Positions 1 through 64,000 of a stretch of 64,000 nucleotides of DNA are shown piece after piece. The stretch spans positions 63,854 through 127,853 of the forward strand of contig NW_012236523.1 of the NCBI RefSeq assembly GCF_000787575.1, in the 5' to 3' direction. The first letter of the stretch is position 1. Each line of letters begins with the position of its first letter. The position numbers were made by a program, and so were the translations under genes. The DNA comes from Acytostelium subglobosum LB1 (Eukaryota; Evosea; Eumycetozoa; Acytosteliales; Acytosteliaceae). The notes under the pieces were generated by a model. That model had not been told where the DNA came from. It ran no database searches and was given only the letters and a program-made list of their open reading frames with translations.

Positions 1-2117
1 TCCACCCTCATCCAAAAGTCCAGATTCTCGACCGAGAACTCAGTCTTGAGGAATGATCGGAAGCACTCTATTCCCTGCTCGTCGCGCAGCAGGTCAATCA
101 GTGGGGGTAGCTTCGAGCTGCTGTCGATGGCCTTCAAGTACTGCCTCAGGTCATCTCAGACGCTGCTACCGTTCCTCTTCTGTCTCTGGCTCTTGGTCGC
201 TCGCTAGTGGCCTCTGAAACACTTTCATTGGCTTGCTTACTTGGTGATTGTGGGGGCGAGGATGTGGTGGACGACGCGCCAGACTCGGGTGGTGAGATGG
301 TGAACGTCCTGGTCATTGGACGCGACAGGTTCAGAACGGTTGCCATCTTCTGTAGCACGGCACCTGGACGTGTATTCTTTGACGACCTTCCAATCGTCAC
401 ATTGTTGTACGACTGTGACATTGGCTTGGTAGTGGAGCTGGAGTTGGATCGGGGTGAGCTACTTGGTGTCAAAGGATGCGTGTTTGGATTGGATGTTGAT
501 GAGCTCAACTCAAACTCCTCGGGCGACTGCTCCATGCCGTCCAACTTGAGCGGAAGCATTCCAGAGGCCAGCGAGCAGGTAGTGGACATGGTGGTCTGGT
601 CATCCGACGAGGAGGATGTCTGATCATCGGAATCAAGGGACGCGCGACCGGCCTCCTTGCCAGCGGCACTCCTCGTCAATGTGTTGTTCCTCTCTCTCTT
701 GCTACTGCTGCCACTGCTGACCAATCCCTTCCTATCCTTGAAGTTCTCATTCGAAGCAGAGGTTGGAATTGAGTCGTAGCCATCTGACGATAATGTGGAC
801 TCTGTTCTCTTTGGTGATGACTTGGCCTTGACTCGCTTGGGCGTGTAGTCAGTGTTGGATATTGATGTTGGAGATGTTGACAACGTTGGTGATTGTGGTT
901 CGGCAGTGACGGTGGGACGAAGGTGTCTCGAGGGGAAGCTGAATGGTACGTAGTCTGATGACTTCTTCGCTGTTGATTGCGATGATGACAATGACGATGA
1001 TGATGGCTCCCTGATAACTGACTTTCGTTTTTCCTTCTTCTGAAGTTGTTGTTGTTGTTGTTCTTGTTCGCTCACTGATGACGCTGCACTTGCTCCACCA
1101 GTCATACCAATGCTGCTGCTGCTGTTGCTTTGTTGTTTTGATCCACTGCCACTTCCTGACTTGGACAGTTTGGCCTCGAGTAAGTAATCGATTATCGACT
1201 CGATACCCAACTCGACAACTTCCAGAGGTGGTGACAAGATTGCATTGCCAGTGACATCCAGAACAAAGAGAGTGAGCTCTGACAATTCCGAGGGCAGTAC
1301 AACAATGTGATTATATGATACATTGAGCTCCTTTAGCTCCACCAATTGATTGATTCTGCTTGGTATTGATTCGATACGATTATGTGATAGGTCCAATGTC
1401 TCAATCGTTGGCATCTCCAACACAACCTTTGGTATCTTTTTGAATTTGTTCCTTCCAAGTCGCAACACCTGTAGACATGGCAACCTCTTTAGTGTCTTTG
1501 GCAACTTCTTTAGTCTAGTATGTTTGATTGATTGAATGAATGAGTTAGTGATCGATTGATTGAATGGGAGTATGCCGCCAGGCCAGAACAACATACTTGT
1601 TATCTTCAAGATTGAGTGAGTATAGACTTGTGAAGTTCTGATAGAATGTGTCGGGGACAGTGGTGATCTTGTTCAGACTGATGATAAAGGACTCAATGCT
1701 CTCCTTGTCGACTGGGAGACGTGTTGGTATCCTTGTGAAGTTTCGATTGGCAAGGTCGATTTGGAAACCGCCTCGCTCACCTGTTGTCAGTGTTCCCATT
1801 TGTGTTGAGTCTTCGTTGCCTCCACCAGTTGATATATTTGATAAATCAGATAATGATGAAGATGTAGAGAATGGTGTTCCACTCGATGTCCAAGCTGAAT
1901 CGTTTGTCGTTTCCTGTAATTGTTGTTGGAGTATTGAACTATTCTGTCTTTGTTGTTGTTGATGCCGCGTCGTAGTCGTAGTTGATATTGAATTGTTATT
2001 GATGTTATCCTCAATACTGTTACAACTACCACTGCTACTGATACTGCTGCTGTTGTTAATAGTGTTGTTACAGTCTGACAAGGATGCAGAGTCTAATGAC
2101 ATTGTTGATGTGTCCAT
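1..2117 (-). CDS. Leucine-rich-repeat protein with RGS domain (C-terminus beyond window)
   Basis: Exon 1 (2117-1597) and exon 2 (1514-241) join in phase across an 82-base intron with a GTATGT donor. The N-terminal ~110 residues are Ser/Asn/Thr-rich. About seven leucine-rich repeats of the LxxLxLxxNxL type follow (residues ~115-275), then a long Ser/Gln/Thr-rich linker. The linker frame stops at 146, but the neighbouring frame from 154 to the window edge reads as the start of an RGS domain, with FRSFLKTEFSVENLDFWMRV as the tell-tale segment. A GTAAGC donor at 240 and an AG at 155 would make an 86-base intron that restores frame exactly, so I place exon 3 at 154 and leftward. RGS domains speed GTP hydrolysis on G-alpha subunits, so an LRR-scaffolded G-protein regulator is inferred. 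The alternative is a sequencing frameshift. The LRR part is very sure; the RGS join is likely. Confidence 0.75.
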
Positions 2118-2771
2118 TATTTGATTGATTGATTAAGAGATAGAGAGGAGTAAGTAATCAAGGTATATGAATAAGTAAGAAGAAGGAGGAGTTCCCTTTG
2201 AAGGGAAGTGATAGGAAGTAGGAAGGAACAGAGGTTTAGGAATTGTGAAGGATTGGATAGGAATAGTGTGTTGTGTGATAGGCAGGAACACCAACCTTGA
2301 GTGTGACCCAAGTCAGCGTAACTCAACATCAACACACATCTCACATCTCACATCTCACACGGATATATATGTACATGTAGTTGTTATATGTGTGTGTGTG
2401 TGAATGTGTGTGTGGAGTGAGGGAGGGATAGAGAGGGTGGTGTTCGTATGCCAATGTGTTGACAATCTTTGAATTATGGTAGGAGTGTGAGAGGTGAGGG
2501 TTGAGATGTGTGATGATAAGATTGATCACAATGACAGTGTGTCAGTCCAATTCATTCAATCAATCAATTAATCAAACAATCAATCATAATCCTATCCATT
2601 CCTTTAAATAACTCTTGTTGTTGATGTGTTGTGTGTTGTTGGCTGTGGGTGGTGATTGATTGATCGATTATGATGAGGTGGATGTCGATGATATGTGCTT
2701 GCTGTGAATGACTATGATGATGTAATGACCATGGAAATTCAATCACACTCTGTCACATGTGGATACCTTAT

Positions 2772-2774
2772 AAA

Positions 2775-2804
<30 letters not shown>
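2772..2804. repeat. (AAAT)n microsatellite
   Basis: About eight copies of AAAT read directly in the sequence, lying upstream of the LRR-RGS gene. Confidence 0.9.
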
Positions 2805-2805
<1 letters not shown>

Positions 2806-3031
2806 TTATTAATAACTAACATGGAATGGAAAGAAGTAGTTATTGGTTGTTGATATGAATATGTTGTAAGGTTGTGATAATTGTAGTGATCCATCCAAAA
2901 TATTTAGAGATGTACCATACCATCGTGATTAGAGTAGTTGTAACCCATTTATCAGTTGTCACAACATATAATTGGTAATGTGTATAATGATCTCTTTGTT
3001 TGGTCAACTGTTAACTAGTATCATACACAAA

Positions 3032-3033
<2 letters not shown>

Positions 3034-3065
<32 letters not shown>
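3034..3065. repeat. (AC)n microsatellite
   Basis: An uninterrupted run of about 16 CA dinucleotides in the spacer between the LRR-RGS and mutarotase genes. Confidence 0.95.
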
Positions 3066-3066
<1 letters not shown>

Positions 3067-3521
3067 TGTGAGATAGATCCAAAGGTCCACTTAAGTTTGA
3101 ATCGGTCGACCGATTGAATGATATAAAGTGTAGTGAGTGTGCAGTGGGTGTGATTGAGGCGAATCCTCGAACTACACACCCCATGTTGAACTAGAGTTCA
3201 ACTGTTTGAAAGAGATAATGAATGTTTGAATGATCATGTGCGAATCACACAAACACACATACCACTACACTTGAGTTGTGTTCATTAATTAATTAATTAC
3301 CTTGAGTTAATGATTGTATATGTCTCAGTTATCTGTTTGTGTTGAACTTGAAGTGACTAGATAGACTTATAACTAATGTAGGAAAGAAGAAGAATACATT
3401 ACATTTCGTTTAGTCCACCTCACTATCAGCCAACATATGATGAGTTAAATGAATGTAAGGTGTCTTGTCTTTTCCTCGGCCCAAAGCACACATAAATAAA
3501 GTTAATATCTAATGTGTGTGA

Positions 3522-3740
3522 TCATGTGATCGAAGAGTCGTTGGGTGAGTCCCAGTAGTTAACCCCTCGTCTTTGGGAGTGCCCATTCATTGAAATTGGT
3601 TTCCTTAGGGCCTTTTTGCTTGCAAGGCCATTATGGTAAAGGATACATCCCGGGCACAGTGTCTTGGGGGTGTTTGCGCAGTATGAACATTCGTTGGATA
3701 GGTACTTACTATCCACGTTGTTATGTTGATAATGGTTCAT
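3522..3740 (-). CDS. Possible 72-residue Cys-pair protein
   Basis: This open frame begins MNHYQHNNVDSKYL and contains two CxxC pairs, CSYC and CPGC, 13 residues apart, followed by a basic stretch. The region has a more mixed base composition than the surrounding low-complexity DNA, which is why it is noted. The CPGC pair recalls the terminal CxGC of the Cys/His finger genes elsewhere in the window, but the rest does not match and no full module is present. It could be a small zinc-ribbon protein, one exon of something larger, or chance. A GTAAGT inside the frame could act as a donor, so even the intron state is uncertain. Confidence 0.22.
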   Translation of the reverse strand: MNHYQHNNVDSKYLSNECSYCANTPKTLCPGCILYHNGLASKKALRKPISMNGHSQRRGVNYWDSPNDSSIT

Positions 3741-3903
3741 TCATTACATGGCAGGGGGCCATGTTCATGTTTAGCTAACCATTGTTATGTGAACATCTAC
3801 TTTACTCAATCACACACGCACTTGAACATGTGTCCTTGCCTGATTTATTATCAGGCTCAGTTGTGATGGTGATGGTAAGGATGATGATGATGTGATTGAA
3901 TGT

Positions 3904-4414
3904 TTACCACTCGAGATCAAACACCTCCTCCATTGGACACCACCAATCCGTCTCCTTCGCCTCTTGTATCTTTTGTTGGAACTTTCTACACATTGTTTGT
4001 TTGTTTGTTTGTTTGGTTCATTCATTCGAGGTGAGTGTGAGAGTGAGTCGCATATGATGATGATAACATGGATGTGATACAATACCTCATGAGAAGATCC
4101 CATTCACTGGCCTTTGGTGTCAGATCAGTGTATCTTTGGAAGTCTCTTGCTGGATCAAAGTCATCAGTGGACTCATAATACATGAATAAATGTGTGCCAA
4201 CAAGGAATATCTTCATCTTTGTTATACCTATTCATTCAAAAATCAATATAAGTATCATCAATCAATTCAATCAAACAAACAAACAAACAATCATACCAAT
4301 TGACTTTAAGGCATTCTTGACCTCGACCCAGACACTCCTGTGATACTTCTTGTACTCGGCAATGAGTTCGGCATCATTCTTGAGATCCAATGCTTGTGCA
4401 AATGACTTGACCAT
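3904..4414 (-). CDS. L-rhamnose mutarotase-like protein (RhaM/DUF718)
   Basis: Three exons (4414-4297, 4227-4086, 3985-3904) join in phase to give 113 residues, the usual length of the RhaM family. Introns are 69 and 100 bases. The family interconverts alpha and beta anomers of L-rhamnose and related sugars as a small cytosolic ferredoxin-like barrel. Visible marks are the N-terminal YKKYHRSVWVEV stretch (the family's Y-x2-H-x2-W-x-E/P-V pattern, with the active-site His), the middle ITKMKIFLVGTHLFMYYES strand region, and the conserved C-terminal TDWWCPMEEVFDLEW. The start was chosen because MVKSFAQALDL aligns with the family's first strand and no upstream exon is needed. Sugar specificity cannot be read from sequence; eukaryotic members may act on other deoxysugars. 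Confidence 0.88.
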
Positions 4415-4656
4415 GTTGTTTTATATGTTTGAATAGATAGATAAATAATGATTGTTTGTTAAATTGATTGAAAAGGTTGGATGAAGTGCAAAACAAAGTG
4501 GGGATTTTGATCATTCCAAAAAAAGACCAAGTGACACACCGATTCTTTCGCTTTTTTTCATGCCCAACCAAGTTCTGATGTCATTGTAGTTGTAGTACTT
4601 GTCATTTATCAATTGATAGTTGTTAATTCATACATACAGATACAAGAACAACAAGC

Positions 4657-7529
4657 ATGTTATCTTGCTTTGTAAGGTCACGAGCACCTTACTTCTCGAG
4701 ATTGCAACTCAATGGCTTTGTTGCCAACAATGGATATCCTACAACTTTGATCAGTCCATCGTCAACATTGAACAGACATTGGACAAGCAGCACCAGTATT
4801 AGTAGTAATGGAACACAGGCGTCGAACTCAACATCATCATCAACATCATCAACAACATCATCAACAGACTATGCGCCACCATCTCCAATACCAGCATTCC
4901 CAGCATCACGTTATAAACCAGAGATGGAGAGGAGACCATTCCTTTCGAAGGATGATCATGGACCATCATCCAAAGGCTATCATTATCCACAGCAATATCA
5001 ACATCAACAACAACCTCATATACATCAGAAACAACAGCCACCCGATCATCTTAAACAACAGTTAGAACAATACAGACCGAGGAACAACCCAAAGTACACA
5101 TCATACTTGAGCACTCATTGGGCCGACAAGAACCCATTGTTTGAGAAACAAGAGGTACTCCACGTGCCTCCCCTAGACAAGGACACATTTCAAAGATACA
5201 TGGACATGCACAAGAGCGAAACGTAGGTCATCCATCATCCTTGATGATGATCAAGATGTATCAGTGCACTGAACGATCAAGATATATGATCAAGATCTAT
5301 GATCAAGATGTATCAGTGCACTGATGATCAAGATATGATCATAATCGGTCCACCCTACCATTCGATCACTCACACAATCACTAACTCAATCAATCAATCA
5401 TCAGACTGGTACAATACTTGAGGGATCATAATGGAAGAGCGGCAAAGTTGACGAGCGAAGTGTTGTCGATTATGGAGGAGGCGGATTATTGGATTGCTTG
5501 CGCGTTGGTCAGTTACATCATATCACCAAAGGTGTCGGGTAGCCCGGATACTCGCCCACCACATGACATTGTCCAGCTGGTGCTGACGGTCAGTCGCTAT
5601 GTACTCAATGTCAAGAAGCAGGCCAACAGCCCGCGCCAAGAACTGATAATGAACCTGGTAGCCACATTCGCTGCCAGACACCACTTTGAGGCCATCAACG
5701 CGTTGCTCATGGACAGTGTCAAGAAGGACCGCGCCAACCCCGCGGGCGACGAGCACATCACATCGATGTTCCGTCTGACCAAGCTACTGCATCGTCTGCA
5801 GTCCGAGTACATCGACGATCGACGCAGCAGCAACCTGTTGGCCACCTACTTTGACGCCGACCACAAGGACTGGTCGGCCCTCATGATGCTGTCTGGCCTG
5901 AGCGTGCAGACTCGCGGCCTGGTCAGCCGTCTGGAACGATCGAGCGACATTAACAAAGAGTTCGCCAAAATTATCAACAACGAGATGGATGTCGACCACA
6001 CGATCCTGCCCGCCTTCATCGTGCACAACGAGCTTGTCGGTTCGATCGAGATGGTGGAGTGTGTCGAGCGCCTGCTGCCGGGCTGCCAGTCACAGGCCAT
6101 CGTCTCCAAGATCACAAACACCGTCATCCTGCTACACCTTCTCACCGAGCGCTACGAGATGGCACTTCATTGGTACAGTCGCCGCATCATCATGGGTCTC
6201 GTGCCCAACCAGAGCACGATCTATCCCTTCATTGTCTATCACGAGTTCAAGGGCGATGGCCATCAGGCCATGATGCGCTTCTGGGAGCAGCTGCTGCTCG
6301 ACTTGCCCATCGACAAGACACGTCGCGGCCACCACCGCATGCTCTACAAGCGCAAGTTTATCAAGACCATTGGCCAGGTGTCTACCAATCCCGGCACACC
6401 GCCCAAGACCGACGACTACCATGAGCGCTCACTGGAACATCTACTGGAACGCAAGCAGTTCCGTTCGATCGAGCACAAGCTACACAATCACTACTTTTCC
6501 AAAGGTCTGCTGCCGCATGGCACCTTCCTGATACGAATGATGATCGACTTTGGTGGCCTGCGCAAGTGGCACAGTCTGGTACTGCACTCGCCCGACTACT
6601 TCCGCGCCATCGCCTTCCGCTCCAGCAGCTACGTGCCCTACCTGCGCGACGACCTGGCGCAGGGCTGGAGGAACATTCAGAACGAGATGTCGGCGCTGAC
6701 CCTGCCCAACATCGAGATTATCAACTCTACGTTGTGCGGCCTTCTCAACAGCGGCCACACCGAGCTGGCCGTCAACATCATACTCAAGATGTTCGAGAAG
6801 AACGTTACAGTGTACAGCTGGATCTATCCCAAGGTGGCCAGCAACTTTGTCGAGCTCGGCTATTTGGACGAGCGTTACTTCACCAGCATGCCGTCATCCA
6901 ACAAGGAGTGCCGCGCGCTGTTCCAGCTCAACATGTTGGCGACGCGTAGCACCGAGCGCGCCTATGCCTACCTGCGCATGACCACCAGCGCCATGAAGAC
7001 GCGACCCTTCCTCATCGTCGTCGCCAACCTGTTCGATACGATGCACGGACTAAAGGACACGACAAACGTCATCAAACTGATGGACTTCTTTGGCACGCCC
7101 AAGACCATCAACATGAGCAACCTATACAGCGCGCTCTTCTACGTGATTGAGAAGAAGGGCGGTCTGGGCCAGCTCACAATGAACATACTCAAATTTGACA
7201 AGGGCTTCTTCAAGGACAGCCTCAACCTCACGAATCATCACACCGTGGCCGACATCCTCTCGTCACTTGCTGCAGAGAGCCGACTGGAGGGTGCAAGGGA
7301 GCACCAAGTCGAGATCTTCAAGAAGTTCACAGATGGCGAGCCACACAATCCCAGCGTACATCTCGAGCGTATTCGCAGGATCATGACCAGCACCAACAAC
7401 ATACTGCGCGACCCAGATATCGATACAAGGCTCGCAGCGCTGCCCGAGTATGTCGATAGGCCAGTGCCCCAAGAGATCCTGGACGACATATCTGAGAAGA
7501 TATTAGGCTTCCTGAATACTTTGGAATAA
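4657..7529 (+). CDS. Large helical PPR-like protein, probably mitochondrial
   Basis: Two exons (4657-5222 and 5405-7529) join in phase across a 182-base intron to give 896 residues. The N-terminus, MLSCFVRSRAPYFSRLQLNG, is Arg-rich without acids, like a mitochondrial targeting peptide, and a Ser/Thr- and Gln/His-rich linker follows. The remainder is helical, with pentatricopeptide-like pairs such as ALHWYSRRIIMGLVPNQSTI and ELAVNIILKMFEKNVTVYSW, where a helix pair ends in a short loop before the next. PPR proteins bind organellar RNA, so a role in mitochondrial RNA processing or translation is inferred, not shown. Codon use in exon 2 is much more GC-rich than in exon 1. A protein of similar plan is encoded at 44461-47462. 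I cannot assign an orthologue. Confidence 0.75.
5249..5324 (+). repeat. Direct repeat inside intron
   Basis: A 24-base unit beginning GATCAAGATGTATCAGTG occurs at 5249-5272 and again at 5301-5324, with degenerate GATCAAGAT copies between and after. It makes this 182-base intron about twice the usual length for the window. Confidence 0.85.
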
Positions 7530-7566
7530 AGTGATTGATTGGTTGATTGATCGATCGATGGAATGG

Positions 7567-9748
7567 CTACAGTATTAATTCATTCTTGTTTGTGTGCAAC
7601 AGCTCGTGAGGTGGCGCGCTAACCAATACGCGAATGGGTAAACTCCAATGTAGTGTATCCACTTGAGGAATGTTGTTCTCGTCATTGTTCACCAACACGC
7701 CAACTACTGGATGCGTGACGTTGCGCTTGAATTGATTGTGATTGACCAAACCACTGCTGGCCGTCGATGCCCTGAAGTGACTGTTGGAACTGCTGTTGAT
7801 TGTGTAGTCATCGTTGAGTGCGCCACTGTCTGAGCTCAGATTGCTCTCGCTGTCGCTGGGAACCTCTGATATTGTTCGATTTGCCTTGGATGATGAATGA
7901 GTGTATGGTGGCGTCGAGGGCAAAGAGTAAGATGAAGAGACATTGTTGTTGTTGTTGGTGTTGTTGTTTGTCGTCGAGGGATCGCCACCATTTGTGCCGG
8001 CCAATTGTGATGCAGATGTTGTCGTGGGGATTGAAGTGGAGACATTGTTGATGTTTGATTGCTGTCGACCAAGGTCTTCATTGTATGAACTGCTCTTTGC
8101 CATATGTGACGCGTGCATCTCTGATAGGTTGTCCTTGCTTGTCTGATGCGGCGTAGGAGAGTGAATGATGTTCTGTGAGTTTGATCGAGGCAACTGTTGC
8201 TGTGGCTGCTGTTGCTGCTGAGGTTGTTGTGATGGCAGAGGTTGTTGATGATTCGGATTCTTGACTGGTGTTACAAACTCGAAGCGTAGTACCCATTTGA
8301 CTGATACTAAATGGATGGGTAAGGGTCAGGCCTTGGTCCAGCAGGTCTAAACGGGACTGCGTGTATGTATACATACCATGCTTTGTGGAGAACTCTTGTG
8401 ATGCTTCGACGGGGATGTGGAACATAAAGTGTGTCTGTCGGAGGTTTGTTGTATATTCGTGCAGCTCGCCATAGAGCCTTCGGTTGGGTTTGTTCTTGGG
8501 TGTCACCTGGTACTTGGGCTCGATAGTCTCTTCAAACTCCAGCTTGACCAATATCTTGTAGCATGGTATTGTCGCGATTGAGAAGTCAAACGTTCCACAA
8601 ACAGTGTCTCCCAATGAATACGCTGTCTTTGCAATTGACACTGTCGCCAGCTTCTCCGTTCCCTTTGATATATTCATTGATACTAGTATGTATGTAAGAT
8701 GGAGGTTCGCGATGTTAGTGCCAGTCACGCGCCACCCGACCATTGCTCACACATACCTGGCACTGAGTACTTGCTCAGGAGGTCGATCACTGACTTCCTG
8801 GTGTTGTTTGAGTCGTATTGGGATAGGGTCTGAGGGTAGGGCACGGGGAAGTATTGTGACTTCTTGAAGGGAGAGATTGGCCACTTGGAGACCACCTCTA
8901 GTCCCTTGGGATTGTCCTGTGGCGTCTCTGTAGATCCTTCATCAAAGTGATGATTGGTGATGTTCAACTTGAACTTGACCTCACGCAATGCTGATGCTGG
9001 TGTCAGTATACGTATTGGTATCGTGAGGATCTGTGCTGGATGAGTGAGCAGCTGTGCCGCAATCGAAAGGAAGTAACTGTAGCGCAGAGCTGAGCCCTTA
9101 TATGAGGGTGGCAAAGGTGAAGGCAATGTGAGATAGTATATAACTGTATGATTGTTTGATTGAATGATTGAATGAGTGAGTAAGTATGTTTGATTGAATG
9201 ATTGAATGATGCTTACATGAGCGTGTCTGGCCCGGTGGCACTTGGATGTCTGAGCCGAGGATGGTCGTTGGCGAAGCGAATATTGAACGTCCATTCTCGC
9301 CTGCATCCATCGTGTTGGGTAGTGATGTAGCCGTTGAGATGCCTGTGGTTGGCGCACCACCTACCCTCTTTATAACAGAGGACGATGAAGTTGCAGCCAA
9401 CTTCTTTGCAGCACTACTCATCTTTGGGCTTGACGTCGACATCTTAAAGTACTTTGGTTCAATCACCATGTTGCCATAGACCTGTGCTGTTATCCATGAT
9501 ATCGAGTCGATTCCCGATGATGATGTATTCAACACTGAGTTGTTATTATTGTTATTATTGTTATTATTGTTGTTGTTATTGTTTGATTTGTTGATGCCTG
9601 GTGAAGAAGGTGATGGAGATGGTTGTGGCGGTGGCTGGACAAAGATTGCATTGGATGTTGTCTTGTTTGATATGTGTATCCTACAGAATAGTGTATCACC
9701 AGGCATATACACTGCAGACTCTAGTACACATTCAATCGCTATTGTCAT
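7567..9748 (-). CDS. rgp1: RGP1 homologue, Rab6 guanine-exchange complex subunit
   Basis: Four exons (9748-9217, 9143-8757, 8682-8377, 8300-7567) join in phase to 652 residues. Introns are 73-76 bases. Rgp1 is an arrestin-fold partner of Ric1; together they activate Rab6/Ypt6 at the Golgi for retrograde traffic. The order of conserved blocks matches animal RGP1: an N-terminal strand ending YMPGDTLFCRIHISN, SISWITAQVYGN, MSTSSPKM, the PLPPSYKGSALRYSYFL block (animal GPPSFRGQSVKYVYKL), LATVSIAKTAYSLGDTVCG, VKWVLRFEFVT and TLHWSLPIRVLVSAP. Asn-, Gln- and Ser-rich insertions lengthen it beyond the human protein, as is common in dictyostelids. The last exon's correct frame is set by the intron at 8301-8376; without it an overlapping frame is misread. 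Its 3' end lies 37 bases from the PPR-like gene, tail to tail. Confidence 0.88.
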
Positions 9749-10585
9749 GTTATATATGATGTGAACCCTCCCTGTAACTATCTATCTATCTCTATCTATA
9801 TATCTTTGTGTGTTGTATAACTCGATCAATTGTTGACACAACCCTAACTATGTGTATTTTGAATTCGTCTTAGACCTCAACTCACTCATTAATTCAACCA
9901 TTCATTCATTCATTCAATTACTTTACGAAATCAATGAACACCTAGAGATAATCAATCATTAATATCAATCAATCTCATTCCTTTGTTATACACTTAAGTA
10001 AGTGTAGTTGTTCGGGATACTGAATAAATGAAGAAGGAAGTTCATTCAAGTTGATCTGGAATGGAATCGATGCCTCTTCGAAAACCAAATATCTGTTTTT
10101 TTGGTGTGGATGGTAGACCCTTTGATTGGCTCATGGATAGGCCTCACTCGTGCGACTCTTGGTGATAGAATGGGGGGTACGAAGTGGTGAGATGGGTTGT
10201 TGTTGTCAAACATTAAATGTGTTGTTGACACTCAAACACTACTATTCATAACAAAGTCAAGTCATTCATTCATTCATTCACACAATCTATCAGCTCTCAA
10301 TATCAACAACAACAACAAAACAAGACAAGATAAGAGAGAATAATCAATCTAACAATTTACTCCGATCCCGAAGAGTCACACATTCAGTACAACAACGGGG
10401 ACAACAACTCGACACAATAACAAAACAAGCCTCTTGAGAGATACTGACCTTGACACGAATGGTGCTCAGCTGACAATTGTTCAATTTCACATCCATTGCC
10501 TTCAACAAGTTACAATACTCATTGAGTTGCATTGGACATTTATACATTCATTCAATCAATCAATCAATCATTACAACAACATACA
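9749..10585. other. Intergenic region between divergent genes
   Basis: The shared upstream region of RGP1 and the P450 gene contains TATC, ATTC and TCAA repeats and AT-rich stretches. A 67-codon Cys-containing frame at 10344-10547 on the minus strand lacks support. No regulatory site was recognised. Confidence 0.5.
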
Positions 10586-12544
10586 ATGTTCTTCATATCA
10601 ATAATATTAGGATTTATAATCGTTTATCTATTACATCTGGTATGTTTCCATCACTAATCACTCATCACATCCATCAGTCAATCCATTCTGACTCAAATCA
10701 AATCAAACCAAACTAAATAGAATAATAACAGAGTAAAGAATGGACCACCGACACCGCCACATCTGCCACTTATTGGCAATCTTCATATGATTGATAAAGG
10801 CAAGCCTTATGAGAGTCTTCACAAGCTATATCTACAATATGGCAAGATCTATTCAATCTACATGGGCTCCATCTACACAGTAGTACTCAACGATTCCAAA
10901 CTCATCCATGAAGCATTCACAACACAATCCGAGGTGTTCAAGGATCGCTACCTCGGTCCATCATTACTAATAGTTGGAGGTATGTATGCCATCTTGGACA
11001 CGACTCGACTGGAATGCTAACATTGACAACTAATCATATAACAACCAAAGATGAGAAAGACCTCAGCTTCTCCAATGGCGAGCTGTGGAAGAAGTTGAGA
11101 ACATTGTTTGGAATGACGTTGACCAGGACCAAGTTGATGAAGTTTGAGACCATCATTCTGGATCAAGTGTCCAAACTTATTGCCGCGATCAAACGTGATA
11201 TTGCCAAAGGACAACCTGTAAGTAGTTGTTCGATGATGTGATCAATCATGATCCAAGTCAGCTGACAAATATATCTTCCAATATATATACTGTATAGATA
11301 CAACTTAAGAAGTATACACATACATATACATTGAATTGTATGTTCCAGTTTACCTTCTCAGCCGAGATCACATATGATTCGGAACAAAGGAATGATGAAG
11401 AGAAGGAGATAATGTACCTTGCCGAAGAATTAACAAAACTGATGGTACAAGGTAATCCAAGCGACTTTATTCATATCCTAAAGCCATTCTTTAATGTATG
11501 TACCGTGCTGGCTTAGCCTTGGCCTTGCAAGTATCCACTAACGACTCACACCAACTACAGCATCATGAGATTGAGAAGGTTGTATCTGGTATCTTGTCGT
11601 TCAGCCGAAGACGAATCGTTGAGCACCAGAAGACACTTGATCGAAACAAGTATGTACTTCGATCAATCGCATGACTCACTGGACAAGCACTAACAATCAT
11701 ACATCCATAGTCCAAGGGATTTCGTTGATCTCTTCCTAATTGAGATGGAGAATGACCCTGAACATACCTACACCATTGAGCACATCGAAAGGAATTGTCT
11801 GGATCTAATGGTCGCTGGAAGTATGTATCCTCCGCAGACGTGCACAGCCTGGAGTACAGTTGACTGACATTCTCCACCTACCCATCCCCATTTACAGCTG
11901 ATACAGCAGCTACAACAGTTGAATGGGCAGTATTAATGATGATCAACAGACCAGAGATACAAGAGTTGTTGTACCAAGAGATTGTGGAAAAGTCACCATC
12001 AAACAAGCCAGTGTCATGGTCCAACAAGACACAACTTCCATTATTCTACAGTGCAATCAAAGAAGGCTTTAGACTAAAGCCTACCTCTCCACTACTCCTG
12101 CCTCATCAAACAGTTGAGGACACAACACTTGCAGGCTACTTCATTCCAAAAGGAGTAAGTCATAGACCGTCATCCTCACCTCAGTCTCGCTGATCATTCG
12201 CTAATCAATCAAACAATCACACTTAGACACAAGTCATTGCAAATGTATACACATCATGTATATCTGAACAACAGTGGAAGGATCCATTGACATTCAATCC
12301 ATCAAGGTTCATTGGCGACGACAAGTCACCGGCATCATTCGGCGATGGTCCAAGGAAGTGCGTTGGAATGCAAATGGGTGAGATGATGGTATATGACGCA
12401 TTAGGTAATCTCTATCGAGAACTACAATTCGAACGAACGACCAAAGCATTAGTCGACGAGTCTCCACATCCTGGACTACTCTACGAGGCGCCAAACTACG
12501 ACCTCCTCGCGCGGCCCAGGACCAAGCCTCCTCCTCATCAATGA
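10586..12544 (+). CDS. Cytochrome P450
   Basis: Eight exons (10586-10639, 10721-10979, 11051-11217, 11298-11495, 11561-11649, 11711-11820, 11898-12154, 12227-12544) join in phase to 483 residues, a normal microsomal P450 length. The first exon encodes only the 18-residue membrane anchor MFFISIILGFIIVYLLHL. A proline-rich hinge (PPTPPHLPLIGN) opens exon 2. The oxygen-binding I-helix reads AGTDTAATT (residues ~291-299), the K-helix ExxR is E348-GF-R351, and the haem loop is FGDGPRKCVG with Cys ~423 as the iron ligand. It is therefore predicted to be an active ER-bound monooxygenase of the dictyostelid CYP radiation. Substrate and CYP subfamily cannot be told from sequence. Confidence 0.95.
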
Positions 12545-13024
12545 TTGATTAAAGGTGCATCATCAATCAATACGTTATTACCTGTTTGTGTAAATGTCAT
12601 TGAACTACAAGGAATAATCTGAGAGTTTACTTGTTTTTTTTGATGGTTGTGGTAGGACCTTTGGTCCACCATCATTGTTATTTTTACAACACAACGATCA
12701 TGATATTTTTTTTTGCATCTTGTGGACCCTTTTGGTGGGGTGATCTGGAGACGAGATTGGTCTTTTTTTGAACATAAAAAGAATGATGGTGAGTGATCGC
12801 ATTTATAATCAATCGGATCAAACCTACCAACCCGGTGCTTATGTGTCCATCCCACCTACCACCTCATTCATGTCCTTACGATGCCAACACAAAGGACACC
12901 AACGGCACGTGCTTCGACCCACGTAGGTCCTCCTCTTTGCTGATACATCCTTTATTATTATTTGTAAACTATATAGAATACAACTTATAAATATATATAT
13001 AAGTTAGTTGTAATAATAATAATA
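12545..13024. other. Intergenic region
   Basis: The spacer between two plus-strand genes contains T-rich runs and an AT-rich tract with TATATATA just before the next start codon, plausibly part of a promoter. No gene was seen. Confidence 0.5.
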
Positions 13025-16000
13025 ATGATTGTTAAAACAACAACTACCTTATTGGTATTGTTGTTTGTTTGCATTTGTATCAACAGCAACCGCAATACAG
13101 TATTGGTCAATGCATGGGGCAATGGAGGTCCCCCAAACCCTATTCAACCTACAGGCTCAGTACCATACTTTGATTACAAGGGACATCATTATGAGGTCAT
13201 TCCTGAAAGCCAGGCCACCATCACCAACGTCGATTCGTTCAATCCGCCCCACAGCGATTCCATGAACAGAAAGAGGTAAGTCAACTCACTCACTCACTCA
13301 TTGGTTGGAATGATCCAATGTTGATCGATCACACACTCACCCTCCCCCCACCCCCTCATACACCCATCACACATTGTCCAGATACCTTCTCACATTGGAG
13401 ACATATGATGAGTACATGTTTGTGGTCAATTGGGTCAAGGCCATGTCATCATCATTTCTTGTGGCGCCAACCTTTTGGCTTGGTACCATGACTACCGACA
13501 ATATCTCTTGGTGGTGGGCAAGCGGACACACACGTGGCGCACCATTCTATCAAGACTTCCCCGAGCGCTGCTACCAGTACTGTCCCAACATCACGTTGTC
13601 CTCGGATGCAGGCGCAATCTCCAACTTCTACTTCAACATGAACGAACCAAGCGTGTGGTTGCAGGCCACCCAATCATCGCTCAACTATGTCATCTGGGAG
13701 TATGGTGGCAATGACCCCGAGGACATCACTGTGTCTCGCGAGGAGATGGGCAACACATTTATCAGGTTTGGCAACTTCCTCTCCAACTACCAGGCCAATC
13801 TCTCTGTCGATGGGGTTCCATCAGTCGCATGCACACTGTCACCGTATACTAGCGATGCTCGCTACAACTACAAGTGTGATTTTATGGCCGTCGTTTCACC
13901 CTCCGCTTCGCTCTCTGGCGTCGGCGTCACACTCAAGGTGTTCAACAGCACACAGTCCACGACATATCAGATCACCTTTAACACTCCATGGGTGGCAGCG
14001 ATCAAGGGCAACTCGTCCAACACATTCTTCTATGGCATGGGTCTCAGGTATCTAATGACAAACGCCACCGTCCAGACACCGACGACGACATTTACTATCT
14101 CGTCTGGTAACTATCCCATGCCCAACACTCTTGGATACGATGTCTTCATCACCAACTTTGGTCAAGCCGACATCAAGTATCAACCATTGCACATCACAGA
14201 CATTACAAACAGGTTCTACTCTACTCAAAACAGGCCCACACTATGTATGTTGATTGATTGATTGATTGATCGATCAGGCAAATGGAATCATCCCACCTCC
14301 ACTCACTTACACTCAATCACACTCATACTTCTAGTCGAGGATACAACAGGACTCTTGCATCAATTCCATGGAAGGCAAGTGACACACAGCCAAGCTAAGA
14401 GCATGCTGATACAGACTTCAGTGTTTGGATCAGAGTTCCAGTTGTTTGGAGTGATCACTCCAGTATTGATCACAAACTTTATACCAATGTTCTTTCCCGC
14501 CACCGCGGACAGGAATGCTTGGACCGGTATCACAAGAACGAACAACGTACTCTATTATAACGGCCAGGTTATTGCCTCACCGGGCGCACCAGCCAACGGC
14601 GACGCACCCCTCTACTATCACTCCAAGGCTGACCTCTCCAACAATGACTACTTGGTCAGCACTAACGGCGACCCCAATCAAAAGTTTGGCTTCTTTGCTA
14701 CAGCTGGCCTGCCTAGTGCCACTGCGATTCCCACTGTTATAGTAACATCAACTACTCCTCCCCAGGTCAAGGTGAGCTCCACCGTCAGCTTCCTTATGCC
14801 CTTCTCCGAGTTGAATGCTTACGTCATGAAGGGCAACCAACCCGAGGGCTGGCAGCCATGTCCATCGGCCTATATCAAGGACACCACCATAGCTCTGGTG
14901 AACCTACCACCAGGATCCACTGGAGACTACAACTTCCGTCTAAATGTTACCAATGGCCAAGTTACCAAGACCTACACCTCCACCGTCTCTCTGCCATTAA
15001 GTATGTTGTTTTTGTTGTTGTTGATGTTGTTGCGACCGAGGTCACACACCCCCAGGCACGTCACTAATCACTCAACCCTTACCATACCAACCCGACAACA
15101 GCCGCGATACCAATGATCACAGACATACAAATGGCAATTGGATCAGGTAGTCAGATAACATTGTTTGGCGATTTCTCTGGAAGGAGTGTTATTAGTGTCA
15201 ACATTCCTACGATCAATTGCTTGGGAGGCTTTGACAACAAGATATCATACATTCTCTGCACCAATCCATCACCAATCCCTTATGGAACCTTCTCTGTGAC
15301 CATCGACCTCACCGGAGCAGCCGGTGGAGCCTCACAGACCACCATGGCCTACTTGTGGAATTCTCCCAAGATCAGTCTGGCCCAGATGGTACTTGGTGCG
15401 CGCCAACCACTGGAGGGTGGCCCGGTCCAGATCCAGGGCTCAGGCTTCATTATAGGAGTCACAACTGTCACACTCAAGAACTCGATCAGTCAAGTGGAGT
15501 GCACGAACGTCGTCGTTCTCGATATCAACCACCTCAATTGCACTGCCGGACAGCCGGTGCTCAGCTCCAACATGGCCTTCGAAGTCAAAGTCTACAACGA
15601 CCCCAAAGATGTCTTTGGCTCACAATGGACCACCGTAACATACTATGGCATCGTCTTGGACAAGCCATCATTCAAACAGTCTGGCTCCAGCGGCGCCATC
15701 ACCGGCCAGAACTTTGATCTGTACTCCCCGAGTTGGTCCATCAAGCTCGGTGGTTCCGCGGCAACAAACATCGTCTGCACGGCCATAAGGTGCACATTCG
15801 ATCTCAACTCAGCCATGCTCAGTGGCCAGCTCCAGATCCTCTCCCGACTAAACTTGGCCACGGCTGCCGAGACAGTGGTGCTCACCCCCTTGATCGAGAC
15901 GGGACCCACCGGCCTCCTGAACCCTGGCGCAAAGTCATCGATTGTTGGCATGTTCTTCAACACATTCCAGAACCTGAGGATTAACATCAGCAACAGCCTC

Positions 16001-17977
16001 GTCAATGTTGACTCGTGGACTGGCGTCACGTCCAAGACGCTGACCTTCAATCCACCCAATATCCTCGGCGCCAACCTCGCCCTCACGATCGTGAGCACAT
16101 ATAACGACGTTGTAGCCAGCTCTTTGCCTGTGACCGTTTCGTACCCGGCACCCATCGTCGACACTATTGTGACCAACTCCTTTAGCAACGGTTCGGTGTC
16201 CATTTCAATCTCAGGCAAATTCTTGGCCACGCCCACCAACCTTCCATCCCTCAGCACCGTGTCAACTGTGACGCCAATCACCACCTGGTCTACACTCAGC
16301 TACTCCACGGTTACCGCGATGCTCAGTGGCGTCGACATTCGCTCAACTGAAAATGTCATCTACACTGTCGCCGGCCAACAGTACCATGGCTCTGCCATGA
16401 TCATCAGGCCAGTCATTATCACTCGACCAGAAATCCCCATCCAAGGTGGAAACATCACAATCATTGGATACAACATAGCCATGACCAACTTTGACGGCCT
16501 TCCCATCCTCACCGTCACGATCAACGACACGGCGTGCGCCAACCCCTTGGTCAACACACTTGGCGGCAACAAATTCCGCATGGTCTGTGTCGCACCTCCA
16601 GGCCGCGGCAGCGCCATTCTCAAGATGACCACTGTCCAGAGCAGCGTCGTAACCGCCACCCTGCAGTACATGATGCCCACAATTGACTCTGTCTCGTCTA
16701 CATACTTTGGCGAGCCTGCGCCCGTCACTATATATGGTCGCTACTTCAATCTGTTCAATATGAGCGTGACCATTGGTGGATCGCCCTGCACCAACCCAAC
16801 CCCGGCTCTGAACGGCACACTGATGACTTGCGACTTCAAGTCGGACGTGAAGTACAATGACGACGTCACTCACACACTCTCGGTAAATGCGACATTCGAC
16901 AACACAACAGTGTCGAGAGATGCCTTCATCTACCTGTTCAGGAGCTCTCCCTGTCCCGCGTGCGGCCAACACGGTTCATGCAACACTGGTACTGGCGTAT
17001 GCGACTGCAGCACTGGCTGGACCGGCATTGACTGCAGCCAACAGCTGGCCGTTGGTGGCGAGACCAGTGACCCACCCAAGCTCCCCGACAACAACAAACC
17101 CTCAGAGGTCAAGCTCGGCTCAGTCAGCAAGAAGGTTGAGTTCAACGTAAGTATGACAGAGATTCGCGAGGTCTCTCCCGCGGGTGCCATCATCAAACAG
17201 CGCTTCATCAAGGACATCGCCTGGACCAACGCGGAGCCCGGAGCTGATGGCAGTAACGACACATCGATCACAACATACTTGGGCACGTACAGCGACGACG
17301 CCAAGTTTGTGCTCACGGTCGACACGCAGATCTTCACGGAGGAGAGCACGTACAACTTTGCCGGCGACAATTTCAAGGTGCCCGCCAACTCGATCAAGTA
17401 CACCATCCATCTGGATCAATGGACGTTCAACGACAAACTCAACTCGCTGCGCGTTTTCTTCCTGGCGCAGGCAGGCAGTGGCGCCAATGGATGTGAGCAG
17501 GCCAAGCTGGCCGGCCAGGTGAGCAACTCTCAATCATCGCTGCGTTCGATGGAGATCGTGCAGGGATCGGGCATGCTCAAGGCCTACTACTCGGACAGAA
17601 TGATCATTGATGGTCGTGTGACACATAGTACAGTGGAGCTGGTTGACGAGAGTGATCAGTCGATGGTGGAGCTGAAGCGTGCCAACCCTGACACACTGAG
17701 CGTGCTGACGTCCATCACTGTCAACAACTTTGGCAGCTCGGCCAAGATCGATCCCAACTTTGGTTCTCTGCTCATTCAATCGGATGGCAAGGACAATGGC
17801 GCCTGTGGCAACAAGGATGAGGCCAAGTGGCGCATACCAGTCATCGTGGTGACAGTGGTAGTTGGATCAGTTGCCATCCTAGTTGGCGTCGGTATCGTTG
17901 TAGCCAAGAAGAACTCGCTGCGGTTAAAGATACTACGCAGGGATTTCTCAATCAAGATGCGCAGAAATAAGGATTAA
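13025..17977 (+). CDS. C-type lectin / IPT-TIG / EGF transmembrane protein
   Basis: Four exons (13025-13275, 13382-14244, 14335-15000, 15102-17977) join in phase to 1,551 residues. A signal peptide (MIVKTTTTLLVLLFVCICIN) is followed by a C-type-lectin-like domain (~85-200): LTLETYDEYMFVVNWV, FWLGT, WWWASG and NYVIWEYGG match the WIG, WxW and YxxCEY landmarks. TIG/IPT immunoglobulin-like repeats follow (for example PLEGGPVQIQGSGF, IPIQGGNITIIGYNI). A single EGF-like domain with CDCSTGWTGIDC lies near residue 1210, then a membrane-proximal region, one transmembrane helix (~1507-1528) and a short basic tail. This plan fits a cell-surface adhesion or recognition receptor like dictyostelid TIG proteins. 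Ligand binding by the lectin domain is unproven because typical calcium-site EPN/WND motifs are not obvious. Confidence 0.9.
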
Positions 17978-18759
17978 TTGAACAAACCCCCATCACTCAA
18001 TCAATCAATCAATCAATCAATCAATTTTCTATCGATACAATCCAATGTACAATTTACACATAAACGACTTGGCGGACCACCTACACAAGGTTTTGGTTGC
18101 CTCACTCAATCTTCATCACCAAGGTCAACAATTCCCCATTCCGCCCCTCCCACCCCAATTGGTGACTGATCACCACACACCAACCAATCAAACAATCAAT
18201 CAATCAAAAACCCCGCATTGTAATTAATTAATTATTATTTTGAATGTTGATCGAGAGCGTGGCGACTGATGATCTATTCTGGTCGTGCACCCAAATGATC
18301 TGTACAATGTCACTCAAAACTTCGTCAGGTCAGCTGACCGTTGTGATGTATGATCACTCACTGAACTGAGTGTCGTTTGGTAAGGTGGTGCACCATGTTT
18401 GTACAACACAACTCTATTGTGTAGATGTCTATCTGATGACGACTTACACATTGGGCGCATATTATCATAAGGCCGAGAAATAGATAGGCGTTCGCGAAAC
18501 AATCACATCGATTCAGATGATATCCACTCGATACCAAGCTTCCCCCAAACCTTGTGTTGTGGATAGACCGAGCGAGACCCAGAAGGCCTTCGAGGTCCTT
18601 CAATCCTTATGGTGACATCACTTGACATTACTTAAACAACCCGGTCCTCCTGTCCAGACATGTCATTATTCAACCAACATCATTCGTCTTATCTATATAC
18701 ATTACATTAAACTACATCACAATCAATCAATCAACAAACAATCAATCAAACAATCAACG
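17978..18759. other. Intergenic region between the two giant TIG genes
   Basis: TCAA repeats lie at both ends. The middle (about 18240-18650) is more complex sequence without a convincing reading frame on either strand. The two genes flanking it point the same way. Confidence 0.5.
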
Positions 18760-21700
18760 ATGATGCATCATTCATCATCAATACACAACCAAAAGGTGTT
18801 GTTGACTCTGATGGTGTTGGTACTTTTGATGTGCTCATTGGATCCAGTGAGTGCAGTCATTACCAAAATATCATCTAGGTCTTCATGGCTTGGCGGTGGC
18901 ACCTCATTCCAATTGGATGGTACAGGATTTGCCTCTATACCCATCGTACAAATAAGAACCTCTGCTGGTGTTGCCGTACCATTCGCCTTTGTCGGCCAAG
19001 TTGGCACCATCTACACCTACACCGTGCCACCCGAGCCCCCCGGAGGTGGTAAGAAGCGCCACACCAGTCTAGACTTCGCATTCGACATCTTAGAGGGTGC
19101 TGTCAACTTACTCACTGCTGATTTCTCCTATCTTGGTATGTATTCTTTCTGATGGTCTCCAAAAAAGGAAATCAATCAATCAATCAATCAATCAAACTAA
19201 CAAATTCCATACACACTCCAATCACTACATACAATCAATCAATCACTCACTCCCTCACTCACTAACTCATAGAGCCTGAGATCATAGACTTTACTCCTGA
19301 GCAATACTTCCAAGCTGTAAATGGTCGTACCTTAACAATCATNATGGAAACTATCTAAAGAATGACGATTATGATCCAGTCCCTGTCGTCAGGGTGGGCA
19401 CAATTGGCTGTACAGTGAAAGACCACAAGATCACAAAGATCGTATGTACCTTGGGCGACCAGCCAGCAACTGGAGCACTCCCTGTCACAATCACACTCTA
19501 CACTGGCTTTGTCGTCACTGGTCCCAAACAGTTTGATGTCGTTGGTATGTATCCCTCACTCACTCACTCACTAACCCATCATACTGATTGATCAAATCAC
19601 TAACTCACATACTTACAATGAATGAATGTAGATCCTGTCATCGACGACATTGCCCCTGCGTCCATTACTGGTGGTATGGCGCAGGTTATCGCATTGAATG
19701 GTAACTTCCTATTTGATGATCCTCATAACATACAGTCACAGATCACCTTTGGCGGTGAGGACTGTACAAACATTGTGATTGTCAGCTCCAAGCAGATCAC
19801 ATGTACATCGCCCCTCTTTACCGGTGTAGCACCCGGCACGTCCCAGAACAAAGTGCTTGCAATGACCATCGGTCCACAGAACGTCCTATCCGCAATCAAC
19901 CTTGAGGTCTACGGTATGTCACTCATTAATACTTCCAAAAATGATCACTCATATCACTCACTCACACACTCAATCGATCAATCGATTAATCATTCCAGAA
20001 CCGGTAATAACATCTATTCTACCAAAGGAGGGTTTGTCCGCTGGTGGAACGACTATAAGAGTGACTGGATTATTCCTCCAGGAGGTCACCGCCGTGACTA
20101 TTGGTGGATCAGATTGTGCAGTGGATCCAATCTCAGTCACAGCCACTCAGTTTGATTGTGAGACCTCAGCCTACAACCTTGCCGGTGCCAATGATGCCTC
20201 ATTCCCCCTTGTAGCCACAATCGGAGGACAAGACTACCAATCCCCTCCCAGCGAGCAGTTCAAATATTTCAGTGAGTATCCATTCCTTGACGCATGCGTG
20301 TACCCAGCACTAACATGCCCTCTTACCACCCATCAATCAATCAATCAAAGTCCCCGTCATCCAAGCATTGTTACCTATCAACACAATCACAAAGGGTTCT
20401 TACTTGTTGGAGGTACAGGGTCTTAACTTTTATGGTGTGACAGCTGTAAAGGTTGGCCCGGTAACAGCCAATGTATTCAAGCCAACGACCAATGACAAGT
20501 CAATATTCTTTGATGTGGACGCTTCATTGTTGACGGCTGGGAACAACGCCGTCACGGTTGAGATTGGAACTGTCTCGTCCAACGCGATGAACTTCCCCGT
20601 GTTGACTCCGACCCTTGGCGCGTCAGTCCCTGTCGATGGATTCCTCCATACTACCACCCTCATCACCATCCCCATTACCAACTTCCCCACGCCACCCAAC
20701 GGCGCGGCAATCAACACGCTCACCAAGGTGTTCATCAACGCCATTGAGTGCACGGGTTTGGCCATGCCCAGTGCTACACAATTCTCGTGCAATGCCCCCG
20801 TCGCCGCCGCCGCTGGCACCTTCCCCATAACATTCAAGGTTTACGAACAAAACTATGACCCTGCCCAGACCTTCACCTACTTTGACCTCAACATTGCCGG
20901 CCAGACACAGTCGACCACGATGCCCGCCGGTGGTGGAGTGCTTACCCTCAATGGAGCTCATCTCGACTTTGTTCAAACAGTCACCATCAATGCAGTGCCA
21001 GTTGCTGGATGTGCTATAACCGCAGCCCAGATCACATGTCCCATCCCGCCAAACCTTCCCGGCAACTACCCCGTAACAGTGATTGCCAGTGGCGTACCAT
21101 ACATTTCGCCGTTTCCCATCAACTATATTGGACCCAACTTGATCGATATCAGTCCCATCCAGGGTAACTCTAAACGTATCGTACCCATAACACTGGGAGG
21201 CAACAATCTTGGTGCTGTAGCCGCTGCCATCACAATCACTGTGGGTGGTGTGAACTGTCCAAATGTGGTAGTCAAGCCACAAGTCGGTGGTTTGGATCAA
21301 ATAGGTTGTGACGTGCCAATCACTGCCGCCGGTATGCATGCAGTTGTGATCAATGTTGTGCCCGGTGGTGGTGGCCCGGCTGTAGCCTCCATCAACAATG
21401 TACAATACAAGTCCAATGGCCTCGCCTGTCTTTCCCCACCACTTGCCGACGGATCCAACTCACCTGTCGACTGGTGGTTCACCTACAAGCTGCGCAAGAC
21501 CACGAATGCCAAGTACCTCTACATGGACAACACTCGCGACCAACTCGTCAGGCTGACTCATTTGTCCAACGTCAACGGACCACCCTACAGCGCCCTGGCC
21601 GCCACCTTTGATCAATACCACGACTACTTCTTTGCATTCTTCAACGACCAGCAGGGTGGTCGTGACCCCGCCGGCAAGCGTGCCCGCCCGTTCAACTCAC

Positions 21701-24700
21701 CATTCGGCCACGGCCATCTCAAGGGCTTCGTTATCTTCCAGTACAACGCCGCTACGGCGGACTATGAGGGCATCCACGTCTTGCATTCCAACCCAGTGTT
21801 CCCAGCAATCAACGGAAACACCTTCTACAATGTCAACCAACGAATGCAATGGCTGGGCGAGGCCGACAACAACCAGCACTTCTTCTGCTACCCCTTCACC
21901 AGCATCGAGATGCCCTTCAACTACCTTATCCACAACGACGCCAGCATGTACACCAATCGCAACCTGCCCAACCTGGCTGGATGGAACCAGGCCACACAGA
22001 ACACCTTCCCTTTCTTCTACGACTACATGTCACTGTGGCTGGGACTGCCACCACGTATTCAGATCGCACCCGCGCCACCCACCTGCAACCAAGTGTGTTT
22101 CCAACAGGCGTGCGAGGCGGCCATCGCCGCCAACCCCAATGTCATAGACATTTGCTACTGGCAATCGGCCCCATTCAACATTGGCGGCAGGACTGCCAAC
22201 TACTTTATGAAGACAACGATCGAACCCAATAACGTCCCGTTCCCACCCGTCGTAGCGGTCATGCCACCTGCTCTCAGTCGCTTCATTGTGGTCAACAACA
22301 ACAAAAACACATACGATGGTATCGACATCTGGACCGTCGTCGCCAACTCCTACCAACGCATGATGTTCGTTCAAATGTTCTACAAGACTCCAGTCCAAAT
22401 GCTTTCAAGCAATGCCGTCATCAATGTTGGTTACCTTCGTAAGTCATCGACTCGACTGGAGTGGAGTGGAAGTTGGATGGATGGATGAACATCATACTTA
22501 TAATTACCTTGTTGATGATGATTAGATCTACCACCTAACCTGTGTGAGAGGACCTTGAATGGTGCAAATTGGGAGTATTCAGATTATGCATATTCTGGAA
22601 AGTCTAACGAGCACTCCAAACTAGGATTCCCAATGTACCCAGTAGTCGGCGCCAATGCCATGGCAGCCAACGAGAACATGTTCTGTGTTGGTGACTCCAA
22701 CAGACATAACGGACAAGTATGATTGATGACCATCACTCCCCTCCCTCTTCCCAATCGTTCTAACATCACTCACTCACTCAATCAATCAATCAACCAATCA
22801 ATCAAAAGGGTGCAAGAGGTGGAGGTGTGTTGTGTTTCCAACATCCAACTTTGTCATTCCAGTACAGTAGCATGGTTAGGTCGTATAACTCTATTACGAC
22901 AGCCACGGGACTGATGCAGAGACCTTCAGCTGGCGACTCAATGTACCTTAGAGAGGCTATAATACAGCCGTTAAAGTTCACCAGGGGTGCCTGGGCCAAT
23001 GATATCACCTTTGAGATCAGAGAGGCAATCAACGGCGCCGTCACCGCCATGTTGCCACCCTTAATGGGTGTCATAACCTTTGCCACCATGGCCAACCCCT
23101 CCGACGTATCGCCAGAGTTCTTGACGCTGAGGAACAGTTTGGTCAATTGTGGAGGACCGTCCAACAACCTTGGAAGCATCGCACCCCAGGTGAGCATCAG
23201 TGGATACGTCTCAGATGACACATTCGCCATCATGTACGTTGCAGCCGATGTCCAAGTCGCATCGATGTGTGATAGTGACCCCGCCGTGTTCCCACCAGCA
23301 GCTTGCACTCAAGCCAATGCCCGCCGCACTAGGATGCCCGAGACTGTAGCCATGCCACCGCCTCCCCCCCTGGTGTTCCCCAACGCCTATAACCAAGACT
23401 ACCTTGAAACTATGACCCTACGTACATTCGACATCGTGCCCATCAATGATTTCCAGGTCATCCAATTCACCGATGTGTTGCGACGTGTGCTAGTGATGAA
23501 TCCGGCCACTCTGCCCCCGATCCAGTACATTGTTGATGGCGCGGTGCAGGTGCCCTCAGTCCAAACCCAGTATACCATCCGTAAGCTTGCGCCCATCTGT
23601 GAGGAGGAGCTGTCATATGACGTAGTGTTGGCGTACGTGTACCAGCAGTCCAACTTCCCACCACAGGCCCAGACAATCTACATGATCGACACTGCCCTGC
23701 CTAACTGGGCCAACGGTGTGTTGTACGCCATTGCCAAGTACATCTACAACTCGATCCCCGGCGCCTTCGTCAAGACTGGCGCATTCAACCCATGCGTCGT
23801 ACAATACTTCCCGAATATGCCCAACATTGAGACGTACACCGAGCCCAAACCCGTGGACATTACCACGCCATCACAATGGGATCTGTTCTACCGCACGGCT
23901 GAGGCCACATGGGACATGATGTCCATGTCGATCGCCGATGGCAATGGAGGTAGGACTCCGCGTGTCAATAACGCCGACGTCATCCCCTGGCAAACAATCC
24001 TCGCCCAAGTGATCGGGCTCCGCCAGGCCAATGGCGTGACCTCGTTCGCACAGATGTTCGCAATTATGGCCTTGGCCAACCCTGCCTACGATACTCCCAC
24101 CAACAAGCAATCACTCATCAACAACTATTTGGTCGCGCCACCACCTATTGGTGTCCCAGTGCCCAGGCTCTTTGCCCTCCCACACTCCCTCGTTCATGCT
24201 TCCGCACCGCAGATCAACGCTCATGCCGATCGCCTATTCCCCAGCTTGGTTCCCCTGGCCATCGGAGCTCAGTACCTCGAGCAACCCATCCAACAATTGC
24301 TGGATGCACACAAGTCATTCACCAACAGTTCGATATTCTATCTGAGCGACGATGAGATGACCAAGTTGATCCAGTCCATGAGGAAATGGGCCACGATCAC
24401 AGGCGTCAACCAGGCCGTCCAAGTGCTGATTGCCAATCCCTGGTCTCAAACACAGAACCAGCCAATCCAGTTCATCTCGGAGCTGAACCGCGACCAAGTG
24501 GGCAGTGTGATTGATCTATGCTACAACTCAATCAATGTAGACGACACTTTGATTGCGGTCTGCTCGCCAATGACTATCAACTCCATGACCTTCTTCATTG
24601 AGAGCGCCATGGTGTCGGCCGTCTCTTCTCAGGTTCAGTATGGCGACTTCAACGCCTACTTCCTGCCCAAGCCGCCCAACTATAACGGATCCATTGGCAC

Positions 24701-27581
24701 AGAGTATGGTGGTATGGCCATCGCAACGATCAACTCAAAGATCTGTGACATCCAAATGATGAGCTCTGGCGACTTCTTCTCGCACAACTTTGACAACCTG
24801 TGCGCGGGCATCGGACCCGTAGTCGTGAACATCACCAGCACCACAGGCCCAACAGCTGGCGGCGTAACATCCACCATCAATGGCTTCAGATTCAACTCGA
24901 CCCTCAACATCCAGATCGGAGACGACTACCAGGTCGCCGAGCCACAGGTCATCTCACCATGGCAGATTGAGTTCCAAACGCCAGCGGGTGTTGGCACGCG
25001 CTTGGAGTTCCACTTCTTCAGCAACACGACATTGTACAATCTCCAGCGCACCAGGTTCTACTTCTCGTTCGATGCGCCCACCGTCACAGACGTGGCACCC
25101 AACACACTTGACAGCCAGGGAGGTACGATGCTCACGATCACTGGAGACAACTTTGGCAGCGACCCATTCTCTGTGGACGTCACAATCGATGAAAGCACAC
25201 CGTGCTACCCTGTCGTGGGCATCACGACCACCATGTTGGCATGCTACTCACCGTCGGGCGTCGGCCAGGACAAGACGGTTACGGTGAAGGTCGGAGGCCA
25301 GACATCAAAGTTCACGATTGAGACCATCCCCACTATGTCCTTTGACTACCAGGCACCAGAACTTCAACAATTCTTGCCCCCATCAGCGGATGCTGGTGAC
25401 TTTGTTGTGATCCATGGTGATGGATTCGGTTCGATCGCTGATGGATACGGCCCACCCATGGTGTTCATGGGAGATCAGTTGCTCCAAGTGGTCGACTACA
25501 GCAACACATACATCAAGGTGCGTTTGGATGAGGGAGTCGGAAGCAATCAGAGCATTACCATTCAGGCTGGCGATCAATCATCAATCTCAAACACTCAGTT
25601 CGGATACCTCCCACCCTTGATCACTGGCGTCATCCAGTCCGACCAGCTGTCCACCGCAGGTGGCGCAGTCCAGATCATCGGTGAGGGTTGGGGATTGGCC
25701 GCTACAGAGATCGACTACATCCGCATCGGCAACATTGAACTCGCCTACTGCAATCCCTTTGACACGTTCGTTGAGTGTCTAGTGCCCCCAGGTGTTGGAG
25801 CCAAGCTACCCATAACAGCATCAGTTGGTGGACAAGTGGCGACATACGGAGCATATGACAACTATGTATCATACGCGCCCCCAGTCATCACTGGCTACCG
25901 ATTCTTCAACAATGGCACCACAAACATGATCATGTTGATGGGTCGTAACTTCTTCCCCGCGGCTGCCGGTGTCAAATGGACAAGATCATCATACATCGAT
26001 ATCAAGTACACTGACAACAGTATACTAAAGTGCACCACTGGATTCGTCAACAGCTCATACGCTCAATGTCCCCTGACATCTACCGTCGCCAGTCTGATCA
26101 TGTCCGTGGGCGGACAACTCTCTGATGATTTGTACATCAGCAACTCCACATACCAGTTCCAACTGTTCGTGTTCAATGATACCAATAATGATGGAGTGTA
26201 CAACTCAAGCAGTGACCCGCCAATGGCCAACGTTGCCGTTACCCTCATCAACCCACTGGGTGCCGCTCAAACATTCATCTCTAGTGCCTCTGGCTACGTC
26301 ATTGGCATGATCGTCCAGAATGAGTACGTGGTCTCAATCAACACCAGCTCCTACTCCAAAGCATTCCCTTCGTTAAACAACATAACCATCGACTTCTACG
26401 AGAACGTCAACCTCACCATCCCCGTAACCAACGCCAACATCTACGGTTGCATTGGCACCCTCTTCTCCGAACGTGCAGTCATGCAAGTACAATGGGGATT
26501 GACACAAATATCCAACTGGGACTTCTGTGATACAGACTACAAGGTCTACTGTAACAACCCCATCACCAGAACACATGTAAGTACCCTTGCCCTCAACCCT
26601 CGCCCAAACCCTGACCCTAACCCTCGCCCTCGCCCTCGCCCCAAACCTAACTAGTTCCCAGATGGCTGTATCCCATTGTTTAGTAACAACACGGTTAATG
26701 TTAGATACAGTACTACATTGACCATCAATAACTACATGGACAATAACATGACTGGAAGATACACTGGCATTGCACCACCCCAGCAAGCATACTTCTTCGT
26801 ACTCACGTACTCTTGGAATGGAATTAGCACTTGGTCAAATACTATCACGCCCTCGATCTCTGGTGTCTACACGGACGCCACCATCCCGCCAGTGCCCGTC
26901 AACATCACCTTCTGGCCTCGAACCAACTCACTCATACCAATCGTCAACAGACATGTGTTCAACGTGCCCGCAACCAAGGAGGTATCATTCCACTCTGTAT
27001 ACTTTGGATTCTACGACGCGTACTCCAACGCCTCCAACACATTGTATCCACCATCATTGTTCTCCCAACTTGATGGAACCAGGGGAGACACGATGAGTCT
27101 GCCACTGGGCAAGTACAACGTAGCATCACTGCTTGCCGAATACTCATTTGTCAACAACACTCGATCATTCTTTGGCAACACAACATTCTACAACGTGTAT
27201 GTCTACACCAATGACAGCGCCAACAGTGTCATCACTGGTATACCGACGAATGGTATCGTCAACCTTGTGCCCATGGCCCAACCGCCCATCGGTGTCCAGT
27301 TTGAGATCTCCTCATCGACGCTGTTCAGCTTCCTCACGCCATCCAGCGCACTGAACACTCAAGGCCAGAATGTAACATTCGCAACACCCTACATATTTGA
27401 GCAACCAGTCTACTCGGTCGATGTCCAAGGAGTGTCAACAGTGATACCCTGCTCGACCAATGCTATACAACAGTCAACATGTAACTTCCCTGCCAACAGT
27501 GGTGGACAACATAACATCACACTGACATGGCGTGGACTGCCACTCTACCAGACATATCCAGTTTGGTATAAATCCAGTTAA
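18760..27581 (+). CDS. Secreted giant TIG-repeat protein with embedded DNase II domain
   Basis: Eight exons (18760-19135, 19273-19544, 19632-19913, 19999-20271, 20351-22438, 22526-22716, 22809-26576, 26655-27581) form one gene of ~2,725 residues. All junctions keep phase except for one undetermined base at 19343. A signal peptide (VLLTLMVLVLLMCSLDPVSA) leads into TIG repeats. Residues ~759-1190 are a DNase II domain: CLSPPLADGSNSPVDWWFTYKL, GHLKG (His857-x-Lys859), LHSNPVFP, EHSK (His1127-x-Lys1129), FCVGDSNRHNGQ and GARGGGVLCFQHP. Both HxK motifs that form the acid-nuclease active site are kept. A ~650-residue region without a recognised family follows, then more TIG repeats, an SdrD-B-like module (NDTNNDGVYNSSSDPP) and a C-terminal part with no membrane anchor. 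It is inferred to be a secreted or lysosomal adhesin-nuclease. Confidence 0.88.
19343..19343. other. Undetermined base (N) breaking frame
   Basis: A single N sits in exon 2 of the TIG-DNase II gene. Read literally, the frame meets a stop soon after. Exactly one extra base here restores the TIG strand continuation (GNYLKNDDYDPVPVVRVGT) and the phase of the next exon. It is an assembly artefact, not a biological lesion. Confidence 0.85.
26589..26650 (+). repeat. CCCTNR-rich intronic repeat
   Basis: The 78-base last intron of the TIG-DNase II gene consists mostly of CCCTCGCC, CCCTGACC and CCCTAACC hexamer-like units. It resembles degenerate telomere-type repeat and is unlike the TCAA-rich introns elsewhere. 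Confidence 0.7.
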
Positions 27582-27936
27582 TTGATCGATCAATCAATCA
27601 TTATTAAACTTTTTCTAAGATTTAATCACATTACATCTCGGACTGGAACTATCCCATCACCCACACACTCACTCACATTCGTCTCGTGGTTTTGAGTGTT
27701 TTTCATTCAATCTTTGATTCATTCTCCATTCATCAATCAAAGAAATAGAATAGAATGATATATTTATATCTATAAACATTTGACATATATTAATACATCA
27801 ATAGTTAATCACAATCTAGACATGTATTTGTTATAACCTTGTAATAATAATAAATCATAGACAGGCCACATGTACAGCATTCATTCAACCAATTAGTTAG
27901 TCAGTCAGATCAATCAATCAATCAATCAATTATACA

Positions 27937-28320
27937 ATGAAGTCCAAACAACCAAGAGAACAATCCTTTGATAAGCAATTCACGAATGACAAGTACGTAG
28001 TATTACAGGATAGTGTACATGCATGACTCTGAGTGTCACTCTTCAACTCAATCAAACGATCAATCAATCTGACCCTGTGTCGAACAAAGCCATTCTCGAC
28101 CTGTTGAACCAATAGATAACTCAACACCAGTGACCATGAGAGAATACTATAAACAACTAAAGAACAAGAAGCCAAAGGATCGAAAGAAGACATTTCAACC
28201 AAAGGATCAAGACGACAGGTGGGCATTCTCCTAACCCTTCAAGGTTGGCAACATGTTGGCTATCAATCAATCAATCAATCATTCATTCATTCACATAGGC
28301 TCTCTCCATCACATCAATAA
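27937..28320 (+). CDS. Small basic protein, three exons, unknown function
   Basis: Three exons (27937-27992, 28090-28218, 28299-28320) join in phase to 68 residues with donors GTACGT and GTGGGC. The product begins MKSKQPREQSFDKQFTNDK. Its middle is very basic (REYYKQLKNKKPKDRKK), and it ends RLSPSHQ. The last exon is only 22 bases. Correct phase at both junctions and a clean stop argue for a real gene, although no single exon is long enough to stand out. The Lys/Arg-rich centre would suit a nuclear or ribosome-associated protein, but no family was recognised. It lies 165 bases upstream of a Cys/His finger gene. Confidence 0.5.
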
Positions 28321-28485
28321 GTAGAGTCCAACAACAACAACATTGGTTAGTTCTTTGAAGAAGAATAAATTCAAACCTTTTGAACACATTCAATCATTCA
28401 TTCACGTGAACATGTTCATTCATTCGCTCGACCACTCAAACAATCAAATACATAATATGAGCAACTTGGATGAATAATACAAGTC

Positions 28486-30564
28486 ATGTCAAAGTACAAC
28501 ACGACAACATCAACAACATCAACAACATCAACAACATCAACTACAACAACTACATCAACTACATCAACTACATCAACAGCTTTGACTAAACGGATATATG
28601 GTTGTCTTCATTTGGGCTGCTCAAGGTCCTTAAGAGATTATCATGAGATGGTCAAACATTGCTCAAAGGATCACGATTGCAGAGCAACATACGCATTGTG
28701 TCCCAACAGTAGAACGTATCAGACAAGATTGTTCACGGCTGATCCCGACGACAAGGACTCAATCGATATGATGCTGGCCGATGGATTCATCAAGTGCCTT
28801 CACACTTCATGCTTCAGCTTCTACAGGTCAATAATCAACATGCTCGGACACCTGCGGGCTAGAAGTGGAGACCATCAATGCCCAGACGCCAACAGCTGTC
28901 CAGGATGTCAACGCAACATTATGTTGATGATGAGGCGCACACTTCCCATAGAGTCTACGATCAAGTCGTTCGTCTGTCTGCACGATGGATGCAACAAAGA
29001 GTATGACATTTTTACAGATCTGTCTGAACACTGCAAGATAGTACATGGATGTAAACGGAGGTATGCAAGTTGCCTCAACGAGCAGACCTATCGCACCAGA
29101 TTCTTCACCGCCTCGCCTGATGACAAAGAGTCCATCCAGATGTTTATGGCCAAAGGACTTGTCAAGTGTCCACATTCAACATGCCACATATACTTCAACC
29201 AGAATACATCATTGCGGATACACAACAAAAACCAGCACCCTGGTCTCAAGTTGCCTCCTGGAATTCTGAAGGCCAAGCACATCACATCTGATGATGATGA
29301 TGACGACGAAGATGATGATGGTGACGAAGATGACGATGATGAGGACGACGACGACCCAGACCATAACATGTTGGCCAACAGCAAGACATCGACAATCAGA
29401 GAGCCGAATGGTATGATCAAGTGTATTCACACCAATTGCGACAAGTTGTACACTGCTCGGAAGTCCATGCTTGATCACACCAAGAAAAAGGAACATCAAT
29501 GCGCCGACCACGAGAGCTGTCTAGGATGCATATACATGCAACTCAAGGTGCCTCGGACCAGTATCAAAGATTTGCCCCATCTCAATTGCCAACACGAGGG
29601 ATGCACATTCACCCACCCGCTATATAGACGATTGCGCGTACACTGCCGAACAGCGCATAAATGCTCATGGACATACGCAGCATGCTCAAACGCTCAGAGA
29701 TACGCATCAACGATGAGGTTGACAGCCTCCTTGGACGACACTGAATCGATCGCAATGCTGACAGCCAGAGGTTTGGTCAAGTGCCCTCACACAACATGTG
29801 GCTATTTCTTGACCACTCTCATACCCCCGCCACGCCATTTGGAATATAAGCATCGATGTTTTGATCCTGGAAGTTGTCCAGGCTGTATTGGTCCAATTAA
29901 ACAAGATGAGCCCAAGAAGTATGAATGTAAGCATGAGTGCACCAAGGACTACAACGACAAGGAGTCCATGTTTGAACACTGCAAGGCCCTACATGGATGC
30001 AATCACACATATGGAGCATGCCCAAACACTCGAGCATACCGTTGTCTCCGATTCTATGCCCCTCCCGGCGACACCCAATCAGTCAAGAGGTTCCTTGACG
30101 ACCGTTTCGTCGGGTGTGATCATTCAGAGTGCATCTACTTCTTCAAGAGTGTAGCCTCCAAGAAGCTACACATGAAGCTAATGCACAAGTGTTCCGATCC
30201 ACAACGATGCAAGGGTTGTCAGGAGGGAGGCATGTTTGTCGATGGTCCCAACATTGTCCTTTCAAGAGTGGTCATCAGTGGAACAGTGTTACCAAAACTT
30301 AATCCACCCTCGAGGAAGAAGATCAGGACAACGACATCCAACAACAGCAGCAATCAGCAGAACAACATTGACATGTGGAGCGAGGGCACGTTCAATGTCA
30401 TCAAATGTCCACACGTTGGATGTGAGGAGTATGGCCAGCCAAGAATGATCAACCAACATCTTCGACTGCCACACAAATGTCCAGTGTCACAACAACAACA
30501 ACATTGTGATGGTTGCAAGTTGTCTCGTAACTGTGATCATCAACATGATTGGTTGCTCGTATGA
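28486..30564 (+). CDS. Cys/His finger protein, about four bipartite modules
   Basis: One exon encodes 692 residues. After a Thr/Ser tract, a bipartite module repeats about four times. The first half reads CLHxGC...HCxxxHxC...CPNxxTY, as in CLHLGCSRSL...HCSKDHDC...CPNSRTY. A linker of the form FTADPDDKDSIDMMLADG follows. The second half reads KCLHTSC...HLxxxxxxHQC...SCPGC. Cys and His spacing in each half would bind zinc. An acidic Asp run interrupts the second module. A final half-module ends CDGCKLSRNCDHQHDWLLV. Paralogues lie at 36842-38326, 41181-41561 and 53969-55074. I do not recognise a named family; the fingers are C2HC-like. DNA, RNA or protein binding are all possible. Spacer between this gene and the one upstream is short. 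Confidence 0.85.
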   Translation: MSKYNTTTSTTSTTSTTSTTTTTSTTSTTSTALTKRIYGCLHLGCSRSLRDYHEMVKHCSKDHDCRATYALCPNSRTYQTRLFTADPDDKDSIDMMLADGFIKCLHTSCFSFYRSIINMLGHLRARSGDHQCPDANSCPGCQRNIMLMMRRTLPIESTIKSFVCLHDGCNKEYDIFTDLSEHCKIVHGCKRRYASCLNEQTYRTRFFTASPDDKESIQMFMAKGLVKCPHSTCHIYFNQNTSLRIHNKNQHPGLKLPPGILKAKHITSDDDDDDEDDDGDEDDDDEDDDDPDHNMLANSKTSTIREPNGMIKCIHTNCDKLYTARKSMLDHTKKKEHQCADHESCLGCIYMQLKVPRTSIKDLPHLNCQHEGCTFTHPLYRRLRVHCRTAHKCSWTYAACSNAQRYASTMRLTASLDDTESIAMLTARGLVKCPHTTCGYFLTTLIPPPRHLEYKHRCFDPGSCPGCIGPIKQDEPKKYECKHECTKDYNDKESMFEHCKALHGCNHTYGACPNTRAYRCLRFYAPPGDTQSVKRFLDDRFVGCDHSECIYFFKSVASKKLHMKLMHKCSDPQRCKGCQEGGMFVDGPNIVLSRVVISGTVLPKLNPPSRKKIRTTTSNNSSNQQNNIDMWSEGTFNVIKCPHVGCEEYGQPRMINQHLRLPHKCPVSQQQQHCDGCKLSRNCDHQHDWLLV

Positions 30565-30970
30565 GTAGTGACTGATCCAACGTTTGAGTCTGTATATTTA
30601 TATAAAAGATACCTTTTTGAATACTCAATCAATCAATTAATCTCAATAAGTCTCTTGTAGGTGTAGTGTCGATCCTGACCTATGCCACTAAATATCTCCC
30701 ATCATTCGGTCGGGACACGTAATTAGCAATGAACCTGATTAGATACTTTTAATGGGATTGCATGTCCCTGTTTTGGTTATAACCCTCTGTACAATGTGGT
30801 GTATCCCTGGGAAAGAGAGAGACACTACCCCACTCCGATATTGCACCAAAGTCAGTCATCGCATTGTTGACAACTCTATTTAATAGTGCTTGCATATGCC
30901 TCACCTGTATTCTACAACAATAGATACATACTACAAACTACACATCATCATTTAAACGTAACAACAGACA
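30565..30970. other. Intergenic region
   Basis: 406 bases between two plus-strand genes. The sequence is of mixed composition with no open frame of note and no recognised RNA gene. Confidence 0.5.
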
Positions 30971-31893
30971 ATGTCTACTGATCTACATCCAACTGCTAAG
31001 GGCTATCATAACAAGGAGACCACTGATGCTTATGTCAAGGGAAGACCTAACTTGCCATTAGAGACCATCGACTTTATAAAGAACAATCTCAACCTTAATG
31101 CCAACTCTTTAATAGTTGACCTTGCTGCTGGTACGTTGTCTGTCATACATATTGTTGTCACTTGAACTGTTCAACTTCAACATGACTGACACGTGATGTC
31201 AATGACAATGACAATGAACAAACAGGCACAGGCAAGTTCACTGAACTGCTGGCAGGCTATGGAGGTTTCAACAACATTACAGCTGTTGAACCAAGCCCAG
31301 AGTTTAGACAGGCTTGCACAGATATCCTTGAGGGATTGATCAAGAAAGGAAGATCTGAGCTCAAGTACTCAGTTGTTGATGGACTGGCCACCAAGATACC
31401 ATTGGCCGATCAGTCGGTTGACGCAATGTTTGTGTCTCAAGCCTTCCACTGGTTCGACAGTGAGGCCTCACTTCGTGAGATGACCCGTGTCCTCAAGCCA
31501 GGCGCACCACTCGTCATGGTCTGGTGTGACATGGATGTGACCAACCATTTGGTTCGCGCCTCTGCTGACATCTTCCACGAGAAGTACTATGACAACAAGA
31601 CACCTCAGTTCCGCTCATTCAAATGGGAGGCTGCCTTTGAGAACCCTGCCATTGCCAATCTTCTTGAACTCCCACTCAAGCTTCAGAAGTACAAGTTTAT
31701 GCACCACTACACTCGCGAGTCGCTGGGCAATCGCGTAATGTCCATCTCGTACATCTCACTGCTGAGCGATGCGCAGAAGAAGCATCTGCTCGAGGAGATC
31801 AACCAAGAGTTGGACAAGTTCCCAGAGACCCTGAACAACCAGCAGTTTGAGTATCCTTACAACGTCTACCTGTACTACACAACAAAGAAGTAA
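30971..31893 (+). CDS. Class I SAM-dependent methyltransferase
   Basis: Two exons (30971-31130, 31226-31893) join in phase to 275 residues. The intron falls within the SAM-binding loop, whose joined form is LIVDLAAGTGKFTELL (motif I). Further marks are the acidic ribose-binding VEPSPEFRQAC, then VVDGLATKIPLADQSVDAMFVSQAFHWFD, the methyltransferase-11 type motif, and REMTRVLKPGAPLVMVW. This resembles the small cytosolic methyltransferases annotated in dictyostelids and the yeast Tmt1/Crg1 type, which methylate small molecules such as trans-aconitate. The substrate is unknown. Its 3' end is 58 bases from the convergent AAA ATPase gene. Confidence 0.9.
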
Positions 31894-31951
31894 ACATGAC
31901 ATTGAAGTGATTTGGAAGGTATCCTCGTTCGCGAACAAATGTGTTATTGCC

Positions 31952-34673
31952 TTAAGTCATTGGCTGATTGTTACGATGCGCTTGGTTCCACTTCTCAAAC
32001 ATGAACAACTGATCCATGGTCACTGTTGGCTTGGTCTCCCAGTACACCTTGTGAATGTCATCTCGGCTGATGGCCTCCACATTGATGTCTCGCTGGATGG
32101 CATAGAGTCCTGACTTCTTCATTAGACCTGCAAGGTCAGAGCCCGTGAAGTTGATGGTCCAAGCGGCAACCTCGGCCAGGTCCACATCGGGAGCCAACTT
32201 CATTGATCGGGCCAAGCCCTTCAGGATCTTTAGACGCTCATCCTTCTCGGGTGGGCCGACATAGAGTGCCCGATCGAATCGACCTGGTTGCAGGAATGAG
32301 TCATCTATAGCTTGTGGAAGGTTGGTCGCGGCCAGCACCATGACTCGCTTGCCATTGGCCTGGTCCTCGTCATTCAGACGATCGAGTTCGATGAGTATCT
32401 GTGATATCAGACTCTTGCCATGCTGACCACTTGCATCACGTTGTCCAAATATCGACTGGATCTCATCGATGAATATGATTGAAGGTGCTGTACTCCTGGC
32501 CACTCTAAACAGCTCCTCAACCTGCTTCTCAGACTCTCCAATCTCGCCCTGTACCAACTCTGAGATGTTGGCAGCAATGAAGTTGGCATTGGCCTCAAAG
32601 GCAACGGCACGTGAGAGGAGTGTCTTACCAGTACCCGGGGGTCCGTAAAGAAGAACGCCACGAGGTGTCTTGACACCCAGCCTCTTTAAAGCATCGCCAT
32701 GTTTGTAATCCCATACCACCATCTCCATGAGTGATTGCTTGACCTGATCCAATCCACCAACATCATCCCATGATACCTTTGGAATGGATGGTGTGAGTCT
32801 TGACAATGAATTTGCGCCTGGTCGTCTTTGTTGTATCACACTGTTAACAAAGTCATCCCTAATCAACTTGACTATGGTAGTTGGGAATGATATTGTCAGT
32901 TCCATGTTCGAGGACTCAGTGAGGTAGATTGCAGACTTACTTTCTCTTAGGTTAGTCGCCTGTGTTCTTCGATATGAGTTGATTTTGGCTTGGCGGACGA
33001 GGACAGCTATGTCACCTCCAACCATTCCACTGCAGTCATCATTAACTTGTCGTATTATATCTTCATTGTGTGATTGATGATCCACTCCAAACTCTGACCC
33101 AAAGTGATTCCTAAAGATATCAATTCTCTTCTTTGGTTGTGGAGGTTCAATCTTAATCTCGTCCTAAAGATTGGTTGGTTGATTGAATGGTACTGTTAGT
33201 TATCCATTGGTCGACATCCAACAACAACAGCAATACATACATCAAACAATGTCCTAACTATTGAATTCAAATTCTTAACTCTCTTGGTGATGCCAATCTG
33301 ATGATGGTTGAGGTTATTAGTATCGATTGACACCGTTATTGAGGGAGGCAATGTCCATGGGTGTACATACTACAAATATATTGTTGTTGTCCTCAGCTCC
33401 ATCTTTGAGCATATCTACAAACGCATTGACAATTGATTGATCAGTTGTTGAACCAGAACTTGAAGAACCCTCTTCCCTTGGGCTTGGAAACAGTTCATCA
33501 ACATTCTCCATGATAACTAATCACCAATCAAGTGAGGTCAGTGTTAGTGATTGATTCATTCACTTGAATGACTGAGCATGTATACATACATATTACACGC
33601 TTTAGTTGCTTGACCTCGTAGGCTCGCTGTTGAAATCCTTTAACATATGAGGAGTACTTGATAAGATCTTGAGTTGATAGAGTTGTGATGACGTCGGCCA
33701 TGCCTGCGTCAACAATCTCCTTTGCCAGGCCCTTTGCAAGTGTTCTCTTTCCACATGATCCTGCACCATATATTAGCAATGATCTAGGTGGCTTCATACC
33801 ATACTGACGATACTGCGCACTCTTGATTGGATTGAACTTGATGTTCAACAATGTTCTGATCTTTGATCGTTGATCATCATATGAGTTTAACTGATCGATG
33901 TCCAACTTGGATGTTTGTGATTGCTCCCTGTCATCATATTGTATGATCGTGTTGTTTGTTATCATGCGCCATGTGTCTGTGATTGCACCACTGCTTGCTC
34001 TTGATTGTGTAGCACCTCTAAATGAATAGTTGCATTGATAGATCATACCTGAGCGAAGCATGATGTTGACGACGCCACCATTGGTTTGTAGAGCTGTACC
34101 CGGTGCAAGCCCTGCAATGGGATTGATGAGAAGTTGTCGAGTATCAATGCCATGTGTGACTGATCCTGATGTAGTCGTTGGTACCAATGTGCCATCGATT
34201 GATGACATCAACCTTTGATGACTTAGTGTTATACATGACGCCACTGGTATTGACTGTCGAGACACTGCTGACACTTGTATGATCGACCCATTCTCAATTG
34301 ATAGTGCTTGCATGTGATCCTTTGATATCCAAACTGTCTCTGAGTATGTGTTGCTGCCGCTGCCACCAGCACCAGCTGTTGAGTATGTCGTCGACACATT
34401 TCGTTCGACCAATCGTTGTTGTATGTTTAGTTGCACGATTGTAGCAGCATCATTGGCATTGATGTGTCTGACAGCAAGCAATGATTGATCGAGTATGTAG
34501 TGTTGCAGCAGTGGTACCAATGCTGGAGTAGCATAGATTGAGTAACGAGTGTTGTTCAACAGGTTCACATGTCGCTGTATGAACTGCTGCTCCCTATTCT
34601 GATCGATGAGAAGAGGCAATAGAGTCCTGACCCTAACTGATACCCAACAATCTGTATCTTTATCTTTACTCAT
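31952..34673 (-). CDS. Tandem AAA ATPase (CDC48/PEX6/SPATA5 type), degenerate D1
   Basis: Four exons (34673-33590, 33516-33371, 33297-33241, 33163-31952) join in phase to 832 residues. Two AAA domains follow an N-terminal region of ~280 residues. D1 is damaged in its active site: Walker A GAGSCGKRT (~303-311, Arg where Ser/Thr is usual) and Walker B FIMENVDELF, lacking the DE pair. D2 is complete: GPPGTGKT (~603), IIFIDE (~658-663), sensor Asn in AATNLP and the arginine-finger segment QPGRFDR. An unusual pore loop, VQGEIGESE, replaces the aromatic-containing form. A weak D1 with strong D2 and the VSWDDVGGLDQVK entry resemble peroxisomal PEX6, while length and general sequence also fit SPATA5/AFG2-type ATPases. 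Subfamily is left open. Confidence 0.85.
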
Positions 34674-34816
34674 ATCTGTATGAGTGTACAGTTCTAAGAA
34701 CATATCTTAATAACTTTGATACAAAAGTCGACATAAAACTCAGCACATCATTATTATTATTATTATTCATTGAGTTGAACAGATAATAGTGACACAAATA
34801 ATATATATTATAACAA

Positions 34817-35238
34817 ATGGATAAACTTCCCATATTAATTATTAAACAATATGTCAATTATTAGTCGAAGGTGATTATTTATACAATCAAGTTGTTATAT
34901 TGATTGACCTTACTTGTATATCAATGGTTTGTAAACGATTTTACCCAATTGTAAAGAATATAATTGATTCATTCCAGTCTGTCAAATCAACAACAACAAC
35001 AACAACAAAAAGAAGCCTATTGAATAAGCAAGGAATAATGGAGAATACACCAGAGATCTTAGTAATCAATTGTGTTGAAACACACAAAGAGTTCAATCTT
35101 CCTCTCACATCATCACTTTTATATCATCTTGCGAACTGTGAAAGATTGGTACTTGGTAGAGATTTCAATCAAATCAATTGTCAATGTCATGGTGTGACAT
35201 ATCAATCAAATCAAAGCAAGAGCGGAGTAGTTGTTTGA
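34817..35238 (+). pseudogene. F-box protein remnant
   Basis: An F-box-like start, MDKLPILIIKQYVNY, at 34817 runs into a stop. The matching second half, IDLTCISMVCKRFYPIV, follows in another frame at ~34903 and continues to 35238. No intron of normal size joins them: the only GT-AG options are under 50 bases and leave a stop. The downstream part (ILVINCVETHKEFNLP) looks like the beginning of a dictyostelid F-box protein, but it ends after ~110 residues inside the antisense 3' end of the B-box gene. Both the internal break and the short length suggest a truncated copy. A short unusual intron remains possible. Confidence 0.5.
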
Positions 35239-35903
35239 TCTCACCCAGCGCGGCATCGTCCACTTCCAACTGATGTGGCTTAGTACTCTTGTACCCTGTT
35301 GTGTTCATTCGATCGATACATTGCTGTGTCATTGTCAACAACTCAGTGTCTGTGATCGTGATTGGGACATCACGTTCTGATGTGAATGATTGATTGATGA
35401 ACTGGTCGATAGTCTCGCACGTCGTGATCAATGTGACCAAGTTGTCCATGTTGTCCATGTCGATCTTGCTATCACACTTTGGTTTGAATAGCGCATTGAT
35501 ACCTTTGATCTCGTTGATAATGTCATCGATCGTTGACTCACTCTGTTGCACCATGTCTTTGATCTTTGATGTGACTTTGTGCTCTTCAACGACGAGCAAC
35601 TCATGCAGCTTTCTGAAGTGATTGGTGACATCACTGTGATTGAGTGAGTGATTGATGGATGTGTCTCTGCCAACTTCTTCAATGTACTCCACAACAGTGT
35701 CAGTCTAGTACTTGCGCATTGTTATATTGTTGTTGATCGATCAGATTCCTTAAACCGTCTACACTCTCCAAGTCATGCTTCTTATGATCGAATGTCATAC
35801 ATATTGAACAAACAAGACAATTGCAATCGATACATATGAACTCTTGTCTCTTGTTATGTGTTGAACATATGCCATCCTCCTCCTCCTCATTGTTGAATTG
35901 CAT
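35174..35903 (-). CDS. B-box zinc-finger protein with coiled coil
   Basis: The N-terminal part is a B-box: CSTHNKRQEFICIDCNCLVC then CMTFDHKKHD, with the Cys/His spacing of B-box type 2. The second part (from ~35700 leftward) is a helical coiled region (FRKLHELLVVEEHKVTSKIK), as usual in dictyostelid B-box proteins, though no C-terminal kelch or FNIP repeats follow. The two parts lie in different frames. A 58-base intron with a weak GTAGAC donor and a TACTAG acceptor joins them in phase as HDLES/TDTVVEYI, giving ~220 residues. If that intron is not used, there is a frameshift. Function is unknown; B-boxes mediate protein contacts. It overlaps the F-box remnant by 65 bases at its 3' end. Confidence 0.7.
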
Positions 35904-36841
35904 AGTTGTTATTGTTATGAATGTATCTGTTTGACAATTAATGAATGAATGACTTGAACTGATCAATTAAACACGAAGCGAGAGATACACTGTGATTGAT
36001 CAATAGGTGTATCACTGAACTCGTATTTATAATGATCAGTTCATCATATCAACTACAACCTTTGACTTTGTTGTTTGTTTATCATTATGTTTTAAAGTTG
36101 TTATGTTTGGGTAATGTTCAGACTGGCACAACAAGTCTGTTGATGAGTACAACAGTTGCTGTTTATAGTCCACGGCCATATTAACGCAAGACCTATTATT
36201 ATACCCTTGTCTGACAGATCTTCGATACATATAATCGTATCAAGCTCAATAAACAAGAGATAATGATTTCAAAAGTTGCAGCATTCCTTTTTGTTGTCCT
36301 TCTCGCTTCGCTCGTCCACGCTCTTGTCATTGTTTTTTACTCATTTCCATGAGGAAGTTCGGTTGTCCACCATCATTGTCTTCTCCAAGGATGATTGGAC
36401 GATACACTTAGACAACGATGTTATACATGTATGATTACATTCGCAAAGGAGTAGCCATTTGGCCATAGTATGGTTTATTGTTATAAGTCATTGTTGTTAT
36501 TTTGTTGTTAACATGTTGTGCGATAAGATTGATTAATTGTTTGATTGATTGGTTGATTGAAAGAAGGTTGAAGAATGTCGGATCGAGAAGATAAAGGGAG
36601 AAGAGAGAGAAGAGAGAGAAGAGAGAGAAGAGAGAAGAGACCAGTGTTGATACTGGGAAAAAGGAAAAAGGAGAAGGAGTGAATGAGTGAGGTTGGTTGG
36701 TTGGTTGAGGTTGTTGTTGTTGTTGTGGCAGGATAAAGTTTGGGTTGTTGGATGATAGAGATAATGGAGAAGTTGTTGTTGTTGTTGGGTAATTAAAAAT
36801 AATAATATAATTATAATCGGACTAGATATATATGGTATATT
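35904..36841. other. Intergenic region with purine repeat
   Basis: Upstream of the B-box gene and downstream of a finger gene. It is AT-rich with TTG repeats, a GA-rich tract and no supported gene. Confidence 0.5.
36595..36640 (+). repeat. (AGAGAGAAG)n purine tract
   Basis: Roughly five imperfect tandem copies of a nine-base GA-only unit within a longer purine-rich stretch. Confidence 0.85.
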
Positions 36842-38326
36842 CTAATGTGCAATGATGCCATCGTGATCTTCTTTCTTCCTCTTGGATGGCTGCTGCTGCT
36901 GCTGTTGCTGTGGTTGTGGTTGTTGTGGCAGCTCCAGTACACCATACTCACTGTTATCGCTGCTGGGTGCACCGCCAGACATTAATTGGCTGTGATGACC
37001 ACCTTCGATGACATTGTGATGGTGATGGTGATGTTGATTGTTGTTGTGATTGTTGTTGGTGTTGATGTTGCTGAGGTTGATGTTGCTGAAGGGACTCGAG
37101 TGATGTACTTGGTGTTGAGCGAGACTGAGTGGCGAGCCGGCAGAGGGTGACGACATGGTCTGGGCCCTGTGAGTTGCTTCGTGCTTGTACTTGATGTCGC
37201 GCATCTTCATCTCCAATGTCATACGACAGCCGACGCATTGACGCGACATGTAGCAGTTGTGGTTCAGAATGAGATGGTTGCGGATGGCGTTGAGATCGCC
37301 GCGCTCCGCGCAGCTAAAGTGTGGACACTTGAATATGTAGTTGGTGCCAAAAGGACTCTCGTCCTCCTCGTCATCAGTGTTGCTCTCGCTGTTGCTGTGG
37401 ACAATGTTGACAATGCTAAAGTTGGTGTTGTTGCTGCCGTTGCCACCAATGCCGCCACCACTGTTGTGCTCCATACCACCGACCAGAGAGTGGCTCAGAC
37501 CGCCGCTGTATGGGCTACTCTGGCCGCCGTGGTAGGGACTGCTGCTGGTGCTGCTTGTGCTGCTGCCGGTGCTGCCGCGAGGGGCACTACTGCCGCCGTT
37601 GATAATGCTGCCAATGCTGCCACCAATGCCGCCACTGCTACCGACGCCATAGTGGCCACCGCCACTGACACTGTCATTGCCGCTATAATATTCGTCATCG
37701 TCCTCCTCACTGTCGCCAGCACCTGGTGAGAGCTTGCGTTTCAGTGAGTTGGGCGTCCAGTCGGGCATGGGTGGACCTGTGCGCGTGGCGATAATGCTGC
37801 GCTTGACGTCCAGTGCTCCCCGTAATTGACATCCCTCGCAGCTCTGGCGGTCGAGGCAAAGATGGATGTGCTTGCTGTTGCGGACGTGGCTCTTCATACC
37901 CTCGCGTGAGGCGTACCAGTTGTTGCACGATGTGTGGGGGCACTTGATGCGTCCGTCCGCCAACAACATCTCGATAGACTCAAAGTCCTCGGGGTCGGCC
38001 TCGAACTTGGAGCGACGGTAGCCGCGCTCGTTGGGGCATCGCGCATATGTGCCCGTGCAGCCATGGATCGCCTTGCAGTGCTCCTCGACGTTGGCAAAGT
38101 TGCAGCACTCGCCATTGCAGTTCTTGTGGAGACAACGGATCTTGATCTTGGGCTTGGTGGATACGGGTGACAAGATCTTGTCGGCGTGTGTCTTGCGTCT
38201 ATAGATTCGCTCGTTTGGACATTGTTCGTAGACGCCGCCACACTGGTGCATCTGTGAGCAATGATTCTTTGTATAGTCCTTGTTGCATCCAACGTGCAGA
38301 CAGGCCTTCTTGTACGTCTTTGACAT
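36842..38326 (-). CDS. Cys/His finger protein with long low-complexity insert
   Basis: One exon encodes 494 residues and belongs to the family at 28486-30564. It starts with a shortened half-module (CLHVGCNKDY...HQC...CPNERIYR). A full bipartite module follows: CLHKNCNGEC, HCKAIHGC, CPNERGYRR, the linker FEADPEDFESIEMLLADG, KCPHTSC and SCEGCQ. A long Gly/Ser-rich insert separates this from a lone second half-module (KCPHFSC...HNC...QCVGC). The C-terminus is His/Asn/Gln-rich and ends with a Lys/Arg patch (PSKRKKEDHD) that could act as a nuclear localisation signal. Unlike the relatives at 28486 and 53969 it lacks the DWLL tail. Regulation by nucleic-acid binding is inferred only. Confidence 0.85.
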   Translation of the reverse strand: MSKTYKKACLHVGCNKDYTKNHCSQMHQCGGVYEQCPNERIYRRKTHADKILSPVSTKPKIKIRCLHKNCNGECCNFANVEEHCKAIHGCTGTYARCPNERGYRRSKFEADPEDFESIEMLLADGRIKCPHTSCNNWYASREGMKSHVRNSKHIHLCLDRQSCEGCQLRGALDVKRSIIATRTGPPMPDWTPNSLKRKLSPGAGDSEEDDDEYYSGNDSVSGGGHYGVGSSGGIGGSIGSIINGGSSAPRGSTGSSTSSTSSSPYHGGQSSPYSGGLSHSLVGGMEHNSGGGIGGNGSNNTNFSIVNIVHSNSESNTDDEEDESPFGTNYIFKCPHFSCAERGDLNAIRNHLILNHNCYMSRQCVGCRMTLEMKMRDIKYKHEATHRAQTMSSPSAGSPLSLAQHQVHHSSPFSNINLSNINTNNNHNNNQHHHHHHNVIEGGHHSQLMSGGAPSSDNSEYGVLELPQQPQPQQQQQQQPSKRKKEDHDGIIAH

Positions 38327-41180
38327 GGCCTGTTGCTATTGCTGCTGTTGTCTGATGTTGTTTGATATGTCTGTTATGTCTGTTGCCCGCCTGTTGTTGT
38401 TGTTGTTGTTGTTGTTGTTCAGTTGCGTGATCCAGGAAGTAGTAGTTGGACAAGGTTGTGGATTGATGAGATGAGTGGTTTAATTAGCAAGTTGCAAATA
38501 GCTTGTGGGCATTGATTGGTTCAATCCAATCCAATTGAACTTGATCCTATCCAATCTATCCTACCTTTTGGATTGGTATGTCCTCCGGATGTTGTTGGGT
38601 GATTGATGTTAATGACGGACTGGTCGAAGATGGTTCGTCAAGAGTGTGTTGTGTGGGTGAAGTTATGGGGCTGTGTGTTGCTACTTTGGGCGCGCGAAGG
38701 GGCGTGATTGATTGAGGTGATATTTAGTTTTTGATCGAGTAATGAGGACTCTCTCAAAGCAACGTGTGTGTTACTTGAATGATGTTGATTGGCAATGGGA
38801 ATGTTGGTTGGGTTAATTGATTGATTGACTGAATTATTGATTGATTGATTGTTGTCGTCGTTAAAAGGAGGAGGAAGAGGAAAATGGATGTCGCAGAAAG
38901 TTATATAGTATATGTTGGTATGGTACAGAAAATGGGAAGTGATGAGGATGATGGCTGAAAAGTGAGTGATGGAAAAGGTTGGAAGGAAGGAAGGAAGAGG
39001 TAGGAGAGAGTTTAAAAAAAAAATGTTGACTGGGAGAGGTAGATAGGAAGAAAGAAAGAGATAGGTAGGTGGGTACTATACAATGTTAAAAGATGACAGG
39101 ATGAGGAGGGGATAGGAAGGAAAGAGTGTTGCAAGCAAACAAGACACGCATAACAACTCAACGCAACATCAACAACAACAAACAACGAAGCGAGAAAGAA
39201 GAAACAAACAAATAAAAGATGTAAAAGGGTGTGACACTCTCAATTGGTCACCTGATGGTTTGGGTATTCTCGGTGGTGCGGAGTGGTGATGGTGGACATC
39301 CCTGTCATCTAATGCATTCCACAATATTGATTTTGTTGGTTTTGTTTGTGATCAGTTGTTTGGTTTGGTTTTTTTGATCTTTCTCTGCGAGTGGCCCCAT
39401 CAAAACACTCTGATCAATGAGTGATGGCCAGGCTGCTTGCCGTACCCCTTTGAGGCGGCAGATGCTCGTTGGTCCTGTTTTTAGACACATGGCTCGACCG
39501 CAAGTTGCTTGGGTCCTTCGTCACCCCATGTTGAGAGTGCGCGCATCCCTGATTTTTAGATCTTGATTCGGTTGCGCAATCGAGTCGCTGTCACTGATCA
39601 GTGGAGGGCTGCATGGCCCACATGGGCCTATCATGAGCATCCGCTTGATTTCACTTGAGGTATAATCAGGTGAGTGCGGATGTATCTTGGTTGGCTCCAA
39701 TCTGCCTGCCGAAATGATGACTGTGACCCAAATTTGATATGGATTTGTTCTCAATGGTATGATGACTGATTGCTTGGGTTATAAGTTCGTTCCATTAACC
39801 ACTCGAAGGCTGCGATCATGCTTGCATACGTCGTTGTCTAAAATAGACTCTCTTTTTAGAGATATTTACCAAAGTTACACCATAGGCTACTTTTGGTTGG
39901 TCTTTGGGGCTGTCCAATAGGCCTGCACCTCTCGACTACGTTGGCTGGGTCTTGGATGATTGCTCACGGGCCGGGCTGTCATCCATCATCATCTGATACT
40001 GCCAAGTTGAATTGAAAGATACCGGTTGTAACCACAATTTCTGGTTGATGGCTATCACCTTTCATGGTGTGACCAAACAGATATCTGTTGACTTTGGTTG
40101 GAGCATTCAGGTCCCTTCCATTCCCAACACGTCAATGGAAATTTCAAAGATGGAGTTGTTGACCATGATCATCACCAAGTAGTAGCCATGCCACACATGA
40201 TGAGGCGCACGGATTGTTGTTGTTCGTGAACACTGACTGGGTAGGGTATGATGTCAAGTGATTTAAATATACTCATGAATAAGTGATGACTTTAGAACCT
40301 TTGTCCATCCATTAAAGTTAGTTTTAATGGGTATTCGGTAGGTGGTGTTCCAGAACTTGGAACGAAGTTACAACAACAAATAGATAGATAGATCACTAGA
40401 GATGGCGAAGGTGATTGATTGATTGTTGTTGCTAAAGCAAGTGCCGCTTTGCCATTGTACCCTTACATTTGCCAACATGTTTACATCGTAACCAGTCACC
40501 ATGTCCACATTGCAATCGATCCCACTGCCAACCAACTTGGTTTGGTTGTTTGGTTGTTTGTTTGTTTATTCTTACTGTGATTGTTGTCGCAGCTAGCTTT
40601 AATTGGTTGTAGTCAACACCAATTTATCATCACACTGGCAGTATGATTATTATTATATGGTCGTATCTCTTATAACCTCTCACTCAACCTATCTCTATCT
40701 CTCTATCTAACATCCATACAGGTACTAAGTGTTTAAACTTTACTTTATACGTCAATTGTAATATGTCCAATTTGTTTGAGTATGTGTGTGAGAGTGACAG
40801 GATGTTATGCTTGCAACACCACACAAACAACACTGTTTGACGAGGTTTCGTAAATGATAAACACTCAACACATGACAATCGTTCATTCATTATTTCTCCA
40901 CATTCTCGAACATTCACAAATAATAAGGACTAACTTTCTTGATTTCTTTTCATTCTACTTCCTGGATTTCTTGACCTCATTGTTATAACAAATACAAATA
41001 CGAAACCGTACTTTATAATCTCCATATTATTATCTCTATTGATTATTTATATTGTTATTATCTCTTTATTCTCAATTCAATTCAAATTATTATATTTCCT
41101 CTTCCCCTCAATTCAATCAACCACTCAACTCTTTATCTTTAATCCAATCCCAATCTACTAACTACCTTAATAATAGCAAA
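38327..41180. other. Long intergenic region, partly of complex sequence
   Basis: This is the largest gap in the window. The first part upstream of the finger gene holds TGAT repeats and purine runs. From about 39230 to 40560 the sequence becomes more complex and less AT-rich, with no repeats and no convincing protein frame. Two short minus-strand frames (39305-39490, 39521-39754) have no recognisable motif. It may hold non-coding RNA genes or an old, unrecognisable insertion. Confidence 0.45.
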
Positions 41181-41561
41181 ATGGAATACAAATGCATGCA
41201 TGATGATGATTGTAGAAGATGTTTCAGTTCTTTGGAGGATGTCCGTAACCATTGCCTCCGTGTACATGGTTGCTCCTGTCAACATAATGGCGATTGTCCT
41301 AATGAGACGTTCTACACACAATCAAGATACATTGGTGCACCTTTTGATTCGCTCGGTTCCAACAGATACAATATCCCACTGATGCGTGAGTCGTCGTTTG
41401 TCAAATCGTCAAGTGGCCTTAATAATTACAACACCTACAACAATACCAACATCACCAACAACAACAACACTATCAATGGGGTCGTTCAATTGCCACAGTC
41501 CATCCTCACGTCCGCTTTTAATAGTTTCTACTCCACCTCGTCTACATCCATTACCATCTGA
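41181..41561 (+). CDS. Short Cys/His finger protein, single half-module
   Basis: One exon encodes 126 residues. The N-terminal 50 residues form one first-half module of the family at 28486-30564: CMHDDDCRRCF, HCLRVHGC, then DCPNETFYTQSRYIGAPFD. The usual linker is cut short and no second-half CPHTSC module follows. The rest is Asn/Thr/Ser-rich. It may be a reduced family member or a truncated copy. The ATG at 41181 directly precedes the module and was chosen over upstream in-frame codons because the preceding DNA is AT-rich, repeat-like leader sequence. Confidence 0.65.
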   Translation: MEYKCMHDDDCRRCFSSLEDVRNHCLRVHGCSCQHNGDCPNETFYTQSRYIGAPFDSLGSNRYNIPLMRESSFVKSSSGLNNYNTYNNTNITNNNNTINGVVQLPQSILTSAFNSFYSTSSTSITI

Positions 41562-42188
41562 GAAGTTGTATATCAACCTATCACCACCCACCTACGCACG
41601 TTGCACCTATGGTCCCGTTGACCATCACACCTTTCCTTCCTTCCTTCTACATTATAAGTCGACACATTTGGTAAGAACTGGTTCCACAATATTGAGTTGG
41701 ATGGTTCGTGGACCCTTGGACTCAGTTGGCAAGTGGCCAACAAGAATGTATATATTATTATTATTGGACATCATCATCATTGATTTGGTTGGTTATTGGA
41801 AGAATAGACAATCATGGATGGATGAGATTGAATGACCGAATGAGCGAACTACAAGATAGATAGATATAATGGATCGACGATTAGACAACTACTTACAACT
41901 TTGACAAATGAATACAATCGCAACCGACAACAACAACACCACAAGAAATACCCTCCTATCACAACAGACAAGTAGATCAAGATCACGCTTGACAACGGCA
42001 AGCAAAGGTAAGAAGACCTTGGGCGCTCCTGTACAAGTCTAGCAACTCTGGACTATGATGGTGATCCTTCTGGTGCCGACGCCAGCCAGTGACCTCTTGA
42101 CATTTATAATAAACATCAAGTTATAAATATAACTTGGTTATCCTTTATATTGTATATACAGTCTGCTTCTGTTGTCTGTCTCGCTCAA
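41562..42188. other. Intergenic region
   Basis: Between convergent genes. The sequence is mixed with TCAA and ATT repeats. No supported gene was seen. Confidence 0.5.
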
Positions 42189-42893
42189 TCACAGCACAGA
42201 TGGTTCTGGAGAGGTCATTGAGGAGAGTTGTTGTATCGAGTCATTGATGGTAGCAATGCACTGTGTCAGCTCGTTCTTGATTGTGGCAGTATTATCATCA
42301 GACACCAGTGCTAAACCTTTGGAGTTGAGCCAGTTGTCTGTCTCAATGAACTTGAACGCCTGATTGAATGTGTCATCATGCAACTTAAGCTGTGCCAGCT
42401 TCTTAAAGATGACCTCCTTTCTCCTGTTGTTGTCCATGCTCTGGTCATCATCTTGTGACTTTATGTTGTTGTCGGTGACCTTGGCATCGCTCTGATGATG
42501 GTGTTGTTGTTGTTGATTATGATGATGTGCAGACTTGTTCGAAGTTGAATGTGAGTCATGATCGGTTGACTTGCCATCCGTGTTACTCCCGCTCTTGTTG
42601 TCTATGCTATTGCTACTGTCTATCAATGTATCCTTTATATACTCATATTCATTGTCAATGTCTGCACTGCTAAGGTCTACATTCTTTAGTATATAATCGA
42701 ATATGTCTAACTTGGCATTAGATGTAGTCGTAGTAGTAGTGGCGGTAGCATTGGGTGTTGTTGCTGTTGTAGTGTTCTGTTTCTCAGTCTGTAGTTGTTG
42801 TACCAGATCATTGAGATACTCTCCATTCTCCTCCAGTCTCTCAATGTTTCTAAAGTCCTCTTTAATATGTTGTAATGTAATCCTAAATGACAT
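42189..42893 (-). CDS. Uncharacterised helical protein
   Basis: One open frame encodes 234 residues. The N-terminus (FRITLQHIKEDFRNIERLEE) and the C-terminal ~80 residues (RRKEVIFKKLAQLKLHDDTF onward) are predicted helical, with a Thr/Asn-rich and His/Gln-rich middle, a common dictyostelid pattern. No family was recognised. No signal peptide or membrane segment is present, so a cytosolic or nuclear protein is expected. It is transcribed away from the methyltransferase-PPR cluster to its right on the same strand. Confidence 0.6.
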   Translation of the reverse strand: MSFRITLQHIKEDFRNIERLEENGEYLNDLVQQLQTEKQNTTTATTPNATATTTTTTSNAKLDIFDYILKNVDLSSADIDNEYEYIKDTLIDSSNSIDNKSGSNTDGKSTDHDSHSTSNKSAHHHNQQQQHHHQSDAKVTDNNIKSQDDDQSMDNNRRKEVIFKKLAQLKLHDDTFNQAFKFIETDNWLNSKGLALVSDDNTATIKNELTQCIATINDSIQQLSSMTSPEPSVL

Positions 42894-43101
42894 TGTTATA
42901 TTACTTCATGTAGTAATGTATTAAAAGATTGAATGATTGAAGTTGCAACTTCACGAAATGGATGTTTGAGTGTGGCTGACGTGGTGACAAACTTCCGCGA
43001 GGAAGTGGAAACAGCAACAGGATGGATGGGGGTGAAGGTGGCAATCGATGACTAGACCATGCGATCGCTGAGGTGAGGGTTTTATTGTCCAGTCATACTA
43101 C

Positions 43102-44367
43102 TCACCTCAGCGCTACGACATAAACATTCCATGAAGCAGTCTGTGGGATAGAGTCTACCTCAATATAATCACTAGAGGTACCAAGATGCTCCAGTAACGC
43201 CTCTTGCTGTTTGGCTTGATTGATCTCCAACTCCTCCATCTGTTCCAGGGCTCCCTTTCTCTGTTGCTTCATCTGTTTCTTCTCCTTATATCTCAACTTG
43301 TTCTCATCTACAACTTCCTCCTCTGCCTCATCCACTTCCACATCCACATCATCAGCCTGATCATCATCATCAACCTTTGTAGCACTCTTTTTGTTTGATC
43401 TAGTGTCACTAGTATTGATGCTATCATCTTGACTGGGTTGGTTGACCTTGCGTTCGTTACGCCACCATACACGAATATCCTTGAATCCAGCTTCCAGCAT
43501 TGCCTCCTTGAACTCGGCAACGGTCCACAATCGGAAGTCATAGACAAAGGAACGCTTCAGTGACGACTTGTCAGCAAATGAGAATGAGATACTGCACATG
43601 ATCTCATTGGTCAGTCCATTGTAGTGCTCCTTGGACCATGTGTAGACAAAGTCGTCAAAGCGACGATGCTGCACGGTGGGCGTGTACGTGGCCTGGTAGC
43701 CACCAAACAGATCGCAGACGAGCACGCCATCATCGACAAGGCTCTCATACGCCGCTTGGAAGTATCGTAGCATGAGTGAGCGTTGATGGAAAAGACAGAT
43801 ACTGTAGTTGAATGAAGCGATCAGGTCCACCTTGGGGTCTTTGACATCAAGCACATTGGCGCATTTCATTGTGACGCGCTCACCAGCAGCGCCGGCCTCT
43901 TTGACATGGTGCTGCATGCCCCATTGTAGGGTGGCATCGTCAAGGTCCACACAGAGGGCGGTTCGCTCCGGGTCTGACTTGACCCACTCAGTGGCCAGGA
44001 TGCCCGTGCCAGAGAAGTCCTCTTTGAAGTGGATGGCTTTGCGATGACGGTACAGATGGAACACCTTGTTGCAAAAGCCAATGTCTGCCTTTGGACTTTG
44101 CACAGCTGTCTCATAACATTGATGTCTATCAGCCTTGTCAGCCATTGAGCTTGTCTTCATATTCCATCCACCTGCTCCTGCTCCACCGCCAATCACATCA
44201 TTCACATCCTGATTAGGATGTTGAGTACTGATCAACTTATTCTTCTTATTATTCCTATCTTGTCTCTTATCTTTCTTTGTCATACCTATCTGTTTGTTGA
44301 TGATCTTATGATTGTTAATTGCTTCAATGATAAATGTGGGTGTGCCCTTTGAGGCTGGGGCCTTCAT
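43102..44367 (-). CDS. Class I SAM methyltransferase with charged insert
   Basis: A single exon encodes 421 residues. After a basic, low-complexity N-terminus, a conserved block begins ADKADRHQCYETAVQSP. The SAM loop is EDFSGTG (116-122), with the acidic partner in CVDLDDATLQWG (~139-150). A later strand, DDGVLVCDLFGG, and the region FRLWTVAEFKEAMLEAGF match a methyltransferase family shared with proteobacteria (DKxxxYxxAVQSP...EDFxGT). A long acidic then Lys/Gln-rich insert (~310-390) interrupts the last strand, which resumes near SWNVYVVALR. Substrate is unknown. Confidence 0.85.
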   Translation of the reverse strand: MKAPASKGTPTFIIEAINNHKIINKQIGMTKKDKRQDRNNKKNKLISTQHPNQDVNDVIGGGAGAGGWNMKTSSMADKADRHQCYETAVQSPKADIGFCNKVFHLYRHRKAIHFKEDFSGTGILATEWVKSDPERTALCVDLDDATLQWGMQHHVKEAGAAGERVTMKCANVLDVKDPKVDLIASFNYSICLFHQRSLMLRYFQAAYESLVDDGVLVCDLFGGYQATYTPTVQHRRFDDFVYTWSKEHYNGLTNEIMCSISFSFADKSSLKRSFVYDFRLWTVAEFKEAMLEAGFKDIRVWWRNERKVNQPSQDDSINTSDTRSNKKSATKVDDDDQADDVDVEVDEAEEEVVDENKLRYKEKKQMKQQRKGALEQMEELEINQAKQQEALLEHLGTSSDYIEVDSIPQTASWNVYVVALR

Positions 44368-44460
44368 GGTGAGTGTTAGAGTGGCTGGGCCTCAATCAAT
44401 CAATTTTGGAAGTGGGGGGTGCACACATATCTTGATCACCTGACCCTTGGTAAATCACAA

Positions 44461-47400
44461 TCACAATCCATTGTCATTTTTTATTAGTTGGATAACATCT
44501 GGCGAGATGGACTGGACTTGGATGACTCTGACCTTCCTCAGGTATAGGGCAACAGATCGATTGGTGACGATGGTATTGTCAGCCTGTAGCTGATCACTGA
44601 ATCGCCTACTGATTGCCCTGGGTCTTATGACAAACTTTAAGAACTCGGCTATCCTGTCCTCGGGCGTTGGTTGCATGCTAACCACACTCTCGATGGCTTC
44701 AGCGTCCATCAAAGTGGTGTGGAGACGACTGTTCAACAGCACCACATCATTGATGGCCTTGGAGTTGCAGCCAAATGATCGCATCGTAGTGATAAGTGTA
44801 CCATAGAAACCATTATGGGAGGGGCTTATCTGTATGTAGTCCAGAATGTCTACGGCCTTCCATTCACTGGGTGGCGTGCCCTTCTCCAATTTGTAAAGGT
44901 TGAGTGAAAGTGTGAAGAGTGTGGCAAGATTGCTGGACTTGCTGCCTTTCACTAGTTGAAGACTGGCCAGTACCTCCTTTGCTCCTCCAATGTCTTTGTT
45001 GTTGATCATGTTCTGGCACTTCATAGTGTCCACTATGTAGCTGCTTCCGAATTGAATCAGTTTGAATCGCTCAAAGTCCTCGCCATCAATCTTGATCGTG
45101 CCGCGCGCCACATGCATTGCCAACTGATTCCAAGTACGTCCAGACACTCTTATATTGTCCGACAACATCTTCTCGATGAGTTGCATGGCCAGTGTTGAGT
45201 TGATTGGATCATTGAGCAGTTTCTCCAACATCACATTGCGGAACATTACTGATCTACGAAGCTGAGGGTCCACATACGTGAAGAGGACCTGAAGTCCCGC
45301 CTCGTCAAACTCGTCGCAGAAGCTGATGTAGTAGTTGGGCGTGAACAACCATTGTCTGCCGCGATCGCCCAGCTCGTTGCACCAGTACTGCATGAATCTC
45401 TCGTTGGTCCAATTGTCGCGGAGGATGGTAATCGCGTTGGACAGGGCAGTGTAGTCGAGTTCAATGTTGGTAACCGACTCAAACACCATCGTTAGTGTTC
45501 GCGCCAGTTCATCAAACAGTGGAGCGGGTATATCTGGATCGATCTTTTGTTTGTAATCGCGTACTTGATTGCACAGATCGACCAGGCCTGCCTCGACCGG
45601 GGTGATGATGCTACTCTGTTGATCCAGTTGCTCCTTGAGTGTTGGGGGCCTTGCAATGAAGTGTTCAAATGGCAAGGCCATATGCGTCTTGATCTGCTTG
45701 AACTTTGCGCTTTGTTTGTGGCAGTCTTCAAAGTTGAGCGAGTGGCGCACAAAGAGCAGGTTCTTCCAGTGCACTGCTGAGAGCTTGGAGGAGGGCATCA
45801 GGTCGTGCTGTGTATAGTGATTGGCGAGGGCGTACGAGATCAGTGGGGAGTCGAAGTTGTTGGAGTGATACCAGTTGAGTGCCGGCGAGAAGTGACCAAG
45901 ATGTAGGTAGTATAATATGACCATCTTGATTGTGTCCGTATTTCGCTTTGTCGACGCCGATTGTAGTGGCTTGGTCAGTTCTGTGACGATATGTGTGGCG
46001 CCCAGACGCTCAGCCAGAACGATCAGTTGGGCATGTAGATCTGACATGCTGCTGATGATGCCAATGAGCTGATGGCTCGGGCGTGTAGCATGTAGAAAGT
46101 AGAGGTAGCACAGCTCCACCGGGGGAGCAGGATGCATGCATAGCCACCGATCCAACACCTCAAAGTAAGCCGGGGTCACCGGGAGCTTCGACCCCAGGAT
46201 GTCTTGGTATATCGGTAGGTAGTCCACCGGGGATAAGCTGTTCTTGATCTGTGCGTAGTTGTCCAGGGCAATGTGTAACGATGACTCGTTGAACAACGCC
46301 CAATGAATGATGCGCAACCATGTCGATGGTTGGATCTCGATACTGTTGGTCGCCAGTAACTCGAGTAGTGCCATGCATACATTGGCATGCTTGCTGGCGT
46401 CGAGCGTGGATATGAATGAGGCCAAGTTGGTGGTCCACCACGATGTGTGTTCCGTGCATTGATCGATGTACTTCTGCAAGAAGGACAATGCACCCGAGAT
46501 GTCGCCCATGCGTCGGATGTAGTGATTGAGGTAGATGCTGAGCATTGGTCCAGAATGTGTGTCAAAGTTGGCTTCAAGCAGTGCCAGTGCGCGCGCGTAA
46601 TCCTCGAGGTAGAGCAGCGTGTCCAACACGGTGGTCACATCGATCGTGCATGTGTTGTCCGTCTTTATGCAGTTTATCTGTTCGAAATACTGTCGCAGCC
46701 ATTGTTGGTTCTCGCCTGCCATGACATAGTATCGCAGATTGAGCTCTATGAATCGTCTGTTGTCTTTGAGTCCTCTCTCATTGGCACTAGTAATCGCGCG
46801 AGACGCTTGAGCAAGATCGCCACACTGCAGGAAGTGTTCAAAGAATGCATTAAGTATATTGATGTCCAAGAACTTTGATGATATCAGCTTATCAAACAGT
46901 TTAGACGTGTCCTCTGATGAGCCATTAAGTAATATATGTCGCGTCGCACTCAAGTCTGGCCTGCCATTGATTGATTGAGTAAGTGAGTGAATAGCTCGCG
47001 GCAGGCAGCAGATGTTAGGTCAACCTACCCATTGGCCCATGTTGCAATCTTATGTGATGTCTTGAAGGAGTCGGCGTATTGGTCAACGGTGGTGGGGAAG
47101 GGTATCTGTGTCCTGGCTTGATTGAGTTTGTTGGTGAGGACACTGCCAGGTGGCGTCTTGATTCTTCGTTGATGTTGTTGATGTCGTCCACCACCATGTC
47201 GCCCATCGTTTATAGTTGGATTGTTCTTTGACTTTGTGAATATTGTTATTGAAGGTATAATAGCTGTTGTTGTCTTTGTTGTTGATGTCGCTGGATCTAT
47301 TGCATTTGTTATTGCAGCTTCTTCTGCACTCATCTTTGCTTTTGTCGAAGATGATGCATATGATCTATATGATGTTATACATCTTGTCCTATCACATAAC

Positions 47401-47462
47401 TTCATAAGACTAGACCATATACATGGTCTTGAGCCAGACACTGACATTGTCATCAACATCAT
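44461..47462 (-). CDS. Large helical PPR-like protein, probably mitochondrial
   Basis: Two exons (47462-47029 and 46960-44461) join in phase across a 68-base intron to 977 residues. An internal Met at 47405 starts MKLCDRTRCITSYRSYASSS, a good mitochondrial presequence, so the functional start may be there, giving 958 residues. The mature part is built of helical pairs of PPR-like character (ALALLEANFDTHSGPMLSIY, LAMQLIEKMLSDNIRVSGRT). Overall plan and some segments resemble the product of 4657-7529, and I suggest the two belong to one family. A role in mitochondrial RNA metabolism is inferred from family only. Confidence 0.75.
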
Positions 47463-47619
47463 CTCTCTAGCTCTAACTCATCTGAAGTCATTCGTCTGTC
47501 TCGTCTTCAAACAGAATGAGCTCAAATCACAAAATTGGGTTGCAACAAAACACAACTTCTCAAGGCAATTTTTAGAATTATCTAGTTATAAACAATGTCT
47601 TTTATTATTATCTCTATCA

Positions 47620-48183
47620 TTATAATAGGAATACAAGTGTGATTAGGGATGAAGTAAGTAGTGTTGATGAAATAAGTACTACTTTGGATGCAGAGTTTCC
47701 ATGGTCATCTTGTCCATCAGGTTGTGTTGTTGGAGTAGTTGCGCCTGTTGAAGATGGGTTGGGTGGAGTCGATGTTGAGGAGGATGATGACGATGAAGAG
47801 GATGAAGATGGATTAGGCTTCCCAGATGATGAAGAGGAGGTTGTATTGAGTGAGGGCTTTGGTGTTGAAGGTGGCTGTGTCACTGGTGGCTGTGTTGAGG
47901 TTGATGACGAGGTTGTAGTTGTCGTTGAGGTAGAGGATGTATCCGAGTTGGAGGGTTTTGAGGACATGCCAGCTGATGTATAGGTTGTATCTGTTTCTGG
48001 TAATGGTACTAAACTACCAGAGATAATAATACCATTCTCTGTAGTATATTGGCCACTTGATATGATTGATCCACCGTTTGAACCAGCATCTGAACCTCCC
48101 GACAATGTACCTATTTGGGCATTTATAAAGGATACCAAAAGGATCAGAAATATTATTGATGATTTAAATATATTATTGGACAT
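47620..48183 (-). CDS. Ser/Thr/Pro-rich secreted protein, probably GPI-anchored
   Basis: One exon encodes 187 residues. It opens with a signal peptide (NIFKSSIIFLILLVSFINAQ), continues with a Gly/Ser and Thr/Pro/Ser-rich region (TQPPVTQPPSTPKPS) suited to O-glycosylation, and ends with a small-residue site (GNSASK) before a C-terminal hydrophobic stretch (VVLISSTLLTSSLITLVFLL) with no tail. This is the classic arrangement for GPI attachment. Likely a cell-surface or coat mucin-like protein. No folded domain is evident. Confidence 0.8.
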   Translation of the reverse strand: MSNNIFKSSIIFLILLVSFINAQIGTLSGGSDAGSNGGSIISSGQYTTENGIIISGSLVPLPETDTTYTSAGMSSKPSNSDTSSTSTTTTTSSSTSTQPPVTQPPSTPKPSLNTTSSSSSGKPNPSSSSSSSSSSSTSTPPNPSSTGATTPTTQPDGQDDHGNSASKVVLISSTLLTSSLITLVFLL

Positions 48184-49970
48184 TGTATATTACAAAATAA
48201 AGAGTAAAGTAGGTAATAGTATTAAAGAAATGTTACACAAATAATTGATTGTAATGTTAGAAATATTTAGATAGTGATTGATTTCAACATTGAGTGATTG
48301 AGTAGTTTATACTTTACGATGGTCGTTGAGATGGAGGAGAGGCTTCCGCACGGTGGAACAATCAATCACACGGGTCCATGTAACTGGCAGGTAAAGTTTA
48401 AGTATATCAATGTTACCAGAACATCTCCAGTTTGAGACCCAAAAACCATTTCGTATGAAGGTCTCAGAGAGAGACCAACTTCCATTGCCTTCATCCCATT
48501 GAGAATAACCGCCTTTGCTTAACACATCACACCACTTAACAACACAACACTACATACCCATCAAGATCTTTGTTTTAGAATTGTAAGAACTATGCGGAAG
48601 TATAACCGACCAAACCCTTATTCATATAATGAACAATGATCAAAACAGTGTTTTTTCGGTATTTTTGTTTGTCGTGGTGAAAGTGGACCAACCATCATGG
48701 TTGCCTTTTGATCAAAAGGGGTTTGAATTGAGATTGTCCCTGGTATTTTTATCGTCTTATACTTTGATCAAGTTCATAAACTCTTACCATCAGACAAGAC
48801 TATTATACTATAATCAGTTCAAGCCAAATAATAAGAAATCTAATTAATCAATCTAATTGGTCACTAGTGTTCATCATAATGATCACGAGTGTGACTGTTT
48901 GTTCAGGAGGAACTTACATTTAATAGATTATATTTTATTGATTGATCAATAAGTGTGATTGTGTTAGATCGTATTACACTCTAATATCTCAATCAATCAA
49001 TCCAATAATATTAGGTCAGTGAGAGAGTATCATCATTAAAGAGATGAGGATGATGAAGTTGGGGTATGAAACCAACCAATCTGATATAGGTGTACAATTA
49101 CGACGACAACCATATCGTTATATCGTGGGGATTATTGTACGAGTTTGGTACCAGGCCAAGAATATATTCATGTTATAATTTGATCTCCATGGGTGGCTCA
49201 AATTCATTCAACCATCAATCCATATATACAACCTGCGATCCAACCATCGAGCCAACTATCCATCCATTACTCATGAGTTACTTTATTTACATACATCAAT
49301 CTTTTTGGGTAGAGGTAAGGTGGTCTAATATCTCCCTATCATTCACCATTAATTCACTCATTCAATCAATCTTTCTCATTACCAAGAGTGAAATAATTCG
49401 AACTAAAGAAAGGTATCTTGTCGACACAGTGTGGATCAAGATCGTGATATTGGGTTGATCAACATCGCAGAGACAGGTCATTTGTGGGTAAAAGATGAAT
49501 AGTGTTGGTGGGTGGAAGAGATATCAGATTAGTGAGTGTGTATATGGCTTAGAGTGTAGGTGTGTAGGCGTCTCTACCGGATCTTGATATAAATGAATTG
49601 ATTTTCCAGGTGATAGATGAATTAATTAAAATTTGTATTTAATTATTACCATTAATACCGAGGCAGAATTCGGATATGTCTCTTGACACTTGTTTATTAA
49701 ACAGGGATACGTCCTAATCAACATGATCCTTTACAACCAACAAAAATAAACAAAATAAATATTAAAATATAAATACAATTCGTGTCACATCATTTAACGT
49801 TATCAATCAATCAATCAACAAATAGTTAGTTAATTAAATATTTAAATATTCCATCCATAATTAATAATTCAGACTCCAATTCAATTCCATATCGAATCCA
49901 GCTCAATCACACAATCAATCATTTCAATCAATTCAGAGTCATTTAAAATGAATCGTTCACTTTAGTATTT
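48184..49970. other. Long intergenic region
   Basis: AT-rich with TGAT repeats. A more complex patch at 48310-48530 and a possible exon fragment at 49090-49458 (listed separately) stand out. Otherwise nothing was recognised. Confidence 0.45.
49090..49458 (+). CDS. Possible exon or remnant of a kelch-like protein
   Basis: An open stretch preceded by a plausible TATAG acceptor. The segment YEFGTRPRIYSCYN followed by ISMGGSNSFN recalls the kelch-type strands of dictyostelid B-box/kelch proteins. The rest is low-complexity and ends at 49458. No matching exons were found on either side. It is probably a remnant or chance similarity. Confidence 0.2.
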   Translation: MYNYDDNHIVISWGLLYEFGTRPRIYSCYNLISMGGSNSFNHQSIYTTCDPTIEPTIHPLLMSYFIYIHQSFWVEVRWSNISLSFTINSLIQSIFLITKSEIIRTKERYLVDTVWIKIVILG

Positions 49971-50645
49971 ATGGTAATGATAATGTCACTGATGGTCTGT
50001 TCGACCTTGGCATTCGATGATGACCGTCGCCCCGAACGTCGCCCTGGCTACAAGAAGGAGACTCCTAGACCTGAACAAGACAACCGACCAGAGAATGACA
50101 ATAGACCAGATCAGGACAATCGACCTGAGAATGACAACCGTCCACATGACACTGATGTTTCGCCCGCTGTTGTTGCCACCCCTGCCCCTACTCAGACCCC
50201 GACCCCGACCCCGACCGCTGCTCCCGCTCACCATGATGATTCGTCTAAAGGGGAGACTGAAGTCCCACCAAAGTAGGAACTGCTTAGGCTATAGCTCTTA
50301 GGGCTCACTCTATCAACTTATCTCTCGGGTTGCTGCTGCTGCTGATTGCTGCTTGCTTGCTTCTTGCTGCGCTCTGGGTTCAGAACTGACACACTCTCTC
50401 TTTTCATCCACGTGCTCTGCTCTCTTGTATCACATCCATTCATTCCTTTTCATTTTCAATCAATCATAGCCGTAGTGGCGCTTACAATATGCAGTATCAT
50501 CAAGGTAGTGACCAACCGGTAATGAACAACAGACAAGGACTTAGGCCACCACAATGGTAAGTAGTAGAAACTGGAATAGTTCCAATCAATCTCAGACGAC
50601 TAACACACTCATACTATTCATCACTTTAGGCCATCCTTCTTCTAA
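49971..50645 (+). CDS. Small secreted DNRP-repeat protein
   Basis: Three exons (49971-50272, 50470-50556, 50630-50645) join in phase to 134 residues; the last exon is only 16 bases. A signal peptide (MVMIMSLMVCSTLAF) is followed by a charged region with four copies of DNRP-E/D-N/Q (DNRPENDNRPDQDNRPENDN), a Thr/Pro-rich stretch (TPAPTQTPTPTPTA) and a hydrophilic tail ending PPQWPSFF. The repeat is probably disordered. It may be an extracellular matrix or slime component. Exon 1 alone would end at a stop directly after the donor, so the spliced form is preferred because both later junctions keep frame and finish cleanly. Confidence 0.6.
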
Positions 50646-50741
50646 ACATCCACTACTACGATGATGTAGGGAATGGTTTAGTGATTTAAATAATGTATGT
50701 GTATCAATCAATTCAATCAAACAATCAAGGAATCAATCAAG

Positions 50742-51529
50742 TCAATCAAGTCTTTTCAATTTCCTGGAGTCCTGCTCAAGGCCAAGCCAATGAATGAAGA
50801 ATGCAAGTTGCCATCTCTCCCGTGCGCGCGCGTGTGAATAAATGAACTCTGTCAGGCTGTCTGGGTCCTGGTCAATGAAGTCCCTTGGTGCTGGTACCAC
50901 AAGGAAGGATGTGTCGTCCCGAACTAATACCCACATGGTGTTAGACAAGTTTAGACCCTCTCGCATGACCCTCAGCCAATGTCCGAACGAGTCCTGTTGC
51001 CGCTGTTGCTGTTGACCCTGACCGCTGGCCCAGGTTGCTGATGCCCTTGGATGAAGTATTGACCGCTGGTGATCTGATTGAACTGCTCCTATTGCTGCTT
51101 CTGCTGTTGCTGTTGCTGTTGCTCATGCTGCTGCTGGTGAACCAGTGCTGGGCTTTTTGAACTGGTGATGTTGCTGGAGTTGCTCTAATGTTTGATCTGG
51201 TCTACCTACCGACCTACCTACCCTTAGATAGCTAGTTTGCTCTGTTGCCCCGACCTAGACGATCGTAAGCCAACGTCTGTGCTCCAACGCCCGATCCAAG
51301 ATGATTGAATGAACCGATGGTGCTCTTCCTCTGCCTGGGACATGGAGTGGTCCCCAAACAAGGTATCTGTATCAATCCACTGACGCACATTTGTACTAGT
51401 CAATGGAATCAACATTATCAAGAAATCTTCAAGTATCTCTTCTTCTTTCTCACTATGGCAGGTGAGTGTACATGGTTGGTTGGAGTCATTCATCATCAAG
51501 ATGGTGGTGTCAAGACCTACGAAGGCCAA
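50742..51529 (-). pseudogene. Broken or mis-sequenced gene of unknown function
   Basis: Two protein-like segments on the same strand are separated by a Gln/Ser repeat region that no single frame crosses. The upstream segment (about 51461-51230) reads EKEEEILEDFLIMLIPLTST and NVRQWIDTDTLFGDHSMSQ. The downstream one (about 51000-50742) reads FGHWLRVMREGLNLSNTMWV and ARERWQLAFFIHWLGLEQDS. Between them CAG/AGC repeats are open in different frames with single stops. An intron with GTAGGT donor near 51226 and ACATTAG acceptor near 51185 is plausible. No family was recognised. Indels in the repeat, real or from sequencing, would explain the break. Confidence 0.4.
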
Positions 51530-51806
51530 TCAATCTGTCCAAGTCCAATGCCAAGTCAAGTCGCCGAGACATCGAATAAACGATGGGACAATACCGATGT
51601 CCCTTCCACCTGCGTGGTGGACATGCCGAATGAATGAATGAATGAATGAATATGTGTGTTTATGATTATCTGTTTGTTGAATTATCACTATTTGTTTGAT
51701 TTTAGTCAAAAGTTGAAAAAACGAACGAAAGTTGATAGCAATCACCCACCCATTCATTCAAATCAATCAATCAACATACAGATAGGAAGATAGAGATACA
51801 ACAACA

Positions 51807-52762
51807 ATGCCAAAGGTTACACATAATAGAAAGTTACATGGCAGTGCACCAAAGTTTAATAAGAATGAGGGATCAACCCAACGAAATGATGATGTTGAAG
51901 AGGATGTCTTTGAAAAGGCGAATGTAACATCATTCGTAAAGGTGCCTCATGTCGATTTGGATATCAACCTATTGAAGAACAACATCAAATCATTGAACAA
52001 CGTAGCACCACCAGCACCTCTGCCACTCCAACCCCAAGAGTTTGTCGACAGACGACCACAGCCACTCGCCAAGAAAGAGAAGCGCAAGCAAAAGAAGCAA
52101 GCATTCCTAAAGAGTATGTTACATTCTTCGATCACAACGCTGACACTAGTACTGACGATCGATGATTCAATCAATAGAGCTTGAACCATTCGCAAAGAGA
52201 CAACCTGGTCCATTGTCATCTGAGGAGAAGGAGCAACAACAGAGAAAACAACAGCTGCAACAACCACAACAAGCCTCATCACTATCGATTAACTCTGATG
52301 AGTTCATGTCTGCTCTACAGGAACTGATGGGTAGCGATGATGACGATGACAAAGCCCAACGACCAGGCACAGGTACATCAGCCACAATGACAAACAGAAA
52401 GAAGAAGAAGATAGCGTATGTACTTTGGACAACAGTTGTTCATTCATTCATTCATAGTGACTGACATGTTCATTAGTGCAAGAGAGATACAACAGTATAA
52501 GAGTGTTATATCACATCCACAGTTCCAGGCTGATCCTTTCGCAACGTTAAAGGAACATTTGACCAACTCTGTGGCGATGCAGAATCAGAAGTTGGAGGAC
52601 CAGAAGAAGCTGGCAGCTCAACAGAGCAAGATTATGAATAAGAAGCCAATGGCAAAGAAGCCATCAAAGCCTAAGCAGAAGAAGGAACAACCAGGAAACG
52701 TATATTACAGCAAACAACAGAAGAACAGCGGTGGACACAGCAGCAGCATGGACATGGGCTAA
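51807..52762 (+). CDS. SLX9/FAM207-like ribosome biogenesis protein
   Basis: Three exons (51807-52113, 52178-52415, 52477-52762) join in phase to 276 residues. It is basic, starting MPKVTHNRKLHGSAPKFNKN. Features shared with the SLX9 family are the N-terminal block with FVKVPHVDLDIN, the basic PLAKKEKRKQKKQAFLK helix, a middle segment with MSALQELMG, the basic NRKKKKIA, and the C-terminal EIQQYKSVISHPQFQADPFATLKEHLTNSV, matching the family's closing helix-loop that carries the conserved proline-phenylalanine. Slx9 acts in nucleolar pre-40S maturation and export. Similarity is by pattern, so the call is good but not certain. Confidence 0.7.
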
Positions 52763-52792
52763 GTGGTGCCCCTCCATCAATCGATCATACAC

Positions 52793-53757
52793 TTATATAA
52801 ACGTCGATATGCATTCGGACCTGTAGCCATTGGCCTGGTAGACAATGGGGAAGAAGCTCTCGTCAAGTCGGTTGGACTGATACATCTTGTAGCGACCGTA
52901 GATGTAGCCTACAGGCTTGGTGCTGTTGAACTCACTCTCGGCGGGGATATAGTGGATGGCTACACTGATGCGCTCGTGTAGTGGCGATGGATTGGTGGCC
53001 GAGCCATGCCACATCATTCCATGATGAACACTACACGAACCGGCCGTGATCTCGACTGGTGTGCGAGGGTACTCGCTCTGGCCAGCGGATGCCGCGGCGT
53101 GTGCCAAAGGTGCCAGGTAGTTGTCTGGAGCATGGAACTCTGCCTCCTCAATCGTATGTGTTGTTGGCCATAAGTGTGAGCCCTTAACATACTCCAGTGT
53201 ACCATTGGTCATGCTCACATCTGTGAGTGCAATCCACATCGTAGCCACCGAGTTTGGCGTGAAGTATCCCATGTAAGGTTGATCTTGATGGAATCCAATC
53301 GGCTTTCCGCCAATAGGCTTCCACTTTGATTGATTGATTGATTGATTAGTCAGTCAGGTGAATCCTCATGAAGTTCATTCATTCATTAACATACAAAGAC
53401 ATCATCTTGAGCAATACGGGCACCTGACCATCCCATGAGTTTGGCAACAATCTTGCCCAATCGTTCATCGAGTACCATTTGAGCGAAGCGTCTGTCACAC
53501 TTCCAAGCATTGACAATCTCTCTTGTGATGTCATCTTTCGAGAGACCAGGTCTCCAATGCCACTCATCGGGGAATATACCAGTCTCGAAGTTACCATGAA
53601 ATAAAGGCGACACTCTCTCCTTTACCTTACTGACCATCTCCTTTGATACTACATCGTTTATAAACACGAATCCATCTCTTTGAAACTGTTCTGTTTCCTT
53701 CTCATTAACGTCACTACTAATGAAATGATTGTTGTTGTTTGATATCATTGTATTCAT
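52793..53757 (-). CDS. Phytanoyl-CoA dioxygenase (PhyH) family oxygenase
   Basis: Two exons (53757-53395, 53323-52793) join in phase across a 71-base intron to 297 residues, normal for the family. The Fe(II) triad is visible: HQD (His133, Asp135) in IGFHQDQPY and the distal His ~227 in MMWHGSATN, followed by Arg in HERISVAIHY, the likely 2-oxoglutarate contact. The N-terminus (FQRDGFVFINDVVSKEMVSK) is the typical PhyH opening. It is predicted to be an active 2-oxoglutarate/Fe(II) oxygenase in the cytosol. No PTS1 peroxisomal tail (it ends STFI), so it is likely not the phytanoyl-CoA enzyme itself. Substrate unknown. Confidence 0.92.
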
Positions 53758-53840
53758 TGATCTATCTTAGTTATTTATGTAATATATATGATTCATTGAT
53801 AGATTGATTGATTCGATCATCATTGATTGAATGTAGTTGT

Positions 53841-53896
53841 TGGGTTAGTGTTAGGTTAGGGTTAGGGTTAGGGTCGAGGTCGAGGGTAAGGGTTAG
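53841..53896 (+). repeat. Interstitial TTAGGG-like repeat
   Basis: A short array of TTAGGG with variants (GTTAGTG, GGTCGAGG, GGTAAGGG) lies between the PhyH-like gene and a finger gene, in their shared upstream region. Confidence 0.85.
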
Positions 53897-53968
53897 TCAA
53901 AGTTCAACTTTTGATACAGATAACAAACAGATAATTAATAGTATATATATCACTTATTCAATGTAATA

Positions 53969-55074
53969 ATGACGTTCTCATGTCTACATGAGGACTGTAC
54001 AAAACAGATGCCTGGTGATATTATCACTACATTGCTACAACATTGCTCTTCAGATCATGGTTGTACAGGCACATATGGTTCATGTCCAAACTATAGAAGT
54101 TATCGAATCAGGGTTATTAGAGCTGATCCCGAGGACACTGAATCGATCAATATGATGATTAGTGATGGACTCATCAAGTGTTTGCACACGTCTTGCTTTG
54201 ACTTCTTCAAGTCAAGAACGAGTTTAACAAGCCACTTGAACAGGAAGGTTGGAGATAATAATCATCTGTGCTTTGACCGTGAGAACTGTCTCGGATGTCT
54301 TAGAAGTGACTTACATATGGCAAGAGCCACCACCGTTCAGGATGACCTGTCTCCAGCATTGGCGGGTAACAAGTTCACAACAATAGCATCATCATCATCA
54401 TCTAATAGCCAAAGTGACAAAAAAGCCCTGGTCAGCCTCTGAATGTCAACTACAACAATCCACCAGTCATATGTCAACACAAAGACTGCACAAGTTCAAT
54501 GCCACAGTATGGTGACTTGCGTCAACATTGCAAAGTGGCACATTCCTGCAGCTGGACATTTGCCGCATGTCCAAACTACCAAACGTATGCAAGGATTGGG
54601 CTCAGGGCAGCTGTGGATGACATCGAGTCAATTGAGATGTTGTTGGCCAGAGGATTGACCAAATGTCCTCACACAACATGCGAAAACTACTCTGTCAAAG
54701 ATACGTCGGCTGAGTATAATCACATCAGAAGGATTGTCCACAACTGTCCCGACAAGCAGAGCTGCATCGGTTGTCGACTCATTTCATCGGTCACCAAGAA
54801 GCCCACCAGACGACAACGCAACATCAACAACATTGATGCCAACAGAAACATCATTAGACCTGATCTACGCGTCAGCATCACTAATAACGTGGATGAAGGA
54901 CAGTTTACAGGCTTGCTCGACTCCATCAAATGTTCACACATTGATTGTGAACACCATGGAGCATCGTTGGCAGACATGATCAATCATCTTGGACAAGATC
55001 ACCAATGTTCATCGTCCAATCAATGTGATGGATGTCAGATGGCGCGTCAAGATAACGATTGGTTACTCATATGA
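53969..55074 (+). CDS. Cys/His finger protein with homopolymer frame break
   Basis: Two open stretches (53969-54442, and another frame to 55074) together encode ~368 residues of the family at 28486-30564. The first contains a full module: CLHEDCTKQM, HCSSDHGC, CPNYRSYRI, linker RADPEDTESINMMISDG, KCLHTSC and NCLGC. The second gives CQHKDCTSS, HCKVAHSC, CPNYQTYAR, IESIEMLLARG, KCPHTTC and SCIGC, then a final half-module KCSHIDC...HQC...CDGC ending NDWLLI. Frames switch at an A6 run near 54419-54424; one additional A would give DKKSPGQPLNV and continuous coding. This is either a sequencing slip or a recent frameshift. Confidence 0.8.
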
Positions 55075-55241
55075 TCAATGAATAAACTCTTGCTCAAACT
55101 TTGATTTCCAGGTTCCAAACACTTGGAATTTGATCATTCTTAGAACTAGATCTTTTGATTATCAGATGATCTTAAGAAGGCCTCGGGGCCCGGGACCAAT
55201 CTATTTACTTTCAATCAAACAAATAATCAACAACTATTACA

Positions 55242-55781
55242 ATGACTAATCAAACTTCTAGTCCAACACCACAACAGGAGATCTATGACTTGATCATCAA
55301 GTTTGTTATGGACTCTGTATCGGGTACTGTATCTGGTCTGTGCCGAGTGATGGGTCATAAGGCGATCAAGACAGAGAAGTTCTCAAACATTGTCCTTGGA
55401 GCAGTTGCCAGGTACTTCAACGAGATTGCTCATTCAATAGAGTCAAGAGACGATGATTATGTCAATGAATGCTTTGACAAAATGTCAAGTATCAATCTAC
55501 ATAATGGACCGATGCACCCAATAGACATCCTGCTCCTTGTTGGCAACCTTTCATTCCAACTGATAAACTCAATGCATCTGGAGCAGATGATCATTGGAGG
55601 CACAAACACAGACCCAGAAGCAGCACATCAATGTCGCATGAACCTCTATCGAGTTCACATGCGCTCGGTGCTCACAGACTTTTCCAAAGAGTTGGTCACT
55701 AAGCTCAAAGGATGTGATTCCAAACACGAACACGAGCCTCTCCAGCCAGGCGAAGACTTGTTTACTCTTACTCACGAGTAA
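55242..55781 (+). CDS. Uncharacterised helical protein
   Basis: A single exon encodes 179 residues. It appears all-helical and mildly amphipathic (QEIYDLIIKFVMDSVSGTV, IDILLLVGNLSFQLINSM), with no signal peptide, membrane helix or known motif. High-quality coding composition and a clean start support a real gene. It converges with transportin, leaving 21 bases between stop codons. No family was recognised. Confidence 0.7.
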   Translation: MTNQTSSPTPQQEIYDLIIKFVMDSVSGTVSGLCRVMGHKAIKTEKFSNIVLGAVARYFNEIAHSIESRDDDYVNECFDKMSSINLHNGPMHPIDILLLVGNLSFQLINSMHLEQMIIGGTNTDPEAAHQCRMNLYRVHMRSVLTDFSKELVTKLKGCDSKHEHEPLQPGEDLFTLTHE

Positions 55782-55802
55782 GGCAATAATAATAACATTG
55801 TT

Positions 55803-58800
55803 TTATTCATCGTCTCCATCTTCAATCTTAAGATCCATGTGATATCGATCTTTTAGAACATGCTGTATATCATCTGGAAGTAATAAGACCTGTTCTTTCC
55901 ATTCTTCCTCGTCTCCAAACATTGTCTGCTTGATCGTACGGAATAGTCCATTGATGAGTTCGTTAATGTCGTCTGGAACGGCATCGCTCCAACTGCTGAA
56001 CGTCTGAAGGATGTCGGTTATATGATTGGCGACTCCAAGGGGATCGCGTATGATCACCGCGCACATTCCATGTACGAATGTAATGTCGCGCTCCTGCTCG
56101 ATATCTTTTCCCTGCATGACCTGACACCAGTGGTGTATATACAAGTCGATGTGCTCGGCGCACATCTTGGTGTTGATCAGGCCAAGTCTACCAAGTGCAA
56201 TGGCTGCGTTGTAAGTGAGCCCGCTGTGTTGGCTAGTGCAGATGATGTCAATCAGCTGTACAAGTGCATCTTCAACAAAGGGGCTCACCTCGTCTGGTGC
56301 CTCAATGAGCAGCTCTCCCAATGCCCAACATGCATTATTGCATACTGCCTCGTTGTTGACGTTGTTGTTGTTGTCGTCTTCTTCATCGCCTCCCAGGCTG
56401 GTGCTGAGATTGGCTGTGACGCAAGCCAGCATGGCTGGAAGTACTGGTCGAAGTTGTGCTGAACAATGCTGGCAGAGCTCACCGAGCAAAGCAAATGTAC
56501 TGGCGAGTACATCCGGCAGATAATGTTTGAAGCACTCTATCATGATAAGAGCGAGATTACTGGATGCCATCAATGGCTCCATCATCCTTCCCATGCCCAT
56601 TGTCAGGCCGCCAAGTTGATCCAACGACGCAATGATAAAGTCACGATTTGGTTCAATCTGTTCGCTCGGTGTTTGAATGAAACGCTAAATGTGTGCCACG
56701 ATGTTAGTCTTGTCCAGTATACTTGATTGCTTGATTGACTATATACCTTCTCAGCATTCAACGTGTCGACAATAAGTTTGATTGATCGATTAAAGAATAT
56801 CACCGCTATGTCTTGTAGTGCGTCGCCAATCGCGGCACATATTGGCGTGAGGCAACGTATCAGCCGAAGTAGATTACTGAATGGGTAGTTTGGTTGGTTA
56901 GCTTAAGGCTTGGAATGAAGTACAAGGTTCCAGGTCGAACAAACTAACTTACTCATCTGTGTCCTCCAGAGTATTATATCGCTCAAGTAATGGTGTCAAT
57001 AACAAAGTTATGTACTCTGGTTTGTTGATCTCTCCACCAAATGAACTGGCTGTGGCTGTCAATGCATCGTATAAATGTGGCAGGTTCTTGTGGTTGTACT
57101 TTTCGAATGCTTGTACCAATGTGTATATAATGTTGGGAAGGTATGGTACCAAATAGGCCACGGCTTCATCTACGATGATTGAGTATGTACTGCAAGCTGC
57201 ACGCTGTACCCTCGTGTTTGGGTCAAGTATCCTGTTCAACAAGTTGATTGCCAGTGGACCAATGAACTCCTCTGCCTCACTGCTTGACATCCAGCATGCG
57301 TAGCGACTGAGTGTCCAGCACGTGATCGATCGAACCAATCGGTTGGGATCGTTCAGTGTGTTGATCAGGTATGGTATGATTGTTGTAAGATGTGGTACGA
57401 GGCCATCGTAGCAACCTTTGGCAATGGCTCCCAGTGTTAAGATTGCACTCTCTCTGTCTGTCCATGTACTTGACTGGTTCATCCTATTCTCGATAAGTGG
57501 TAACACAATTGACAAGTACTCATTGCTTTCAAAGATGGTCGATAATGTATCCAAGACTTGTGCAGAGTTCTTTCTCAATGTCAATGATCCATCTTCGTCC
57601 TCCTCCTCATCATCCTCTGCCTCTACGTCCTCCGCCTCTTGATCATCATTGTCCTTGTCCTTGTCCTTGTCCTTGTCCTTGTCCTTGTCCTGCTCGACCT
57701 TGGCTTGACCATTCTCATCGAGGTCATTGTATTGACTGTCGGAATCCTCTTGGTCGACTGGGTATACCATCAGATTGAGTAGGATTGGGATCAACCTGTG
57801 ATGTGAGTGATTGATGTTAGTGCTTGTCAGCCAGCCAGTCAGCCAGCCAGTCAGCCAGCCATCGATGGCATATGACCACAACATACTTTGGAAGTGACTC
57901 TTGTAACAGGTCCTGACATTGTGATGACTCTGCGATGGCCCACCAGAACTCTGTAGCCTCGACTGCCACACTCTCATTCTCATCCTTGAGTGTATGCAAC
58001 ATGAACTCAATGATTTGATCGATGTAAGGCGTGAGTAGGTCCATGCGCACCTCTGCCAATGCAACCAATGATCGGCACACTTTGATCCTGATGCCATCAT
58101 CCTCGTCATCAGTCAATGAGAACAGTCCATGCAAGTAGTCGTCCATGTTTGCCAACAGTGAATCAGGCATTGCATCGATTAGATTGAGTAGACATGTCAG
58201 CGCACGTCTCTTACAACATTGAGAAGGGGAGTCCAAGAACTCCATGAGCTTAGGTATCATCTGATCGATGATGGAGCCATCCAAATCACACTCGATTATC
58301 TCATCTGGAAACTCCTCAAACATCAATGATAGTGAATACAATGCTCCCTCGACCAACAGTTCATTCATATTGTCCAATGCAGACAGTAGCCATGGCAGTA
58401 GGTCAGTCCATTCCTAAATGTTTGATGATTGAATGATTGAATGAATGTTAGTAAGCAGCCAACCTCGATCAATCAATCAATCAAACAATATACATACTTC
58501 AAGTGAACTCTTGGAGATGATGTTAACTATTAGGTTGGATGCAGTATGGCGTATGTTGATGTCTGGATCGGACAATATATTGACAACCTCTCTCTTTATA
58601 TAACTCTGTACCAATGGTACAAAGTTGTTATAGTACGTCTTGATATTATGTCTAAGTTGTACAGCTGATGCATCACGTACATGAGGTTCAAGATATTGAA
58701 GCTTGACAATATACATCAAGTAATTATTATAATCTGATATCCTATTGAATGCTTTCAACTCCTAATGCATTTAGTTGGATGTAAGCCATCTTCATTCATT

Positions 58801-58929
58801 CATTCAATCATTCATTCATTCACATACATTATATATACTTCGTTGGATATCTGGATTGGATGAGTTTGTTTGATTGAGTATGAGGATGAGTTGATGTAGT
58901 CCTCCAATGTCAGGAGTCCAGCTATCCAT
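55803..58929 (-). CDS. tnpo: Transportin (karyopherin beta-2), nuclear import receptor
   Basis: Six exons (58929-58828, 58761-58498, 58413-57887, 57795-56953, 56876-56747, 56684-55803) join in phase to 915 residues, close to human TNPO1. Transportin imports PY-NLS cargo such as RNA-binding proteins and ribosomal proteins under Ran control. HEAT repeats run throughout. Clear matches are MDSWTPDIGGLHQLILIL, SDYNNYLMYIVKL, VRSITCWTLSRYACW, KYNHKNLPHLYDAL, NKPEYITLLL and NNACWALGELLIE. The acidic H8 loop, which displaces cargo on Ran binding, is present as a (KD)n and Asp/Glu run near residues 330-365, encoded by a (GTCCTT)n repeat. The exon 1 end was set at the GTATGT donor so that QRSIYNELKAFNRI matches the family without a gap. 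Confidence 0.95.
57826..57862. repeat. (CAGC/CAGT) tandem repeat in transportin intron
   Basis: Alternating CAGCCAGT and CAGCCAGC units, about four copies of a 12-base period, fill part of intron 3. Confidence 0.85.
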
Positions 58930-59343
58930 GACCTTTTCGATGTTGAGTGTTGTCACAACACTTATAAATCATTAATGATTATAAGAATAAGAAGATATAT
59001 TGATGATGTTGTAAGTATGTATGTATGATTGTTTGAATGAATCAAATGTCAGTCAGTCAGTCTCAGTCAGTCAGATGTCGATGATGATTGACATGACACC
59101 TTCAAGGTCAGTGACGATGACCAAGTATCTTAGTTGTGGTGAACATTAAATCTTGGAGATGGTGTGATAATGGAGAATGTTGGTGTGTTGCATGAGGTCA
59201 TCAATTTTGGGTTGGCGTTGAACCAAACTTTCACCCAAAAGTTCATAACGCGACCGACAAACACTCTTATTCTATTCCCAATCAATACTACCTACTTGTA
59301 CATACATACAAATAAACTAATATATACATATATTTATATAATA
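58930..59343. other. Divergent promoter region
   Basis: 414 bases between transportin (minus) and the UPF0390 gene (plus). Contains a GTCAGTCA repeat near 59048-59078 and an AT-rich tract with TATATA just before 59344. No gene was seen. Confidence 0.5.
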
Positions 59344-59712
59344 ATGGCACAACAATCACTGAAAGTAAAGAAGACTGGCACATCAATTGTCAAGAAGTCA
59401 ATGGGTATGTAACTCACAAACCGAGTGTATTATGTTAGGTTAGATTGATTGAGTTACTCATTCAATCACTCAATCAATCAATCAACTACTACAGTTGGCT
59501 TGAACAAGAAGGTTACGAACAAGTCAGCATTGGAGCTTGCAAAGAGAAAGATTACTAGATCAATGGAGGTTGGCATTTCACAAAAGATAGAGAGGGAGAT
59601 GTCGAACCGTGTTGCAAAGAACAACGGAAAGCTCTCCGTGTTGAAGGCTGATGTACCAGGTCAGGGCAAGAAGAAGAAGCAGCCACAACAAAAGATGAAG
59701 AGGAATCACTAA
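59344..59712 (+). CDS. UPF0390 family small basic protein
   Basis: Two exons (59344-59404, 59495-59712) join in phase to 92 residues. The Lys-rich N-terminus (MAQQSLKVKKTGTSIVKK), followed by a helix with EVGISQKIEREMSNRVAKN and LSVLKAD and a Lys-rich C-terminus, aligns with the human C19orf53 (Leydig cell tumour 10 kDa) protein, where the helix reads EVGIRKKIEHDV and LALLKA. The family is nucleolar and tied to ribosome production; its exact function is unknown. Confidence 0.82.
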
Positions 59713-59900
59713 ACTATAACTTGTTATAAAGAACTACAAGATGTTCACAGTGACCGACACTCTGTCGTTGTCAACTCATCAACAACAGTAACAACATGAA
59801 CGAATGATTGAATGAATGAATGAATGATACAGGGAAAGACGAGACGAGTTTGATTGATTGATTGATGTTATTGTCAACTTGTTGCTGCGAGCGAATCGAC

Positions 59901-62900
59901 TTAGAACAATCCAAAGAACTTCTTCTTTTTGGACTTCTTGTCTTTGCCTCCATTGGCACCAGCGGCAGATGATGATGAGTTGTTGTTGTTGCCATTGCCA
60001 GAGCAGTGGTTTGGTGGTATGATACCCTTTTGGATCATGGCCCATGATTGGAAGTCCTCGATCTCGTCAAGGTCCTCAGCAGACATGGCGTACTCTAGAT
60101 ACTCGTTGAACAACGCCTGTTCCTCTTCCACCTGTGCCCTGTACTCTAGCGTGTGCAACAGTGACAACTGCTGCTGTCTGATCTCCAGTGGGTCGATCAA
60201 CACATCCTTTCTATCCCATGCTGGGAAGTACATCTTGAACTTGTAAGACTCCCTATACTGTTGTATCTTCTTTATCTTTGGTGGCTTTGCTTCATATTTA
60301 CAGTAATCCTATTATATGATTGATTGAGTGTCAGTCAATGCATGATCCACCAGCCAAACAGGGCATGATGATATTAGTACTTACGTTTACAAATATAGTG
60401 GATATATTAATTAGTGTAATGGTGGCACGTGAACCAATCCAGAGATAGAGCTTGTCTTTGGTCTCAAAGAGTGCACATTGGTCCTCTTTGAGATCGTTTG
60501 GATGGAACCTTGTGATGCGCTCCACCTTGAACTCGGACTGCTCCGAGAAGCAGAACCTAAAGTACTTGTTCCTCAGGTAGTTGATGTCCACCACCTCTCT
60601 CTTCAGACCTGGCAGGGACAACCAAAAGTCGCGATCATTCTCTGCCTTTCTCTGTCGCATGATACTGATATGGTAGTGCTGTTGTTATGTGATTGATTGT
60701 TAGTGAGTGATTGTTGATGAGTGACCAGGAATGGTCCCATCCAAACCACACATACCTCATCAAGATAGGAGGCGTAGAGTTCCAACTCTTCATCGTCAAT
60801 GAAACTCTGTGTTCCCTTCCAAACGACAATGGTCTCCTTCAGGGCCGAGATGATACAGTAGGAGCTGAAGCAATTCAGTAGGATGGCATTCTGATCCACC
60901 TGTTGTATATATACAATCTCATCATCATAGTCCAACACATGGTATATCTTGTCAGAGATATCTGGCTCATCGAATCTCGATCCCTACATTGATTGATTGA
61001 TTGAGTGAGTTAATGAATGATCGTCGGATCAATCAATCATACTAATACATACTGAGTGAATGATCAACTTGTTGTTGAATAGGTTCATGAAATGGATGGG
61101 CTCCTTCCTTTGGTGGATGTAGGCTAGACGTGGCGCCAGCTGTCCTTTCTCTTGGAACTTGGACGAGATGATTGGATAGAGACCGTGGAAGAATGCGGCG
61201 AATCCTTTGGTGTCGGCATGCGTGCCCTCCCACCAGTAGATGGTGGACTGCTGCTTTGGACCGACGTTGACAATGTTCTTGGCACCCTTGATGCTGCCAG
61301 CGGTGGGTGCGGCTGGTGTGGTGGCTGGCGTGTTCCTGCGCGATGAAACGATGATCATGTAGTTGTTCATCTCGTAGAAGTGCGACTTCTCCTTGGGCTC
61401 CAGTTTGTGGAACTCGAGGTCGGGCGTGGTGATGGCGTACACATCGACAATGTCCTTCTCGTTGTACTTGAGCACGGGCTCGATCACCTCGTCCTTGATG
61501 CTGGTCAGGAGCTTGTTGTAGTTGTACTGCAGCGGCTTTTTCAGTGAGCGGTCGACGCTGCATGGCTGCTGGTGCGGCAGGACGGGAAGCTTGCAGTTCC
61601 AGTTCTTGAACTGCTGCTTGAACAGCGGATGCTCCATGCCCTTCTGGCACTCGATGACCTGCGCCCACTTGGGTCGCTCGTACTCATTGAAGAACATGAG
61701 CGCGCACTCGCGGCCCGCCACCAACTTCTTGAGCGAGATGTTGCCATTGTACCAAAGGAAGATATCTGTGGTGCAGTCCAGGATGAACACTTCATTGTCA
61801 CCCAGCTCCGACACGCTGATTGGATACTGGTCTGTGATTGAGTCCAGGTCAAGCTTGCCGGTTGGTCGCTGGGCAGTCTTGTATAGGTTGACAATGGTCT
61901 CGTCGTCGTCGCTGTGCGGGAAGTCCTTGTCCTTGTCGTTCTTGGTCTTGCGCTCCTTCAGATACTTGAAGAACTCCTTATCCAGGTGTGAATCGCCACC
62001 GATCAGCTCCACTATTGTACAGTTGTTGCCGTAGTAGGCAGCATAGTCGCGGGCAACGTTGCGCGCCAGCACACGCGTGCTCAGTGACGACTTGGCGCCC
62101 AGACGCACATAGATGCGCTGGTCGTTCTCCAGGACGAATGCCAACTCTGAACCGGCGTGCTTGACCAGCTTGGACGAGATCTCGACGTGGCGCACACTGA
62201 CGCGGCCACTCTTGTCACCAATCAAGGGGATGTCGATCTTGAGCAGAGTGGTTGGGCCGATCGGACGCTGCTTTGGCACGTGGTTAAAGTCGGAGCCGTT
62301 GCCGCCAGACTTGTATTTGATGCCGCTGAACTCATCGTAGAAGTAGTCCAAGAAGGATTCGCTCTCATCACCCTGGTACTCATTGTAGATGTTGGCCTTG
62401 CCGCCCAGATGTGTTGCCAGCTGAACTGCCAGCATTGCAGACGCACCCACTCTATCCAAAGGTGAATCGGCACCTGTCCATATGTGAATATTGTACAACT
62501 TGGAATCTTTCTGTTCCTCTGACGACTGTTTGATTGAGTTAGTTAGTGAGTGAGTGTCAACACACCGAGGGCTTGACAACATACATATAATACAAGATAA
62601 GAGTCCTTTGAGAAGAACGTTGGGTAGTCATCAAAGTCTCTCTCTTCGACGCCAAAGGATGTGACAGTCCATACAATGAAGCCACGGAGGTCGTCTGCAT
62701 CGCCAAAGAGTATGGAGAAGTCAATGTCGATCACTCCATACTTGAAGATGTTGACCATGGCTGGAGGACGCTGGGACGAGAGCGCAAACTCCTCCTCCTC
62801 AATCGACACTGGCTTGGCCACCTTTGGTGCATTGGGCTTGTTCATCAAGGCTTCAATGATCATGTTTCCATCTGCAATGGCCTTGGGATCGGGTCCAGGA

Positions 62901-64000
62901 GGCAACTCTGGCTCACCCTGTTGTTGTTGTTGTTGTAGCTTCTGCTCCTCTGTCAATGGCTCTGTTTCAGTTCCATCAACCTTGGTTGTAGCAGCAGATT
63001 GAGTGTCTTCATCGTCCTCCTGTTGTTGTTTAGTCTGGTCACCAGTCACGTGAGGCTTTGTTGTGTCGACTGTCACCTGCTCGACTGGCTGTTGCTGCTG
63101 CACTTGGGCGCCATCACCACTTGGTGTGACACCTTGCTCAGCTGCTCTCTTCTCCTCCTCCTCGAGCAATCTCTGTCTTTCCAACTCTTGTTGTCTTTCC
63201 AGCTCCTGTTGTCTCTCTATCTCCTCCTGTCTCGCATGCTCCTTTTCCAATGTTGTGACGTACTCTGTTGTGTATGGTATGATGTGAGTGTTAGAGGTCT
63301 GTCACGTGACTGATCACCTGATCGCCCCTACTTACCCTCCCATTTCTTGTGCAGTTCCTTGTTTGGTTGTTGCTTTATGTCATCCTTTGATGAGTGACCC
63401 ACTGATCCGTAGAATGTCGGCTTTCTAATGGACATTGAAAGTGGACGTCTTGATCCCTCCTCAGTCGATGGTGAGTCTGGCGCTGTAGAAGAGGTCGTAG
63501 TAGTCGTGGTGGTAGTTGTTGTAGTCGTTGATGTTGACACTTCATCATCATGATGCCTCTCCTTCTCCTTCTCTTGTGCCTGTGCTTGTGCGTGTAAATG
63601 AAGCTTCTCCTCTAGTTGACGTGATAGCTCTGGCGCATCGATAAGGGTTGGTGGAGCGGATGTGAGTGTGCTGCCAGCTGACGAAGACATTGCCTTGTGT
63701 TGCATGAATAGATCCTGCAGACTGATCTGTGACTTGGCCACACGGGGCACAGAGATGGTCTTGAACAGGTTGCTGGCGGTCTTTCTGCCCAGAGAAGACG
63801 ATGACGAGTACTTGCGCAGTGCAAAGGCGTCACCACGAATTGTTGACATGCCTTTGATAGTGCCCATCTTCTTTGGATCATAGACGAACTTGCCGTTGAT
63901 GCTGCCGCCCGCACTGCCGCCGCCGTTTGCGGACATCTTAATGTTGAGCTCCTCGGCCTCCTTCTTGCTCTCGAGCTTCAGCTTCTCGATCATTCGCTTC
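59901..64000 (-). CDS. Gelsolin-domain actin-binding protein, N-terminus beyond window
   Basis: Six exons or parts (from the window edge to 63336, then 63264-62585, 62525-61053, 60983-60756, 60678-60385, 60308-59901) join in phase to over 1,200 residues. The N-terminal part is Ser/Thr/Lys-rich, followed by a Glu/Gln coiled coil (RQEEIERQQELERQQELERQ), an acidic Pro/Gln-rich linker, then gelsolin-type repeats: DFDDYPTFFSKDSYLVLY, HIWTGADSPLDRVGASAMLA, RIYVRLGAKSS, EVFILDCTTDIFLWYNG, STIYWWEGTHAD and KLYLWIGS. A C-terminal helical region ends KKSKKKKFFGLF, with no villin headpiece. A coiled-coil extension before gelsolin repeats recalls dictyostelid gelsolin-related proteins such as GRP125, but orthology is unproven. 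It probably binds or severs actin; whether calcium sites are intact was not settled. Confidence 0.88.

What the first reader, a model, noticed from the sequence alone, without database searches (positions are those of the whole stretch)
21416..22896. DNase II enzyme embedded in a giant secreted TIG-repeat protein
Exons 5-7 of the gene at 18760-27581 encode a full DNase II domain with both HxK catalytic motifs (GHLKG and EHSK) and the GDxNR...RGGG block. TIG repeats come before and after it in one signal-peptide protein. DNase II is normally a stand-alone lysosomal nuclease of about 350 residues. I know of no described TIG-DNase II fusion. A plausible use is degrading bacterial or extracellular DNA while held in a cell-surface or matrix scaffold. 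Phase agreement at every junction argues against two merged genes.
Basis: partly seen in the sequence, partly recalled or inferred. Interest (0 to 1): 0.8.

Follow-up and report, generated by a model that had tools for sequence, protein, structure and literature searches.

The report
Giant secreted protein carrying DNase II
A soil social amoeba encodes a very large, apparently secreted protein in which a DNA-cutting enzyme, normally a small protein on its own, sits in the middle of a rod of repeated domains; it belongs to a family found in related amoebae whose function appears unstudied.

Summary
Confirmed. The window is Acytostelium subglobosum LB1. The gene at 18760-27581 has eight exons and reads as about 2,724 residues: signal-peptide-like N-terminus, TIG repeats, a complete DNase II domain, a ~600-residue conserved middle domain, more TIG repeats and a C-terminal tail. 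The spliced domain scores 105.8 bits against Pfam DNase_II (cut-off 23). It is not two merged genes: two paralogs are colinear end to end (71.6% and 60.6% identity) and share all seven introns by position and phase. Against the nearer paralog all parts show purifying selection. It is not a one-off: 28 TIG+DNase_II proteins, the window's own included, come from Acytostelium, Heterostelium album, Cavenderia fasciculata and unnamed EukProt sources. The two HxK motifs are intact in 27 and 26 of 28. New here: the middle domain accompanies the TIG-embedded intact DNase II and may have a metallopeptidase-like fold without the zinc motif (tentative); and the genome holds a second, catalytically degenerate TIG-DNase II class, head-to-head with an intact one at two loci, perhaps three. 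The window protein shows no membrane anchor. Digestion of extracellular or phagosomal nucleic acid is inferred, not shown.

The parts
18760..19135 (+). Exon 1: start codon, signal-peptide-like N-terminus, first TIG-like stretch
   Evidence: TIG 15.4 bits, below the cut-off of 20.9 when scored alone
19273..19544 (+). Exon 2: TIG; holds one N (19343) with a frame shift, probably an assembly blemish
   Evidence: paralog exon 2 models are 270, 270, 270 and 273 bases
19632..19913 (+). Exon 3: TIG
   Evidence: 29.4 bits
19999..20271 (+). Exon 4: TIG
   Evidence: 50.7 bits
20351..22438 (+). Exon 5: TIG stretches (four at E 1 or better, two at E 0.001 or better), then the first half of DNase II
   Evidence: TIG 68.9 bits, DNase_II 62.1 bits on this exon alone
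21412..22438 (+). DNase II domain, N-terminal half and linker
   Evidence: first HxK motif at 21712-21726
21712..21726 (+). First catalytic motif GHLKG
   Evidence: read; H and K each in 27 of 28 proteins
22526..22716 (+). Exon 6: second catalytic motif EHSKL (22609-22623) and CVGDSNR (22684-22704)
   Evidence: read; H in 27 of 28, K in 26 of 28 proteins
22809..26576 (+). Exon 7: end of DNase II (RGGG at 22815-22826), middle domain, C-terminal TIG repeats
22809..22976 (+). DNase II domain, C-terminal end (Pfam match ends at about 22892; the rest by my cut)
   Evidence: Pfam match to residue 28 of exon 7, 11.9 bits alone; alignment
23040..24830 (+). Conserved middle domain; possible thermolysin-like fold without HExxH; [ED]ExxY and NWxN motifs
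24831..26576 (+). C-terminal TIG repeats (four stretches at E 1 or better) and a sub-threshold SdrD_B-like stretch
26655..27581 (+). Exon 8: C-terminal region, no Pfam match, stop codon

Best explanation
A single gene encodes a giant, probably secreted nuclease. A signal peptide sends it into the secretory pathway. IPT/TIG repeats form a rod on both sides of a DNase II domain of the phospholipase D superfamily, whose two HxK motifs would form one metal-independent active site that cuts nucleic acid through a phospho-histidine intermediate. The middle domain, which accompanies the intact TIG-embedded nuclease and may be a metallopeptidase fold without its zinc ligands, probably serves as a binding or regulatory module. 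The likely use is to digest DNA (and perhaps RNA) of prey bacteria or of the amoeba's surroundings, outside the cell or in acidified phagosomes. Shown here: the fusion, the family, intact catalytic residues, purifying selection. Inferred: secretion, enzyme activity, substrate, place of action, fold and role of the middle domain.
Against: No activity, expression or localisation data. The P0004 model has mean pLDDT 70, with stretches under 50 next to the catalytic motifs; a paralog, not the window protein, was modelled. Sequence similarity to the solved DNase II is weak (E 3.3e-05). DNase II enzymes known from other organisms work at acid pH (passages of PMC11430429 and PMC9208542), which does not favour open soil water as the place of action. 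Secretion rests on hydropathy only, and a signal-like N-terminus was not seen in every one of the 28, perhaps through faulty gene models.
Confidence: 0.72

Rival explanations
1. The same protein is a phagolysosomal enzyme: it enters the secretory pathway, is sorted to phagosomes and digests bacterial nucleic acid there at acid pH, with TIG repeats binding prey surfaces.
For: Known DNase II enzymes have an acid optimum and are mostly lysosomal (PMC9208542 and PMC11430429, passages). No membrane anchor in the window protein fits a soluble luminal protein as well as an extracellular one.
Against: The genome already has two stand-alone DNase II genes with intact motifs that could do this. Long TIG rods are, as I recall, typical of extracellular proteins.
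Confidence: 0.35
2. The domain no longer cuts nucleic acid; it is a DNA-binding or structural module.
For: A second class in the same genome has lost the motifs: at two loci (C49a, C45a) both are gone in the alignment, at two more (C37a, C45d) motif loss was read by eye on partial frames, so degenerate forms persist.
Against: Catalytic H and K kept in 26-27 of 28 proteins and in 7 of 7 class A loci of this genome, the window included.
Confidence: 0.1
3. Two neighbouring genes were merged by the reader's exon model.
For: No RNA reads were examined.
Against: Exon 5 alone holds TIG repeats and half of DNase II in one open frame; exon 7 alone holds the end of DNase II, the middle domain and TIG. 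Colinear paralogs with the same introns. Database gene models in three genera hold both domains and match the middle domain.
Confidence: 0.02
4. The preferred substrate is RNA or another phosphodiester, not DNA.
For: DNase II was reported to digest RNA efficiently at acid pH (PMC11430429, abstract and passages). The class A domain is longer than the stand-alone enzymes (468 residues against 342 and 360 as I cut them).
Against: No direct evidence either way; the motif residues match stand-alone DNase II.
Confidence: 0.2

Closest known systems
Deoxyribonuclease II (Pfam PF03265; solved example 5i3e/5unb, Burkholderia thailandensis)
   Same: Pfam match far above cut-off, both HxK motifs, CVGDxNR and RGGG blocks, predicted fold (paralog model)
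   Different: Embedded in a protein of about 2,724 residues; domain about 110-125 residues longer than this genome's stand-alone enzymes as cut; joined to TIG repeats and a middle domain
Dictyostelid IPT/TIG protein family (OG5_153020 in Urushihara et al. 2015, PMC4334915; sizes D. discoideum 9, A. subglobosum 43, P. pallidum 35, D. fasciculatum 50; one section and passages read)
   Same: TIG-domain proteins expanded in the same lineages
   Different: That family's description names EGF-like and C-type lectin domains; 'DNase' and 'deoxyribonuclease' do not occur in the paper's main text. Whether the window gene is in that group was not tested
Lineage-specific gene expansions of dictyostelids with GO term 'deoxyribonuclease II activity' (Luna and Chain 2021, PMC8535579; abstract, section 3.5 and passages read)
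   Same: Names deoxyribonuclease II activity among GO terms enriched in expansions shared by several dictyostelid species; probably includes relatives of this family
   Different: Only the GO term in what I saw; 'DNase' does not occur and 'TIG' occurs only in a reference
Thermolysin-type (M4/M1, gluzincin) metallopeptidases
   Different: No HExxH in any of the 26 proteins aligned; 6% identity; Foldseek itself found nothing below E 0.36

Membership tests
DNase II (PF03265) | Profile match over curated cut-off | tested here: met
   105.8 bits, cut-off 23
DNase II (PF03265) | Two HxK catalytic motifs, one in each half | tested here: met
   GHLKG and EHSKL in the window; aligned with the stand-alone enzymes L001 and L002
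DNase II (PF03265) | Pseudodimeric DNase II fold | tested here: met
DNase II (PF03265) | Metal-independent nuclease activity with acid optimum | not testable with these tools
   needs protein
DNase II (PF03265) | Stand-alone enzyme of about 350 residues (usual, not strictly defining) | tested here: not met
   Embedded in about 2,724 residues
IPT/TIG repeat proteins (PF01833) | Multiple TIG domains over cut-off | tested here: met
Dictyostelid Tgr-type membrane TIG adhesins (recalled) | Transmembrane segment | tested here: not met
   no hydrophobic stretch besides the N-terminus in the window protein
Thermolysin-like metallopeptidases, for the middle domain | HExxH zinc motif | tested here: not met
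   absent in 26 of 26 proteins aligned, the window's own included
Thermolysin-like metallopeptidases, for the middle domain | Sequence profile match | tested here: not met
   no Pfam peptidase match to the window stretch; Peptidase_M4_C has no match in the genome
Thermolysin-like metallopeptidases, for the middle domain | Fold | tested here: inconclusive

The most novel reading that the evidence does not exclude
The branch of dictyostelids with Acytostelium, Heterostelium and Cavenderia evolved a multigene extracellular weapon or feeding system: TIG-rod proteins that carry an active DNase II joined to a pseudo-metallopeptidase, together with a second set of TIG proteins whose DNase II domain is catalytically degenerate, some of them encoded head-to-head with an active one so that enzyme and pseudoenzyme are made together, the pseudoenzyme acting as partner, decoy or DNA-holding subunit.
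Probability: 0.25. Interest if true: 0.78.

Novelty: new variant of a known kind. Interest (0 to 1): 0.6.

Why it matters
Social amoebae live by eating bacteria, and D. discoideum is reported to cast DNA nets (PMC4773522, abstract in a listing and passages). A conserved family of secreted-type nucleases in their relatives could clear biofilm DNA, recycle nets, or feed on nucleic acid. It is also a new context for DNase II, usually seen as a small lysosomal enzyme, and offers natural active and inactive forms for study. The domain combination is already visible in database annotation, but no paper describing it was found.

Tried and rejected
Merged-gene reading: rejected. Chance motif match: rejected. 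Search of the 470-residue domain alone in the protein database gave nothing, probably because only candidates of similar length are considered; the longer query worked. The solved-structure search with the middle domain found nothing at E 10; NCBIfam found nothing over cut-off. Profile comparison of the middle domain with two M1 peptidase frames from the same genome found no similarity; a weak test. Peptidase_M4_C: no match in the genome. Foldseek on the whole paralog model listed mostly Ig- and IPT-type chains and no DNase II in the 50 rows shown; the second-look aligner put DNase II first.

Weak spots. Spliced models of the class B loci and of C36 guided by the window protein were poor, with many spurious introns, so motif loss was also read by eye from open frames: C49a and C45a over the whole domain, C37a in the first half only, C45d from two overlapping frames; C36 was seen in the second half only and keeps an HEK. 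C37b and C45c models have doubtful introns outside the DNase II part.

Dropped rows. The tree used 30 rows; P0001 (same as the window) and P0010, P0011, P0016, P0019, P0023 (gapped or cut domains) were left out, as were C45d and C36. The middle-domain alignment A2 used 26 of 28 proteins, without P0011 and P0028. Exceptions in the motif counts: first HxK, P0010; second HxK, P0016 and P0023; CVGDxNR, P0011, P0016 and P0023; RGGG, P0011, P0016 and P0019. They may be gene-model faults; not checked.

Paper searches. Those joining DNase II with dictyostelid or TIG terms gave no paper; this covers open-licence PMC papers only.

Full report
What is there. The gene at 18760-27581 (+) has eight exons and reads as about 2,724 residues. 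The order is: signal-peptide-like N-terminus; TIG repeats in exons 1-5; DNase II (residues about 755-1216) over exons 5-7; a middle domain (about 1230-1826); TIG repeats; a C-terminal region without Pfam match. TIG stretches number about eight before and four after DNase II at the lenient limit of E 1; at E 0.001 exon 5 has two and exon 7 three. The one fault is a single N in exon 2 with a frame shift, which four paralog models do not share (exon 2 of 270, 270, 270 and 273 bases). The organism is Acytostelium subglobosum LB1; the gene is deposited as SAMD00019534_054420, a hypothetical protein of 2,688 residues.

Is it real. The spliced domain scores 105.8 bits against PF03265, cut-off 23. Searching the 30.7 Mb genome with that profile gave 17 matches, which I group into 14 loci: two stand-alone enzymes (about 330 bits; open frames of 408 and 360 residues) and 12 others. 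In 11 of the 12, TIG matches lie on the same strand in the same region (150 of 397 candidates scored); the exception is C36. Whether TIG and DNase II belong to one gene was modelled for the class A loci below and seen in one open frame for C49a and C45a; for C37a and C45d it rests on adjacency.

One gene, not two. Spliced alignment of the full protein to paralogous loci gave C51b at 71.6% identity over 2,720 residues and C51a at 60.6% over 2,705, with all seven window introns at the same position and phase; C49b and C44 share three of seven, C45c two. The alignments are guided by the window protein, but the introns must exist in the paralog DNA. dN and dS against C51b are 0.21/0.77 (N-terminal TIG part), 0.21/0.75 (DNase II), 0.20/0.73 (middle), 0.14/0.56 (C-terminal part): purifying selection throughout. 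Against the three more distant paralogs tested dS is near or at saturation.

The family. Two database searches gave 28 distinct proteins with both Pfam domains, the window's own (P0001) among them: A. subglobosum 5, Heterostelium album 14, Cavenderia fasciculata 3, unnamed EukProt sources 6. All 28 match the middle domain, P0028 only weakly and in part. A tree of 30 DNase II domains puts the 25 class A rows, from all three genera, together with support 95/93, which suggests that the fusion predates the split of these genera. Long branches (P0028, C37b, the class B and stand-alone rows) make the base of the tree unsure. No D. discoideum protein is among the named hits.

Two classes. Seven loci of the genome (window C47, C51a, C51b, C44, C49b, C45c, C37b) keep both HxK motifs, and a search with the middle domain finds exactly these seven (11 matches); the two stand-alone enzymes, also with intact motifs, have no middle-domain match. 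Four others (C49a, C45a, C37a, C45d) have no HxK at the aligned places that could be read and no middle-domain match. C36 is partial. Two class B genes lie head-to-head with a class A gene: C37a start 315525 (-) and C37b start 316497 (+); C45d start 314841 (-) and C45c start 315710 (+). C49a (-) and C49b (+) have the same arrangement, but the start of C49a was not found. The starts are the best signal-peptide-like ATGs, not mapped.

How it may work. DNase II enzymes cut without cofactor, at acid pH, leaving 5'-OH and 3'-phosphate ends (PMC9208542, passages); one paper reports efficient RNA cutting too (PMC11430429, abstract and passages). The intact motifs suggest the same chemistry here. The TIG rods and the lack of a membrane anchor in the window protein suggest a soluble secreted or luminal protein that may bind matrix or prey surfaces through its rods. 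Place and substrate are inference.

What was known. TIG family expansion in these lineages is published (PMC4334915, one section and passages), as is deoxyribonuclease II activity as a GO term enriched among dictyostelid gene expansions (PMC8535579, abstract, one section and passages). The domain combination is visible in database annotation. No paper found joins the two.

Noticed in passing
window 23040-24830: Conserved ~600-residue domain without Pfam family, beside the intact TIG-embedded DNase II; possible thermolysin-like fold without HExxH, with [ED]ExxY and NWxN motifs
   Followed up: partly
L021/L022 (C37), L025/L026 (C45), L018-L020 (C49): Catalytically degenerate TIG-DNase II genes lie head-to-head with intact ones at two loci, perhaps three
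   Followed up: partly
L018 3365-10000 (-), part of a 3,404-residue open frame of C49: Open frame with 11 TIG stretches (E 0.1 or better) and a DNase II domain of 105 bits whose HxK motifs are replaced
   Followed up: partly
window 19343: Single N with a frame shift in exon 2; the deposited protein lacks the stretch around it
   Followed up: yes
window 15068-17977 (+): Upstream open frame with ComC supersandwich and EGF matches, perhaps another surface-type protein
   Followed up: no
P0006, P0012, P0020: Database models with an extra actin, Nudix or presenilin domain are probably neighbouring genes merged by gene prediction
   Followed up: no
L033 7378-7884 (-) (C36): Second half of a DNase II domain with an HEK and CLGDSNR; no TIG match listed for that contig
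   Followed up: no
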